Below are positions 1-64,000 of a DNA stretch of 64,000 bases, one piece after another. How positions within the stretch are numbered: the first letter of the stretch is position 1; each line of letters starts with the position of its first letter. The stretch is from Symmetrospora coprosmae (taxonomy: Eukaryota > Basidiomycota > Cystobasidiomycetes > Symmetrosporaceae). The stretch covers positions 349,572-413,571 of the forward strand of contig VUYT01000017.1 in assembly GCA_008802785.1 (NCBI GenBank), written 5' to 3'. The position numbers and the translations under genes were made by a program. The notes under the pieces are model-generated. The model had not been told where the DNA came from. It saw only the letters and a list, made by a program, of their open reading frames with translations, and ran no database searches.

Positions 1-68
1 CACTTCTGGCTACGCATGGCAGCCATACAGCAACAACGTATTCACCATCCTGCTGCCTCTGTTTCCAG

Positions 69-765
69 GGCCAAGATCATCGAGGCACTTGGTGTCGACT
101 ACATCGACGAGTCCGAGGTCCTCACGCCCGCTGACCCGAGCGAGCACATCAATAAACACGAATACAACGTGCCCTTCGTGTGCGGATGCAAGGACCTCGG
201 CGAGGCTTTGCGACGCATTGCAGAGGGAGCGGCTATGATCCGGACCAAGGGTGAAGCCGGCACTGGCAACATCATCGCGGCAACCGAGCACACCAAGAAG
301 GTCTCTCAACAGTGCCGCTACCTGACCGTTCTGACCGACTCCGAGCTGTACACCTATGCGAAGGAGATTCGGGCGCCCATTGAGCTCGTGCGCCAGGTCG
401 CCAAGCTGGGTCGTCTGCCCGTCGTCAACTTCGCTGCCGGGGGCGTGGCCACGCCTGCAGATGCAGCTCTCTGCATGATGCTCGGATGCGATGGCGTTTT
501 TGTCGGCTCGGGTGTCTTCGACTCATCCAACCCGGAGGCCTACGCTCGCGCAATCGTCGAGGCCGTCACTCACTACAACGACCCGGTCAAGCTTGCAGAG
601 ATCTCGACCGGTCTCGGTGCAGGTATGAAGGGAGAGAACGACCTTAAGCGGGAGGGTCTCACGAGTGCGTATCTTCACCAGGACGCACTGACCGCAAGGA
701 GTCTTGAGCTGACACGATTACCTTTCCTGCACTGTGCTACAGAGATGAGCGAGAGAGGCTACTAA
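69..765 (+). CDS. PDX1: Pyridoxal 5'-phosphate synthase PdxS/Snz subunit (3' part)
   Basis: This is the synthase subunit of the DXP-independent vitamin B6 pathway. It condenses ribose 5-phosphate, glyceraldehyde 3-phosphate and ammonia into PLP in the cytosol. The visible exon encodes the C-terminal two thirds of the TIM barrel, with family signatures such as [27 protein letters not shown] and the glycine-rich [20 protein letters not shown] phosphate-binding stretch. A clear acceptor (tttccag, ending at 68) precedes it and the first codon is split (phase 2), so the N-terminal exon or exons lie left of the window. The in-frame ATG at 16 falls in the presumed intron and is not the start. The exon ends at a TAA at 763-765. 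The glutaminase partner follows 270 nt downstream on the same strand. The family call is secure; the missing 5' end is simply outside the window. Confidence 0.95.
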
Positions 766-1037
766 GTGTCGAATCTTGCGCTTCGTGTATTGATATTGTC
801 GGGCCTGCTCCTTGCAATGTAGTCCCATCTCTAGCTGCGTGCTTTCTTTGCCAAGCTAGATTGCCCTGCTCAATGCTTCTTGTTGCTACTCTCATCGCTG
901 TAATACTGCTCGTTCTGCCTCTTCTGCTCGTATGCCCGTCAGAAGATCTACGCGTTCATGGGTCTGTGGCGATTTTCGCGCGTGGAGTCAGCCGCCACAA
1001 TTCCGTAACACTTCTCCTTCGCTCAACCATTTCCGCC

Positions 1038-1854
1038 ATGACCGCATCCACTTCAGCATCACCCGTGCAGCTCACCGTCGGCGTCTTGGCCCTGCAAGGC
1101 GGCTTCCACGAGCATGCCGACCTCTTGCGGACAGCAGGCCGGAACCTGGGATCTGTGCTGGAGCTCCGAGTCGTCTTCGTGCGGACGGCGCGCGAGCTCG
1201 AAGGGTGCGATGCGCTCATTATCCCTGGCGGCGAGAGCACGACCATGATCCTGCTCGCGACCAACAACGGCCTAGTCGCGCCGCTCCGCGACTTCATCGC
1301 CAAAAAGCCCGTCTGGGGCACATGCGCAGGCATGATTCTCCTCTCAGAGGGCATCTACCGCGAGAGCGGCGACACGAAGCCAAAGCAGGAAGGGTTGGGC
1401 GGAGTGGATCTCTGCGTTGTCAGGAATCAATACGGCCGCCAGGTGAGCTGAGCATGCTGCTGCTCTTGCTCCTGCACTGGCAAGCTCTCTCTCCGAAAGC
1501 GAGCTGCTGACTCGATCGACTTGTCTGCAGCTCGCGTCTTTCGAGCACGCCCTCGAGTTCAGCGGGATCCGCGACCCTAAGTACCCCATCAATGCCGTGT
1601 TCATCCGCGCGCCCATTGTGCACCACTTCCTCCCGCTCTCCGAAGGCGCCGAAGCGATACAGGTCCTCGCCACCGTGCCGCGCGAGAAGCTGCCCACGTC
1701 AAAGCTCGGCTCGCCAGAGCTTGGGCCGGACGCGCACATCGTTGCATTGCGGCAAGGACACAAGATGGTCACTTCCTTCCACCCCGAATTGTCGGACGAC
1801 CCGCGGATACACGAGTACTTCCTCCGCGAGCTGGTCATGTCCCGGCAGCAATGA
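1038..1854 (+). CDS. PDX2: Pyridoxal 5'-phosphate synthase glutaminase PdxT/Sno
   Basis: This is the class-I glutamine amidotransferase that feeds ammonia to the Pdx1 barrel. Two exons (1038-1442, 1531-1854) are joined in phase 0 across an 88-nt intron with a GTGAGC donor and CTGCAG acceptor, giving 242 aa. The N-terminus shows the GVLALQGGFHEH motif, then the IIPGGESTT glutamine-binding motif and the nucleophile elbow WGTCAGMI with the catalytic Cys. The second exon supplies the HPELSDD segment, whose His and Glu complete the triad. I chose the ATG at 1038 because it directly precedes the conserved N-terminus. The frame is open to about 861, but no homology is expected there. Placement just behind PDX1 matches the functional pairing of SNZ and SNO genes, although yeast has them divergent. 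Confidence 0.95.
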
Positions 1855-2485
1855 AGAGCAGGACCGGGCAGGTTCGCACTATATGCAAAGCTATGATGTC
1901 GTTATAGAAGGAGATGATACCGTTCACACGCAAGGTAACGCATTACATCACTCGCAGGGTGAATGCGCAGAGAAGCCGCCAGCGTGTTCGATTCGCGGGT
2001 AACCTTGGGTCTATACTCGACGGGCCAGACATCCAGAGCAGCGACCGCGGCTACCGCATCGATCCATAAGTACTGTCAATCGGATCTCCATGTCACCCAG
2101 CCCTCAAGATATGGTCAACCAACGTTGGCAGTTCTTTGCTCACGAGCTCGCGCAGGTGGCAAATGAAAATAGGGGGCTAAGGGCGCTTGCTCCCATGCTG
2201 TCCAAGCGGAAGACGCAGACACAGCCTGGCACGGAGCCTGGCTTTAAAATCTGACCGAATGAAAGCTAGACATGGTACTCCCTCCCTCAGTCCGCCCTTT
2301 CCGCTCGACTCGCCAGCCATCCCAGTGCGCTCGCCTTTTCGGGCAGACACGACCCGCCCCTGTGCCTGACGATTTGCAGGCGAGACGGTGCCTCGAGGCT
2401 GCACGCCCGCGCCTCCGCCTGCATCTTGTTCGCGTTACTGGTACCTTTGGCTACTGACCATACGATACTTCGCTCACCTCACTTG
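1855..2485. other. Intergenic region PDX2 to kinase-like gene
   Basis: About 630 nt follow the PDX2 stop and precede the next start codon. It holds the PDX2 3' UTR and the promoter of the next plus-strand gene. Short open frames on both strands show no recognisable domain. I see no RNA gene or repeat. Confidence 0.5.
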
Positions 2486-3853
2486 ATGGACGCCTGGTAT
2501 AGCGATAGCGTCTGGGAGGATCCGCCTCTCGACGCAGGCTCAAGTTCGTCCGACTTGGACACGCTCTCGCACTCATCGCGGACGTCATCAACCAGTACTG
2601 ACCACTCGTCGTGGAAGGTCAGACGCCGTCCGTGAGCGTTGTGGCACACGCATAAGCTGAACGAGACGCCTTGCAGCACACCGCCAAATGCTGGACCCCA
2701 GAAATATGGGCCGGCTTCGACCGCTTCTTGCTCAGACACGGATACGAGCTGCTGACGAGGGACGGTGACTCGCCGACGTGCACTTGGGAGGAAGATCCCG
2801 AGACCTTCTTGTTACAGCGGGCCGAAGTGGCGCTAGCGGATTATTACCCTGTGAGGCGCTCATCAGGGCGTTCAGAGCGCAGAACTGCAACTCAACGAAA
2901 GACCATGGCACGCCTTCACTGCATTGTTCCAGTACGAGAACGTCAGAAAGGCTATAGGCTACCGTCAGCCACGCAGAGAAGTCTTCGTCCGAGCGCTCGT
3001 CGACAACCCTGCCAGTGACGAAGTGCTCGCTCTCACTATGTCAGAATCCGCTTCCGCGCGCAAAGATCCGCGCAATCATGTTGTCGGTGAGACTCCTTTG
3101 CATTGTCTTCGTGAAAGCTGGCTTGTAGCGATAGTTTCGCTGACTTCTAGCCACAGAAACGCTGGACATTCTCGAGACTGAGTTGGTAGACGGCATTCGC
3201 GTGCATTTCATCGTTCAGGTGGACGGCGGAGAACCTTGTTTCACCTTTCCCTTTACGGATGAGCGACTTTGGCGGAAGTTCGTCTTGAACTGCTTCGAGG
3301 TGAGTTGGCATGAGCTAGCATACAGGGCGGTATAGATGTAGAAGGCTGACTCGCTTCAGCCTGACCCATAGGGCGTTGCCTTCCTGCACGAGCGTGGTAT
3401 CGCCCATCTTGACATGTGAGTTGTGCTAATTGCCATGGCTGTCCTCGTCTGGCTGAGACCTTTGCTGTGCAGCGGACCGATGAACGTGCTCTACGATGAA
3501 GCGAGACAACGGCCATCTCTCATCGACTTCGAAGGGTGTCAGGTATTCAGGGAGGGGATTTTAGATGCAGGCAAACGATCTGCACTGCCTCATCGCTCGC
3601 CACTAGCGGTCAATGCCCGGCTTCCGGAGCTTGGCAAGCCTTTTGATCCATTCGCAGCGGATTGCTGGATGCTCGGTGCGTCTGCGTGATCGTCTTCACG
3701 GACACTAGCGGTACTATGGCTGACACCGCTCCACTAATAGGCGACATGCTATTGCAAATGCGCCCACTTCCCGAGACGGATCTTGTGGCATTGTTTCGCT
3801 TCATTTCGGGTGGGGCTCATTGCGATCTAGGGCGCACGGGAGCCACGAGCTGA
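2486..3853 (+). CDS. Atypical protein-kinase-like protein, spliced, C-terminus uncertain
   Basis: Probable exons are 2486-2617, 2677-2850, 2933-3086, 3151-3299, 3372-3415, 3473-3675 and 3741-3853. Nearly all junctions keep phase; the first donor (gtcaga) is the weakest. The product has a divergent kinase-like C-lobe. GIAHLDI-GPMNVLYD reads like the HxD...N catalytic loop (split by an intron after HLD). LIDFEGCQVF is in the place of the DFG motif but has DFE. FDPFAADCWMLG matches the DxWxxG region of subdomain IX. No clear glycine loop was identified. The stop at 3851-3853 may be premature: a reading frame offset by one base continues with a helical tail (YALAAIRHILES) to a TAG near 3960. Either a missed splice or an indel is possible. 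Similar single-copy kinase-like genes are common in basidiomycetes. The fold call is moderate; activity and role are unknown. Confidence 0.55.
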
Positions 3854-4167
3854 AGCATACAACGCATTTACAGTGCGCGAGCCAAAAGCCCGTCCGACCG
3901 TGCCATACGCCCTGGCCGCGATCCGTCACATTCTAGAGTCAGATGCAGGGTTGCAGCATTAGCCTTAGTGGGGGTGATTTTCAGAGATGAGCATCTGTAC
4001 TGGAGCACTTGCACGTGGAGCAGGGCAGGGACTACTAATCAGTCGAAGCTCGCCCGATGGCAGGTCCCCAGGACGGACAGTCCAGGCACCACCGCAGACT
4101 AGCGGCGGCATGGCTACGTCGGTGTCCTGCAGAGCAGCCTTGAATGCAGGCAGGGTAGCCAGGGCGC

Positions 4168-4887
4168 CTACGCTGTAGCGTAATCTCCAGCTTCGTCGCC
4201 CCGCACGTCGATGATGAAGCGAAGGTCCACGGTACCTGGCTGTTGCCCCTCAAGCAGATCCAGCACATGTTCTGAGAAAGTGCAGCGTAGTCTGTTTATG
4301 CCCTCCTTGAAAGAATCTGGGTCTGCCGATGATCTGGGCTGAGAATGCGAAGAACTAGCTCGAGTTCTGTGGGGTTGACCACGGCAAAGAGTAGCCGCTG
4401 CCTGCTGGAAAGCGGCCCACTGGTGTCCTGAGAAGCAGCAGTCTCCATAGCGACTCCCATCGAAAGCTTGAACACCATGTTGCGGAGGAACTTGGGCGAA
4501 AAGGTTTCCATGAACTCATGCAATCTTTCCGGGCCCCAGGTAATTCGTCTCAATCTCCCTGAAGAGGACAGGCGCCTGTTACAAAACGCGACGTGACGCG
4601 CACAGGGCCAGTACCTTCTCTGCGCTAGAGTCGCTGATCTGGTCAGCCAGTCTGCTGCGCAGCGACATCTTCCTAGAGCGCTTCTGGACGAGACTGAAAT
4701 GCTTTAGGACCGCCGGCAGGAACCCAGCAACGAGCTCGAAGCATTCGTTCGGTAGGTCTAGCAGTACCGTCACGATTGGGTGATGGATGCCTTTTGCGAT
4801 GGTGTTGGAGTCCAGCGAAGATGCCCTCCGCTTCGGATGTTCGCCGGCCTCGAGCTCGATGGCTTTGGACACGTCGAGCGCGCGCAC
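4168..4887 (-). CDS. Hypothetical protein, start and splicing uncertain
   Basis: Open frames on the minus strand at 4579-4887 and 4296-4553 look coding and join across a roughly 45-nt intron (acceptor cttcag near 4567). A further frame read to a TAG at 4168-4170 could form an acidic C-terminal exon (LRFIIDVRGDEAGDY). The product would be about 220 aa, helical and Leu-rich in the middle (IVTVLLDLPNECFELVAGFL), with no domain I recognise. No in-frame ATG is obvious at the 5' end. A short leader exon beginning near 4936 and overlapping the GAA1 promoter is possible. It is divergent from GAA1 with at most 60 nt between them. A long antisense frame at 5146-5409 lies opposite GAA1 exons and was not used. 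Confidence 0.35.
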
Positions 4888-4944
4888 ATCCCTCGCTTCT
4901 GCCAGCTGATAAGGTGAGAACGCTAGCAGACTGCAACTTCTGGC

Positions 4945-7298
4945 ATGGCCAATCCGATACAGCGCCTCAAGGAGCGCTTGAGGCGCAAGACTTCGCCCTC
5001 AGATGCCGCGCGAACGCGTGCCCGACGGCGGAAAGCAATGATGAGCAAAGCGGCGACAGCCCTGCCCTACGTGCAGTGCGCTCAACGCTCAGCGAGGCTT
5101 GTCCTTGACAAGATCTGATTAGTCGCGCTCAGGCTTCTTCTGGCGTTAGCCGGGTTCCTCCAGTACGCCATCCTTCCCCTTCCACTTCCCCAGATTGCGC
5201 GACGGACGTACATCGACGAGAACGCTGTTCAGCCAGGCCAAGTGGGTTCCGGTCAAGAGTAGATGTCCATCGCAGACCGCTGAAATGCGCGGGCCCAGGT
5301 CAACACGTACTTCAACTGGCCAGACGTGAGCAACGCGGACAGGCACGCGGAGAAGGTTGGTGCGCTTCGCGAGGCAAGCAGCGAAGAGTGAGCTTGTATC
5401 TCGCGCCATCTTGAGGAGCTAATTATGCTTTCTGCTGAGATGCACGCTTCTTACGTCTTCCAGCCGCTCGGCCTATATCAAGTCGGCATTGCTGCAGGCG
5501 GGCCTCCCTGCAGCGACGCAGGCATACTCCATCGCGCTCGGACAGGTACGCCACGGCTGTTCTGCCAGGTGTAAACATAAATGGGACGCTAACAAGGCCT
5601 CGCTGACCAGGAAACGATACGAGGCATCAACACCTACGCGATGGTCAGGGCACCGAAAGCGAGCGGAGGCGAGATCATCGTCCTCGCTGCGCCTTGGAAG
5701 AGCAGAGAAGCGGGGATGGTGAACGTGCGCGGTGTCAGCTCTTTCCTGGCATTGGCAAAGCATCTTCAGAGTGAGTCGCCTCCTTTCACTTAGGAGCGGG
5801 ACTGCGGTCGACAAACGGGCTGATGTTCTGCTTGGCTCGTCAATGCGCAGAGCTAGCCGTCTGGTCCAAAGATATCGTGATCCTTTTCTCGGATGGTGAT
5901 CTTGAAGGCTTGCAAGCATGGCTGCATACGTACCACGCCTACGACGGGCAGAGTAGGTCAAGTCATCCCAGAAGAATGCGGGAACACCGCTGACATTTGT
6001 TTGCTGGGTATCCAGACATCGTTGCTGAGCCGATCGAGTCCTCAGCTGGCTCGATCTGGACTGCTATGGTTGTGGACTACCCCTTCCACTCTTTTAGCCA
6101 TATCGGCGTGTACTACGGTGTGTGAGGGACGAGGCTGGCTTGGCGGAACATAGCGCTCCAAGGGAGCTGAGTCTCTTTGGACGTACCGTTACAGATGGGA
6201 TCATGGGTCGTCTCCCGAATCTGGACCTGGTCAACTCGGCAGTCCACATCTCGCGCTGGGTCGGAGGCGTGCCCGTCCGCCTGCACAATCAGACGTATAC
6301 CGAGCCGTCTAACGAGCAAAGCATGAAAAACTACATGCGGAGGTACGGTCAGCGCGCTCGGGGCCTGTTCCAGCAGACAGAATACGGCATGACGACACGG
6401 CCAAGCGGGCCAGAAGGGCTCTTTGGGCAGTGAGTCTCGCTATAGCCCTGTCGCCGACAGCCAGATATGCGCTGATTGTCCCGCTCCGACAGATACGGCA
6501 TCGATGCTGTCGGCCTTTTCGCCGTGCCAGCTGACGGTCCTCACGGGTTCTACACCATCGGCCGCATCGTCGAGTCGCTCCTGCGGACCGCCAACAATGT
6601 TGTGGAACGGCTGCACGCGTCGTACTTCCTCTACCTACTCCCAGAGCCATTCCAGTTCCTCTCGGTCGCCAGCTATCTCTCAGCGCCCATCTTGATCGGA
6701 GCCAGCCTCACTTTTGCGGGCCTGCGCTCGTGGCATTACTCGCCAGCCGGCACAGGCCTCAAAGCGCTTGTGGGCGTCCTCGCCAGCTACTTGATCGGGC
6801 TGGCCGCTTTGTTTCACCATCAGCGACAGCTTGTGAGTGTGCCGGCCGCACGAGTCCAACATCGACAGCGTGGCTAACCTTCTCTGCCATGCCTTGCAGG
6901 CAGGGGCTGCGGTCTGCGCCGGCCTCGGCTCGGTGGCTGCACTGACGGATGTCACGGGTCCGTCGCGTCAGAAAGCAGGACAGGCCCTGATGGCCTTCTC
7001 GCTCCTTTCCGCCGGCATGGTCATCTCGGTCGCCACAATCCTCAACTACGGCCTCGGGGCTGCCTTGTCCATCCTGACGGGGGTCCCGCTGCTCGTGCTG
7101 TACTACACGGCGTCCGCGCCTCGATGGCTGCGCATACAGCTGCAGTGCCTGATCTTGGCTGCGGGGAGCATGGCTGTGCACATGCATGCCAGCCCGTTCC
7201 AGCGCGAGCTATCAGTCAGCGGCGCACCTCTACAGTATGCCATCTGGCTGTGCCTGGCCCCGCTCTATGTACAAATACTCGTCAGTTTGGCTTCGTAG
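4945..7298 (+). CDS. GAA1: GPI transamidase complex subunit Gaa1
   Basis: Gaa1 is the ER membrane subunit that brings the GPI lipid to the transamidase for attachment to proproteins. Ten exons: 4945-5075, 5133-5241, 5299-5387, 5464-5545, 5611-5770, 5851-5952, 6016-6117, 6195-6429, 6493-6832 and 6900-7298. They keep phase throughout and sum to 582 aa, close to the yeast protein (about 614). The short basic N-terminus leads into a hydrophobic anchor (LLLALAGFLQYAILPLPLP). Next come the luminal peptidase-like region (YIDENAVQPGQVNTYFNW, INTYAMVRAPKASGGE, VILFSDGD), the GRLPNLDLVNS signature and HGFYTIGRIVESL. Several membrane spans fill the last two exons. Exon 2 lies opposite a minus-strand open frame that I treat as a shadow. 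The identity is secure. Confidence 0.95.
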
Positions 7299-7412
7299 CA
7301 GTCCGTCCGCTTCTCTTCTTCAGTCAGCCAATGCAGCTGGCCTACGCTCCCGGACCGGTACTGGGCGCGCCATGCAGTGTTACATCTTTTCGCCCTGTTG
7401 CCTACTCGGTGT

Positions 7413-8731
7413 CTACAACTTGCCAGCCTCCTTCTCTGCCAGTGCCTGCTGGACATGCTTGATGACCTGGTCGTGCAGATTTGCAGGCGAGGCGATGACG
7501 CCCTTGTTGCCGGACAGGGTGCGGCCCTGGGAGAAGTCGAGCGGCTTGCCGTTCATGTCCGAGACGACGCCGCCGGCCTCCTGGACGAGGACGACGCCGC
7601 TCGCGTGGTCCCAGATCTTCTCCTCGTACCCGGCCTGCACGGGCAGGCGGAGGTAGATGTGCCCGTCGCCGCGCGCGATGCTGCAGTATTTCGCCTGGCT
7701 GTCCATCTGCACAGGCGGGCGCGTGATGCCCAGCAATTGCGCAATGCGAGCGTTCAGTGGCTTGGAGGTGTGCCCGGCCTCGACGGACTCGCAGAAGCTC
7801 GCCTCGGAGAGGGAAGAGATCTGGTCGAATTTGATGGGCTGCAGCTGGCCGTCGGAGAACGAGCGCTGCGAGTCGGTGAAAAATGTCACGGATCAGTCAA
7901 CGGGGCCACATAATGATCTCATACGGAGCGAGAGACACACCTGGAAGGCGCCGCTACCCCTTGAAGCGACGAAGAGGACGCCCTTCTCGCCAGGAGACTG
8001 GTAATTGAGGGGGAGGTTGGGTGTCCCCATGACGCCTAGCACGGGCTTGCCATCTTCCAGGAGAGCCAAGCAGACGGCATACTGGCCGCCGCGGAGGAAG
8101 CCCTTGGTGCCATCGATGGGGTCCAGCGCCCAGACGCCTGTTTGTGCACCACATGAGACCTAGAGTCAATTAGGTGCTCGAGCGTTCCAATCCAGAAAGA
8201 GGCTCGTGCTTCACTCACGTCCTTTGCTGCTGTACTGCGTATTTCCCCTGTCGATAGCCTCGAGCCACTGCTCGGTCGAGCGCGCCTCGCGGCCGAGCGA
8301 GTCCCAGACTGCCTGGTCTGCCTCGGTCCCGAAGGAGCCGGAGACGGCGCCGTTGGCGAGCTCTACGATCTTGTCGCGGACAGAGTGCTGGTCGGCGTCA
8401 TTGAGGTCCTTGGCGTCCTCCTCGCCGATGAGAGGGATCTCTGGGAAGTGCTTTGCGAGGATGGTGGACACGAGTGCCTGCGCGGCATAGTCGGCGACTG
8501 TCGGAACACACGGGGCGGTACGAGAGAACGGTGAGATATCTAGCTGTGTTATGGAAAGGCGCAATGCCCTGGGAGCGGCCACTCACCCGTCACGGGCGAC
8601 TTGTCCTTCTTTGTGACTGTTTCGTCGGTGACCAGCTTTTGAAAGGTGGACTGGGCGACCTGGCAGGCTTTCAGGACGGCGGCGATGGCGACCTCCTGCT
8701 CTCTTGCGTATGGGCTGCCAGTGTTCGACAT
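7413..8731 (-). CDS. HAL2: 3'(2'),5'-bisphosphate nucleotidase (Hal2/Met22)
   Basis: This lithium- and sodium-sensitive phosphatase removes the 3' phosphate of PAP and PAPS, protecting sulfate assimilation and RNA turnover. Four exons on the minus strand: 8731-8587, 8497-8219, 8137-7941 and 7865-7413. They give 357 aa, the same length as yeast Hal2. Metal-binding motifs of the inositol-monophosphatase superfamily are in order: SPVTVADYAAQAL, LIGEEDA, LDPIDGTKGFLRG and WDHASGVVLVQEAGG. The ATG at 8731 gives the usual family N-terminus. The frame stays open upstream to an ATG at 8968, which would add a basic, acid-free extension (see findings). It converges with GAA1, with 114 nt between stop codons. 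Confidence 0.95.
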
Positions 8732-8879
8732 GCTGGTGCTAGCGAAGACTGAGAAGCTTCTGCGGGGTTGGCTCTTCAGGCACGGGGCCGACGGTGACGA
8801 CACTCGGCTGCGTCGGAGGAGGAAGAGGGAGGAGGAGGTGTTGCGGGAGAAGGAGAGGATGGACGAAGATGGACGAGAG

Positions 8880-8930
8880 AGGATGATGGTGATGGTGATG
8901 GTGATGGGGGTGATGGTGGTGGTGCTGCGA
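8880..8930. repeat. GATGGT/GGTGAT microsatellite
   Basis: An imperfect trinucleotide-type tract rich in gatggtgatggt. It lies just upstream of HAL2. On the minus strand it could encode Thr-Ile repeats of a possible N-terminal extension. Confidence 0.8.
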
Positions 8931-8968
8931 TGGGGCCAATATGTCGGTGTCCGCCGAAGAGGAAGCAC

Positions 8969-9559
8969 GCCAACCTGAAGCCAGCCGGCTCTTCGTCAGT
9001 CCAACCCAACCTCATTGTCGGATGGGGAAAACTGCATTCAGCGAGCGAGCATGGCGGACATGGCAACGGATGTATGCATGCTCAGTGTCAATGCAGCCTG
9101 ACGATCCCCCTGGACACCCTCCCGCCGCACTCTTGAAGAAGGATCCGCTGACATTGACACCGACACTGACACTGACACTGACACTGACACTGACATCGAC
9201 ACTGACACTGATGCTACAGCCCGCCTCACATTCTCGAGACTGCCTCACTGACTGTCCTCCAGAGGCGCAAATCATGCCCGGCTGCTCGCCTGACACCCGT
9301 CATTGACGCCCTGCGTGGACGGCGCGCTCCCTTTCCTTTGACGCTGAGACTGGCCGGAGATAGCGCAGCAGCTGGAGAGAGTCCTTTGTGCTCGGCCACG
9401 ACAAGCTGCATCTGCCCAGAAGCGCAGAGTGATGCGCGGCCCATCAAGCCGGGCTTGGCTCTTCCCCATCGAGGCCTCGCCCTTCTACTGAGACACCCTC
9501 GCTGCTTGTCTGGACCAAGCAAGCACCTATCCGCCCCTATCACTACCGACTAACGAAGC
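8969..9559. other. Divergent intergenic region HAL2 / small secreted protein
   Basis: This region contains the promoters of HAL2 (minus) and the secreted-protein gene (plus). Apart from the hexanucleotide repeat at 9148-9213 I see no gene or RNA feature. The overlapping small frames on both strands are repeat-driven. Confidence 0.5.
9148..9213. repeat. ACTGAC hexanucleotide repeat
   Basis: Around ten copies of actgac or close variants (cgacac, catcgac) in tandem, inside the HAL2/secreted-protein intergenic region. It is a simple microsatellite and explains the Ser-Val and Thr-Leu repeats in overlapping open frames. Confidence 0.9.
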
Positions 9560-10008
9560 ATGCTCGGACGGTCTGCAGCTCAGGTCTGCTTTGTCGCATT
9601 CGTCGCCATGGCTGCGGGTGTCCGCGCTGTTTACCCCAAGGGCAGCGTCAATGGCAAATGCACCGAGGCCGAAAAGGGCATAACGTGAGTTGTGGATGCC
9701 AAAGACCAATGCTCTCGCTTGAGCGCCAGACGCGGTTGCTGACGTTGCAAGCGGTGCCCCTTCTTTGTGCTCGTGTCTCGTTGGCTGTCTGCAGCGCGTG
9801 CGGCACCGATGCTGACGGCAACAATGTAAAGTACCAGTGCCTGTACCTCGGCTTCTGGAGCGTCGTCAAGCCGTGCGACAAGACGGTGAGCAGTACGCCT
9901 ACCCAGAGTGCCTGCACAAGAGTGCAATTGACGCCCTCCGCCTGTCTCACCGCCCATTTCCCATTCCAGTGCGTGACCGAGTCACCCATCCAAGCCTACT
10001 GCACCTGA
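9560..10008 (+). CDS. Small secreted cysteine-rich protein (84 aa)
   Basis: Three exons (9560-9684, 9795-9885, 9970-10008) join in phase to an 84-residue precursor. Residues 1-23 form a signal peptide: a basic start, a hydrophobic core (VCFVAFVAMAAG) and a VRA end suited to signal peptidase. The mature part of about 61 residues holds exactly six cysteines, in the contexts GKC, TAC, YQC, KPC, KTC and AYC, so three disulfides are plausible. It has no Pfam-like domain that I can name. Size, signal peptide and even Cys number are typical of secreted effector candidates, but also of antimicrobial or cell-wall peptides. It lies between HAL2 (divergent) and LCL3 (convergent). Splice sites GTGAGT/GTGAGC and CAG support a real gene. 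Confidence 0.75.
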
Positions 10009-10560
10009 GTCTGCTCGTCTTCTTTACTGCTCAGTCGTCTCGCTGGAGCGGGCATCTCGCAGCTAGGCTCGCCTAGTACACCAGGTCCAGACTGTATTGT
10101 TGTACTTGCATTCACAATGCCCGCGCACTGCCGCCTATTTGTGCTATCTCGTCGCTCCTTCTGCGGACTGTGTACGTCGACAAATGAATGAGCTTCTGGC
10201 GGGTTCTCCCTCTCGTGCTGTCATGTCGTTCGCTTGGGATGACGCGCCTTCCATATGACCCTAGCATTGCACAACCCCGGTCGCGAGGTGGTCAAGCCCG
10301 ACACTTCGCCCCGCTATGGACCAGGCTGATCAGCGGCGTTGACCTGCTTGGTGCTTTCCGCAGAAGCGCATTGCCGGTGGCTGCCATGTGACATGCCTTG
10401 GAGGGGCCGAAAGATCGACCAGGTTTCCCCGCCTGCACCAGGAGCAGCTGACAGCAGCTGCATCAAACAAACCCAAGCCGCTACCGAGCGGTGGTTCTGC
10501 CTACGTTCGGCGTTGGTACTTGTGGCTGACCCGCTGGAGTCTGTCGAGCGCGGTGGCCCG
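10009..10560. other. Convergent intergenic region
   Basis: About 550 nt between the secreted-protein stop and the LCL3 stop. It should hold two 3' UTRs. The open frames at 10188-10657 have no recognisable domain and overlap the final LCL3 exon, so they are not called. Confidence 0.5.
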
Positions 10561-11488
10561 TCATCCGCTGTGCTTCCGCTTGTATTCTGCTGGAGTCTCG
10601 AGTTTGCCTGGCTTGAGGCTCCACATGCCTAGCTTCTTGCGTCTGTGCCAAAAATGAAGGGCGGACCGCGTCAGTCTCGCACTGATTGCTTATTGATGCG
10701 GACTCGCTCGAGTCGACCTACCTAGCCTTGGCTTCGGCCTGCACAAGGACATTCTTTCCCGTGCTGCCATACTCTGCCCCAGCCTGCGTGTACACGGTCG
10801 CGAGCCCGCGCTTGACCATCTCGAGGCTGACGTTGCTCTTGAACGGCCACAGCGCGGGCTTGCGGACCCAGACCATGCCGACTGCGCGGCCGTAGTGGTC
10901 TTTCGACAGCAGCTCGACAGTGACTGAGCGGTTCAGGACCATGGAGGTGAGGTACGTCTGCGCTTCGGCCGAGAAGGGCTGGGCGGGTTTGCCAAAGTGG
11001 GCGCACTGTCGGGCGCCAGGGCATAGGAGTGTCCTGTCAGCGCAGCGCGGACTACCGTACCATCCCGCACTCAGTAGGACGCCCTTTACCTCAGGCGCAT
11101 CGGCTCCTGCGAGGCGGACCGAGATTGTCTGGTCCCTGAGCTGCTTCTTGTCGGTTGGAATCGGGTACATGCCCTGCAGAAACCAGGGGCCGGGGCGGTG
11201 GTAGAGCCTGAACCCGTCGGCGTCGCCGATGCTCGTGACGTACCCGCGTATGCGCTTGCGCTTCAGGGTGCGCGGGGTGATGTAGGCTGCCGTCGGGATG
11301 CGGCGGAGGAAGCGGGCGTACGTGAAGGACGCGCCGAGGACGAGCGAGCACGAGAGCGGGATGGACACGTAGGGCGAGGCGAGGTGGGTGGAAAGGGGAG
11401 TTGACTTTCTTGTCGTGATGACGGCTTCCGCGCTACTGGTGTTGTTCGACGTGGACCACCAGGTGCTCCATGGTGAGCTCGACGACAT
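10561..11488 (-). CDS. LCL3: LCL3-type mitochondrial membrane nuclease (SNc domain)
   Basis: This is a staphylococcal-nuclease-like endonuclease of the fungal Lcl3 family, anchored by one N-terminal span (YVSIPLSCSLVLGASFTYA). Three exons on the minus strand: 11488-11090, 11005-10722 and 10642-10561, giving 254 aa. The SNc fold is clear: RGYVTSIGDADGFRLYHRPG, then ISVRLAGADAPE joined by splicing to CAHFGKPAQPFS, DHYGRAVGMVWV, and the tail KKLGMWSLKPGKLETPAEYK. The 84-nt first intron has no stop and a length divisible by three, so an unspliced frame looks continuous; the family alignment shows it is an intron. The substrate in the cell is not established for this family. Confidence 0.92.
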
Positions 11489-11572
11489 GTATGTGTGCTA
11501 TGTATGTGCTATGTAGCTGCCCGCTGGAGGGTTCCAAGGCGGGTTGGGACAGCCCTGAACAGCCAGAGCACG

Positions 11573-11604
11573 GCACAGCACAGCACAGCACAGCACAGCA
11601 CAGC
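11573..11604. repeat. CACAG pentanucleotide repeat
   Basis: A short tandem tract of cacag units in the divergent promoter between LCL3 (minus) and the RNA polymerase III subunit gene (plus). Confidence 0.85.
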
Positions 11605-11798
11605 GATGAGATCCGCGCTCAACGCTCTGTATGCTATATTCTGTATGGTATATGGATGACCTTGTGTCCCTGCCGGTGTGCGACCCTCGACGTCTCTCTG
11701 CTCTGCTGCGACTGGCATTGAACGACGACAACGCCTGGCCCGCGCATACAGAGTCGAGTGTGCACAGGAGGGAGGATATACACGCAGACAGAGCAGCC

Positions 11799-14700
11799 AT
11801 GGCTGTAGCAGCAACGAAGCAGCCGCAGCCGCAGCCGCAGCCGCAGCCGCCAGCACCTGGAAGCCATCTCGGGACTGGCAGTGGCAAAGGAAAAGCAGCA
11901 TCAACGTACGCCGAGGACAGCAGCGATGGCAATGGCAACCGCCATAGCAATGGCCATGCACACAGAAAGGCGACGACGGGCATGGACTACGGGATGGACC
12001 TCTCCTCGATGGCAGACTGGGTCCCGGATCCATCCCTCTGGGACAAGATTGGAGGGACAGCATCCACGGCAGACCCGACGAGCGCAGGGACGTTCAACCT
12101 CGCAGATCCCGTAAAGACGATAGAGGTGCGTGTGTGCAGGTAGAGCATGGACGCACACAGGAAGATCTGCTCATTCCTCTCTGTCGCCCCGCCGGACCAA
12201 TCAGGACAAGTGGCAGCTCCTCCCAGCTTTCCTCGCCGTCAAAGGTCTCGTAAAACAGCACCTCGACTCGTTCAACTACTTTGTCGACGTCGACCTGCAG
12301 AACATCGTGCGTGGAATCCTCCGAGCCTGCTTCTCCACTCAAAAGAGACCATCGCGCTGCCGCTAAAGCGTCTCGCTCATGTCGGCATAACAGCTCCGCG
12401 CAAACGCCCGCGTCACGTCCGACGTCGACCCAGACTTCCTCCTCGAGTACACCGACATTCAGGTCGGGAAGCCGCGCCGCCCGGACGAGCTCGACTCGCG
12501 CGAGATCACTCCGCACGAGTGCCGCCTGCGCGACCTCACGTACAGCGCGCCCGTCTTCGTCTCGATCCGATACACCAAGGGCAAGAAGATCATTGTCGCA
12601 AAAGGCATCGAGATTGCCCGCCTGCCCATCATGCTGCGGAGCAACAAGTGCAACCTCGCAGGGCGCAACGAGGCCCAGCTTGCCAAAATGACAGAGTGCC
12701 CCCTCGACCCGGGCGGCTACTTTGTCGTCAAAGGGACAGAGAAGGTCATCCTTGTCCAGGAACAGCTCAGCAAGAACCGCATCATCGTCGAGATGGATGG
12801 GAGAGGCGCTGGCGTGACCGTCCAGGCGAGCGTGACATCCTCGACGCACGAGCGAAAGTCGAAAACATACGTCATCTGCAAGTACGGGAGAATCTTGCTG
12901 CGGCACAATTCGATGCATGAGGATGTTCCCGTCGTCATTGTTCTGAAAGCGTAAGCTAGTCCTCTCTCCTTCGTCGGGGCCGCCTCCGGGAAAGGAAAGA
13001 TGGGATCTTTCCCGCTGACAACGCTCTCACCACACATCGGTCACGCATTCGCAGCATGGGCATCATCTCCGACCACGAGATCATGCAGATCGTGTGCGGC
13101 AACAACGACGTCTACCGCCAGCTTTTCGCCAACAACCTCGAAGAGATCCACAAGCAAGGAATTCACACGCGCCTGCAGGCGCTCGAAGCCATGGGCAAGC
13201 AGGTGAAGGTGATTCGCAAAGCGGGGAGCTGGGGTCCGCGCCGTCCGGCTGCCGAAGAGGCCATGGAGGCGCTGGCCACCATCATCCTTGCGCATGTCCC
13301 CGTGCACAACCTCAACTTCCGCCCAAAAGCCATCTACATTGCCACCATGGCCCGCCGGATCCTCATGGCCTCGCACGACCCGTCTGCCGTAGACGACCGC
13401 GACTACGTCGGCAACAAGCGTCTCGAACTGGCTGGCCAGCTCCTCTCGCTGCTCTTTGAGGACCTGTTCAAGAAGTTCAACCACGACCTCAAGCTCAACA
13501 TTGACAAGACGCTCAAGAAGAGCAGCAGGACAAACGAGTTTGACGCCATCACGCCTTTCAAGATGCACGGCAACCACATTACGGCCGGGTTTGTCCGCGC
13601 CATCTCCACGGGCAACTGGTCTCTGAAGCGATTCAAGATGGAGCGCGCGGGCGTCACGCACGTCCTGAGCCGGCTCAGCTACATCTCGGCCCTCGGCATG
13701 ATGACGCGCATCCAGTCGCAGTTCGAAAAGACGAGGAAAGTCTCGGGCCCGCGTGCGCTCCAGCCCTCGCAGTGGGGCGTGCTCTGCCCGTCCGATACGC
13801 CAGAAGGAGAGGCATGCGGGCTCGTCAAGAACTTGGCGCTCATGACGCATATTACGACGGATGCGGACGAGGAGCCTCTGTGGAATGCAGCGTACATGCT
13901 GGGGCTTGAGGGTGGGTACATCAGCCTGTCTTGTCCCTCTGCGCGTTCTGATCCCACCTTGTTCTGGTCCTCGGCCTGGCCCCACCCGCAGACTTCAACA
14001 CGCTCACCGGGACCGAGCTGTACGACGAAGGGTCGTACATCGTCTACCTGAACGGAACCCTCATCGGCATGTCTCGTGACCCAGAGAACTTCGTCATGAA
14101 GTTCCGTCTGCTCCGCCGCACGGGTCAGATCTCGGAGTTTGTCTCCATCTACGTCAACACGCGCGAGCAAGCCATTCACATTGCCGGAGACTCTGGGCGG
14201 ATCTGCAGACCCATCATCATTGTGCATAAAGGACGACCGCTTGTCACGAACGAAAAGATCAAGGTAGGCCACGATCGCTGCTGCCGTGTCGCCGTGCAGA
14301 TGGGACTGGCTGACTTTCGATGCTCGTCCTGCACAGATGCTCAAGGAAGGGACCCTCACATTCGACGACTTCCTCACGCAAGGCCTCGTCGAGTACCTTG
14401 ACGTAAACGAGGAGAACGACGCCATGATTGCGCTGAACGAGTCGTACGTCACGAGCACGACCTCGCACCTCGAGATCGAGCCCTTCACCATCCTTGGCGC
14501 AGTGGCTGGCCTCATCCCTTACCCGCATCACAACCAGTCGCCGCGAAACACGTACCAGTGCGCGATGGGAAAGCAAGCCATCGGCGCCATTGCCTCGAAC
14601 CAGCTCAACCGAATCGACACGCTGCTGTACCTTATGGTCTACCCGCAGACGCCCATGTGCCGCACGAGAACGATCGAACTCGTGGGCTACGACAAGCTGC

Positions 14701-16217
14701 CGGCGGGGCAGAACGCTATCGTCGCGGTCATGTCGTACTCCGGGTACGATATCGAAGATGCACTCATCTTGAACAAGGCCAGCATCGACAGAGGCTTTGG
14801 GAGGTGTCAGGTCCTGCGCAAGTACTCGACGGTCCTCAAGAAGTACCCGAATGGAGCGTGAGTCTGCGGCTTATTTCTACCCGCAAATAGGTTATACGAT
14901 GCTGAGGCCATCTTCTCTAACCTCGCACAGCCACGACCGTCTGGCCGACCCTGCGCGAGACGAAAACGGCAACATCATCGACAAGTACAAGGCGCTCGAC
15001 ATGGATGGACTCGCAGGCGTCGGCCAGAAAGTCTATCCGGGCATGATCTACGTCAATAAGCAGACGCCAGGGAACGCCAACGACAACAGCAGCGGCTCGC
15101 GGACGACATCATGGCGCAACACGCCAATGACGTACCGCGGGACGGTGCCAGCGTACATTGACAAGGTCATGCTGAGCGACACGGACAATGACCAGACGCT
15201 CATCAAGGTGCTCACGCGGCAGACGCGGCGTCCGGAGCTCGGCGACAAGTTCTCATCGCGGCACGGGCAGAAGGGCGTGTGTGGTTTGATCGTCGAGCAG
15301 GCCGACATGCCGTTCAACGACCTTGGCATCAACCCGGACATCATCATGAACCCGCACGGTTTTCCGTCGCGAATGACGGTCGGCAAGATGATTGAGCTTC
15401 TTTCGGGCAAAGCGGGCGTCATGCGCGGGACATTCGAGTACGGCACGGCCTTTGGCGGAAGCAAGGTCGAGGACATGTCGCGCATCCTCATTGAGCATGG
15501 CTTCAACTACGCTGGGAAGGACTACCTCACAAGCGGAGTCACGGGACAGCCGCTCGAATCTTTCGTCTACATGGGGTAAGGTTGCGCCTTTCTCATGGTG
15601 GAGACCTCGAATTCAGCAGCTAAACTGACTGGCTTCGTATTGCAGGCCCATCTACTACCAGAAGCTGAAGCACATGGTCCTGGACAAGATGCACGCAAGA
15701 GCAAGAGGGCCAAGAGCCGTGTTGACGCGCCAACCTACGGAAGGACGGTCTCGAGACGGTGGTCTGCGACTCGGAGAAATGGAGAGAGATTGTCTCATCG
15801 GTGGGGCGCCCCTGTCAATCGCAACGGGGCACAGGATGCGGAGGCTGATGTGTGCATCGCCTTCACAGCACACGGCTCGTCCTCGCTACTCTTGGAACGA
15901 CTCATGATCTCGAGTGACGCGTTCACAGCTTCCGTGTGCCAGGAGTGCGGGCACCTTGTGAGTCGCTTACTTGTGCCAGAGGACTGCGCAAGTGCTGACG
16001 GGTGAGCGTTTTTAGGGCTACAATGGATTCTGCCCTCGGTGCAAGTCGAGCCGGCGGGTGGCAGACATCACCCTTCCCTATGCAGCTAAGCTGCTGGTGC
16101 AGGAGCTCATGGCAATGGTGAGTGTGCTCAGTCACACAGGCTGGACTTGACTGAGTCGCCGTCAATCTCTGCCAACAGAACATCTCTGCAAAGTTCATCC
16201 TGGAAGATACGGTCTAG
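11799..16217 (+). CDS. RPC2: DNA-directed RNA polymerase III second-largest subunit (Rpc2/Ret1)
   Basis: This is the beta-like subunit of Pol III, which makes tRNAs, 5S rRNA and U6. Eleven exons: 11799-12125, 12205-12306, 12394-12950, 13055-13911, 13992-14263, 14337-14857, 14931-15575, 15646-15800, 15869-15957, 16016-16117 and 16179-16217. They total 1221 aa (yeast about 1149). Beta-subunit motifs follow in order: [84 protein letters not shown], and a C-terminal Zn ribbon (CQECG and CPRCK) followed by the clamp helix. The N-terminus carries a roughly 60-residue low-complexity addition with a QP repeat coded by a GCAGCC tract at 11818-11850. The identity is secure; the start codon is the first in-frame ATG of exon 1. 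Confidence 0.97.
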
Positions 16218-16529
16218 AAGCGAATGAAGCAGTAACCATGCAATCTAGAAGGCAGTCTGGTCTTTGAAGGGTCCTACATACAGCTTGTTGTTACATCACC
16301 TCGCATCTCGACTGCAACCTCGTCGTTCGCGTGCATGGATGTAGGCTTCCCTCCTCCTCTTCTTCTCCTTCCTCCGTGATTCTCTGCTGTTTGGCCATTG
16401 GCTTCCTCCGTCAAGTCGCCGTCGCCGTCGCCACCGCGGAGGTGGATGCTCATCCACAACGTCACTTTCCCTCTTCCCCTTCACCCTCCTCTTCCCTTTC
16501 CTTCCCTCTTCCTATTCTGTCTCTCCCTT

Positions 16530-16801
16530 CTTTCTTTCCTTCCTTCCTTCCTTCCTTCCTTCCTTCCTTCCTTCCTTCCTTCCTTCCTTCCTTCCTTCCT
16601 TCCTTCCTTCCTTCCTTCCTTCCTNNNNNNNNNNNNNNNNNNNNNNNNNNNNNNNNNNNNNNNNNNNNNNNNNNNNNNNNNNNNNNNNNNNNNNNNNNNN
16701 NNNNNNNNNNNNNNNNNNNNNNNNTTCCTTCCTTCCTTCCTTCCTTCCTTCCTTCCTTCCTTCCTTCCTTCCTTCCTTCCTTCCTTCCTTCCTTCCTTCC
16801 T
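16530..16801. repeat. TTCC tetranucleotide microsatellite with assembly gap
   Basis: An uninterrupted (ttcc)n tract runs into exactly 100 N characters at 16625-16724 and continues on the other side. The 100-N block is the usual placeholder for a gap of unknown size, so the true repeat length is unknown. Flanking DNA (16218-16895) is CT-rich and without a gene. Confidence 0.97.
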
Positions 16802-16895
16802 CCCTTGCTTGCTTCCTCAACCGTTCGCAGACGCATCTCCGATCCCTTCTTTCCCCCTCTCCTCAAGCTTACGCCTCTTTCCGCCACATCCCACT

Positions 16896-17435
16896 ATGTC
16901 GTCCTTCTTTGTCCCACGAAAGCCACTGCGCAAGCCAGAGCCGTACCCAGTGTCCTCCGCTGCACCGACGATCCCCAAGGCGTGAGTCGCTCGTACCACA
17001 ACTCCCCCCTCGACGCACTGGCTGTCGCCTAGCATTTCCCATGCGGTCCCTGGCCTCCTAATGTTACGCCGCTCTCCTGCCTCGACTCTACTCCTTTCTT
17101 CTATCGCCAGCCGCTTCGTGACGAGGATCATCTTCGTCCCTACCTCGAAAGGCCCTTACAAGCATCTCAAGCGCACTGACTCCCAGGAAGCGCCCTCTGA
17201 AGCCTCTTCCTCGTGCACGTCCGCCGCATCATCGTCGTCAACTCCTTTGTCTAGCGGCTCGCCCGAGGCGGGCATAGAGCAAGTTGCTGCCTCATCGGTC
17301 GAGCTCGGCCCTTCACACTTCCAATCCTCGAGCAAAACAGATCCTGACACCAAGGGACGTGCTTCTGCCGTGGCGAGCGCGCACTCTTCCGAATCCACCT
17401 TTGCGAACGCAAAGCCGGCGTCCTCCTCTTCCTGA
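16896..17435 (+). CDS. Hypothetical protein with SSFFVPR...FVTRI N-terminal module
   Basis: Two exons (16896-16981, 17111-17435) joined in phase 2 give 136 aa. Residues 1-50 include SSFFVPRKPLRKPEPYP and, directly after the intron, RFVTRIIFVPTSKGPYKHLK. The rest is Ser/Ala-rich and looks disordered. I do not recognise a domain. The N-terminal 50 residues and the intron position and phase match those of the zinc-finger/nuclease-like gene at 22400-24531, so the two are probably paralogous at the front. The gene sits just right of the TTCC gap, which may contain its promoter. The start codon is the first ATG of the conserved module. Confidence 0.6.
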
Positions 17436-17818
17436 GCAGAGGGCACAGTCATGAATCAGCAGCAGCACCGCAAAAGGTACATCCAACCTCTGACAGCATC
17501 AGAGAATCTCGTCATCATCGGTACATTGGCTGATCTACGCAAACTCACAGAACTACCGGACACCCAAACGCTTTCACCTACTCCCGCACTCTCTACGAAG
17601 CTCCTGGAAGTCCGAGCATCCGCATGTAGCCCTCTTTACACTTCCGCTTCATCCCTACATGTCAGTCGCATCAACAATCTCCAGCTTTACACCTTCCGAA
17701 TATCCTGTAGCTTTGCCTGCCCGCGAATGCCTGAAAGGAGCAATCGTCCGTCCGTGCCACCACTTCTCCCTTTCCTGCTAGAGACAGTAACAACTAGAAT
17801 GTACACCCGCTGTACACC
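17436..17818. other. Convergent intergenic region
   Basis: About 380 nt between two convergent genes, presumably both 3' UTRs. The plus-strand open frame at 17451-17825 has no recognisable domain. No RNA gene was seen. Confidence 0.5.
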
Positions 17819-20116
17819 CTACTGAACGTCTTCCTCCTTGATGGGTCTGCAGAAGAAGATCTTGCTCCGGCCGCCAGACGAATTGTCCACCTTCTCTGTC
17901 CTCCATCCCGCCTTCTCCAGCAGTAATACGAGCTCGATGATGGTCCTCTTCCGCCCGTTCCCGCTCAGGAGGCACGCAACGTCCAGGAGATGCTGCACGC
18001 GGTCAGCGTTGTGCGACGTGTCGTCGATGACATCTTCGAGGGAGGCCAGCATCGCAGGGCTCAGGAACGACAAGTCCGACGGCAGCTCGTCGTCCGAAGT
18101 CGACTCTTCGACAAATAGCCGCGAGCTGTTGAATGCGGACGCTCGAGCTTTCTTCAGGATTGTGAGCACTTCGGCGTCGCCCCAGTGGACCCTGCAAGCC
18201 AAGTATGAGCGAGACGGTTCACGAGATCGAAAACGCTGTAGCAGCTTACAGGTGGTTCCGTAGAAGATAGGTCGATCCGCGAGGGTACTTTTGCGGTCCG
18301 AGGAGGTCGTGCGGATGGAATGTGACGGCTTTGGTGATGATGGATCTCGGAGCTTGCCGATACCACATCTGCGCAGCGCGCGAGCGTAGGTCTATCAGCG
18401 TCTGCGTGCGCAGCTTGTGGGATATAGCGGTACCCACGTCTTTGGCCAACTCCATTGTCTCGGGCTTGTCGTGCAGCTCTATGCGCAAGTGTGGGTAGGC
18501 TTTCGCAACACCGAGCAAGTCCCTTCCCAGACCTGAGCCAAGATCGACAACGAGGCCGTTTCCGAGCGACTTGAGCACTGCGAGCGGGCGGGTATGCAAA
18601 TCCATTAGCTCGGGCGCCTGTTCTTCTGCAAACACCGGCCACCCACCATTGATCAAGTTCGGAGGATCTCCCAGGTACGAGGCGCACTTGCGCGCATTGA
18701 GCTGCCGATACAGCAAGGCAGATGCCTCGTCTTGGTCTGCTGCCGCGATCTGCTGCACCGGCTGCCCTTTCATCCGTTCTTCGATCTGTCCAGCAGAATG
18801 CCAGGTGTAGTCGGTTCTGGCGCGATTTCGCTCATGCGGTCAGCTTCCGTCGGTCACTGCGCCCGAGGAAGCTTCCACTCACGCGTGCGAAATCATGCTG
18901 CGTAGCTCGACTCGAGGGTTGTCCGGCCCTTCGGTGCTATGTGAATAGGCCAAGGTGAGCTACAGAGCGATCATTGGAGTGCTCGGAATGCGCGTACGGA
19001 GGATCGGCCAACACCTTGGAAAGCGGTTCCTTCGAGTCGAGGCGGAGGGAGACGCGGTTATTTGCGAACCATTGCGAGCCGGCGCCCATCTCGAGGAAGA
19101 TGTTGTGTGCGGCTAGCAGACGCATGATGCGAACTGGTGCAGGCACAGCAGCGAACGTCAGCAACTTGGCTTATTACCGCGACTAAGTACCGGATAGCAT
19201 TGCTCACGCAAGAAGTGTGGATCCATTCCAACTCGTTCTGCCAGCTTGACGATGTGCATCCCTTTGGTCGGGCCTTCTTCTCTCAATACTTCCACGACGT
19301 GCGCTTCCGTCGTCACCTTCAATGCGGCGGAGAGCTCGAACTGTTATGAGCGCACAAGAACGTAATCAGCTGGCCATTACTCTGCAGTAAATGCACTCCT
19401 AGCGGGACCCACAGCGTATGCGGCTTCCGCGCAGGTAACTTCCGGACGCTGCACGATTCCCACTAGTTGATGGCAGGCCTCGATGCAGACCTCGACAGCT
19501 TTGTACACCTGTGAATGGAGTGGACGTACTCAGCTTACATTCTTCAGCTTGTTAGGGCCGAGCGCGGATTCACCTCATTCGTGACCCGCAACTCCCTCTG
19601 CTCCTTCGCATACTTGGACTTTGGCAGTCCTGGATCATCGATATCCGGCACGGGGATTCCCTGCTCTGCGTATGCCCGATCGATAATCCTCGCCGAGCCA
19701 GCAATGAGGCCCGCAAGGATGGCCAAGCTCGTCGGCGGCGGTTTGTTGCCGTACTCTGCAAAACTCGACAGCCGTTTCCGCCCCGCCTCCTTCTTGCCTT
19801 TCTCTGTATGCGAGTAGAAGCGCTCGCGTCTGGTCTCGCTCTCGCTCCTGCTGCTCCCGTTGCGACGATACGTCGGACGTTCTACAGGCTCGTCACCCTC
19901 GAATCCAGGGCTCGTTGGGTGCTGACGGTCCCGCGAGGCGCCGAATGAGGACAACGACGACGTGCGGCGGTACGTCCTCCCGCGACCCGATACGGCGTAC
20001 GGTCCTGGGTCGTAATCCTCGTCCTCGCCTGACGAGTAGCCCAGAGCATCGAGAGATGGGAAAGTGAGCTCAAGTGCGGAGAGTCGTTTGGGCGAGGCAG
20101 GGGCATTGAGGCTCAT
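17819..20116 (-). CDS. SAM-dependent O-methyltransferase (plant COMT / fungal type)
   Basis: Eight exons on the minus strand: 20116-19574, 19508-19413, 19340-19208, 19133-18998, 18936-18883, 18816-18438, 18368-18250 and 18191-17819, totalling 610 aa. After a Ser/Arg-rich N-terminal extension of about 110 residues comes the helical dimerisation/winged-helix part (LAILAGLIAGSARIIDRAY, HIVKLAERVGMDPHFLL, IMRLLAAHNIF). The catalytic domain follows, with the SAM motif VVDLGSGLGRDLLGVA and FHPHDLLGPQKYPRGSTYLL. NHLVHWGDAEVL holds the presumed catalytic His, at the place of the H-x-W-x-D motif of small-molecule O-methyltransferases. Family members modify phenolic or polyketide substrates; the substrate here cannot be read from sequence. 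There is no obvious biosynthetic cluster around it. Confidence 0.85.
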
Positions 20117-20146
20117 GAACGACTGGGGGGGCCGGACGTGGTAGAT

Positions 20147-20883
20147 TCATATCAGCAAAGGGCGCAGCCGTGTAGCACGTCTGCAGTAGTCTGAACTGCG
20201 GCTCACTTGCAGACCAATGGCTAAGGAGAGGCAGAAGTTTGAGACGAATGCATTAGCTGGAGTTCGTTCAACTCGCATCGGGGCGAAGAAGCAGACTTAC
20301 GACCCAGCAGAGCCTCGTTGAAGAAGCCAGGAGAGTCCGGTACACTGCCTCCCGGTCCAGATAGGCCAGGGCTGTCCCTGAAGCTTGAGCCGAGCTCGTA
20401 CTTAGCGAGTCCTGGAGACAAGGTGGTGGCGTCCGCCGTCGAAGTGGAAGCTGAGCCCGACGTTGATGAGCGCTTGAGCGCGCTCCCAATAAATGTGTCG
20501 TACGTGCCATAGCCGTATTCTCCTGCTCCAGCATTCAGCACGTTCACTGGTGTCGGTGCCTTGAGGATGCTCTTTGACGTTGACGCTGACGGGTTCTGTC
20601 GCGGTGACTGCTGCGTCTGCTGGGCGAACGACGCCGACACGCCCGCTGCGAGGTTGATTGGGATGGGCCTCACAGCTGAGCTAGACCCGGATACGGACAC
20701 CTGCGGCGTCATCTGGCCGCTGTTGGTCGCCGAGCTGTCGCCGCTGCCATCCTCCCGCTGATCCTCCAGATCGTCGTCGTCGAGCACAATGGCCGACTCG
20801 CCGCCATTCTGCGAGCTGTTCCTCCTGTACGATATCGCCCTGTCGGCCTCGAGCTGCAGCTTGCGGCGCAGAGGGTGCTCCAT
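20147..20883 (-). CDS. Hypothetical low-complexity protein
   Basis: Two exons (20883-20301, 20220-20147) join in phase 1 to 218 aa. The donor GTAAGT and acceptor CTTAG are good. The protein starts MEHPLRRKLQLEAD, then has a short acidic patch (IVLDDDDLEDQRED) and long Ser/Thr/Gly/Pro-rich stretches with several S-P sites (SPGLSG, DSPGFF), suggesting a disordered phospho-protein. I recognise no domain. It is divergent from the palmitoyltransferase gene (208 nt between starts) and lies 30 nt upstream of the O-methyltransferase start. The C-terminal exon is uncertain; a GTGAGC donor near 20206 could extend splicing. Confidence 0.5.
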
Positions 20884-21091
20884 CGTCAGTAAGTGTCTGC
20901 TTGCGCGAATGGGTGGGACGGAGAAGGAGGGACGTCGAGCAGCCAGCCAGGCACTAATAATGGGGTAAGCACCCGGTTAACCCACGTTCCTAATCAGTCG
21001 CAAAATAGGGGTAGACTTCGGATCACCTCCGATTAGAAAGTCAACCATTGTCAGATTGGAACGGGTACCCCCTGACACGCTCCCGCACTCG

Positions 21092-22552
21092 ATGACCCAG
21101 CTCGAGAGCGACACTAGCAAGAGCGTCCAAGATGGCCTTGCGAACACTTCTTCGGACATTTCCGATAGCGCGCTCGCGATTGCGGAGCCAGTTCTGGACG
21201 TCCTTGAGGCCACGCATGCCATAGCCACCGCCTCCGGGTCCGAAGATGGGGAAACGTCATCTGACAGCGGGGACAGCGAAGACAGAGAAGACCCACCTGT
21301 CCGCATCCATGTCAACTCACGCTGGAGGTTCGACTATATCCTTGGACAGATCGTCCCCCTCCTTCTGCTGGCCTTCATCGGGGGAGGGGGATACCTCATG
21401 AACATCACTCTGCGTGAGCTCAACGTTTCTGACGGATCATCAGATCATCTCCTCTGACAGTTAGCTTTGTGTCTATAGGCCCATACATCGAAAGATCGTT
21501 TACCGCACCGGCCCAGTTCTACACCTATCTCGCCACCTTCGACATCCTCCTCTGCCTTTTGATCTTTCTCTTCTCTCTTATCTACCTTTCGCCGGCCAAC
21601 CACTCTGCACCTCCGTCCGCTGAAGCCCAAGCAACTCAACGTGCCGATAGGTCCGTCCCGCAGGAGTGCGGCCCGATTGCACACTGCTGGCAGGACGCCT
21701 GCAACGGCCGGCCCATGCCTCCGCTTACGCGCCACTGCCGCATCTGCCGCGTGTGCAGGGTCCGCTTCGACCATTGCTGCCCCTGGTTTGGGACATGCAT
21801 AGCACGCGACACTATGAAGCGCTTTGTGCTGTTCCTCGGCAGCGTCCCCGTCACCATCGGGACTGGCTTATGGGCCGTCGCGCCTATTGCGAACACCCAT
21901 AGAAAGCTCGTCATGGATCAGCTGTGGGATAGTACATCACTGCACGAGATCTGGTGGAGTAGATGGTATACGTGGCTGGGTGGCCCCTTCTTTCGCTGGG
22001 GCGTTGGGCTCATCCTTTGCTACTGGAAGTACGATCGAAGCGAAGACCAAGCTCTCACTGTGCCGCCGGTCTCGCTCACACCCATCCTCTACACCGCATT
22101 GGGATCCATTCTCGCCCTTTTCTGCATCGCCTTGATGTGGGTCTCCGTCGGCGGCGTCTTGCGGGGCGAGAGCGCGGTCGACGCTATCCGCCAGCATAAC
22201 GTCAAGATGGGACGCAGACGCTTGGAAAGACGCGTGTGGCTGCCCGGTGCTTCACAAGAGGTCGAGGTACCACCAGATATGAAGCTGTATCACCTTGGAG
22301 CAGCCGTTAATTGGAGGGACGCCTTTGGAGAGGGTGTTCTGCAGTGGATGAGTGAGTCTGCCAGCAGTGCCGGGACATGCTTGGGCTGACGCTCTTTCGC
22401 TAGATCCGTTTCACCTGCCGGACCGGAACAACTGGTACGACGCATGCGAGATCAGCGCAGTAGCTGTGGCAGAGCTTGGGAGAGCCAGGAGGCGACACGA
22501 AATTGATGCATTGCAGCGAGATGTAAGGGAGTGGAACAGTCACAACGGATAA
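21092..22552 (+). CDS. DHHC-family palmitoyltransferase with DHCC motif
   Basis: This multipass S-acyltransferase is expected to move palmitate onto protein cysteines. Three exons (21092-21413, 21479-22351, 22404-22552) give 447 aa. An acidic disordered N-terminus of about 90 residues is followed by TM1 (IVPLLLLAFIGGGGYLM), TM2 (FDILLCLLIFLFSLIYL), the cysteine-rich domain (CRICRVCRVRFDHCCPW, then FGTCI), two more spans (VLFLGSVPVTIGTGLWAV; ILYTALGSILALFCIALMWV) and a C-terminal NPFHLPDRNNW segment after the last intron. The catalytic tetrapeptide reads D-H-C-C rather than D-H-H-C; the nucleophile Cys is kept. The C-terminal exon overlaps the far 3' end of the minus-strand open frame at 22400-24531. 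Confidence 0.9.
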
Positions 22553-24531
22553 GATGTAGCTACACCGAGAGTTTGCGGTGCGTGAGACGCGGGAGCGAGG
22601 AACAGCTGCTTGAGTATAGGCTACAGTAGAAGTGAGAATGACGGACTGGCATGCGCGGCACAAAAATGGGAGACAAACGATAGGGTAGAAGCTGAAATGC
22701 AAGGCAGACGGCGAAAGAGACTTGTCGAGACCGAAGATGACCGTGTGTAGATGAGACCGAAGAAGGTGGAAAGCTGCGACTGAGTTGCGGAAGATGCGGA
22801 AGACTGAGACTGGCGCGCTTTGGCGTGCGGATGTGAGGCAAGGCCGCGCTGACTTGAGGTGCGGACGAGATGCGAGGCAGTGCGCTGAGTACTTGGCTGG
22901 GCTGTAGATGTGCGTGACGTGCGTCTTGGAGGCCTGGTCAAAGGTCGGCTTGGTACGGACAACGAGCTCGTTGGTGAATGTCACCGGATAGTAGAAATAT
23001 GCGAGGTAGTAGTCCTGCTCGAGGTCGTCGGCGTCCTCGAGGAAATCCTCGAGCCACTTGATGATTCCTTCGATTCGTTGAGCTATGGTGGGCCCGGCGA
23101 CAGATCGTTTGTCGACGCTGTACGGATCGGGATTGAAGCGAACGAAGATGAGGGTAGAATCGGTGAAGTGAGAGGAGGCATACAATCGGCGGCCCCGCAA
23201 CGAATCATCGGTCCTCCTGCTTCTCTCCCCCGTCGAGTGGAAGTATTCGTCACATTCGATCATGATGCGGACATGCTGCGGCTTGGCGATGTTCCGCAGC
23301 GAAAGGAGCTCGAAGTCGACTCGGATGTTGCTGAGGTTGTCATCGTCTCCATGAGGCGGGACAACGAAACGGACTTGGGTGTCGTACGTGACGCCCAAAT
23401 CATCGAGTGCGGCATCGACTGAGCCCTCTCGGGTGCCTGCTCGGAGGTCGAGAGCGCCGCACCAGTGCTTCAGGGCTGCCTTGGGTCCTGGACTGACGTA
23501 TCCGCAGGTATCGCAGGTGACCTGTCGTGACAGGTAGAGGGGATGGTCGCGACATACCTCCCGCTTGTGGGCTTGGAGATAGCCGATGCCAACCTTGGCG
23601 AAGCAGACGTCGCAGTAGGCAGGCTGGCCGCAAGTCTGCTGGTGATACACCCACTGGCTGGCCCCGAAGTCCTCGTCGCAGTTGTCACAGTGGTGGATGA
23701 GAGGATTGCGCGTGCAGCTCCGCTCCTCGTGCGTCCTGATACGATTCCTGGCGACAGAGGGTCGGCGGCCCCATGTCTCGAATGTGCAGTCGTCAAATTG
23801 GCAGGCCAACTTGTTGGGCTTGGGCATGTCGGCATGGAGGACGGGGTCGTAGTCTTTCGAAATGGTGGAAGTAGGCAGCGGATCGAGATATGGACAGTAG
23901 TCCATATGCTGCATTGCGTCGTTGCGACCGCTCGCCTTGTTGGAGGTACGAGGTCCGCCGGCTTTGTCGTTGGCGGTCTTGGTCTTGTAGTATTCCTCGA
24001 TGGTCCAAGGGCAGCCTGCACGAACGGCGCCGCAGACCCACTTGCCCTTGACGAACTGCGGAGACTGGGAGATCTTGACGTTGGGAATGATGGTGATTCC
24101 CTTGAACTTGTCGTGAGTTCCGATGGGGAAGATATCCGCGGGGGACGAGCCGTACGACATGGTCGAAAATGTCGAGGAGGATGAAGAGGACCTGTCACGA
24201 GCGGGCTCGAGCTTTTCCCCTTTCATGTGGGCGTACTTGTCGACAGGGACCTTGACGATCCTTGTGACGAATTTACTGCAGCGAGTGAAGGAGGGGAAGG
24301 AAGCAGAGGCAGGAAGGGAGGGGAGGGGAAGAGGAGGGAGGAAAGAAAGGCGGCAGGAGCAGGAACAGGAGCGACATTAGTGACATCAAGGAGCCACGGA
24401 GAGCAGGACAGATGAAGCAGAGGCGCTCACGGCCGGGGCACAGAGGGAACCGCCGGGGGCGGGTACGGCTCTGGTCGAGGACGAGGGTTGCGCAGAGGAG
24501 GGCGAGCTACGAAGAACGAGGAGATAGGCAT
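22400..24531 (-). CDS. Zinc-finger protein with PD-(D/E)xK-like nuclease domain, C-terminus uncertain
   Basis: Exon 1 (24531-24431) encodes MPISSFFVARPPLRNPRPRP and PEPYP; exon 2 (24275 to at most 22400) continues with KFVTRIVKVP in phase 2. After about 150 residues come several Cys/His clusters: CQFDDC, CDNCDEDF...YHQQTC, YCDVC...HKREVC, TCDTC...HWC. Then a compact domain has VRIMIECDEYFH and, 30 residues later, TLIFVRFNPDPY. That pair resembles an uncharacterised endonuclease-like domain (E-x-D-E..H and RFNPD-x-Y) known to me from protist and giant-virus proteins. This is a motif-level guess, not an alignment. The last ~170 residues are Ser-rich and overlap the convergent palmitoyltransferase gene, so the true stop or a 3' intron may lie near 22900. 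Confidence 0.6.
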
Positions 24532-24847
24532 GACTACAGGTGGATGCGTACGAGTGCTGGTATGCAGAGGATGTGCTGCTGTGCAGGGAGGATGGGAGGA
24601 TGTGCGGTGGGAAGGAAAGAGAAGAAGGGCAGGAAGGAGCGAGGAGGACCGCGAATGCGAAGGGCAGGAAGGAGGATTGCGGGGAAGAGGCAGCGGAGAA
24701 GATCAGTGCGCGATGCCCGCATCCAGGGGAAGGGCGGAGGTGGCGAATTCAGGTACACCGCGTGCCAGGCACAGGAACAGGATGGCTAATACGACAACGA
24801 TGGACGGCAGAGAACCTCTAATGATGATAGCGATACTGGGATAGGCT
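24532..24847. other. Intergenic, purine-rich on plus strand
   Basis: About 315 nt between the zinc-finger/nuclease-like gene's start and the eEF3 stop, both on the minus strand. It is gga/aga-rich on the plus strand and holds the promoter of the former and the 3' UTR of the latter. Open frames here are compositional. Confidence 0.5.
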
Positions 24848-27800
24848 CTAGTCATCGTCTGTGTCCGTGTCTTCCTCGCGCTTCGCCCCTGGGATGGACG
24901 AGCTCAGGAAGGCTAAGGTACGTGCTCTCCGCCTGTCCTCCTGCTCTTTGAGCTGCTTTCGAGTCTGTCTCGCGAGAAGGCGATGAAAGAGGCCAAGTTG
25001 GATGGGTTAGTTTTCGCGCTTGGTCCCAAGAAAAAACGAGCGTAGATTTCCCCACCTTCTTCTTCTTCTTCCCGATGGCCATGGCAACCCCGTCAACCAT
25101 CTTTGTCCGTGGCGCCTCATCACCGGAATTCGCTGCGGACGCGGGCGCCGACGAGCCCGGGGACGGGGCCTTGCTGCCATTGCGGCTGGCAAGACGCGAG
25201 GCAGTGCGGGAAGCCGCTTTGGACGCAGGAGGAGTGTCCTCGAATGCATCTTCCACGACGCCCGCCTTGCCCTTGTGCGTAAGAACACCCGCGTCTACGT
25301 TCCAGATCTCTGGGCAGAGCGCGCCGACAAACTCTGCATTGTGGGAAATACACACAAAAGCACCGGCCCACTCCCTGATTGCGACGGCGAGACCTCCAAG
25401 AGCGTCTCGGTCCAAGAAGTTGGTAGGCCTGTGCAATTGGAAAGGAGGAAGAGGGGGCGAGAGGGTTAGAATACGATTTCTTATACGCAATGAAGCAATG
25501 AGAACGCACTCGTCAAGAATGAGGAGCTGAGGCTTCGACCACAGCGCTGCGGCAAGGACGACCTTGACCTTCTGTCCACCAGACAGCCCGCGGACCTCGT
25601 TGTACTGCGCGATATCACCATCGAGGCCGAGCTCCTCGAGCGCCTGCCTGACGAGCTTCTGGGAGAGCTCCCTCGATCCGGATCCTTCTCTGCTCGCCTC
25701 GAAATCGTCAAACTGCTGGACGAGCTTGCTGAAACCGAGCTCAATGAGGCGCTCTCGCGGAATCCAGACATTGTGCTTGTGCTCGAGGTTCTTCCACTTG
25801 ACCTCGTAGCTGTACGACTTCTTGAGCTTCTGCCGGCCAATGAGCTGCTCAATGTACCGCTTCTCGCCCGTCTTGGCCTCGATGGGCGTCGCGAGCAGCT
25901 CCTGCTCCTCCTTGGACAGCGCACGCGTCGCCTTTTGCGTCAACTCGCGGTCGTGTCCGTCCTGGTATCGCCACTGGATGTACTGGCACGCCGTCTTCTC
26001 CATGTGCTGCTCCAAGTGCGCGAACGCGTGCTGCGCGACATAGGCGACTCGCAAGTTGGGGTGCTTCTCGACCTTGCCGCTGTCGGGAACGGTGTCACCC
26101 GTGAGCAGCTTGATGAGGGTGGACTTTCCAGCTCTGCAGCACGGAAAAGAAAGGTGTCAGCTCAACCTGGGACAAAGAAGCAGTGACGCGAGAGCACCCA
26201 CCCGTTAGGACCGACGACACCGACTCGAGACGAGAGTGTGACGGCGCATGAAGCATTGAAGAGCGAAGGCTTGGGTGCATTGGGATAGGTGAATGTACAG
26301 TTTGTGAGCTTGAGGATGGCACGGGTGCTCGATCGGACACCCATGAGGGAGCCTGGCGGCGGGAAGCTGAACTTGACGACGGAAGCAGAGAGGGTGTAGT
26401 AAGACTTGGCGGCGGGGTGCTTCTCGACAAACCTGTTTGTGAGAGACGGGCGCGTCAGTTGACAGGCCACGCGTCAGATAACAGTATGTAGGGTCGGGAG
26501 CCACCCACTTCTGCAGGTTCCCGCGGTAATAGACGAGACGCTTCTTCTCGTAGTGGATAATGTCGGTACAGATGTTGTCGAGGAAGCCCGAGTCGTGCGA
26601 GACGACGAGGACGGTGACGTCCTTCTGCGCGGTGAGGTAGCCCTCGAGCCAGGCGATACTGGTCGTGTCCAAGTGATTCGTCGGCTCGTCGAGGAGGAGC
26701 AGGTCGGCTCTGCACACAATGGCGCGGGCGAGTGCAAGACGCATCTTCCAGCCTCCAGAGAGCGCGGCGACCTGGGCCTGCTGGCGGGCCTCGTCGAAGC
26801 CACACTCGCCGAGGACACGCTGCACATCCTCGGCGGTAGCGCCGCGCGCCTTGATGTGCTTGTCGTTGTTGAGGAACCCGATGCAGGTGCTGTCGTCCTC
26901 GGCGCCGTCAATGTCGTGCTCGACGTAGAAGGTCGTGAGCGTCTCGGGCCAGTTGTCAATCTGGTGCCGGTTGATGGCCTTGAGGAGTGTCGATTTGCCC
27001 GCACCGTTGGCGCCACACACACCGTAGCGATGGCCCCGGCGGAGCTTGAGCGTTGTGTGGTTCAGGAGGAGCAGACCTCCGTACGCCAGACTGAATTCGA
27101 GGTTTGTGATGAGCTCGCCCTGCCCATCGTCGTCCTCGTCGGCATCGCGGGCGTTCCGTGCGCTGTCGACGGCAAGCCAGTGCTTGACGCTCTCCTTGAC
27201 GATGCTCTCGACAGTCGCGGCGTCGAGGAAGCGGGCGAGGTACGGGCCGACGTACGTCTCGAGCCAGAGCTTCTCGCTGAAATCGCGCCGCTTGACAAGC
27301 GCAGCAATGGCAAAGCTGACGTAGGCGAGCGAGATCTGGAGGAAGGCATCGGGCTTGACGCCACCGTTGTGCTTCGTGACGAGCTTGTCGAGCTCGGCAA
27401 GGGCGAGCTTCTCGTCCTCGGCGCCCGCGGCATTGGTCTCGTTCTCCTTCTTTGCCATGATGTCGGCACCCTCCATGGCCTCCTCGCACGACTTGCGCGC
27501 TTCCTTGCCGAACTCTCGGATCTCTGGGAAGGCGGCGCCGTCGGCAATCTTGCTGACGCCTGGAAGCAGGATCGGGCCGTATTGGGCGGCGAGGATGGGC
27601 GAGCGGACGAGCTTGAACAGGTTGGAAATGAGAATGACGGACTGGCGCTGGACGGTCGTCCCCCGGTCGTTGAGGGCACGAGCGAGCAGGGGCACCAGGA
27701 CGGCCAGTGTGGGGCGGTCGACATCGCGCACCCAGACGTTGGCCGAGAGCTTCTTGATGCCCTCGCCAATCTGGTCGGGGCGGGCCATGCACCCGACGAG

Positions 27801-28580
27801 AAGCGGGATGAACGGAATGACATCCGGGTTGGTCATGACGGAGCAGAACTTTTCTGCACACTTGATGGCGACGTTGGAGACCTGTGGTCGCGTGTAACGT
27901 GAAGTGGATCAGTGAGCGGCTGCAGGCGTCCTGAATATCTAGGGTCGACTGCTCACATCGGCCTTTGTGTCCCTCATTTGCGTCTCGATCCGTGGAATGT
28001 ACTCTCCAAGCCTCTCTGCAAGCTGCTCCTTTGCCCTTGACGGGAAAGTAGCGAGCATCTCGATGAGTCCGACTTTGGTCTTCCACTTTACGCTGCTGCT
28101 CTCCATTGCCTCAAAGATGGCCTCGATGAACTTGGGCGCAAACTCTGCGGGCGGCAAGGTGACGAGCTGCTTGCCGGCCTTCAAGGCGGCGTCTCGGACG
28201 ACCTCTGCCTTCCCCTGCTCTGCGAGCCTGTCGGCGATGGGCCCGATGAAGGGCAGGAAGTAGGGCTCTGCTCCGCCTTTTCCAGGTCCGGATCCTCCTC
28301 CCACTCTGCGGAAGATTTCCTCTAGGGCGACCATGGCCCCTTCACGCTCAAACCCGCTCTTTGCATTCTTGCTCGCGCGGATGATGTCGCTCGAGATGTC
28401 TGCCTCCTCGAGCGTGCGCAGCCCTCGGGTGTTGATGTAGGTAGCGAGCTCTGCGGCGGCCTCTGAGCACTGGACGGCGTCCGGCGCAGAGTAGAGGCGC
28501 TGGAGGATGGCGCTCGGGGTGGCCGAGCCCTGCTCGCTGCCATGTCCAGCGCCATTGACGTTGACTGCTACTGGCGACAT
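24848..28580 (-). CDS. TEF3: Translation elongation factor 3 (eEF3)
   Basis: This fungal-specific ribosomal ATPase removes E-site tRNA and supports translocation. Six exons on the minus strand: 28580-27957, 27881-26509, 26432-26202, 26133-25510, 25428-25056 and 24964-24848, totalling 1113 aa (yeast Yef3 1044). Domains in order: HEAT repeats (about 1-330), four-helix bundle, and ABC1 with Walker A GANGAGKST, signature ALSGGWKMRLALAR and Walker B LLLLDEPTNHLD. ABC2 follows with GPNGAGKSTLIKLLTG (split by an intron after GPNG), an inserted chromodomain-like segment (YEVKWKNLEHKHNVWI), signature GLSGGQKVKVVLA and LLILDEPTNFLD. The C-terminus is Lys-rich with an acidic end. The identity is secure. 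Large antisense frames across it are shadows. Confidence 0.97.
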
Positions 28581-28830
28581 GGTCGTTGTCGTCGTTGTTG
28601 GTTGGTGAAAGAGGAAAGAGCATCCCAGCCTCCATCCCTCGTCCTCGGCAAGATTTGCACTCTGGGTGGGACCAACGAGGATAGGGGTAGATGGGGCAGG
28701 GGATGCATACAGTATGCAGTACAACAACAACGACAAAGCTGAAGGGACAGACACACAGAGCAGCGACATGTATATGCATAGATCATCATCATCATCGTCG
28801 ACTGGCAGCCTGCACTGCACTGCATTATCG
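28581..28830. other. eEF3 promoter region
   Basis: About 250 nt between the eEF3 start and the stop of the C2H2 regulator, both on the minus strand. It has an ATC microsatellite near 28787-28800 and otherwise nothing recognisable. Confidence 0.5.
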
Positions 28831-31800
28831 TCAGCTGGCCAGCTCCCCAAGACGGGTCCCAGCGTCTCGGCCTGCGCACGTGCCCCGCGGAAGGGAAGAG
28901 AGAGGCTGATGTAAGCAGAAATGCCCGCGCGCAGGGCATATCGAATATACTCACCAAGCTCCCAGCTGCTGTCCTCGAGGATCAGCCTAGACACCTCCCG
29001 GCACAGGCCAAGCGCACTCTGCACTCGGCTCGGGTCAATCTCCTCCGGCAGAGGGACGCAGAGCTATGATAGCGAACGCGAAGGGGAGGGGTAATGTCAG
29101 CACAGAGAGACCGACCAACGCAAGCTCGCACGCGTATGTACGGGTGAGGAGAAACCCACCGCATCCAGCACCCTCGTAGGGTCGTCCTCGTCAACTCCCA
29201 CTGTGGCAGCAGTCACGGACTGCTCCTGCAGACCGGACAGCGAGTCGTCCTGCTCTTCCTTTGCCTGGACCCCGTCTCCTCCTCCGCCGCCACGACCCAC
29301 GCTCTCCGCGTACGCGTGCAGGCACAGGCACGCAATGTACATGCACCAGCTCGTATAGATGGGATGGACGACGTTCCTCGGCGACGCAGAGGCGGCAAGG
29401 GCGAATGCCATCGGATGGTGCAGAGGCTGCTGCTGCTGCTGCCGTCCGGCCATTCCGACAGACCCGGCCTCGGTCCCGGGAGTTCCCCCGATGGTGCTAG
29501 ATCCCACCCCTCCCATCGGCTTGCTCGTGGGCCCCGCACTCGAGGCAGTCGTGCGACGGGAGAGCAGGTTCCCCCGTAGAAAGTATGCAGCGTGCCAGGC
29601 GGCCTCCTTGCCCCGCCCGCTCCTAGACCATGTCTCGATTACCCGGCGAGTAGTGTCCACCACAGACACGGGCTGCGCAGTGCCAACAGTCGGGCAGATT
29701 TACCGTCAGAGTGCCACTGTCCAAGCCAGCGTACTACGTCCATTGCTCGCACTCACCACCGGCAGACCCAACGCGCGCCGCTTCCCAGCAAAGATCTGCA
29801 GCTCATCCACGTCGATGGCCAGCGTGCAGTGCGCGACAGCGTAGATGGGCAGCGAGTTGCGCAAGAGCTGCGTGCCAATGGCTGTAGGAGCGCTCTTGAG
29901 CGCTTGGTCGAAGAGCACCTTCCAGCAGTTGTAGGCAGCCGTCTGTGGCGCACACTCCGGTCTCAGCCAGAAGCGCAGCCACATCGTCTATAAATGCACA
30001 GCGTCGGACTCACGAGCGTTGGACGCCAGTCTTTCACCAGTCCATCCGGATGCGTTGAAAGGCCTGTCAACGCCAAAAGTCGTCACCTCAGCGGAAGCTT
30101 CCGGAACAGAGAGAAGGCGAAGGCCAGCTCACCCAGAAGGAAGAGCGAGCGCCAATTGAGATCAAAAGCGACGCTGAGCAGGCCATGCAGGCAGATAACG
30201 CGCGCGAGCGGGCTGATGTCGGGCGTCGTGAGGCCGGGCATGAGGAACGCCTTCATCGTGGGCAGAAAGTACTGCGGGCGCGGGTTGGCAGCGTGCAGCT
30301 TGGCCCACTCGCTGGCGCTACCAGCGTGCCACTCGTCCTCGTACGCGGGCAGCAGCAGCTGCACCTGGAATGCCGAGAGCGTTGCTGTCTGGTGGAAGAA
30401 AGCCGAGCAGAGGACTGCGCGACGCCAGGGCGGATGCACAGATACATCAGGTGCGGGGTCAGCCAAATCAGCGCATGACCACAGACGGCGACGGAGATGG
30501 TGCACGCACTGTCGAAGCAGTACGCCATGAACGCGGCTCGCCGACTGGACTCTTCTTCTCGCCAGGCATACCACCGCATATCGACGTCGTCCCCGTCAGC
30601 GACTGTGTTGGTACGGACGTTAAAGAGCGCACTCCGTTTGTACATGGTCAGGAAGGAAGGATAGAAGATGTGGGCCTGCAAATGTCACAAGCGAATCAGC
30701 TATAGTCGGACAACTGGCAGCGCTGGAAAGTCCTCCGCTTACCATCTCGTGATCTTCTACACTCGACATTGTTCTGCCGTACAGGTTCATCAGGAGGCTG
30801 GCCTGGATCGTCTGTATATCCGCGCGTGCGCGAAACTCGGGTGACTACGACGAGGTAAGGGAACGCGCGAATCAGATCATGTTTGACGGTCCCACGCGAG
30901 CCTGACTTACCACGAGGAGACTGCGCAGGTTGAGGGAGTAGATTGCCCGGGCCAGGCTGCGGGCATTGTCGCTGACAAAATAGGCACCGATGCAGATGAT
31001 GGCCGCGAGGAGCTCTTTGGAAGCGCGGTCGACCCTGCTCGCATGCAAGAGATGCGTTGTAGAGTCCCGAACAGCGTCAGCCTGACATCAGAGAGCTCCC
31101 GTCGGGCAGGCGGGCTCACTCAAATGTCGCTCGATGCAGGAGCGAATAATGCGCCATGTCAAACTCGAAGAAGCGGGCCAGATACGCGTCACAGCTCTCG
31201 AGGTCAAAGTCCGGATCGGTGTGCACCGTGCGAATAGTGCACAGGTACTCGAGGAGGCGCTCGCGCGCCATGTCGGTCATGACAATCTTGCGAGGCGCAA
31301 TCCCTATTCCGCTCCCCCGGCCTGTGCTTGCGTGCCAACCCGAGCCTTCGGGGCACGCTGTGGGCGTCGCCGCGGACCCGCGGGCGTGCGACGACATGGG
31401 CGGCTGGGACGAGCCCTGTGAGCCCATGTACGGCGCTTCGGGGCTAAAGCTGTCGAACGTCGGGCGGAGCCGCACCTGGCTGCGAGGATAGCTGCTGCTC
31501 GGCAGGCTCGCTGGGCCGTATCTAGCCCCTCCAGCTAGCCCTTCGCCAAGTCCGCCACTGCCACTGCCGCTACCGCTGCCTCGCATACTGCCCGTCCCAC
31601 CGCCGAGACTGAGCAGCCCCGGCTCCGAATGGCAGTAGTCTGCCCCACCTCCGGTACCGTGGCTATATGCACCACCGCTGCCGAGCAGGCCCGACCCGAC
31701 GCCCGAGCCCTGCGCCTGCAGATTGTTCGTGAGGAACATCATCATGAGAGACGAGGTTGACGGGTCCACGTCCGGTTTTGGCCCCGGTCCCGCGATCCCT

Positions 31801-34221
31801 CCTCCTCCACCAGGCCCAGCCCCAAATGCCAGGCCATGGGCATGTCCGCCACCACTGCCTGCCGCACGCTCGTTCCCCAGCAGCGGCATGGGCGTCTGGG
31901 CGAAGCGCAGCTCGCCGCCGCCGTCGTACACATGTTGAAAGAGCCACGCGGACTCGGTTGGATTTAGGAAAGGCGTCTCTGGGTTTGCGCTGGCCACGCC
32001 TTCCGTCGCGCCTACTGCCGCCTCTGCCTCTGCCTCCGGCGCATTGGCATCTGACGTAGTGTTGGAGACAGCAGGGCGTCCATAGATTGCAGCATTGCCG
32101 TCTCCCGTGTGGCCCGCTGCCTGGCCAGAGCCAGTCGATATGCCTCTGCCATTGCTCCCCGCTGTAGCTACAGACGAGGCGGGCCTAGCCGTAGAGGCGA
32201 TACCGCCGGTGCCGACCCCGCTCAGAAGGGACTCGAGGTCGGTAAAAGCGTCGTGCGCGCTACCCGACGCGGCCTCTAGAAGCCCGGCATGGGCGGCAGG
32301 GCCGAGCTGCGAGATGTGCAGAGGTATAGGGCCTGTGCTGGACGACAAGGGCAGGGATGGCAGGTCGCCAAAGTCGAAGCAGAGGCCCGCGCTGGGTGCA
32401 ATATGTGCAGAGTCCGAGGCGGACGCCGAGAAGACTGCGGAAGGCGGGACGGACACAGACGCAGACGCAGACGGGGCGGCCGAAGGCTGGCGCGAGGACG
32501 AGGCGGAGAGCGTGCCGGGCGAGGCAGGCGAGTGATAGACGGAGGACTGGCGAGATATGCGCTGGTGCTGGTGGTGCGAGTGGCCCTGCGCAAGGCCCTG
32601 TGCGTGGGGTGCGAGCAGGCTCGACAGCCCTGGAACGTTGGCTGGTCAGCAATGTACCGACGGGTGACTCGCGGTACAGGTGGAAGTCTACATGCTACGC
32701 ACGATTGTGATCGTACTCGTCCTCGATGGTCTCTGCCGCGTCGAGCGGAACTTGGACGGGCAGGGGAAGCGGCATCGATGGCAGCGAGGCTGGTCCTGGC
32801 AGGCTGTGGGACGATTGCAGAGAGCGTGGCGACAGCGCAGCGGGCGACGTCGTATGACCCGAGCCCCTCTCAAAGTCGGCAGAAACAGACGTAGAGCGCG
32901 AGAGCAGGGACGGGCGCTTGACGTGATGCGCGTGATATTTGTGAGATGCGTCCGTCGAGCTGGAGCGGAAATGATGATGATGATGCTGAGCTGGCGCGTA
33001 TTGTGCACTGGTACTAGTACTTGCAGCGTGTGACGCGCGGCCAACTGAGCTCTCGTTGCCGCTGTAATAGCTACCGTCGTAGCCATCCGAGGACGAGTCG
33101 TGCGGGATCTCGCGCGACGTGGGCGGGTCTGCGAAAGTGGCGTGCTTCGGCGGGCCTTTACTGCCTTGCCGGACGTATCCGCTGCTGGCATCATCAGTGT
33201 GAAGCAGGGGCCGGGAAGGATTGAGCGAGTGACCTGCATGCATTCCTGCGCCGGGACTGGCGCTCTGTCTCTCCTGAGCGTCGTGGCTCCCTCCTTGCCT
33301 TTGCGACTGTGCGTATGTGCTTGCACTTGCTGACAAGTCATGGCCGCTTTCGTCGGGCTGGAACGAGCCATTGGCAGACGTGAATTCCTCCAGGCCGACA
33401 TGTATCGGCGAGGGCATTGGCGGCAGCGGGGTATCCGCATCTTCGGACGGGGGGGCGAAGCCGACCTCCTCCGTCTCGGCGCGCTTCTTCTTTGACTTGG
33501 TCTTGTCCGTAGGGGCACCCGAACCAGCACTATTACCATTACCATTGCTCGTCGAAGCCTTGCTGGCAGCCGGGACGCCCTTGATTCTTCCGGGTTTGAC
33601 TTCTGGCTGGTATCCGTTGGCTTCGCGCTTGTCGTGGCGCTCCGCATGGCGCTTGAGGAGGTCGGCTGCGGCGTCGGTCATGTAGGAGCAACTCGTCAGC
33701 AAGGAACGGGACACATAGGGTGAAAGTGGCGAGGATGGATGCTCTCGGGTGGACGACGGTGTGGAGGGAGGAGCACGCCGGTCGGAAGGGTGAGAGAGAA
33801 AGCGGACGTACGTCGGACAAACTCGCGAGTGCACCTGTTGCACCTGTAGATGGTCTTTGCTTCGTCTGTGAACCCATCAGGTCGGAGATGTGCACGCACG
33901 CGCATCGAGTTAGCCACCTCCACTGAATGATTTCGTGCGGTGGGAGTGCGCGCATGAGCAGCGTGCAGACTGACGGTTCAGACGATGGCGACTGGATGCG
34001 ATGCAGCAACACGTCAGCATCCAATGTGTAGGGCATTACACAGAGGAAGCGTCGCACCTCAGATGGTCTGCCCTGGAGAACGTCTTGTCGCAGCCAGGGA
34101 AAGGGCACGGGTGACCTCCTGCCCCATCCTCGGCGGATGCCTGGGCTTTTCGCTTGCGGGACGGTGCTGGAGCAGACGCAGGAGCTGTCTCCTGCAGTGG
34201 TGCATCGAGGACCATAGCCAT
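28831..34221 (-). CDS. C2H2 zinc-finger transcription factor with fungal_trans domain
   Basis: Fourteen exons on the minus strand: 34221-34058, 33991-33975, 33865-33812, 33665-32703, 32629-31120, 31034-30911, 30844-30743, 30675-30483, 30414-30133, 30063-30014, 29942-29757, 29672-29160, 29063-28955 and 28871-28831. They sum to 1435 aa with all phases kept. Two tandem fingers (C-x4-C-x12-H-x3-H and C-x2-C-x12-H-x3-H) appear only if the 17-nt second exon is included. A long Ser/Gly/His-rich linker (about 700 residues) follows. The middle-homology domain of fungal regulators comes next (SLLHRATFE joined to VDRASKELLAAIICIGAYF; MNLYGRTMSSVEDHEMAHIF; LLLPAYEDEW). The polyQ run QQQQQ is in exon 12. 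It is a nuclear DNA-binding regulator; targets are unknown. The last two exons are less certain. Confidence 0.85.
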
Positions 34222-34934
34222 CCATCCATCCAAGAGTAGCGCAGCGGTCGAGCTGTGGGGAAGAAGTGCAGGGATGCTGCGAGAGCTCCAGAGAAGCACG
34301 GGTGGCAAAGTACTGGAAGAGGGCTGCCTGACATGCACCAAGGCCAAGTGGGGGCGGAAAGTGGATGTGCAGATCTGATCACAAGGAGCGATGCAATGCA
34401 ATGGCTGTACTGGATTTGTGCTGCGTGTTGTTGCGACCCGGTGCGACCGCCTTTTTGCCCTGGGCGGAGCTTCCTCCAGGGCCAGAGGTGCCTGCTGCCT
34501 TTCCTCCTCTGCCTTACGCAGATGCGGACAGTCTGCACTGGAGAGAAGGGAGCGGCCGCACACAGGGACAAATGCAATGCTTCCATGCAGATACACACCA
34601 TCACACGGGAGCAGAGAACACATGGGTTACAGAGCAGAGAGTACTTAGACTTGCCTTCTCGCCCCCCGGTAGGAGCGCGCACGGCCCCCGTCCGCACTGA
34701 CAAGACTGGCGGAGGTCCGGGCGGAAGGACGAGGCGGAGATGGAGTAAACGGAGTCGCAAAGATGGACTGACTGACTGACGTCTGACATCTGCACATTCA
34801 CCGATATCAAGGCACGCTCGCCGTGCTCGGTGCTCGCCTGCTGCGTCATTGCTCGCAGCCTAGGCCCCATCCGTCTCCAGCCATCTCGACGCGGGTGCCG
34901 CCGAAACAGGCAAGGGGGCCGACAAGGGAGGAGG
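34222..34934. other. Divergent promoter region, C2H2 regulator / GT90
   Basis: About 710 nt between two divergent starts. Overlapping small frames on both strands have no recognisable domain. No RNA gene was found. Confidence 0.5.
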
Positions 34935-37900
34935 ATGCCCGCTAATTCATCGACACAACAGTCTAGATTGCAGCTGCAGCTGGATGGCAATGGTGGATAT
35001 GGACCACCCTCATCCACCAGAGATGCTGCTCCTCCTCACTCCCCTTCCTCCCCTCAACCAGTTGCAGTCCCAGTCCCAGCCAGCGCCATCGACCACGGAG
35101 CAGGACTCCCCGTCGCTGGATCATCAAGAAAGCAGCCATTCCCCAACCCAAGTCTCTCCATTGACAGTGGCACAGGCAAGACCAGCATCCGCAGCGCAGT
35201 CTCGAGTGAGAGCCCTGGTAGCGAGCAGGGCGTTGCCGTTCGGAGCCATCAGCGGCTGGAGGAGGAGGAGCAGGAGGTACCGCAGGAACAGCACCGACCG
35301 CCCTCATTCTTCCAACGCGCAGTCAGTCTCATCTCTGGCAACACCAACACCATGGTCTCCTCGCCTCGTCTGCCGTTCTACAACGCCGGGGATGACGGCA
35401 TGGCATCCAGCACGGGCGTCTTCCCCCGAGGCAACGGCGTCGGCAACGGCAGCAGCAGCGTCATGGTCCGCTCAAACACACCCACAACGCCCACAATGCA
35501 CCGAGCTGGCAACGACGACCTTGCTGCGCACCCTGCAATCTCATTCACGGGACCACGAGGCCTCTTCTCGCCTCTCCTCGGCGGTGCGGGAGGAGGCGCA
35601 CCCTCGCCACTTGGCGGACTCGGCATCTCGCACTCTGCCTTTGGGAACAGCGCTGCCGGATATCTCAGTCCCCGCTTGCAGTCGTCGAGTAAGTTCAGCA
35701 GCAGCAGCGGCGGCGGCACCGCACAGAGCGGTGGCATCAGCAGCCCGTCTCTCGGCAGCGGCAAGCGGCCCTTCTACAAGGAGAAAGGCGACGACGACTA
35801 TCCCGCCCTGCACATCAAGGGCAACGGCAACGGTCACACGCACCAGCGCACCCTCTCTGGCTCGCTCATGCAGCGCATCGGGTCGACAACACCAGCGTCT
35901 GCACCGGCACCGGGCAAAGCGTCCATGTTCCGCATCCCTCGCTCGATCCTCCGCCTGTTTTCTCGCCGGAGCAGAACTTTCCCCATTCTGCTGCTCCTGC
36001 TCTGCTTCACGCTGTGGGCAATGGGCTACGGTCGACGGGCGACACTCAGCGACTTGCACACGATCCACGAGACCGGCGCAGCCGTTAACGATGATGCAGG
36101 ACTGGGAGGCACATCCTTCTCTGGCAATGGCAGGCGCACCGCCCAGCGCACAGACCACCGGCAGAAGGCATTGACCTACAAGGAGAAGGACCCTTCGCGC
36201 ATGGGCCGGCTGCTCCGAGTCGCAGTGCCCGGGACAGGCCTGCAAGTCGGCGATCTCAACCCGATGAACCTGAATCCTCTGCGATGGGGCAGCAACAGCG
36301 GGCGCGGCGGTGATTCAGATTCCAACCTCGGCAGGAGTGGCAAGTCGCAATCGCCGCTGCTTTTCCCTGGGCCAGCCAGCTCGGACTCCGGCTCGCCCTC
36401 GAGCGCCGGCTCTGCTCGGAGGTACAATGTGCTTTCGCATGACCCCGCGGGTCCGGATGCGCTGCCTGGGAGCGTGGGGTCTGCGGCGCAGCGCTACGCC
36501 TCGTGGGAGGGCGGGCGCCCCGATGGCCGCATGCTCATCGAGCAGGGCAAGCCGCACCCCATCCCCATGCTCATGGAGCGCGCAAAGCAGCGCTGGGCCG
36601 CTCTCCGCGCAAGGCAAAGCAAAACGTTCGCGCAGGCTGTCACGGAGTACGAGCGGAGGTACGGCAGGAAGCCGCCCGCGGGCTTTGACCAGTGGTATGC
36701 CTTTGCGAAGCATCACAACGTCAAGCTCATTGAGTAAGCCATTCCACGCAGCTGTCGACAGGTGCGTGAACACTGTGCTGATCTATCATCTGTCTACCGC
36801 TTCTGCAGCGAGTTTAACATCATAGAGGACGACTTCCGCATGTTCCGCGCTTTTAGCGGCGCCTCGTTCCGCGCGCGGGTGGAGAAGCTGCACAACGCGA
36901 CCGACTTTGCGTGGGACATCAAGATCCGCAACGGCCGGGCGGCGGCAGAGGGCGAGCTCAAGACGCACGACCGCGCAAAGGGCGTCCTGAACCTCGTAAA
37001 GCGCTTCCAGCACGCCCTGCCGGACATGCACATTGTCTACAACGGGCACGACATTGCGAGGCAGAACACTGGATGGGAGGAGCGGGCGAGGTTGGACGGG
37101 CTTGTCCAGCGCGGAGAGTGTGAGTAGACTGCCCAGAGTGAGTGGCAGCAGAGACACCCGCGAAGAGCTGACGGCCATGTTTCTATCGCATGTATAGACG
37201 ATGCCTTCGACCCAGAGAATACCGAGTTTAAGCCGGTCGAGGCGTCCGTCGAACCTGGATGGGGCATGCCGACCGTGTGCCCGCCCGACTCGGCCGCCCG
37301 CGCATCCGGTTTCGACTACGGCTTTGCAGACAGGGAGCTCGACGGGCATCAGATGTCGCTCATTCCAGCAGGCAAGGGCGTCCTTGGTACGGTGGTCGAC
37401 TCTTTTTACAAGTACATGGACGTGTGCGACTCGCCTCAGTACCGTCATTTCCACTCGTCGTCGTCCTACGTCTTTCCGTGGCACCCTACTCCGACGCTTC
37501 CCCTCTTCACAGCAGGCGTGCACTCGCACTTTTCCGGTGAGTCGATGCTGCTGGTGTGATTTGCGTCTACACCTCACAGACTGACTAGCGAGTCCGTTGC
37601 GCGCTAGACATCCACTGCATCATCACTGAGCAGTTTGGGATGGAGTCGCGGTACGACCCGACCTGGGAGGAGCGGCCATTCCAGCGACTCATCTTCAAGG
37701 GCCAGTCGAGTGGGCCCTTTTACGATGAAAACAGCGCCTGGAAGTCTTCTCACCGCGCGCGGCTGCACATCCTCTCACATGCTGAAGAGGGGTACCGCAA
37801 CGTCACACTGACGGACACTAGCTCCGGGTTGGTGAGGGGCAGCGCGGCCGTACCCAATTACCAGCTCAACCCAACCTTCCTCGACACGGGCATTGTCGGC

Positions 37901-38477
37901 CCGCCCGTGCAGTGCAACAAGGAGGACGGGACCTGCGACGAGATGGCTCGCGTCTTCAACGGGTTCGACGCGCGCGTCAGCTTTGAAAAAGGCAACCTGT
38001 ACAAATACGTCGGCGATTTCGATGGGAACAGCTGGTCGGGTCGCTTTCCGCGCCTCATGGCGAGCAACGCTGCGGTCGTCAAGGCCACGCTGTACCGCGA
38101 GTTCTGGACAGACTGGGCAGTCCGTAAGTCTTCTCTCACACATGACCGTGTCTGTTCCACCTATTCGCTAATCCGCACTGTCCCTCGAAGCCTGGCTGCA
38201 CTTCATCCCTGTCCAGGTCGACTACTCGGACCTGTGGGATGTCCTTGCCTTCTTCCGGGGAGGACCAAACGGCGAGGGTTCGCACGATGCCCTCGGGAAG
38301 GAGATCGCCATCGCAGGCAAGGAGTGGGCGCAAAAGTACTTCCGCTGGGAAGACATGGAGGCCTTTACTTTCAGGCAGTATCTCGAATATGCGCGTCTCT
38401 ACGCGGATGACAGGGAGGCGGCGTCGTACCAGGGTGAAGTGGAGGGGTACGAGCCGGTGTGGGTGGCCGCCGAGTAG
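34935..38477 (+). CDS. GT90 (CAP10-like) glycosyltransferase, type II membrane protein
   Basis: Five exons (34935-36733, 36809-37119, 37198-37536, 37608-38123, 38191-38477) give 1083 aa. A long Ser/Gly-rich cytosolic part of about 340 residues precedes one anchor (FPILLLLLCFTLWAMGY), a type II Golgi layout. The luminal region has a helical stem (YERRYGRKPPAGFDQWYAFA, a typical entry to this family), then DMHIVYNGHDIAR and YVGDFDGNSWSGRFPRLMAS. After the last intron come PWLHFIPVQVDYSDLWDVL and a short C-terminus. These match glycosyltransferase family 90, whose founding fungal member CAP10 is needed for capsule synthesis in Cryptococcus; related enzymes are xylosyltransferases. The donor and acceptor here are unknown. 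ATG 34935 is the first in the open frame (GTG upstream ignored). Confidence 0.9.
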
Positions 38478-38653
38478 TTTCAGCGACCGACAAAAGGGTT
38501 GACGATACATTTCAGTGGCACACACTCGTTATGCAGCAGCTTGCAGAAGTGCTGAGTGATCTGTTCCCTGTTGACTGTACTATACCTTAGAGATAGCTAC
38601 ACAGATGGAAGCAGTGCAGCCAGGTGCTGCCGGATCGGACACCGCTCTTGGTT

Positions 38654-39980
38654 CTAGGCATTCCTCTTCATCAGCCACAGGTTTGTCGCGTACGGGTACT
38701 CGAACGTGCCTCCCTCCTCGTCGATCCATCGGATGCTGTCCCTGTTCTTATGCAGAATCTCCCGGATGCTAGCCTCGATCTTGGCTTGCTCTTCCTTCGG
38801 CTGTGCAGTGATGTAGGACTTGGAGAATACGCGATCAACAACGCCCTGGTCGCTCGTCGGATGTGCCACGGTGAAATCGTACGTCCCGGGCGGGGCAAAG
38901 TTGTCCTGGCGGGCGGGCCAGCACGCGCGCAGCGGAGTCAGCCTCGTTATCAACGAAAGTCAGTAGGCGGACGCCGGCAGCCCACCTTGTACGCGGCTGT
39001 ATTGAACGTCTCCTTCCACCACCCGAGGCGGTACTGCGGGGTCCCTTGTTCGTACGCCTCGTAGGCGTCGCGGACATTCGCGACCCAGGGCGTGGTGCGG
39101 TCCTCCAGGTTCCAGATGAACGCAAGCGTCCCACCGGGGCGCAGCACGCGAGCGAATTCTGTAACCGCATCGGCGTAGCCTGGGTGGGCCCAGTGCCACG
39201 CCTGCGCGATGGCAATGATGTCGGCCGACTTGTCAGCCAAAGGCAACTCGGCGAACGAGCCGTCCACGATGGAGACTTTGGCGGATGCGGTAGAAGTATC
39301 TGGGAAGATAATCTTGCTCTTTTGGAAGCTGGCGCGCATCCCAGACGAGGGCTCGACGGCTGTGAGGCGCGCGAAGCGGGGATGGGCGTTGTTGGCGTTG
39401 ACGAGACACTCGGTAAAGAGGCCAGTACCGACGCCGCTGTGCGAGATACGGGGACGCGGGTCAATACCGCACTGCGTCGGCTGTAGACAGCCGAGGTGCC
39501 TGCTGCATGAGCGTTGGTGTGGGCCGCGAGCAGCACTCACACTTCGACCACATGAGCGTCGCTTTTCTCCTGTCCCGCGCGGAGGCTGCGATTGTCCAGG
39601 GTAGAGAGGAGCTTCTCGACTGCTTCTGAAGGGTAGCTTGGCCTTGCTCGGTGGTACTGGTACCATGTGCGGATTGCAATGGTGGCGTGGGAAGCCCAGT
39701 CAGTCGCGAGGGTGCGGAGATGAGACGAAGATGCGCGACGGAAGCGGAGATGGATAGATGATGGATGCAGTTGAGCCAGGCAGAAGATTGGTTCAGAGTA
39801 GTGCGCACGTCAGAGTGCGCTTCCTCTTTCTTGCAATGAGTCGTCGCCCGGCGCGAGCGCGTGCCCTCGTGTGCTCGTGCTCACCAGCCCGCTGCCCCCG
39901 CTAACGGTGAAGGCGTCCGTAGCAAAGGCGTTGACTGCCTTTTTGGCGGCACCCGCGACGGTCTTGACGGCGCTTTCCAT
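38654..39980 (-). CDS. Class I SAM-dependent methyltransferase (Tmt1/Crg1-like)
   Basis: Four exons on the minus strand: 39980-39885, 39656-39541, 39436-38986 and 38905-38654, giving 304 aa. The first exon encodes a short Ala/Lys-rich leader ending SGGSGL. Splicing adds YHRARPSYPSEAVEKLL, the classic start of this group. Motif I is VVEVGVGTGLFTECL, created across the second intron. TAVEPSSGMRASF supplies the acidic ribose-binding Glu, and AQAWHWAHP plus VLRPGGTLAFIWNLEDR are motifs III-IV and post. It is a small-molecule methyltransferase of the family containing yeast trans-aconitate methyltransferase; the substrate is unknown. It converges with the GT90 gene (176 nt apart). Confidence 0.85.
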
Positions 39981-40344
39981 GGTTTCTCACTTCGACCTCT
40001 ATGTACAGATGTACACGCGACTAGATGAGAGGAGAGGGAGCAGCTTCCCCTTTTGCCTGCGGCTCTTCCCGACAACTTGCCGAGAGTGGCAGTCGCCAGC
40101 GAGGCGACGAGGGAGGCAACGAGGGAGAGGCTACGGTCAGTTCTGCAGCGTCGGCAATCGGCTGTCAGTCACTCTGCAGAGCCCGAACGTGGTGATAAGT
40201 TTGTACTGGTTTGCATTGCCTTTCGAGGAGGTGAGGCGAGCGAGCGAGCTACCCCTAGGAGTACAGGAGAGAGGACGATACGGGCCAGCACACCGAGAGA
40301 AATAGAGAACAGCGGAGAAGGGGCAGCATCCGTGGAGAGATACA
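39981..40344. other. Intergenic region, methyltransferase promoter
   Basis: About 360 nt between the methyltransferase start and the QCR9 stop (same strand). There is no recognisable feature. Confidence 0.5.
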
Positions 40345-40839
40345 CTACTGCTCAATGTACTGTATGCGTGTGTGGAAGAGGAGAGCAGTTCAGCCTGAAA
40401 GTGCCCACGCACGATGCAGCCGGCAGGCCAATCCGACGCTGTCCGAAAAGCGCCGACAGTGACGCACCTTTCCGCGGATGTCCTTCCACAGCTTGCCCTT
40501 GTTGGCGTTCTATGGTGGATCGTGCAGCATAGCAGCCGTGTCAGCCTGCCTTGTGCCGTGTGCCGTGTGCTTCCATGTAGCGCTGCTGCCCTGCACAGAG
40601 ACACACCTCCCAGACTTTTGTCATTGCGAGGTCGAACCCGATCCCAAAGGCAAAGGCGCCGACAAAGATGGTCGAGACGTAGACCGAGTTGCGCTTGAAG
40701 AGGTTCCCGAGGCCGTTGACCTGTGTCCAGTGGGTGTGCGGGTGTGCGTGTCAGTGCTGTCCTAGCCATGGACGCGGCCGTGCCGTGCCGTGCCAGCCCA
40801 GCCCAGCGTGGAACCGGGACGACGCACAATGGCAGACAT
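40345..40839 (-). CDS. QCR9: Cytochrome bc1 complex subunit 9 (Qcr9)
   Basis: This is a small single-span subunit of mitochondrial complex III. Four exons on the minus strand: 40839-40828 (12 nt, MSAI), 40720-40607, 40509-40468 and 40359-40345 (15 nt, YIEQ), totalling 60 aa. The core LFKRNSVYVSTIFVGAFAFG matches the Qcr9 family (yeast 66 aa), as does NKGKLWKDIRGK after the second intron. All donors (GTGCGT, GTGTGT) and acceptors (ACAG, ATAG) are acceptable. It is too small and fragmented for a length-filtered gene finder, which makes explicit exon borders useful. It is divergent from the GLTP gene. Confidence 0.9.
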
Positions 40840-41138
40840 GGTGGGCGGATGGTTGGCTTCGCTTCTGACGAGGAGGTGGTCCGTATCCCTCTTTGTGCTG
40901 AATCCTCTCTGTCGCGGATGAGATGCGATTGTGGGTTGGCGTTTGGGTGAGAGGCGTCACGGGGATGAAGGGATCCCTCACCTCAGCCTCAGCCTCTCCT
41001 CTCCTCTGCTCCATCCAGCAGCAGCAATATATATCGTATTATCCATCGCACATTCACACGTACGCGTGGACGCTTAGAGCATTCCCGCCGTATGCTCAGT
41101 CGGGCTGATACACCACTCCATTCACCACCACAGCAGCC

Positions 41139-42190
41139 ATGGCAGACACGCAGCCAAAGTACTTTGACATTGTCAAGAGGGTGGGTGCGATGACGACAGG
41201 GGGCAGGGGAAAGCACGGCGACACCATCCATCTGACTGGCCAATGTGCTCGCAGCCCTTCCAAGAGGTCCCCATCACGGACGCCGGCGTGGATACGGCCG
41301 CGTTCCTAGAGGCCTGCGAGGACCTCGTAAAGCTGTTTGGTGAGGCTTCAACACGAGAGGGCCGTGCGCAAGCTTCGTAGCATCCTCATTCGTCACTGAA
41401 TGCATCTCTATCGCAATGGTGCGTTCCGTCTTGCTTGTGCGGGCTCCTCTCTCATATCGTCTCCCCTGCCCCTCCGGACGCGTCTCGGACACCTACCCAT
41501 GCGTCAGACATCCTCGGCTCTACGGCCTTTGCAGTCGTCCAGAGCGACATGAACGGAAACATCAAGGTGTGTGGGCGCGCCGTCCCTCTATGTCACGCAC
41601 GGCCCGGAACTAAGGCTAATCTTACTCTCCCATTGAGCAGAAGATCAGAGACCGCTTCCTCGCCACACCCGCTCAGTCCGCAACGCTCGAAGAACTCGTC
41701 GCCAACGAAAAGGGCGAAAAGAAGCGGACCGCCACGGAAGGCTTGCTCTGGCTGCTGCGGTGGGTCGGTCCCCCTGTCCTGGTGTCGGTCCCGTGTCCAC
41801 TCTCTAATCCCGTTCAGTGCACCCGCAGCGGCCTCGACTTCACCGCCCAGGGCCTCAAGCGCAACCTCGACAACCAGACCGAGGAGCTCAGCGTGTCGTT
41901 CACAAAGGCCTACGAGGCGACACTCAAGAAGTTCCACAACTTTGTCGTAAAGGGCCTGTTCTCGGTCGGTCCAGTCCTACAGCGGCTCTGTAGCATGCCT
42001 CGAGCTGACGCGTCCTGTTCCACAGGTCGCAATGAAGGCCTGCCCGTACAGGGCCACCTTCTACCCCAAGCTCGCCAGCGACCCGGCACAGACGGACGCA
42101 AAGCTTGGAGAGTGGCTCGCCGCCCTACAGAGCATCGTGTCGCGCCTCCAGACATTCTACGTGGCGGGAGGGCATGATAAGGGTTTCTAG
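41139..42190 (+). CDS. Glycolipid transfer protein (GLTP domain)
   Basis: This cytosolic carrier is expected to move glycosphingolipids between membranes. Six exons: 41139-41180, 41255-41339, 41508-41566, 41641-41759, 41829-41964 and 42026-42190, giving 201 aa, the normal length of the fold. Family landmarks are the N-terminal ITDAGVDTAAFLEAC helix, LGSTAFAVVQSDMNGNI (the D-x-x-x-N sugar head-group site), ATEGLLWLLRGLDF (the conserved W that stacks on the sugar, split by an intron after LLR) and LKKFHNFVVKGLF with the conserved His, then a C-terminal helical part ending QTFYVAGGHD. All junctions keep phase. Confidence 0.93.
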
Positions 42191-42442
42191 CACGTCCATT
42201 TATCGTATCTTGCGTAGCGTGTAGTGCTTGCAATGCATCAGTCGTTCCATCGAGGCGTGTATTGAGCGCGACTTGGCGTTATCCGTGCCCCGCTTCCACG
42301 GTCAGACAGAAGACATGGCCGAGCGCAACCCCCATTAACGCGAGAGCTCTGGGAAATGATCAAGCGAGCTTCGTTGCAGCACATCCACGACAACGACCAG
42401 CGCGTCGGGCTTCGTCACACCACTCTCGCAGACAAGGAAGGA

Positions 42443-42877
42443 TCAAGCCTGAGCATCCGCCCTGGGGAAGCGCTGCACGCCATTGTCATGGGCGCTATTG
42501 ACCTTCTTCTGCGAACGGGCAAACGGCATCAGCTTGAGCTCTCGTCGTCAAGGTGCCGACGTCTGCGCCACGCTCACGCCCGTCTTTTCGATCTTTGCGA
42601 GGACGGCGTCAAACTCTGGCTGCCCCGTCGGCGCGTGCACGATGACCTCCTTGGACTCCCAGGCGACCTTTTCAATCTCGAGGCCTGCAGTGCGACATCA
42701 GCTCGGTGCTCAAGTCGCGTTGTTTGGCATGGCCCCCACCCTCCATCTTGGACAGGACGCGCTGCACGGCCCCAGAGCAGCCGCCGCACGTCATGGCGAC
42801 GTCGAACGTGTATGTGTGCTGTGCTTGCGCGTCAGCAGCGAACCTGCGCATGGTTTGGCCGGACTTACTGCAGACAT
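42443..42877 (-). CDS. ATX1: Copper chaperone Atx1
   Basis: This cytosolic Cu(I) carrier delivers copper to the P-type ATPase Ccc2. Four exons on the minus strand: 42877-42869 (9 nt, MSA), 42818-42740, 42684-42578 and 42508-42443, giving 86 aa. It is a single heavy-metal-associated domain with the copper site MTCGGCSGAV, the strand LEIEKVAWESKEVIVHAP, and the end VLAKIEKTGKKVNS with the typical T-G-K loop. Without splicing of the last intron a stop would follow at TSAP, giving a shorter but similar protein. Its expected client, the CCC2 gene, is only about 5 kb away on the other strand. Confidence 0.93.
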
Positions 42878-44391
42878 GGTGGAGGGTGGAGTTGGAGCGG
42901 AGGAGGTCCGGAGAGGTCGCGCGAGGCGCTTTCGGTGTCCTGACGACTGACAGAGCGACCGACCACATTGCGCAACAAGACTAACGCTTTGCTCGCGCTT
43001 GGCCGCATCTGCTTCCCGCATTGACACTGCGCGTGCCCTAGACTGACTGCACCTCTAGATCTCCGAACCTCTACTGACGCGTAGATGCGTACCAGCCGGA
43101 TAGCCCGGACCACTCCTGCCTCCCCTCCGTTCCGTCGCATCCGCACGCTCCGGTCCCATTCCGCACTTGCCAGTTCCGCTTCTTCCGCCTCCTCCCGGCA
43201 AGATCCGCTTCGGACCTGGCAACGCCGATTCTCGCGTCAGGAGCTCCTCGTTGTGCGGGCAACAAATGCGCATTGCTTCGGGATGAGGGCGATGGTCAGA
43301 TGACGCTCGTAGGCTCGCTCTCACGCTGACTGCGGCCAGACTACGCGGATTCCTCGCTCTTTTCGCGCTGAGGCGCGCCCCCTTCCGGCAAAGACCAGTC
43401 AGCACAACTCGAGTGATCGCGGAACACCATCCTATGACGGCTACAGGCCTATCCTTCCACAATCCTCTTCAAGCTTCAACGATGAATGTCTCCTGTCTTG
43501 CTGCACTCCGTCTGACTCGGCCGCTGCGCTTCCTGGTTCGAAATTCACCAAAACAAACACATCACCGGAGCTTACGCGGAACTGATTGGACTACTCCATC
43601 CATCTCGCTGTGCTTGATGCATGGCTTTCGCTCGTCTTCTGCTCTTACGCCGCTTCTCTCCAGCCATTCCCGGCCGACCGATTGGCTCGGGCCATACTCT
43701 GAAAAACTTTCTTTCTTACTGACCTGCGTACTAGTCGGCAGACTGCCGCACATCTTTTCCTATACTCTCGCTCCTCCTGACGCGTCTAAAGCTGCATTCC
43801 AGTCGGACGGCGCGCTCGCTTCCGTCATTAGCGTGCGCTCAGGCCTCCTCCGTCTCGAGCTGCGGAGTGACCTAGCTTTCCGAAAGACTCGGCGCCTCTA
43901 AGATCGACTTGACCATCTCTTATTGGCCGACTGATGATGCGACCGTCTTCCTTCTCGTCTATGCGTCGATGATGCCGCTATGTGTTTTCGCTTCCTGGGC
44001 CATCTGCCGGTCGGAAGCGAAATTTCCCGTGCGCAGGGTCTCCACTCAACCACATCTACGCTCGATGACTCCATTTCACTATGTGCTACTGAAGAGCACT
44101 CTACTGCTGTCCTGGGCATTCGCCTTCGTCCGGACATCTACCCCACCTTGCCCGACGTCTCCGCCTTCGAGGGCGATCGCGGATGTGTGGGACCGATGAT
44201 GAAGCAATGCACCCACAACGCGAGCATGGCGATAAATAGAGCTCTACGTACCGCTACAGCAGAAAAAAGGGACGCCCTGCCCTTCCGGCCGTCCGCGTCG
44301 CGCGAGTCCGGTCGACGGGGATTTCCCGCTCGGGCCTAAGCGCCTCGAACAACGAAGGAAAGGACTGAAGGGCGCCTGTCCAACGAGCAAG

Positions 44392-44397
44392 AAAAAA
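44392..44397 (-). terminator. RNA polymerase III terminator (T6)
   Basis: Six T residues on the minus strand begin four bases after the tRNA-Pro discriminator base, the usual distance and length for Pol III termination. Confidence 0.85.
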
Positions 44398-44400
44398 GAG

Positions 44401-44552
44401 GGCCAGCGACCAGGATTGAACTGATGACTGTATTCGGTATGTCGGATTAGCCAGATGTTTCCCAGGGTCGCATGTCGAAGAAGGACTCACCCTCTTGCAT
44501 TTTTGGCAGTACACCGCCCAAAGCAAGCATGATACCGCTACACCACGCTAGC
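44401..44552 (-). tRNA. tRNA-Pro (anticodon UGG) with two introns
   Basis: Exons are 44552-44517, 44499-44491 and 44427-44401, giving a 72-nt mature tRNA. The acceptor stem GCTAGCG/CGCTGGC pairs over 7 bp with one G-U. The A box TGGTGTAGCGG is intact, and the D arm has A14, G15, G18 and G19. The anticodon stem CTTGC/GCAAG encloses TTTGGG + T, anticodon TGG. The T arm is ATCAG-TTCAATC-CTGGT, the B box GTTCAATCC, and the discriminator C73 as in eukaryotic tRNA-Pro. Intron 1 (44516-44500, 17 nt) is at the standard 37/38 site and carries CCA opposite the anticodon. Intron 2 (44490-44428, 63 nt) interrupts the variable loop, starts GTGAGT, has CTAAT and ends TACAG. Removing it leaves a normal 5-nt variable loop AGGTC with C48 able to pair with G15. 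A T6 terminator follows. Confidence 0.85.
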
Positions 44553-46277
44553 CACACTCTGATTGGCTGTGCGCTCTTTCGTATGCCGTACATATTCGTT
44601 TGCATCTTGCCCCTCTGTCGATTTTTGCCACCAATCCGGCAAACCGCCCTTGTCAGCTCGGATACGCTTACGAGGTCGCTTATGGTTCTCTCCAAACTCC
44701 TCCTCGAATCTGCTATCCTCTAGTATCGCAGCTCAGAACCCTCTGTTTGAGATCCGGGCTTGTCCAGATGTTTTGACTGTCTGCCATCTTCCTCCGCAAA
44801 GCTCGCGTTATACGTGCACACCCAAAGGGTCTGGGTTGTCGGCCACCTCTCGCGAATATCCGTAGCTCATTTTGTTGTGTCTGGACGCGTATACTCCATC
44901 TGCCGCGTGCCCGTAGACTCCGTTCCATCCCTGTCTTTGGAGATGCGGCTGGGCCGTCTCCTCGAGTACCTGTCAGTGAAGATGTCGTAATGCATCCATG
45001 TTCGCGAGCGCCGCGCCTGCCTCTATACGAGATCAGAGTTTGATGACAGGTGTGCTATCACTTCCTCTTGCTCTTCTGCGCCGACTCCGCCCATCTCCTC
45101 AATTTCCGTCACCCTGAGTGCTCGATCGCTCCTCCGGAGGAGCGGCTAGCCACTCACCTCGACGGAATCTCGTTCCGTCTTCTTCAGCACAACAGCTCGG
45201 TTGACATATCAGGGTTCCGGAAAGAGCGGCAAGAGCGCATTTTGACGCCTCCTTATGGAAATGGAAGAACGGCCTTCTGTCGAGATGTACCCCTTCGCAC
45301 GGGATGGAGCGCTTCAAGCGCTCGAAAGTCGCAGACGGCACGAAGCCTCGGCCAAGCTTTCCGCAGGCTGGAGATTCATCCTTCCAGCTCGCTCCTGCTC
45401 CATCTCCTGCCAAGATGCTTGCTTGAATTGCAGTCTACCCTGCCCAATTGCTCCTCCCCGTACTCTCGCTTCCGTAGCGCGCAAGATTATCAGGCTTGGT
45501 GAAGCGCCGCGTTGTCGCGAGCTGACAGCAACAAAGCTACCGCCACTTTCGCTCTTTGCCTTTGCGCTGTCTTCCCGACCAAGCTGCTGCTCTTTGTTAA
45601 TGACAAGCTCCATCTCTCCCATCCGTCCCCTCGTGCATGCATTGCTCCTTCCCCCCACAGGTCCGTTTCGGCGAGCTCCGGTAGGGCTGCATCGAGCTGC
45701 ACATCTTCAACAGCGGTATTGTGCAAGAGGCCGATGCCGCTCTGGACACCCGCTTTGCCTGCGGTGGTGCCGACTCTGATTGAGTTGGACGCGACTGGTA
45801 AGACGGGCCCGGCGCGAGCGGGGGCGTCACGCATGATTGCACGGAAAGAGTGACGTATTTGCACCAGAAGCGACAGCGTACATGTGGAAGCACGCAGTCG
45901 CTACTGTTAGAAGGCTGACACCGTCCCCAAGGACCGACGCAGACGAGCTTCACGCGAGGACTACTTTCATGACGTGTCGATCCTGACTTTTCGACGTCCT
46001 ACATCCGGAAGTTTACCTCTACAGTGCCAAGTAGCCACGCATAGCCCGCTACTATCCTACCTGCGTAAATTGCCTGTTCCCACCAGCTTTACAGTCCCGC
46101 AAATGCTGGGGCCTTAGCATCCTTGCACGCCCCCGGTGGTGGCTATGACGCCGCACGCTGGCACTGCGCTTGGTGGCGGTCTGGGTCCTGGTGCTGGCGC
46201 GACGCTGCTGGATTCTACGCTCTTCTTCAACTCCCACCATCACTGCAGCAGCACAAATCGAGCATCTGTGCACTTGC

Positions 46278-46278
46278 C

Positions 46279-46309
<31 letters not shown>

Positions 46310-46324
46310 TCACACACACACACA
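46278..46324. repeat. CA dinucleotide microsatellite
   Basis: A (ca)n tract of roughly 47 nt with two ctca interruptions, in the upstream region of the single-exon gene at 46478. It drives the His/Thr-rich open frames seen there. Confidence 0.95.
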
Positions 46325-46477
46325 TACTCATACACCCCATCTCACTCGACCTTCTCCCTGTGCTCCGTCACCCTACTCGTCCGCTTGCCCTCGAAGCAGA
46401 TTCGTTACGTCTGGGCTGCCTAGCCTGCATCGCCAACACAACAAAAGGAGTCTACACACACACCGAAAGAACTGCAC

Positions 46478-47407
46478 ATGTCCAACATGACGCCAGAGAG
46501 TCTGCAGAAAGTGGCCAACGAAATGTACCAGGAGCGCACGGAGAGGATGGAGATGATCAGTCCCCTGCGCGAGCAGCTTGCACATGGCTTCGAGCCGACT
46601 GCAGAGCTTCTCGTGTCGGTGCTGAACGGCGTGCGAGAGAGCACGAACCGATGGGGCATCTCGGCGGAGGAAGAGGCCGCCATCCCCAACAACAAGGAGC
46701 TGCACAAGTGTCTCTTGACGCTGTTCGCCGATCCGCTGGCATTCAAGCCGAGCCAGTGGGGTACCGTCATGGTGCTGGAGAAGACGGAGGAGGGGGAGTA
46801 CTCGGACTCGGACAACGAGCTTGAGAAGGGCGGCTCAGCCGCGGGCGCTCGACACAAACACTCCAACAACGCGTCCACCAGCGTTGAAGCACACGTCTAC
46901 CTGCGCACCCTCTTTTTCCCCGACTTCCACGCACTGGAGAAGTGCCTCCTCGAGGTCAAGAGCGACCGCCCCTTCTACGGCCCGCACATTGACACCATCC
47001 TCGACTACGACAGGAGCAGGACCGACCGAGACGGTCCCAGGTGCCTCAGTCATGGCACTATGACGGTCGACGGCAAGCTCATTAAACGCGAGATCGACGA
47101 CGAGGCTGCGCGTGCCGCCACCCTCCTCCACTACGTCGTGAAGGAGTACACCAAGAGCGGCGGGGTCGTGCAGGTCTGGGAGATCCGACCTCTCCGCTTC
47201 GACACGCCCTCCCTCCTTGAGTCCCGAGCGGACCTCCGCGTCCACTTGTACGACAGCCTGGCCATCGACAGCCTCGGCCTTGTCGGCCTCAACATCGCCA
47301 ATCCTGGCACCGTCATCAAGCTTCGACCTAACCCAGCTATCCTCGCCGCACTCGAGGCTATCGACAACCTCGTCGTCGACAGGTACACTGCCCAGTCGCA
47401 GCTTTAG
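46478..47407 (+). CDS. Hypothetical protein, single exon, 309 aa
   Basis: This is one uninterrupted frame, unusual in this intron-rich window. The product is acidic-neutral and looks globular: an N-terminal helical part (SLQKVANEMYQERTERMEMI), a conserved-looking middle (FKPSQWGTVMVLEKTEEGE), a short acidic/Ser linker, then alpha-beta segments (AHVYLRTLFFPDFHALEKCL, GVVQVWEIRPLRFDTPSLLE, LRVHLYDSLAIDSLGLVGLN). I do not recognise the family, and there is no signal peptide or membrane span. The ATG at 46478 is the first in the frame; a second Met at codon 4 is equally possible. It is upstream of CCC2 on the same strand with a 533-nt gap. Confidence 0.7.
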   Translation: MSNMTPESLQKVANEMYQERTERMEMISPLREQLAHGFEPTAELLVSVLNGVRESTNRWGISAEEEAAIPNNKELHKCLLTLFADPLAFKPSQWGTVMVLEKTEEGEYSDSDNELEKGGSAAGARHKHSNNASTSVEAHVYLRTLFFPDFHALEKCLLEVKSDRPFYGPHIDTILDYDRSRTDRDGPRCLSHGTMTVDGKLIKREIDDEAARAATLLHYVVKEYTKSGGVVQVWEIRPLRFDTPSLLESRADLRVHLYDSLAIDSLGLVGLNIANPGTVIKLRPNPAILAALEAIDNLVVDRYTAQSQL

Positions 47408-47940
47408 GTCCGCAAGCAGCAGGGCCAGATTCGCACGCAGGGCAGGCAGAGACAACAGCCCCGAGAAGCCAGCATGGACAGATGCGATGGGAACGTGGTA
47501 CGGGGACAGCGCTTTAGGACTCCAGGGCAGGGTCCGAGGCGCGCGGAGAGCAAGCAGGACGTGCGGTGATGCCGACACAGTCAGAGCGACCTTGAGGATA
47601 CGGGGCGTGGCAAGTAGAGCATCTGCTGCCTGCCGGCAGTCTACAATTTGTATGCCCGGTAGCAGATGACAGCAACTACCGATGCCCGTCCTCCTATGCG
47701 CCTGTCTTTGCACCGTTTCTATCTCTTGTTCGCATGTTGTCGAGGTCACGGTGGCGCTGTGCCTGTCGGCCTGGTGACGACGAGATAGAGAACCCTCTCA
47801 GCGGCACGCCAACATCACTCGTTCGTCCCTTGTCAACTCGTCGACTACAATCCAATACCCACTTCTCTCCGTTATCATACGCACAGCGCTGGTCGCTTGC
47901 TTGCTCTTTCGCTCATTCGTGTTCTGTATCGTCGTCAACC
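47408..47940. other. CCC2 promoter region
   Basis: About 530 nt between the hypothetical gene stop and the CCC2 start. Nothing recognisable; no clear copper-regulator site could be assigned by eye. Confidence 0.5.
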
Positions 47941-50900
47941 ATGGCAGAGAAGACGGTGCTGCGCGTCAGCGGCATGACCTGTGGCGGTGAGTCGCGCTGT
48001 GAGCACGGCGACGACCGACGCTGACTCCTGTATGCTGGTGCAGCGTGCGTCAAGGCGATTGAGGATGGTCTCTCATCTCAGCCGGGAATCCAATCCGTCG
48101 TCGTCGCACTGCTGTGGGTGCAGCGTGTGCGACTCCCTTGGATGGCGACAGCCAGATGCTGATGATATTGCAATGATCCCACAGCGCTGAGAAGGCCACA
48201 GTCGAGTATGACGGCTCAGTGTGGGATCCAGAGAAGCTGGCCAGCGAGATTGAGGTGCGTCCATCCTGCAGAGATCCGACAACACCAGCTGACAAACGGC
48301 GCCATGCAGGACCTAGGCTTCGAGGCTACGCCCATCCCTGCTGTCGCTGCAACGCAAAACACGCTCCTCGTCTCGGTCTATGGCATGACCTGCGCGTCGT
48401 GCACCTCTGCAGTCGAGAAAGCCGTCAGAGCACTGCCGGGCGTCGTGTCGGCTTCGGTCTCGCTCACTCCGGGCGGGTGCCAGGTCGTGCACGAGGCAGG
48501 ACTCGGCGTGCGCGACATTGTCGAAGCCATCGAGGACGCTGGCTTTGACGCCGTCGTCAGCTGGGAAGAGTCCAACCTCGTCCAGCTCCAGTCGCTCAGC
48601 CGCACAAAGGAGGTCCAGTCGTGGCGCCACGCCTTCTGGCGCGCCTTGACGTTCGCTGTGCCCGTCTTCGCCATCAGCATGATCCTGCCCATGATAGCGC
48701 TCACGCGTCCGCTCGTCAACTACCGCCTCATCCCTGGCCTCTATCTCGGCGACCTCGTCTGCTTCTTCCTCACCCTCCCCGTTCAGTTCGGCATCGGGCT
48801 GCGCTTCTACCGCTCGGCGTGGAAGGCGCTCAAGCACCGCAGCCCGACCATGGACGTCCTCGTCGTATTTGGCACATCCGCCGCTTTCGCCTATTCGTTC
48901 TTCGCCATCTCGTTCGCCATCTGCATGGGCAACCCGGCCTACCACCCGACCGTCTTCTTCGACACTTGCACCATGCTCTTCACCTTCGTCAGCTTTGGGC
49001 GATACCTCGAAAACATGGCAAAGGGCAAGACATCCGCTGCGCTGAGCAAGCTGCTCAGTCTGGCGCCCAACAAAGCTACAATCTACACCGACCCGCCAAC
49101 CTGCAGCAAGGAGAAAGTCATCGCCACAGAGCTCGTCCAGGTCGACGACATTGTCAAGATTGTGCCCGGTGACAAAATCCCCGCAGACGGCTTTGTCGTG
49201 CGCGGAGAGTCGAGCATCGACGAGAGCATGGTCACCGGCGAGGTCGTCCCCGTTGTCAAGCGCGCAGGAGACGGCGTCATGGGCGGGACAGTCAACGGGC
49301 ACGGCACCTTCGACATGCGTGTCTCCCGAGCTGGCCGCGACACTGCGCTCAGCCAGATTGTCAAGCTCGTCGAGGAGGCGCAGACAAGCAAGGCGCCCAT
49401 CCAGGCGTTTGCCGACACTGTCGCCGGCTACTTTGTCCCCACCGTCATTGCGTTAAGCCTGGCCACCTTCCTCGGCTGGATGGTCATCGCCCACACGTGC
49501 TCCTCCCTCCCGCACATTTTCCACCAGGAAGGAGCCAACACGTTCATGGTCTGCCTCAAGCTCTGCATCTCGGTCGTCGTTGTGGCGTGCCCGTGCGCGC
49601 TCGGTCTCGGCACCCCAACAGCTGTGATGGTGGGCACGGGCGTGGGCGCGCAGAATGGCATCCTCATCAAGGGTGCAGGTCCGCTGGAGGCCAGTCACAA
49701 GGTGGACCGCATCCTTCTCGACAAGACGGGCACGCTTACTGTTGGCAAACTGGCCATTGTCGGCATGCGCTGGGCGTACGCCAACAGCAGCGAGCTCGAG
49801 CACCAGCAGGCGTTTAACGGCGTCGCATCGTCGCTCGACCTGTCCAGCAACCGCAGTAACGAGCGTCGTCAGACCTGGGCGGCGGAGCAGAGCGACGTCC
49901 TCCTCATGATGGCCGCTGCTGAGAGCAAATCCGAGCACCCGCTCGCTCGAGCCGTCGGCGCATTTGCAAAGCGCGAGCTGGGCTACATCGACCTCCCTTC
50001 CACGGTGTACGTGACAAGCTTTGAGTCCGTCACTGGCGCAGGGATCCAGTGCGAGGTGTCGGGCGAGTTTTCCGGGCCCATGTTCACCTCTGGAGGAAAG
50101 GACAAGCGGAGGCGGATTGCCATTGGTAACCTGGCGTTCCTGAGCAAGAGCCACGTCAGCGTGTCGGAGAGCTCGCTTGCCTTCAAGAAGCACGAGGAGG
50201 AGCTTGGCCGCACCGTCGTCCTTGTCGCTGTCGACGGCGTCCTCGCCTGCGTCGTCTCGCTCGCCGATACCATCAAGCCCGAGGCGCGCCTGGCGGTCAA
50301 CGCACTCCGCCTGATGGGCATCCAAGTATCGATGGTCACGGGCGACCAGGAGACGACGGCCAAGGCCATCGCAGCCGAGGTTGGCATCGACGCCAAGGAT
50401 GTGTATGCCGGTGTGCGACCAGAGGGCAAGCGGGAGATTGTAGAGCGGATGCGGGAGGAAGGACTCGATTACAAGCACGACAGTCCATGGCAGCGTCGCG
50501 GTTGGGCTCTGCTTGGCATTGGGCGCAGGGCGGGCTCGATTCGACATCGCGTCGCAATGGTTGGCGACGGCGTCAATGACTCGCCGGCTCTGGCATCGGC
50601 CGACGTTGGGATCGCGCTGTGCTCCGGTACGGACATTGCCATCGAGGCTGCAGACATTGTCTTGATGCGCGCGGATCTCACGGATGTCGTTGCTGCACTT
50701 GATCTCTCTCGCGCCATCTTTCGCAAGATCAAGATGAACTTTCTTTGGGCGACGGTGAGTCGGGTTCGCTGGACTGAGAGAAGGTACGTGGCTGACATGG
50801 ATGCTCTCTACCTCGCCTCCCGCAGATCTATAACGTTGTGGGCATTCCCCTTGCAATGGGTATGCTCTTGCCGTGGGGTATTCACCTGCACCCCATGCTG

Positions 50901-51245
50901 GCCGGTGCAGCCATGGCCATGAGCAGCGTCAGCGTCGTCGCGTCGAGTCTGACCCTGCGCAACTGGGAGCGCCCCGCCACCATCCAGCGCAAGGACGGCT
51001 TGATATCTGCTCGCAGCACCGCTCGCACTTCGGGAGAAGGCATGCTTGCCGTTGTCGGAGACGGTGTCCGATCCGTCCTGGACAAGGTGCGCAGCCGGTC
51101 GCTGCAGGACAGAGGGTACATGGCGGCTGCACCCATCTCGTCGCTGGACAACAGCCCGACGGATGCGTTTCCCTACGCAGCAACGAGGCGGCAGAGTGGA
51201 TATGGCAATGAGGGTATCCCGCTGATGAACCAGGTCGCTCGGTGA
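47941..51245 (+). CDS. CCC2: Copper-transporting P1B-type ATPase (Ccc2)
   Basis: This trans-Golgi Cu(I) pump loads copper into secreted oxidases such as the iron-uptake ferroxidase. Five exons (47941-47986, 48044-48113, 48185-48254, 48310-50754, 50826-51245) give 1016 aa (yeast 1004). Two heavy-metal domains come first, with MTCGAC (its Cys-x-x-Cys split by the first intron) and MTCASC. Next are membrane helices, the phosphatase motif TGE (SMVTGEVVPV), the ion-site CPC (VVACPCALGLGTP), the phosphorylation site DKTGTLT, the SEHPLA nucleotide motif, MVTGDQ, and the hinge MVGDGVNDSPALA. Final helices and a roughly 90-residue soluble tail follow. An extra segment of about 20 residues (around SPWQRRGWALL) sits before the hinge. 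ATX1 at 42.4-42.9 kb is its predicted donor. Confidence 0.96.
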
Positions 51246-51492
51246 TGGGCGATGATCCGGTCTCGCGCCATCCAATCCAATCCATTCCATTCGTTCGGCA
51301 GTGCCATCCTCGTTGTATGCTCAAGCTATCGCACTTTCTGCAATTGTTCCGCCGCGGACGTGTGCGCACTGGGCATTTGCAGGTTCCGCCTGCAACAGAT
51401 CTCTCTCTCTCTCTGACCGACCTGGGCCATCGCCATCAACGCGATTCAGCACAGCAGGGTACTCCATTGCATCGCATTGCATCGTGGCTGCC
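51246..51492. other. Intergenic, CCC2 to CorA-type gene
   Basis: About 250 nt, CT-rich in part (tctctctctctc near 51398-51412). Presumed promoter of the next gene. Confidence 0.5.
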
Positions 51493-54400
51493 ATGCCAGC
51501 GCCATTGACGGTGTCTGGAGCCAGCACGCCGACGCTTGCAGTGACGGAGGAGGAGCGCGCAGAGAGGGAGCACCAGCAGGAGGTGGATCTCCAGCTGGCA
51601 ACGTCAATGAGCAGGACTGGAGCAATGCATAGCAGCCGGCAGCAGCATCAGCATCAGCAGCAGCAGCAGCAGCAGCATCGCAGTCGCAGCCGAGCAGGGA
51701 CGGGGTCGGGGTCGGGTAACGTCGAAGGCGAACAAGGCATCGGCGACGACGACGACGACGACAACGGCGATGACGAAGGCGCAGCTCGACGCAGCCATGA
51801 CCATGACAATGAAGGTGACGGCGATGACGATGCGCAAGAACTGGGCGAGACCTACCGTACTCTGCGGGATGCTCAGGTGCGCGTCTTCCGCAACTGAGGA
51901 AGGGTCACGCACTGACGGCCATCCCTCGCTTGCCTGCATCGCGAACAGGCCGAACAGGATGCCCACTTCTTCGAGGCTTCCGCTTCGCCCACCGCGCGGA
52001 CCAACATGGGACCCAGCAAGGTCCTGTCGTCTGCGTCCGCCTCCGCGTCAAAGCAGCAGCCCAGATCTCAGGCGCGGAGAGGAGCCTCAACCACGACCAG
52101 CTCATCGGCCATTGCTGATGGAGGAGCAGGAGGACGCGAAGGCAGTCAGCTGCCACACTCGCCCTCATCGACAGCAGCAGCCCGCTTCTACAGGCAGAAC
52201 CGCCGTCGCACGCTGTCCGACACCTCCGTCGACTCGCAGCCGGGGTTCATAGACCACCGGGGCTCGCAGGCTTCCATGCCGAGCCCGTCTCTGCCGCGGC
52301 GGACAATCAACATCTCGGACAGTCACGCACGGCACCAGCATGCGTCCACATCACAGCAGCAGCAGAGGCAGAGACAGTCCTCGAGCCCCAGAGGCACCCC
52401 GGCAAGATCAGCCACCTCCGCCAGAGGCAGAGGGAGCCGTCTCAGAAGCGAGGTCAAGGCTGTTCCTGCCACCGGTAACTCAAACAAGCGAGGCACAGCG
52501 CTCTCGTCTGAAGACGACAACGACCCGCTGGCAGTCCAAGGGAGTGACGAGGAGGACCACACCGGCGGAACGAGAAGAAGGCTCGAGGAGGACATGCGGC
52601 AGTCTGCAGCCACAATCACGGGTCCGCGACCGCGCAGAGGGACGTACGAGTCGACACTGAGCGCTTCCAGACCGGATGTCTCGCCCATCAGGGATGATCA
52701 GGAGCATCAGAGCCGGCAGCGCTCGGAGGACGACATGCCTGACGCCGACTTTGACGAGGCCGCGCTCCGAGGGTCTGCATTGATCGGGGATGAAGAAGAG
52801 GAGGATGAGCCAGGCGTGGTAGACCACCGCGGGCACCAGCACCGACAGCAATACCGGCAGCGGTCGTCCTCTCCGCAAGAACGGCCGGCTGTCTTCCTTC
52901 AGCGCACCAGCTCGCGCGGATCGCGGCACAGCAACCACTCTAGCAGACAGGCTGGTCTGGATAGGCCTGTACGTCGTGGAGACGGGGAAGGGGAAGAGGA
53001 CGACGACACCTTCACACCCTCTCTGTCCCGGCGCACGTCCGACATCGGCAAGGTCGAGGAAGATGTCTGCTACCCCATGCTGCAAATGCGCGAGGCAGAG
53101 ATGCACGAGGAACGGCAGGCCGAGCACGGAACGAGCCATCACAGTCACGAGGCCGAAGGCGACCGGCCGCGTCGCCGCCGGCTCTCATCGCATGAGGACG
53201 ACCGTCGGCACGGCCGCACCAGTCCAGGGAGACACGACCACGAGCGGCATCATCATCAAGACGACGAGACGCAAGGCAGCCGGCACTCGCATCTGCACCA
53301 TCGCGCCAGCGATAGTCGCATGGGCTACGCGGCCCGCGACAGCCTCGGCATTCCGGGCGTCCTGCCCAACTTTCCCTTCCCGTTCGACTTTGGCTCGCTA
53401 GAGGAGTACTGCGAGGAAGAGCGAGAGAAGCACGGCATTGCTATTCCACGGGCGAAAAAGGGCATCCCGAGCGGCGCTTCCACGGACGCGACTGCTGTCG
53501 CTAGTGGCAGTGCCGGATCAACGTCTGGACAACGCGCCATTAGCTTTAGCCCGGACAACCCAATCGGCGGCATGATGCGCCGTCGAATGATGAACGGAGG
53601 GGCAGACGGCAGCGCCCCTACTTCTCGCCGGCAGAGGAAGCTCAGCCAGAGCGTCAGCGGGCACGTCGGGCGGTACCAGAGGAAGCTTGCCCTTTTCGAA
53701 GGGTCATCCTCTGGTGCGGGGCAAAGGAACGACGATAAGGCCTCCGGCGCCGATGTCAAGACTCCCCTGTTGTCCGACGGCGGCGGCGCTGGCCCTGGTC
53801 GCACAGGAGGGGCAAGAGGCAAGGCAGGCTTTGGCGCGACGGCTTTTGCCTCGCACCGAGATGGTAACTCGGCCAGCGAGAAGGCGCGTCCGTATCGCTT
53901 TTCCTTCTACTCGAACGCATTGCCTTCCACCATACACGCGCGGAGTCTGGCGGAGATCCCAGCGGAGGGTCAGACATTTGAGGAGCTATTTGTCGGACGG
54001 CAGGAATCGCCGGCGCCCGACGAGTGGGAGGGGAAGCGGGGCAGCTCGGGACATGCCACGCCCAACAACGGCCAGGACGATAATGGGCAACCGGCAAGTG
54101 TCAACTCGTACAAGACTGTCGGAGCTCTGGGCGGAATGATGAGTCGGTCACCGAACTACGACCAGAAGCCGCGAAACAACCTTATCCGCTCTGTTGAGGA
54201 CGCAGAGGCCAACACCTGGTGGCTCGACGTGCTGTGCCCGACGGATGCAGAGATGAAAGTGCTTGGCAAGGTGCGGCGGGTGACGAAACCGCTCCTTCTG
54301 TCGTCTAATTGAGCTGAAGTATCTCTCCTTGCACAGGTCTTTGGCATCCACCCGCTCACCATCGAAGACATCCTAATGGAGGAGACGCGCGAGAAGATTG

Positions 54401-55403
54401 AGCTATTCCGCAACTACTATTTTGTCGGTTTCCGATCCTTCGATCAGGACCCGTACAGTCCGACGTATCTAGAGCCTCTGAACATGTACATCATTGTCTT
54501 TAGAGAGGGGACGCTCTCTGTGAGTCGTGATGGCTCTCCCCTGGCATAGTATGGCAAAGCTGACTTTCCCTTCACATGCGCAGTTCCACTTCCGGGGTAC
54601 ACCGCACCCGCAGAACGTCCGCCGGCGCATCAAGCAGCTCAAGGACTTTATCAACGTCACCTCTGACTGGATTTCGTATGCCCTCATCGACGACATCACC
54701 GACGCATTCGGTCCACTCATCCAAAACATCGAGTATGAGGTCGACAGCATCGATGAGCTGGTTCTGATTCTCAAGGACGCAGAGCAGAGCGACATGTTGC
54801 GGCGCATCGGGACATGCAGAAAAAAGGTCATGGGCCTCCTCCGCCTCATGGGCAATAAGGCAGATGTCGTCAAAGGTCTTGCAAAGCGGTGCAATGAGAA
54901 CTGGTCGGTCGCGCCAAAGTCCGACATTGGCCTCTATCTTTCGGATATTCAGGTCAGTGGGCCGGCTCTACATCGCGATAGCGTGGCATATGCTAAACCG
55001 CCAATGATTCGCGCTGGCAGGATCACTTGATCACGATGACGCAGAACTTGAATCACTACGAGAAGATTCTGTCCCGCTCTCACTCCAACTATCTCGCTCA
55101 GATCTCTATCGAAATGACGGACGCCAACAACCAGATCAATGATGTGCTGTCAAAGCTCACCGCTCTGGGTACGGTCCTCATTCCCATGAACTTGGTCACT
55201 GGTCTTTGGGGTGAGTCCACTCGGTCCTTCATGCCGATGTGCAGCAAGACGCCGCTGATTCCCGCACCATGCGTACAGGCATGAACGTCCGTGTTCCTGG
55301 AGAAGGCGGCGACAACCTCAACTGGTTCTTGAGCATTGTTGCTTTCCTATTGGCTTTCGCTTTAGCAGGCGGTTATCTCACGTATCGCGCATTCAGTAAA
55401 TGA
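51493..55403 (+). CDS. CorA-type magnesium transporter (Alr1/Mnr2 group)
   Basis: Six exons (51493-51876, 51949-54270, 54337-54519, 54584-54952, 55021-55210, 55279-55403) give 1190 aa. The first ~770 residues are a disordered Ser/Arg/His/Gln-rich region with a polyQ run (CAG tract about 51655-51677) and an acidic Asp run. The CorA domain begins near TWWLDVLCPTDAEMKVLGKV, with FGIHPLTIEDILMEETREKI, a long coiled helix (LVLILKDAEQSDMLRRIG) and MTDANNQINDVLSKLTALGT. It ends in the selectivity motif GMN (GLWGMNV, its Gly split by the last intron) between the two membrane spans (LSIVAFLLAFALAGGYLTY). Fungal relatives work at the plasma membrane (Alr1) or vacuole (Mnr2). Sequence alone does not choose, though the long N-terminus is common to both. 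Confidence 0.94.
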
Positions 55404-55816
55404 TGTTGTGCTGTGGCTATTAGTGCAGCGTTGTCGTTCTCCGAGCTATCACTACGGACCTTGTCGGCTGGCGCGCAGGAGGGTGCTCTGGGTGCCCAAG
55501 ACGCGTCAAGGAGACCTTTGACAGTTCTACTCCTCCTTCTCTGCCTTCACTCTGCGCTCCCTCTGCTTCCTTCTCCACCGCTGCTTCCCCCTCCTTCCTT
55601 TTCCTTCCCCTAGCCCCGTTTTCCCTATCGTCATTTCCCTTCCTTCCTTTCCCTTCCTTTCCCTTCCTTACTTGCCCCTGCTCCCCCGCTGCGGCTCTTT
55701 CCCTCGCCTCCCACTTCCTCGTTCCTCCTTCATTCATTCTGGGATTACCTCTTGGATCCGCTCCAACACTTTCTCATATCGATCTTGGAGAGGTAGAGCA
55801 CCTTCGATCTGGAAGA
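55404..55816. other. CT-rich intergenic region
   Basis: About 410 nt; 55530-55740 is a strong pyrimidine tract (cttcc/tttccc imperfect repeats). No gene seen. The Glu/Lys-rich antisense frame at 55420-55737 is compositional. Confidence 0.6.
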
Positions 55817-57714
55817 ATGTCGACAGTCCAGAGCCCAGTAGATAAGCGCAAGTCGGTACAGGAAAGGAATGAGAGTGGCCGGCCTGGCGAAGTCATGTAA
55901 GGCATTCGCATCTGGCGAGACTTGATCAATGCTGACCTCATCGAACAGCCTCGTGCCAGAGGTCTTCGCATCGGCTAGAGCGCCGCCCGTCTGCAGCCGA
56001 AAGACCGGCAGAGGCGGCACGGTTCGTTTCATCTCCTCCCTGCCCTCCCGCTCAAGCTGGGAAACCCTAGGCTCTCAGAAAGTCCTCATCGAATTTCTCG
56101 CTTCTGCCCGCATCAACATCACTGGCCCGTCCCGGACCGGGTCGAGTCCTGACCAGTCGCAGGTTTACCCTCCCGGTGCGCTGGTTTTCTCTGGCACACA
56201 AAATGCCACTCGAGAGGCCCTCTTCCTCGCTGTGTGCCTGATAAAGGCTACAGAAGAGGACTTCACCCATCCCGACGTGGACGCCCTGTTCGACAATGCG
56301 ATCTCGGCATCTATGACAATCTATCGAGCCTACTTTGAGCGATGCGGTATGCACGGGAAGATCGTGGCCGCTATGTTTCTGGAGCTTCGTACGTGAGTCT
56401 GGCACCTTGCATCGACGCATCCCGCTGACATCGTCATTCGATAATGCAGTTTGGCTGAAGAGAGGGGGTGAGCGAGGAAGAGAGACAAGGCGATTCGATG
56501 CCCCGACATCGCTGAGCAACACTTCACATCGCCTGTTGAGACTGTAGTGATCGGCCAGACCTCGCAAATCCTCCCGCACAACTCGATGGACGTCTCCCAT
56601 CCGCCGCCATGGTTCGAAAGATCGAGGAAAGATGCAGTGAGCCGAGCCCGGGCAAACGGAGACCAATCGGCACCCGTACTGACGATCGCCACGTGTAGCA
56701 TATGCTGCCGGAGCGACCTCAGCAGCCGCCGCATCCACGTTGCACGAGAAGCAAGACCAGGTCGCATCAACCTCTGTATCCCGTGCCTCTAGCATTCCGA
56801 AGACTCCACTCGAGCCCGTCCCGCGTATGCCTCTGTCAGCCATGCGCGCTTCCTCCGCTTGCTCAGCCAATTCTGCCCGGCCCGGCCAGTCTGTGCATCC
56901 GACTCCACCGACGTGTCCGAAAGCGATGAGGAGCCTCCCATCCAGCAGGCCCGCATTCCACTACCTTGTCGGTCCGAATGGCTATCGAGCTGTAGGCGCA
57001 CTGCCTCGCCCAAAGCTCGAGATCAACATCCCGGCTATTGCTCCTCCGTCCGCCTCAAGTGGAGTCCTTGCGGAGCCCGCCAGTTCTGTCCCTAGACACC
57101 ACAATAATCGCAGCTGCACTCACGGCGAAGGCACGGTCGGACACGTCGCAAACAGCGTTGCACACGAGACACCTTTCTTCGATCTGGATGATGGGGCCTG
57201 GGAAGTTGTGCCGATCTCGACGCGGGCATCGGCAGCCTTGATGGAGTCACAGCAGAAGCTGTATGCCGGCATAGTCTGGCCTTATTGCGACCGATGAAGA
57301 GTATTGGAAGCGGGAGTCGTTGCACGATCAAAGCGCCTCTGGGAAGAGACAAAGCAGCAATGCAGGTGGGAGGTCCAGCAAGTAAAGGAGGACAGAGTTG
57401 AGTGGCGACGATACCTCCGCATCAAGACGAAGAAGGCGCCCTCTAATTACGAAGAAGCTGCCCTGGATATCTACGACCAAGTCAAGTCGGTGCCTGGGGA
57501 GGCTATCAGGAGAGGAAGGCACGGGAGAGAAGCCTGGGTAGAGCTGGATAGGGAGTCCAATCGCTCAGCAACTACGCTCCGCAGGAAGGGACGTCAAGAA
57601 GGATGCAATCGCTCGTTCGAGCTGTGGGGTAGAGAGCTAGTGTGCACGTCTCTGCTGTTGTTTACGGATATAAGCTGGAGCGGAGAGGGACAAGAGCTGT
57701 GTGTAGTCCTCTGA
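55817..57714 (+). CDS. Hypothetical protein, gene model broken
   Basis: A plausible start is the ATG at 55817 (exon to 55894). It joins via GTAAGG/ACAG to an exon from about 55949 to 56391, then short exons near 56450 and 56546. These encode ASARINITGPSRTGSS, LFLAVCLIKATEEDF, and a Cys pair region (CSICC...LCIPC) that may bind zinc. Beyond that the coding signal changes frame: an acidic stretch (STDVSESDEEPPIQQAR) in one frame overlaps YLVGPNGYRAVGALPRPKLE in the next. An in-frame TGA at 57295-57297 separates this from a charged, coiled-coil-like segment (RLWEETKQQ...QVKEDRVEWRRYLRIK) that ends at 57712-57714. I recognise no family. Missed short introns, an assembly indel or early pseudogenisation could each explain it. 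Confidence 0.4.
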
Positions 57715-57932
57715 CCGCGTCGACTCGAGGCGTCCCTTCGACCGTACCGGGCCGCGGCACGATCAGGTACCCGGTGGCCTGAGTGCTCATGAGCGGCAGG
57801 GCATTTACGCGGAGGTGGAGACGTCAACCAGATAGCAACTCCACCAACAACAGCAACGGTCTGCCTCTGCTGCTCATCTCCTCACTACCTACTCCATCTC
57901 AAGCATATCATCGTACCCGACTCTCTACAATC

Positions 57933-59600
57933 ATGCCATTCAGAACGCAGGCATTTGTGAACGGGGCGGTCAACGCCGGCTTCGTGCTGCAAGACATCGA
58001 GTTGGATGATCCTCAGCCTACAGAGGTGCTGGTGCAGATCAAGAGCTGTGGTCTCTGTCATACAGGTACGTTCCTCTGGCTTTAGCTCTTGCTCCTTCTT
58101 TCGCTCGTGGCGCCTTGTTCCCATAAGCAGCTGCCGCGCCACGAGCCCAGCTGAACGTCACACCGCAACTCCCGCAGACCTTCTCATCGAAAATGGTGCA
58201 TTCCCCTCGGCCTTTCCTAGCGTGGCAGGACACGAAGGCTCTGGGATCGTCCTAAAAGTCGGCTCCGAAGTCACCCGCGTTCAGGAGGGCGACAGCGTCC
58301 TCCTCAGCTTCTCATACTGCCAGAACTGCAAGGTCTGCAAGAATGGTCACCCTGCTAGCTGCAAGACATGGACTGCACTCAACTTCGGGTGCGTCCCAGC
58401 TTGCCATGCATGGCATTCGCTCGCGCTGAGCCGGAACCGACGCTCGGAGTAGGCGTCTGCGCCCCGACGGCTCAGATACGTCTGCCACGCTCGACGGCAA
58501 GCGCATTCACGGTACCTTCTTCGGGCAGTCAGCTTTCGCAAAGCACGCTCTCGTAGTCGAGTCGTCGGTCACGAAGGTTCCGAGCGACACCGACCTAGTC
58601 ATGCTCAGTCCGCTCGGCTGTGGGATGCAGACGGGGTCTGGAGCCGTTCTTAACGGTAGGTCTTGTTCGAGAGCCTTTCCGGTGCTGTACCAGGTCGGTG
58701 AACTGATTGCGCCACGCCAGTCCTCAAGCCAGAGAGTCCAAAAGAGAGCTCCCTGGTCGTGTTCGGCGCCGGAGCAGTCGGCATGGCCGCTGTTTTCGCT
58801 GCTGCCTATGTTGGCATCAAGACCATCGTCATTGTGGATCTGCTCGACAGCCGCCTGGAATTGGCAAAGTCGCTTGGAGCAACGCATTCCATTAATGGGA
58901 AAGACAAGGGTAAGCGGCTGCCGCCTTCTCTTGACAAAGAGCCAGTGGAGGGAGCCTGACTGACGACGACTTTCCCTTCGCTGCGCAGACATCCTCGAAC
59001 AGCTGTCCGCGCTCACTGACGGTGGGGCAGACTATTCAATTGATGCGACCGGCGCGGCACCGTGCATCAAGAACGCTTGGGAGGTCCGTGACAACCTGAT
59101 TTGGTACGAGCAAGCTGATTCTGTGCTGACGACTGCATTGTTCGTTCCAGTGTCTGGGTCCTTTCGGAAAGATGGTGCGATACTAGGCGTCATGCCATCT
59201 GCCTAGTAACCGAAAGCTGACCGACGCTCGTTTACTTGCTGCATCACAGGTTCAGCTCGGGACACCAGGCCCAGGTGAGTCAGTGTGCGAGAGCTCAGCG
59301 GTGGACGTATCGCTGATGGAGACCTTGCGGGCAGGACCAACCGCCAATATTCCAATCCATGACGCCGTCTGCCTCTCCCGGACCTACCATGGGTGCTGCG
59401 AAGGCGACTCCAATCCGCCGATTTTCATTGAGCGCCTTGCCAAGATGGTCAAGGACGGCCACTTCCCCATCGAGAAGATCAGCAGAGTGTACAAGTTGCC
59501 GGTTGGTGGAGACGCGCAGGAAGCGCAAAAGGTTTTCGAGGAGGCCGTTCACGCCATGCACACGGGCGAGGTGATCAAGCCCATCATTCAGTTCTCGTGA
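57933..59600 (+). CDS. Zinc-dependent alcohol dehydrogenase, aryl-alcohol type
   Basis: This is a medium-chain dehydrogenase/reductase, likely cytosolic and NAD-dependent. Eight exons: 57933-58065, 58178-58388, 58453-58655, 58721-58909, 58989-59083, 59151-59174 (24 nt), 59250-59274 (25 nt) and 59335-59600, giving 381 aa. Catalytic zinc ligands lie in CGLCHTD and SVAGHEGSG. The structural-zinc cysteines are in SFSYCQNCKVCKNGHPASC. The Rossmann motif is VVFGAGAVGMAAV with D in IVIVDLLDSRLELA (NAD preference). LGCGMQTGSGAVLNVLKP strongly resembles bacterial aryl/benzyl-alcohol dehydrogenases. It is followed 290 nt downstream by a carboxymuconate-cyclase-like gene. The aryl specificity is an inference from motif likeness. 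Confidence 0.9.
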
Positions 59601-59891
59601 TGTTAAATCAGTGTAACTTTCAGCAGCATTGTGTTTTGTCATTTATCGGTTGATGGGCGACAACGCGCTTACTATTTGAGCCATCCATTCTGAGCCGAGA
59701 AGATCTGAAGAGGACCTTGCCGAGATCCGGAAGATGTCCGCGCGAACGTTGCTCAGCCTTCTCGTCTTTCAACCTATACCTGTGAGGCGCAATCAGTCTA
59801 GATGCAGTCGGTCTTGTCACAGGCTGTACGTTGTGTGGGAGATGTCCGGCATACCATGCGAGCTGACGACCGTCCAAAGCAGACGTCGGCC

Positions 59892-61503
59892 ATGAGAGCC
59901 GGAGCATCCGCCGTGAACGACCTGGTCGCTGATCTCAATTACCGCGCCGGCGTGCACTACATCCTGTCTGGTGCGCTGAAACATGCTCTGCGGTGCACAA
60001 TGACTTCCCGCTCACGGCTCCGCTCTTATTCAGGCTCCTTCAAGTCTACAGCGCTGTACCTGCTGGCATTCGACCCAGTTCTTCGGACGCTGAACGTCAC
60101 ATCCACTTTCGATGGCTTCGGTCCTCACCAGTATCTTGCGTTCAACGAGAACCGCAGCCGCATTTATGCAACGACCTGGGCAACCCCACCTCATCTGAGC
60201 GCTTGGGCAGTCGAACGGAGCTCCTCGGACGCCTCAGTACAGGAAGCGCCCACCCTGCGCCACCTCGGCAATGCGGACATCAGTGAGGGCATTCTGTAAG
60301 CTGTAAGCTCACAATGCGGTCATGTACTCATTCCGCCTCCGTGAGAATTGCAGCCGCCGTTTCGTCCTACATCTCCGTCACCGAACGCGCCATCTATTCG
60401 GCTGGTGGCCCGACAGCAGAGGTGCACGACTTCTCGACGGAAGGTGGCTTTGGGAGCAAGCTACAACAGCTGGCTTTCGTGCCAGACAACGACCTGGCTG
60501 ACACTGACAAGACCAGGAAGGCCTTGGTAGGTCTGCGGCCTCCGAGACCTGCGACAGTCCCCAGCTGAACCTCAATTCATGCCCGGTTGTCCTCAGCGCA
60601 TTGGCTCGCACGGGTTTGATATCACAAAAGATGGCAAGGCCTTCATACCGCATCTGTGGGTGCATCTCTGCTGGACTTGCCTTTGATCAGCGACGGTTAA
60701 TCATTGTACCGCCGGTCTTTTGCTTCTGGCTGTCTTAGAGGGCATAACTCGATTTATATGTACGAGATCGATACACTGGGTACTGAGGGCGAGCTGCATC
60801 TTCTGAGCGAGAACAAGTCGCCTCGAGAGGGCGACGGACCGAGACACGTCTGGCCACATCCGAACGGCAAGATTCTGTACTCGGTGAGCCTGTGAAGCGA
60901 TACGGGTAGCTCGAAGGTACACGCATGGCTGAGCACTTGTCCTGACTTTCAGGTCACGGAACATAGTGAGCAGGTCTCAGACGGGAGTGGCGCGTTGGCC
61001 TGGGCCCGGCAGGCTAACCGAGTCGCGTATCTACGGTTCCCCTAGCCAACTTCATCGATGTGTACGAGATCCAGTCAAGCAGCTTGAAGCATGTTCAGAG
61101 TGGGAGCATTGTCCCCTCTGATAAAGACCCGCATCAGTACCGCGGCAACACCCTGCGGCTGTCGCGGGATGGCGAGTTCATCTTCGGCTCCACCCGCGGC
61201 TCTGGAGTGAACGGCTACGTAGCAGCCTTCGCCATCAATCCAAGCACGGGCAAGATGATCTCGACAGAGGCGGTGGCCTTATACGAGATGCCGACCACGG
61301 GCGGTATCGCCGGCGCCATCGAGCCTGCATTCTGGAAAGGGTCCGAAGGCATCGCTGGACAAGACTACATGGTTCTTGTCGATGAGGAGGAGGGCTTCGT
61401 CAGGATTCTGGGATGGAGCAAAGGTACGCGACAGTTTAAGGACATCGCCTCTAGGACGCTGCCGGCCGGCGTGTCTGCTTCTCACGCGATCTGGCTATCG
61501 TAG
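59892..61503 (+). CDS. Carboxy-cis,cis-muconate cyclase / lactonase beta-propeller family
   Basis: Seven exons: 59892-59970, 60034-60282, 60354-60526, 60597-60655, 60739-60883, 60953-60965 (13 nt) and 61046-61503, giving 391 aa in phase throughout. The fold is the seven-bladed propeller of the 6-phosphogluconolactonase/CMLE superfamily. Landmarks are HYILSG joined to SFKSTALYLLAFDP, GFGPHQYLAFN, GPRHVWPHPNGKILYS, and NFIDVYEI with the blade end DPHQYRGNTLRLSRDGEFIF. The eukaryotic enzyme cyclises 3-carboxymuconate in the protocatechuate branch of aromatic catabolism. The start is uncertain: in-frame ATGs also exist at 59802 and 59856, and I prefer 59892 because it sits closest to the conserved N-terminus. 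An alternative identity is another propeller lactonase. Confidence 0.8.
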
Positions 61504-61598
61504 AAAGCACGATGCGAGACCAGGCGCGACTGCCAATAGAGCATTGTGTGGCAATTTACAGTGACATAAGACCAATACCTGCCAACTCGTACACCTCC

Positions 61599-62717
61599 TC
61601 ACTGCGCCTTCTTTTCCTTGCTGACCGGCTTGACGGCCACCCGCTGCCCTGAAGATGTCGGCGTTGCCGCCCCGAGCTTCTTTCCCCTGCTGGAGGCTGG
61701 GGCATTCGCTGGAAGGTAGTGCGTGAGCGCGACCCGAATCACATACATTGAGGTGAGGTAGAGGACGACGGTGGCTTTGGCCCCCAGCGGCGTCATGAAA
61801 GCCTTTGGCTTGCCGACGAGGAACTCGTTGATGGGTTCGTAGGCTGGGTGCGATAGGGTCGCGATGCCGTAGATGGCAGCTGCGATGGCGCCTGCCCAGA
61901 GGTCCATGGTGGGAAGGAGGCCGCTATTGTTGGGCGTAGATGAGGACCAGTCATAGCTTCGGTCAGTCTACGCAGTCACGGCGGTGCACAGCACAGGCGA
62001 CCCACCCCTTGAGGAAAGCAGGCGTCTTCAAGCTCCATTCCTTGTCCCACACGCCAAAGAAGCCTGCCGCGGCTCCGCCACCCATACTGGCGACAGCTCC
62101 GAGGATGAGCTGGGCGAGCAGGCTCTCCCTCACCTGGACGTTCGAGTGGTTCTTGGCCGCAGAGATGGCAGCAATAATGGGCGTTGAGCGGCAGATCGCG
62201 TCCAGAGGCGGGTACATGGTATCCATGACGCGCCCAGACGGCCACGAGATGCGGTTGCTCGAGACGGATGGGAGGATGGAGCCGAACAGGGTCGTCATTG
62301 CGAGATGGACGGAGCAGTAGATGATCCATGGCGTGACAGAGTAGAGCTGGACGGGAGGGAGGCACAGCAGGGCATTCGTCCAGAGACCACCTCCCCAGGC
62401 CTGCGACCGCGACGCGGAAGTGAGCGGATGCGGATACGGAAACGGATGCGGAGGTCAGCCCGATGATGACAGCAGTCGCTCAGCGCCAGATCAGACGAGA
62501 GGAGGACGACGCGCACCATGACGAGGAAGCCAGCGAGATGCTGGAATGGGGGCAGCTTGTGCCCAGAGGCCTTGACTTTGCTCGAGTACGCGTGCGATAT
62601 CCTGACGGCATGGAGCACGAGGGGCAGCGGGTATGGAAAGTAGGCTGGATGCACGACCGACGTCGATATCGTCTCAGTGATGAGCGCAGTCGGGCGCAGC
62701 AACGCTCGGTACGCCAT
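61599..62717 (-). CDS. Polytopic membrane protein, TRIC-cation-channel-like (tentative)
   Basis: Three exons on the minus strand (62717-62517, 62400-62006, 61923-61599) give 306 aa, the usual TRIC size. Membrane segments include FQHLAGFLVM joined to AWGGGLWTNALL, VTPWIIYCSVHLAMTTLFGS, LLAQLILGAVASMGGGAAAG, MDLWAGAIAAAIYGIATL and ATVVLYLTSMYVIRVAL. A soluble stretch has YPPLDAICRSTPIIAAIS and the C-terminus is Lys/Ser-rich. The order of helices and the P-L-D segment recall trimeric intracellular cation channels of the ER, but I cannot align it here. The start at 62717 is the first ATG of an open frame that extends without Met to 62774. Splice sites are GTGCGC/GCAG and GTGGGT/ATAG. Confidence 0.5.
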
Positions 62718-62824
62718 TTTTGCGCTGCTACAGTAGTATGCAAGATCAGGATGGACAGCGGCGGTGATGAACAAGGGAGACGCAAAGAGCTTCGGCGAAA
62801 CGTGGGCCAGCGGCAGGGATGCGC

Positions 62825-63356
62825 TTACAGCCTGCAGGTCTGTGCAACGAGGAGGATGGCCAGTGGGTCACTGCGCTCAATGATCTGTAGCCAGAACGCG
62901 TCAGCCTTGCTCGAGTGGATGATCGACTCCCCTCACGTTGATTAGCAGCTCTTCCGGCAGATCCAGGAGCTTGCCTTGCACTGCCTCGCCTGTCGTAGGA
63001 ATGACGCCCGCTTCCAGTAACTTGACTCGGTCGATGTCCCTTTCGAGCTTGCTGTTGTCTTCCTCGGCCTGTCGAACGCGCTCTTTGAGTTCAGCGAGCT
63101 GGGCTGGGTCCGGCTCCGTGGCGGAGGTCCATTCGGGCACGTCGCGTATCCCCGCGCGTAAAGAGGCCACAATGTCGAAGCAAGGTACTGGAGCGGGCTT
63201 GTATTGCTCGTCTGTGGTCAGGCGTCATCAGCACAGCTCGCCGCTGCCGTCTCTGGGCTCAGCTGCCGGCTCACAAAAGGTGCTGCAGCCAAAGTCGGCC
63301 TTGAGTCTATCGTACGCCTCACGTCCTTCCCTGCAGATCTCTCCAGGCTTGCACAT
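62825..63356 (-). CDS. Short F-box-like protein, possibly truncated
   Basis: Three exons on the minus strand (63356-63275, 63211-62937, 62884-62825) give 138 aa. The middle is a coiled coil (LAELKERVRQAEEDNSKLER). The end, LLDLPEELLIN joined to IIERSDPLAILLVAQTCRL, resembles the first half of an F-box. The TAA stop at 62827-62825 is embedded in an ideal splice donor (gtaagc), so the gene may continue into an exon I could not find before the TRIC-like gene starts at 62717. If real as it stands, it would be a minimal F-box adaptor without a substrate domain. The start codon is supported only by phase and a compact first exon. Confidence 0.5.
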
Positions 63357-64000
63357 AGTGTAGGCGTCAAGGATGTGTATGGTAGAGAGTCAACAGTCAC
63401 GCTCAGCGCTGGCGCGTACATCGCTCGCTCAGTCCTGTGTACAATGGTTGTCTCGCCTGTGTCGCCACCTGGTGGCAAAGTAGTCGCGCACGCTGTGCCG
63501 TTGCCCCTGACCTTTCCTCTCGTCCGCAAAGTACAACAATACTGCAAATCGCACTCTCTGTCATCTGCGTGGAGCAATCTGCTCAATCTGCTGCTCGCCG
63601 TCTCCATCCCTCTCTGCTCGTCCCTGCCGCGCCGCACCCGCCCTCGTTGGTCCCTCTCAGTCCTCTGGATCCTCGCCCACCCTCGCCCACCGCTACCGCA
63701 CTCGACCGCATCCTCCCTCGGCAGCAGCAGCATCCCCATCAGCAGCGCCTCCTCCTCGCCGCCTACCCCACGCTGGGGCTCTTGACCACCCTGCCGCTGC
63801 TGTGTTCGGCTGGCCTTTTCCGCGGTCCCCTAGCTCCGGCAACCTGGGGGCCGTCGGGGTCCAGCTGTGATGCGCGGCGCAGGTGTGACTGGAGTCGCAC
63901 GTAGGGCCTCAGGTGGATGCTCTGTACTGGCTCGCAGGTGCTCCGCGGTGGCCTAGTACTCTCAAGGCCTGCAGCGTGTCTAGCTCCGGCAACCTGACAC
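63357..64000. other. Right-edge region, no supported gene
   Basis: About 640 nt that probably serve as the promoter of the minus-strand F-box-like gene and perhaps of a plus-strand gene beyond the window. The plus frame at 63437-63904 includes a hydrophobic run (LLLAAYPTLGLLTTLPLLCSA) but lacks other support. A 17-bp direct repeat is present (63830-63846 and 63980-63996). Confidence 0.4.
63830..63996. repeat. 17-bp direct repeat, copies 150 bp apart
   Basis: The sequence ctagctccggcaacctg occurs at 63830-63846 and again at 63980-63996. Both copies are on the plus strand and exactly 150 bp apart. Function unknown. Confidence 0.8.

Follow-up and report, generated by a model that had tools for sequence, protein, structure and literature searches.

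GT-AG introns of spliceosomal type in nuclear tRNA genes of Symmetrospora coprosmae

The tRNA-Pro(UGG) gene and its surroundings

The window, by which we mean the whole 64,000-nucleotide stretch of Symmetrospora coprosmae DNA that was analyzed, contains on its minus strand a tRNA-Pro(UGG) gene that is interrupted twice. The parts of the gene are listed here with their positions in the window.

44401..44552, minus strand: tRNA-Pro(UGG) gene interrupted by a canonical intron and by a GT-AG intron, called by ARAGORN on the spliced form
44517..44552, minus strand: exon 1, nt 1-37, with the acceptor 5' strand, the D arm and the TGG-bearing anticodon 5' half
44500..44516, minus strand: canonical 37/38 intron of 17 nt, CGGTGTACTGCCAAAAA, an expected tRNA endonuclease substrate
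44491..44499, minus strand: exon 2, nt 38-46, 9 nt
44428..44490, minus strand: spliceosomal-type GT-AG intron of 63 nt in the variable loop, at 46/47
44485..44490, minus strand: 5' splice site GTGAGT of that intron, with G at +5
44446..44450, minus strand: branch-site-like CTAAT, with a putative branch A at 44447, 19 nt before the intron end
44428..44430, minus strand: 3' splice site CAG
44401..44427, minus strand: exon 3, with TC, the T arm, the acceptor 3' strand and C73
44392..44397, minus strand: Pol III-type terminator, T6
44587..44596, minus strand: TATA-like AT-rich aatatgtacg about 40 nt upstream, without a strict TATA

A sequence-only reading of this DNA had described the 63-nt insert, and its coordinates, GTGAGT donor, CTAAT and TACAG end were all confirmed. 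The insert begins with GTGAGTCC and ends in AATACAG, and its excision leaves a variable loop of five nucleotides, AGGTC, as had been proposed. That reading also held that removal of this insert restores a Pro tRNA. We found that its removal is necessary, but that it is not sufficient, as the 17-nt intron at 37/38, on which that reading was silent, must be removed as well. The gene extends from G1 (44552) to C73 (44401), followed downstream on the minus strand by CTC and then the T6 run, and its cloverleaf has the acceptor stem GCTAGCG/CGCTGGC, T8, A14, G18G19, the anticodon TGG and the T arm ATCAG TTCAATC CTGGT. A poor covariance-model score for the spliced form was to count against the proposal, and ARAGORN called the sequence with both inserts removed as tRNA-Pro(tgg) with a score of 113.0. 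On the unspliced sequence, with the permitted length of an intron in the anticodon loop set at up to 150 nt, ARAGORN made no call, and scans of the window with ARAGORN and with Rfam (gathering scores) returned no tRNA.

Two controls indicate more than a chance match. Each of the 29 T-loop-like anchors in the window was scored with none, one or two GT-AG excisions (38-100 nt each), and only Pro-UGG exceeded a score of 58 (it scored 65), and the next anchor scored 45. When the end dinucleotides were left free, 9 of 4384 excisions tied for the best Pro-UGG cloverleaf, and the sole GT-AG excision among those nine was 44490-44428. None of the equally good excisions for the 37/38 intron was GT-AG. 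The 271-nt Pro-UGG locus matched only itself in the genome, in a search passing over very common words, and the insert thus does not look like a repeat. A mobile element was considered as its source and, on the same search, set aside.

Other genes were noted in the window. An intron-containing gene for an EF3-like ABC protein lies at ~24870-28580 on the minus strand, and its named matches include a protein of Puccinia coronata and the Mycena citricolor mRNA export factor elf1. On the plus strand, 48208-50922 encodes a heavy-metal P-type ATPase bearing an HMA domain, and about 5 kb from it an ORF at 42672-42968 on the minus strand, with a weak HMA match just under the Pfam cut-off, is perhaps a copper chaperone exon.

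GT-AG introns and their splice signals in 23 tRNA genes

The assembly comprises 20.05 Mb in 77 contigs. Cytochrome b encoded on contig C77, which was taken as mitochondrial, has its nearest matches under fungal names in Macalpinomyces bursus (92% identity) and Jaminaea/Parajaminaea (91%), followed by Tilletia indica (89%); a record labeled as a Rickettsiales MAG is just as close and is probably mislabeled, and five records without a name reach 94-97%. Macalpinomyces and Jaminaea belong to the Ustilaginomycotina, and on this marker the fungus was taken as a basidiomycete near that subphylum. Pattern and family searches, with inspection of 60 genome stretches, produced a catalogue of at least 45 nuclear tRNA genes, 23 with GT-AG inserts and 22 without, some of the 22 having canonical introns. 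The catalogue is incomplete, with 63 of 188 candidates scored in the family search and one pattern represented by the matches listed, of 239 places, so an intact copy of some isotype may have escaped; tRNA-Met and several isoacceptors were not found in it. Another pattern returned three places, one of which was the already known Ala-TGC gene. The 23 genes contain at least 31 GT-AG introns outside 37/38. These occupy 16 different sites, given here in Sprinzl numbering by our own assignment.

13/14: Ile-AAT.2
15/16: Asp-GTC (two genes), Lys-CTT (two genes), Lys-TTT, Thr-CGT, Leu-AAG.2, Leu-TAG
16/18: Pro-CGG
24/25: Gly-CCC
25/26: Ala-TGC, Trp, Arg-CCT
27/28: Pro-AGG, Asp (two genes)
28/29: Pro-CGG
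31/32: Gly-TCC
33/34: Glu-TTC
34/35: Cys, Gln-CTG.2
46/47: Pro-UGG
51/52: Lys-CTT (two genes), Pro-CGG
52/53: Trp
53/54: Lys-TTT, Ala-AGC.2
58/59: His
62/63: Phe-GAA.2

The site in the D-loop AG, 15/16, holds 8 of the 31 introns, and Pro-CGG has the most in any one gene, three. None is located at 37/38, and the interrupted genes also hold 17 canonical introns of 11-32 nt at that position. The A box covers approximately nt 8-19 of a tRNA gene and the B box approximately nt 52-62; with these limits, the A box is interrupted by ten of the GT-AG introns, and another five fall inside the B box or at its edge.

Gene models were first sought through GT-AG excisions, so the GT-AG ends alone are partly selected. 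Those of Pro-CGG, Lys-TTT, Glu-TTC, Gln-CTG.2, His, Ala-AGC.2 and Phe-GAA.2 were completed by hand. For Glu-TTC and Gln-CTG.2 our own scorer gave TGA and CGT, and the assignment was settled by isotype features; among the uninterrupted genes, Val-CAC and Glu-CTC are our own assignments, and the ARAGORN names differ. In Phe-GAA.2, the second Phe-GAA gene (L092; G000:C44:23527-23589, minus strand), the intron at 62/63 follows the T loop, so that genes of this sort escape a search that uses an uninterrupted T arm as its anchor. Interruptions of this kind may also conceal the absent isotypes, among them Met and Ser-GCT.

Several further observations were made on the catalogued loci. In the two Val genes, L082 and L079 (AAC and probable CAC), the T loop (ATCGAAA) carries A54 together with A60, a combination typical of initiator tRNA-Met. 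At L077 (G000:C44:786550-787150) a truncated Arg-like copy adjoins tRNA-Arg(TCT) on the opposite strand, with a common 3' half and a downstream stretch resembling that of tRNA-Arg(TCT); the pair looks like an inverted partial duplication. Beyond this genome, a search of phage records for relatives gave no match, a search of the viral collection gave eight stretches (seven uninterrupted and tRNA-like, and one, L103, not tRNA-like), and a search of the genome collection gave 29 stretches with bacterial record titles.

The GT-AG introns in the tRNA genes are 58-82 nt in length. All 31 models have GT...AG ends, in part by selection, and all 31 have G at +5, which was not a selection criterion; T at +6 occurs in 23 of 31 and a CAG end in 27 of 31. 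A CTRAY motif was found in 26 of the 31 introns, at 8-45 nt from the intron end (mean of 5.1 in shuffled sequences, maximum of 13 in 1000). CTNAY, a motif widened after the five CTRAY exceptions were seen, was present in 31 of 31 (shuffled mean of 11.7, maximum of 23). The duplicated genes (Asp and Lys-CTT) are not independent in these counts of signals. For comparison, five mRNA introns in one gene of the window, the elf1/EF3-like gene, were positioned by hand from protein alignments and range from 68 to 91 nt (75, 76, 68, 81 and 91 nt); their donors are GTGAGC, GTGGGT, GTGGGT, GTGCGT and GTGGGG, all five have G at +5, and each has CTRAY as read by eye.

These signals bear on an alternative in which the tRNA splicing endonuclease is relaxed, as in the red alga Cyanidioschyzon or nucleomorphs, and cuts out the inserts itself, the GT-AG ends being incidental. 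We consider this very unlikely. The 17 introns at 37/38 in the interrupted genes do imply that the endonuclease is present, but neither the G at +5 nor CTRAY is an endonuclease requirement, and the GT-AG inserts are much longer than those canonical introns. In a crude test for bulge-helix-bulge structure, the full 4-bp central helix was found in 1 of 30 GT-AG introns, and in 0 of 17 canonical introns, which thus gave no positive control. Archaea, to our knowledge, have no spliceosome. Non-canonical tRNA introns are described in some algae and, at 25/26, 45/46 and 53/54, in archaea (PMC4090602). The archaeal introns resemble those reported here in occurring at many positions and in numbers of two or three per gene, with the Pro(UGG) gene of Pyrobaculum islandicum among the multi-intron genes described, but they differ in being cut at bulge-helix-bulge motifs (PMC4090602). 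Within the eukaryotes, introns outside 37/38 are described in nucleomorphs and in Cyanidioschyzon merolae, and there too some genes have two or three (PMC4090602, PMC3978253). However, the ectopic introns of Guillardia theta are given as 3-24 nt, those of C. merolae are tied to bulge-helix-bulge structure, and the passages of these sources on such introns mention no spliceosomal signals.

Excision of the introns in silico and the products it restores

Precise excision of the GT-AG introns restores tRNAs. With the introns removed, ARAGORN reported the expected isotype for all 23 genes, with scores of 109.3-122.1. Unspliced, 13 of the genes had no call, nine were given a wrong isotype and one, Cys, was called correctly; in that gene ARAGORN itself placed an intron on the same 58-nt insert. 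We then let the ends vary over all excisions of 30-130 nt (2,184 to 7,335 per insert) for 30 introns, Phe-GAA.2, which was found later, being left out. The GT-AG excision was among the top-scoring in 28 of the 30, and in none of the 30 did a second GT-AG excision reach or exceed its score. The exceptions were the two Asp D-loop introns, which scored 89 against a best of 91. For none of the 17 canonical introns in the same scan did a GT-AG excision match or beat the score of the intron itself. One T-stem position stays unpaired in spliced His (52-62), Pro-CGG (49-65) and Ala-AGC.2 (50-64).

Comparisons between genes are informative on the same point. Spliced in silico, the interrupted Ile-AAT gene is identical over 75 nt to its intact paralogue. 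The two Lys-CTT genes encode an identical 73-nt mature tRNA, and identity between their GT-AG introns amounts to 63% and 74%, against ~48% for aligned random 68-mers. The two Asp genes, with GT-AG introns 93-94% identical and upstream sequence 91% identical, are evidently a recent duplication. Two other pairs were less clean, with 72% identity between the Gln-CTG genes and 79% between the Leu-AAG genes once spliced.

In the incomplete catalogue, every entry for Lys (three genes), Asp (two), Pro (three), Cys, Trp and His (one each) is interrupted, and among the matches listed and in pattern-bound searches there was no gene without a GT-AG insert for any of these six amino acids. An intact second Pro(UGG) gene, with no reads across the junction, had been named among the findings that would count against the sequence-only reading; no uninterrupted second Pro gene was found with a pattern for the 5' half (up to two mismatches) or by BLAST of the joined tRNAs. 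The 5'-half pattern is blind to interruptions in that half, and both Pro-AGG and Pro-CGG escaped it. When 16 joined tRNAs were compared with the genome by BLAST, there were 21 matches, all at loci already known to be interrupted; no match spanned a whole intact gene, and the Lys, Trp and Pro-CGG genes also went unlisted.

It is extremely improbable that the interrupted genes are pseudogenes, with intact copies elsewhere serving translation. Paralogues free of GT-AG inserts do exist for Ile-AAT, Leu-AAG, Gln-CTG, Ala-AGC and Phe, the catalogue is incomplete, and short insertions in the D or T arm of eukaryotic tRNA genes have been supposed to mark pseudogenes (PMC4090602, PMC3978253). Against this, the exons give back canonical tRNAs, the mature Lys-CTT tRNA is the same at two loci despite the divergence of the introns, and there are the six amino acids lacking an insert-free gene among the matches listed. 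Moreover, decay is not expected to preserve GT, G at +5 and AG in all of the inserts.

Transcription signals of the interrupted tRNA genes seem to be shared with the uninterrupted ones. All 22 interrupted genes tested and 17 of 19 uninterrupted ones have TTTT no more than 30 nt downstream. TATA is present between -60 and -20 in 16 of the 22 (shuffled mean of 5.4, maximum of 14 in 2000) and in 10 of the 19 (shuffled mean of 3.2, maximum of 10), with Phe-GAA.2 and three of the 22 uninterrupted genes left out of both tests. Pro-UGG is among the six interrupted genes without such a TATA. As TATA is found upstream of both sorts of gene, one promoter type seems common to them. These signals are relevant to the possibility that the tRNAs arise from capped Pol II transcripts and are spliced like mRNA, to which we give hardly any credence. 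The introns do resemble mRNA introns, and a cap would aid the splicing of short first exons. However, the T runs close to the 3' ends are as expected for Pol III, and the upstream TATA points to a promoter type used by interrupted and uninterrupted genes alike.

The single U6 gene found is also interrupted by a GT-AG intron, of 72 nt and with the form GTTAGT...CTTAC...AATCAG.

L101:1461-1532 (G000:C22:965634-965705), plus strand: U6 snRNA intron, between ...ATTAAAATTGG and AACGATACAGAG, directly before the latter

The Rfam match to U6 masks this intron, the tail of which is aligned as the 5' end of the RNA. An uninterrupted U6 gene was ruled out, its 5' part being displaced by the 72-nt intron.

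Probable spliceosomal removal from tRNA transcripts and its implications

The GT-AG inserts are, very probably, true spliceosomal introns of the U2 type that lie in nuclear tRNA genes transcribed by Pol III, and would be excised by the spliceosome. The sequence-only reading had suggested either that the spliceosome may act on a Pol III transcript or that a tRNA gene gained an mRNA-type intron that is handled in another manner, and the first suggestion is favored by 31 recurrences in 23 genes at 16 sites, always with G at +5 and CTNAY. Self-splicing group I or II introns, whose ribozyme core is well over 150 nt, were rejected, as 58-82 nt is too short and an Rfam scan of the window at gathering scores gave no match.

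We hypothesize that Pol III initiates from the upstream TATA-like element and ends at the T run. The spliceosome would then read GT..G(+5), CTNAY and AG, each insert leaving as a lariat, and would join exons as short as 11-12 nt. Folding of the tRNA would be next, after which the tRNA endonuclease and ligase would take out the 37/38 intron, where present, and the ends would be trimmed. The spliceosome is placed before the endonuclease because most inserts, such as those in the D, T and anticodon arms, would keep the tRNA from taking up the shape on which the endonuclease depends. The internal exons to be spliced across would be 11 nt in Pro-CGG and 12 nt in Asp, and that of Pro-UGG would be 9 nt if its 37/38 intron were removed first. 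Among known spliceosome substrates U6 comes nearest to an uncapped Pol III transcript with internal exons of 9-12 nt, and we are aware of none that matches it.

Spliceosomal introns occur in the U6 and rRNA genes of other fungi. The U6 gene of fission yeast has an mRNA-type intron (PMC10484740), which resembles the tRNA introns in being of GT-AG type and in interrupting a short RNA made by Pol III. The U6 case differs in that it concerns a single gene with the intron near catalytic nucleotides, whereas here 31 introns are spread over 23 tRNA genes, with no gene holding more than three, and some of these genes carry a 37/38 intron alongside the GT-AG intron. The canonical 37/38 introns, which are handled by the SEN/TSEN endonuclease and Trl1 ligase, are in contrast confined to one position, and the GT-AG inserts are found from 13/14 to 62/63, are longer and have mRNA-type splice signals.

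In the textbook division, mRNA introns are removed by the spliceosome and tRNA introns by the tRNA endonuclease and ligase. A 2026 review, in its classification, likewise has tRNA splicing as spliceosome-independent (PMC13149111). A search of the open-access literature (titles and abstract openings, with few subscription journals and with preprints outside its range) found no precedent for spliceosomal introns in nuclear tRNA genes. In S. coprosmae, single tRNA genes hold both kinds of intron. The description of tRNAscan-SE 2.0, in its account of non-canonical introns, presents their detection for archaea only; as ARAGORN and Rfam were also blank on the window, such genes in related fungi may be scored as missing or as pseudogenes.

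Taking these observations together, we think it fairly likely that the spliceosome has become obligatory for tRNAs in this lineage, the introns having spread into proto-splice sites with TATA elements enabling that spread. An upstream TATA element would first have eased dependence on the internal A and B boxes, and introns would then have spread into proto-splice sites such as the D-loop AG, perhaps by reverse splicing. Translation would in that case rely directly on the spliceosome, because all of the Lys, Asp, Cys, Trp, Pro and His genes found would need it to splice an uncapped Pol III transcript, in some cases across internal exons of 9-12 nt, ahead of any action by the tRNA endonuclease. 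If spliceosomal removal of the GT-AG introns is correct, the spliceosome can act on Pol III transcripts that have no cap and whose exons are tiny, and the gain of introns by structured RNA genes would be open to study, for example in the Ile pair with identical exons. The supply of tRNA would also be coupled directly to spliceosome activity.
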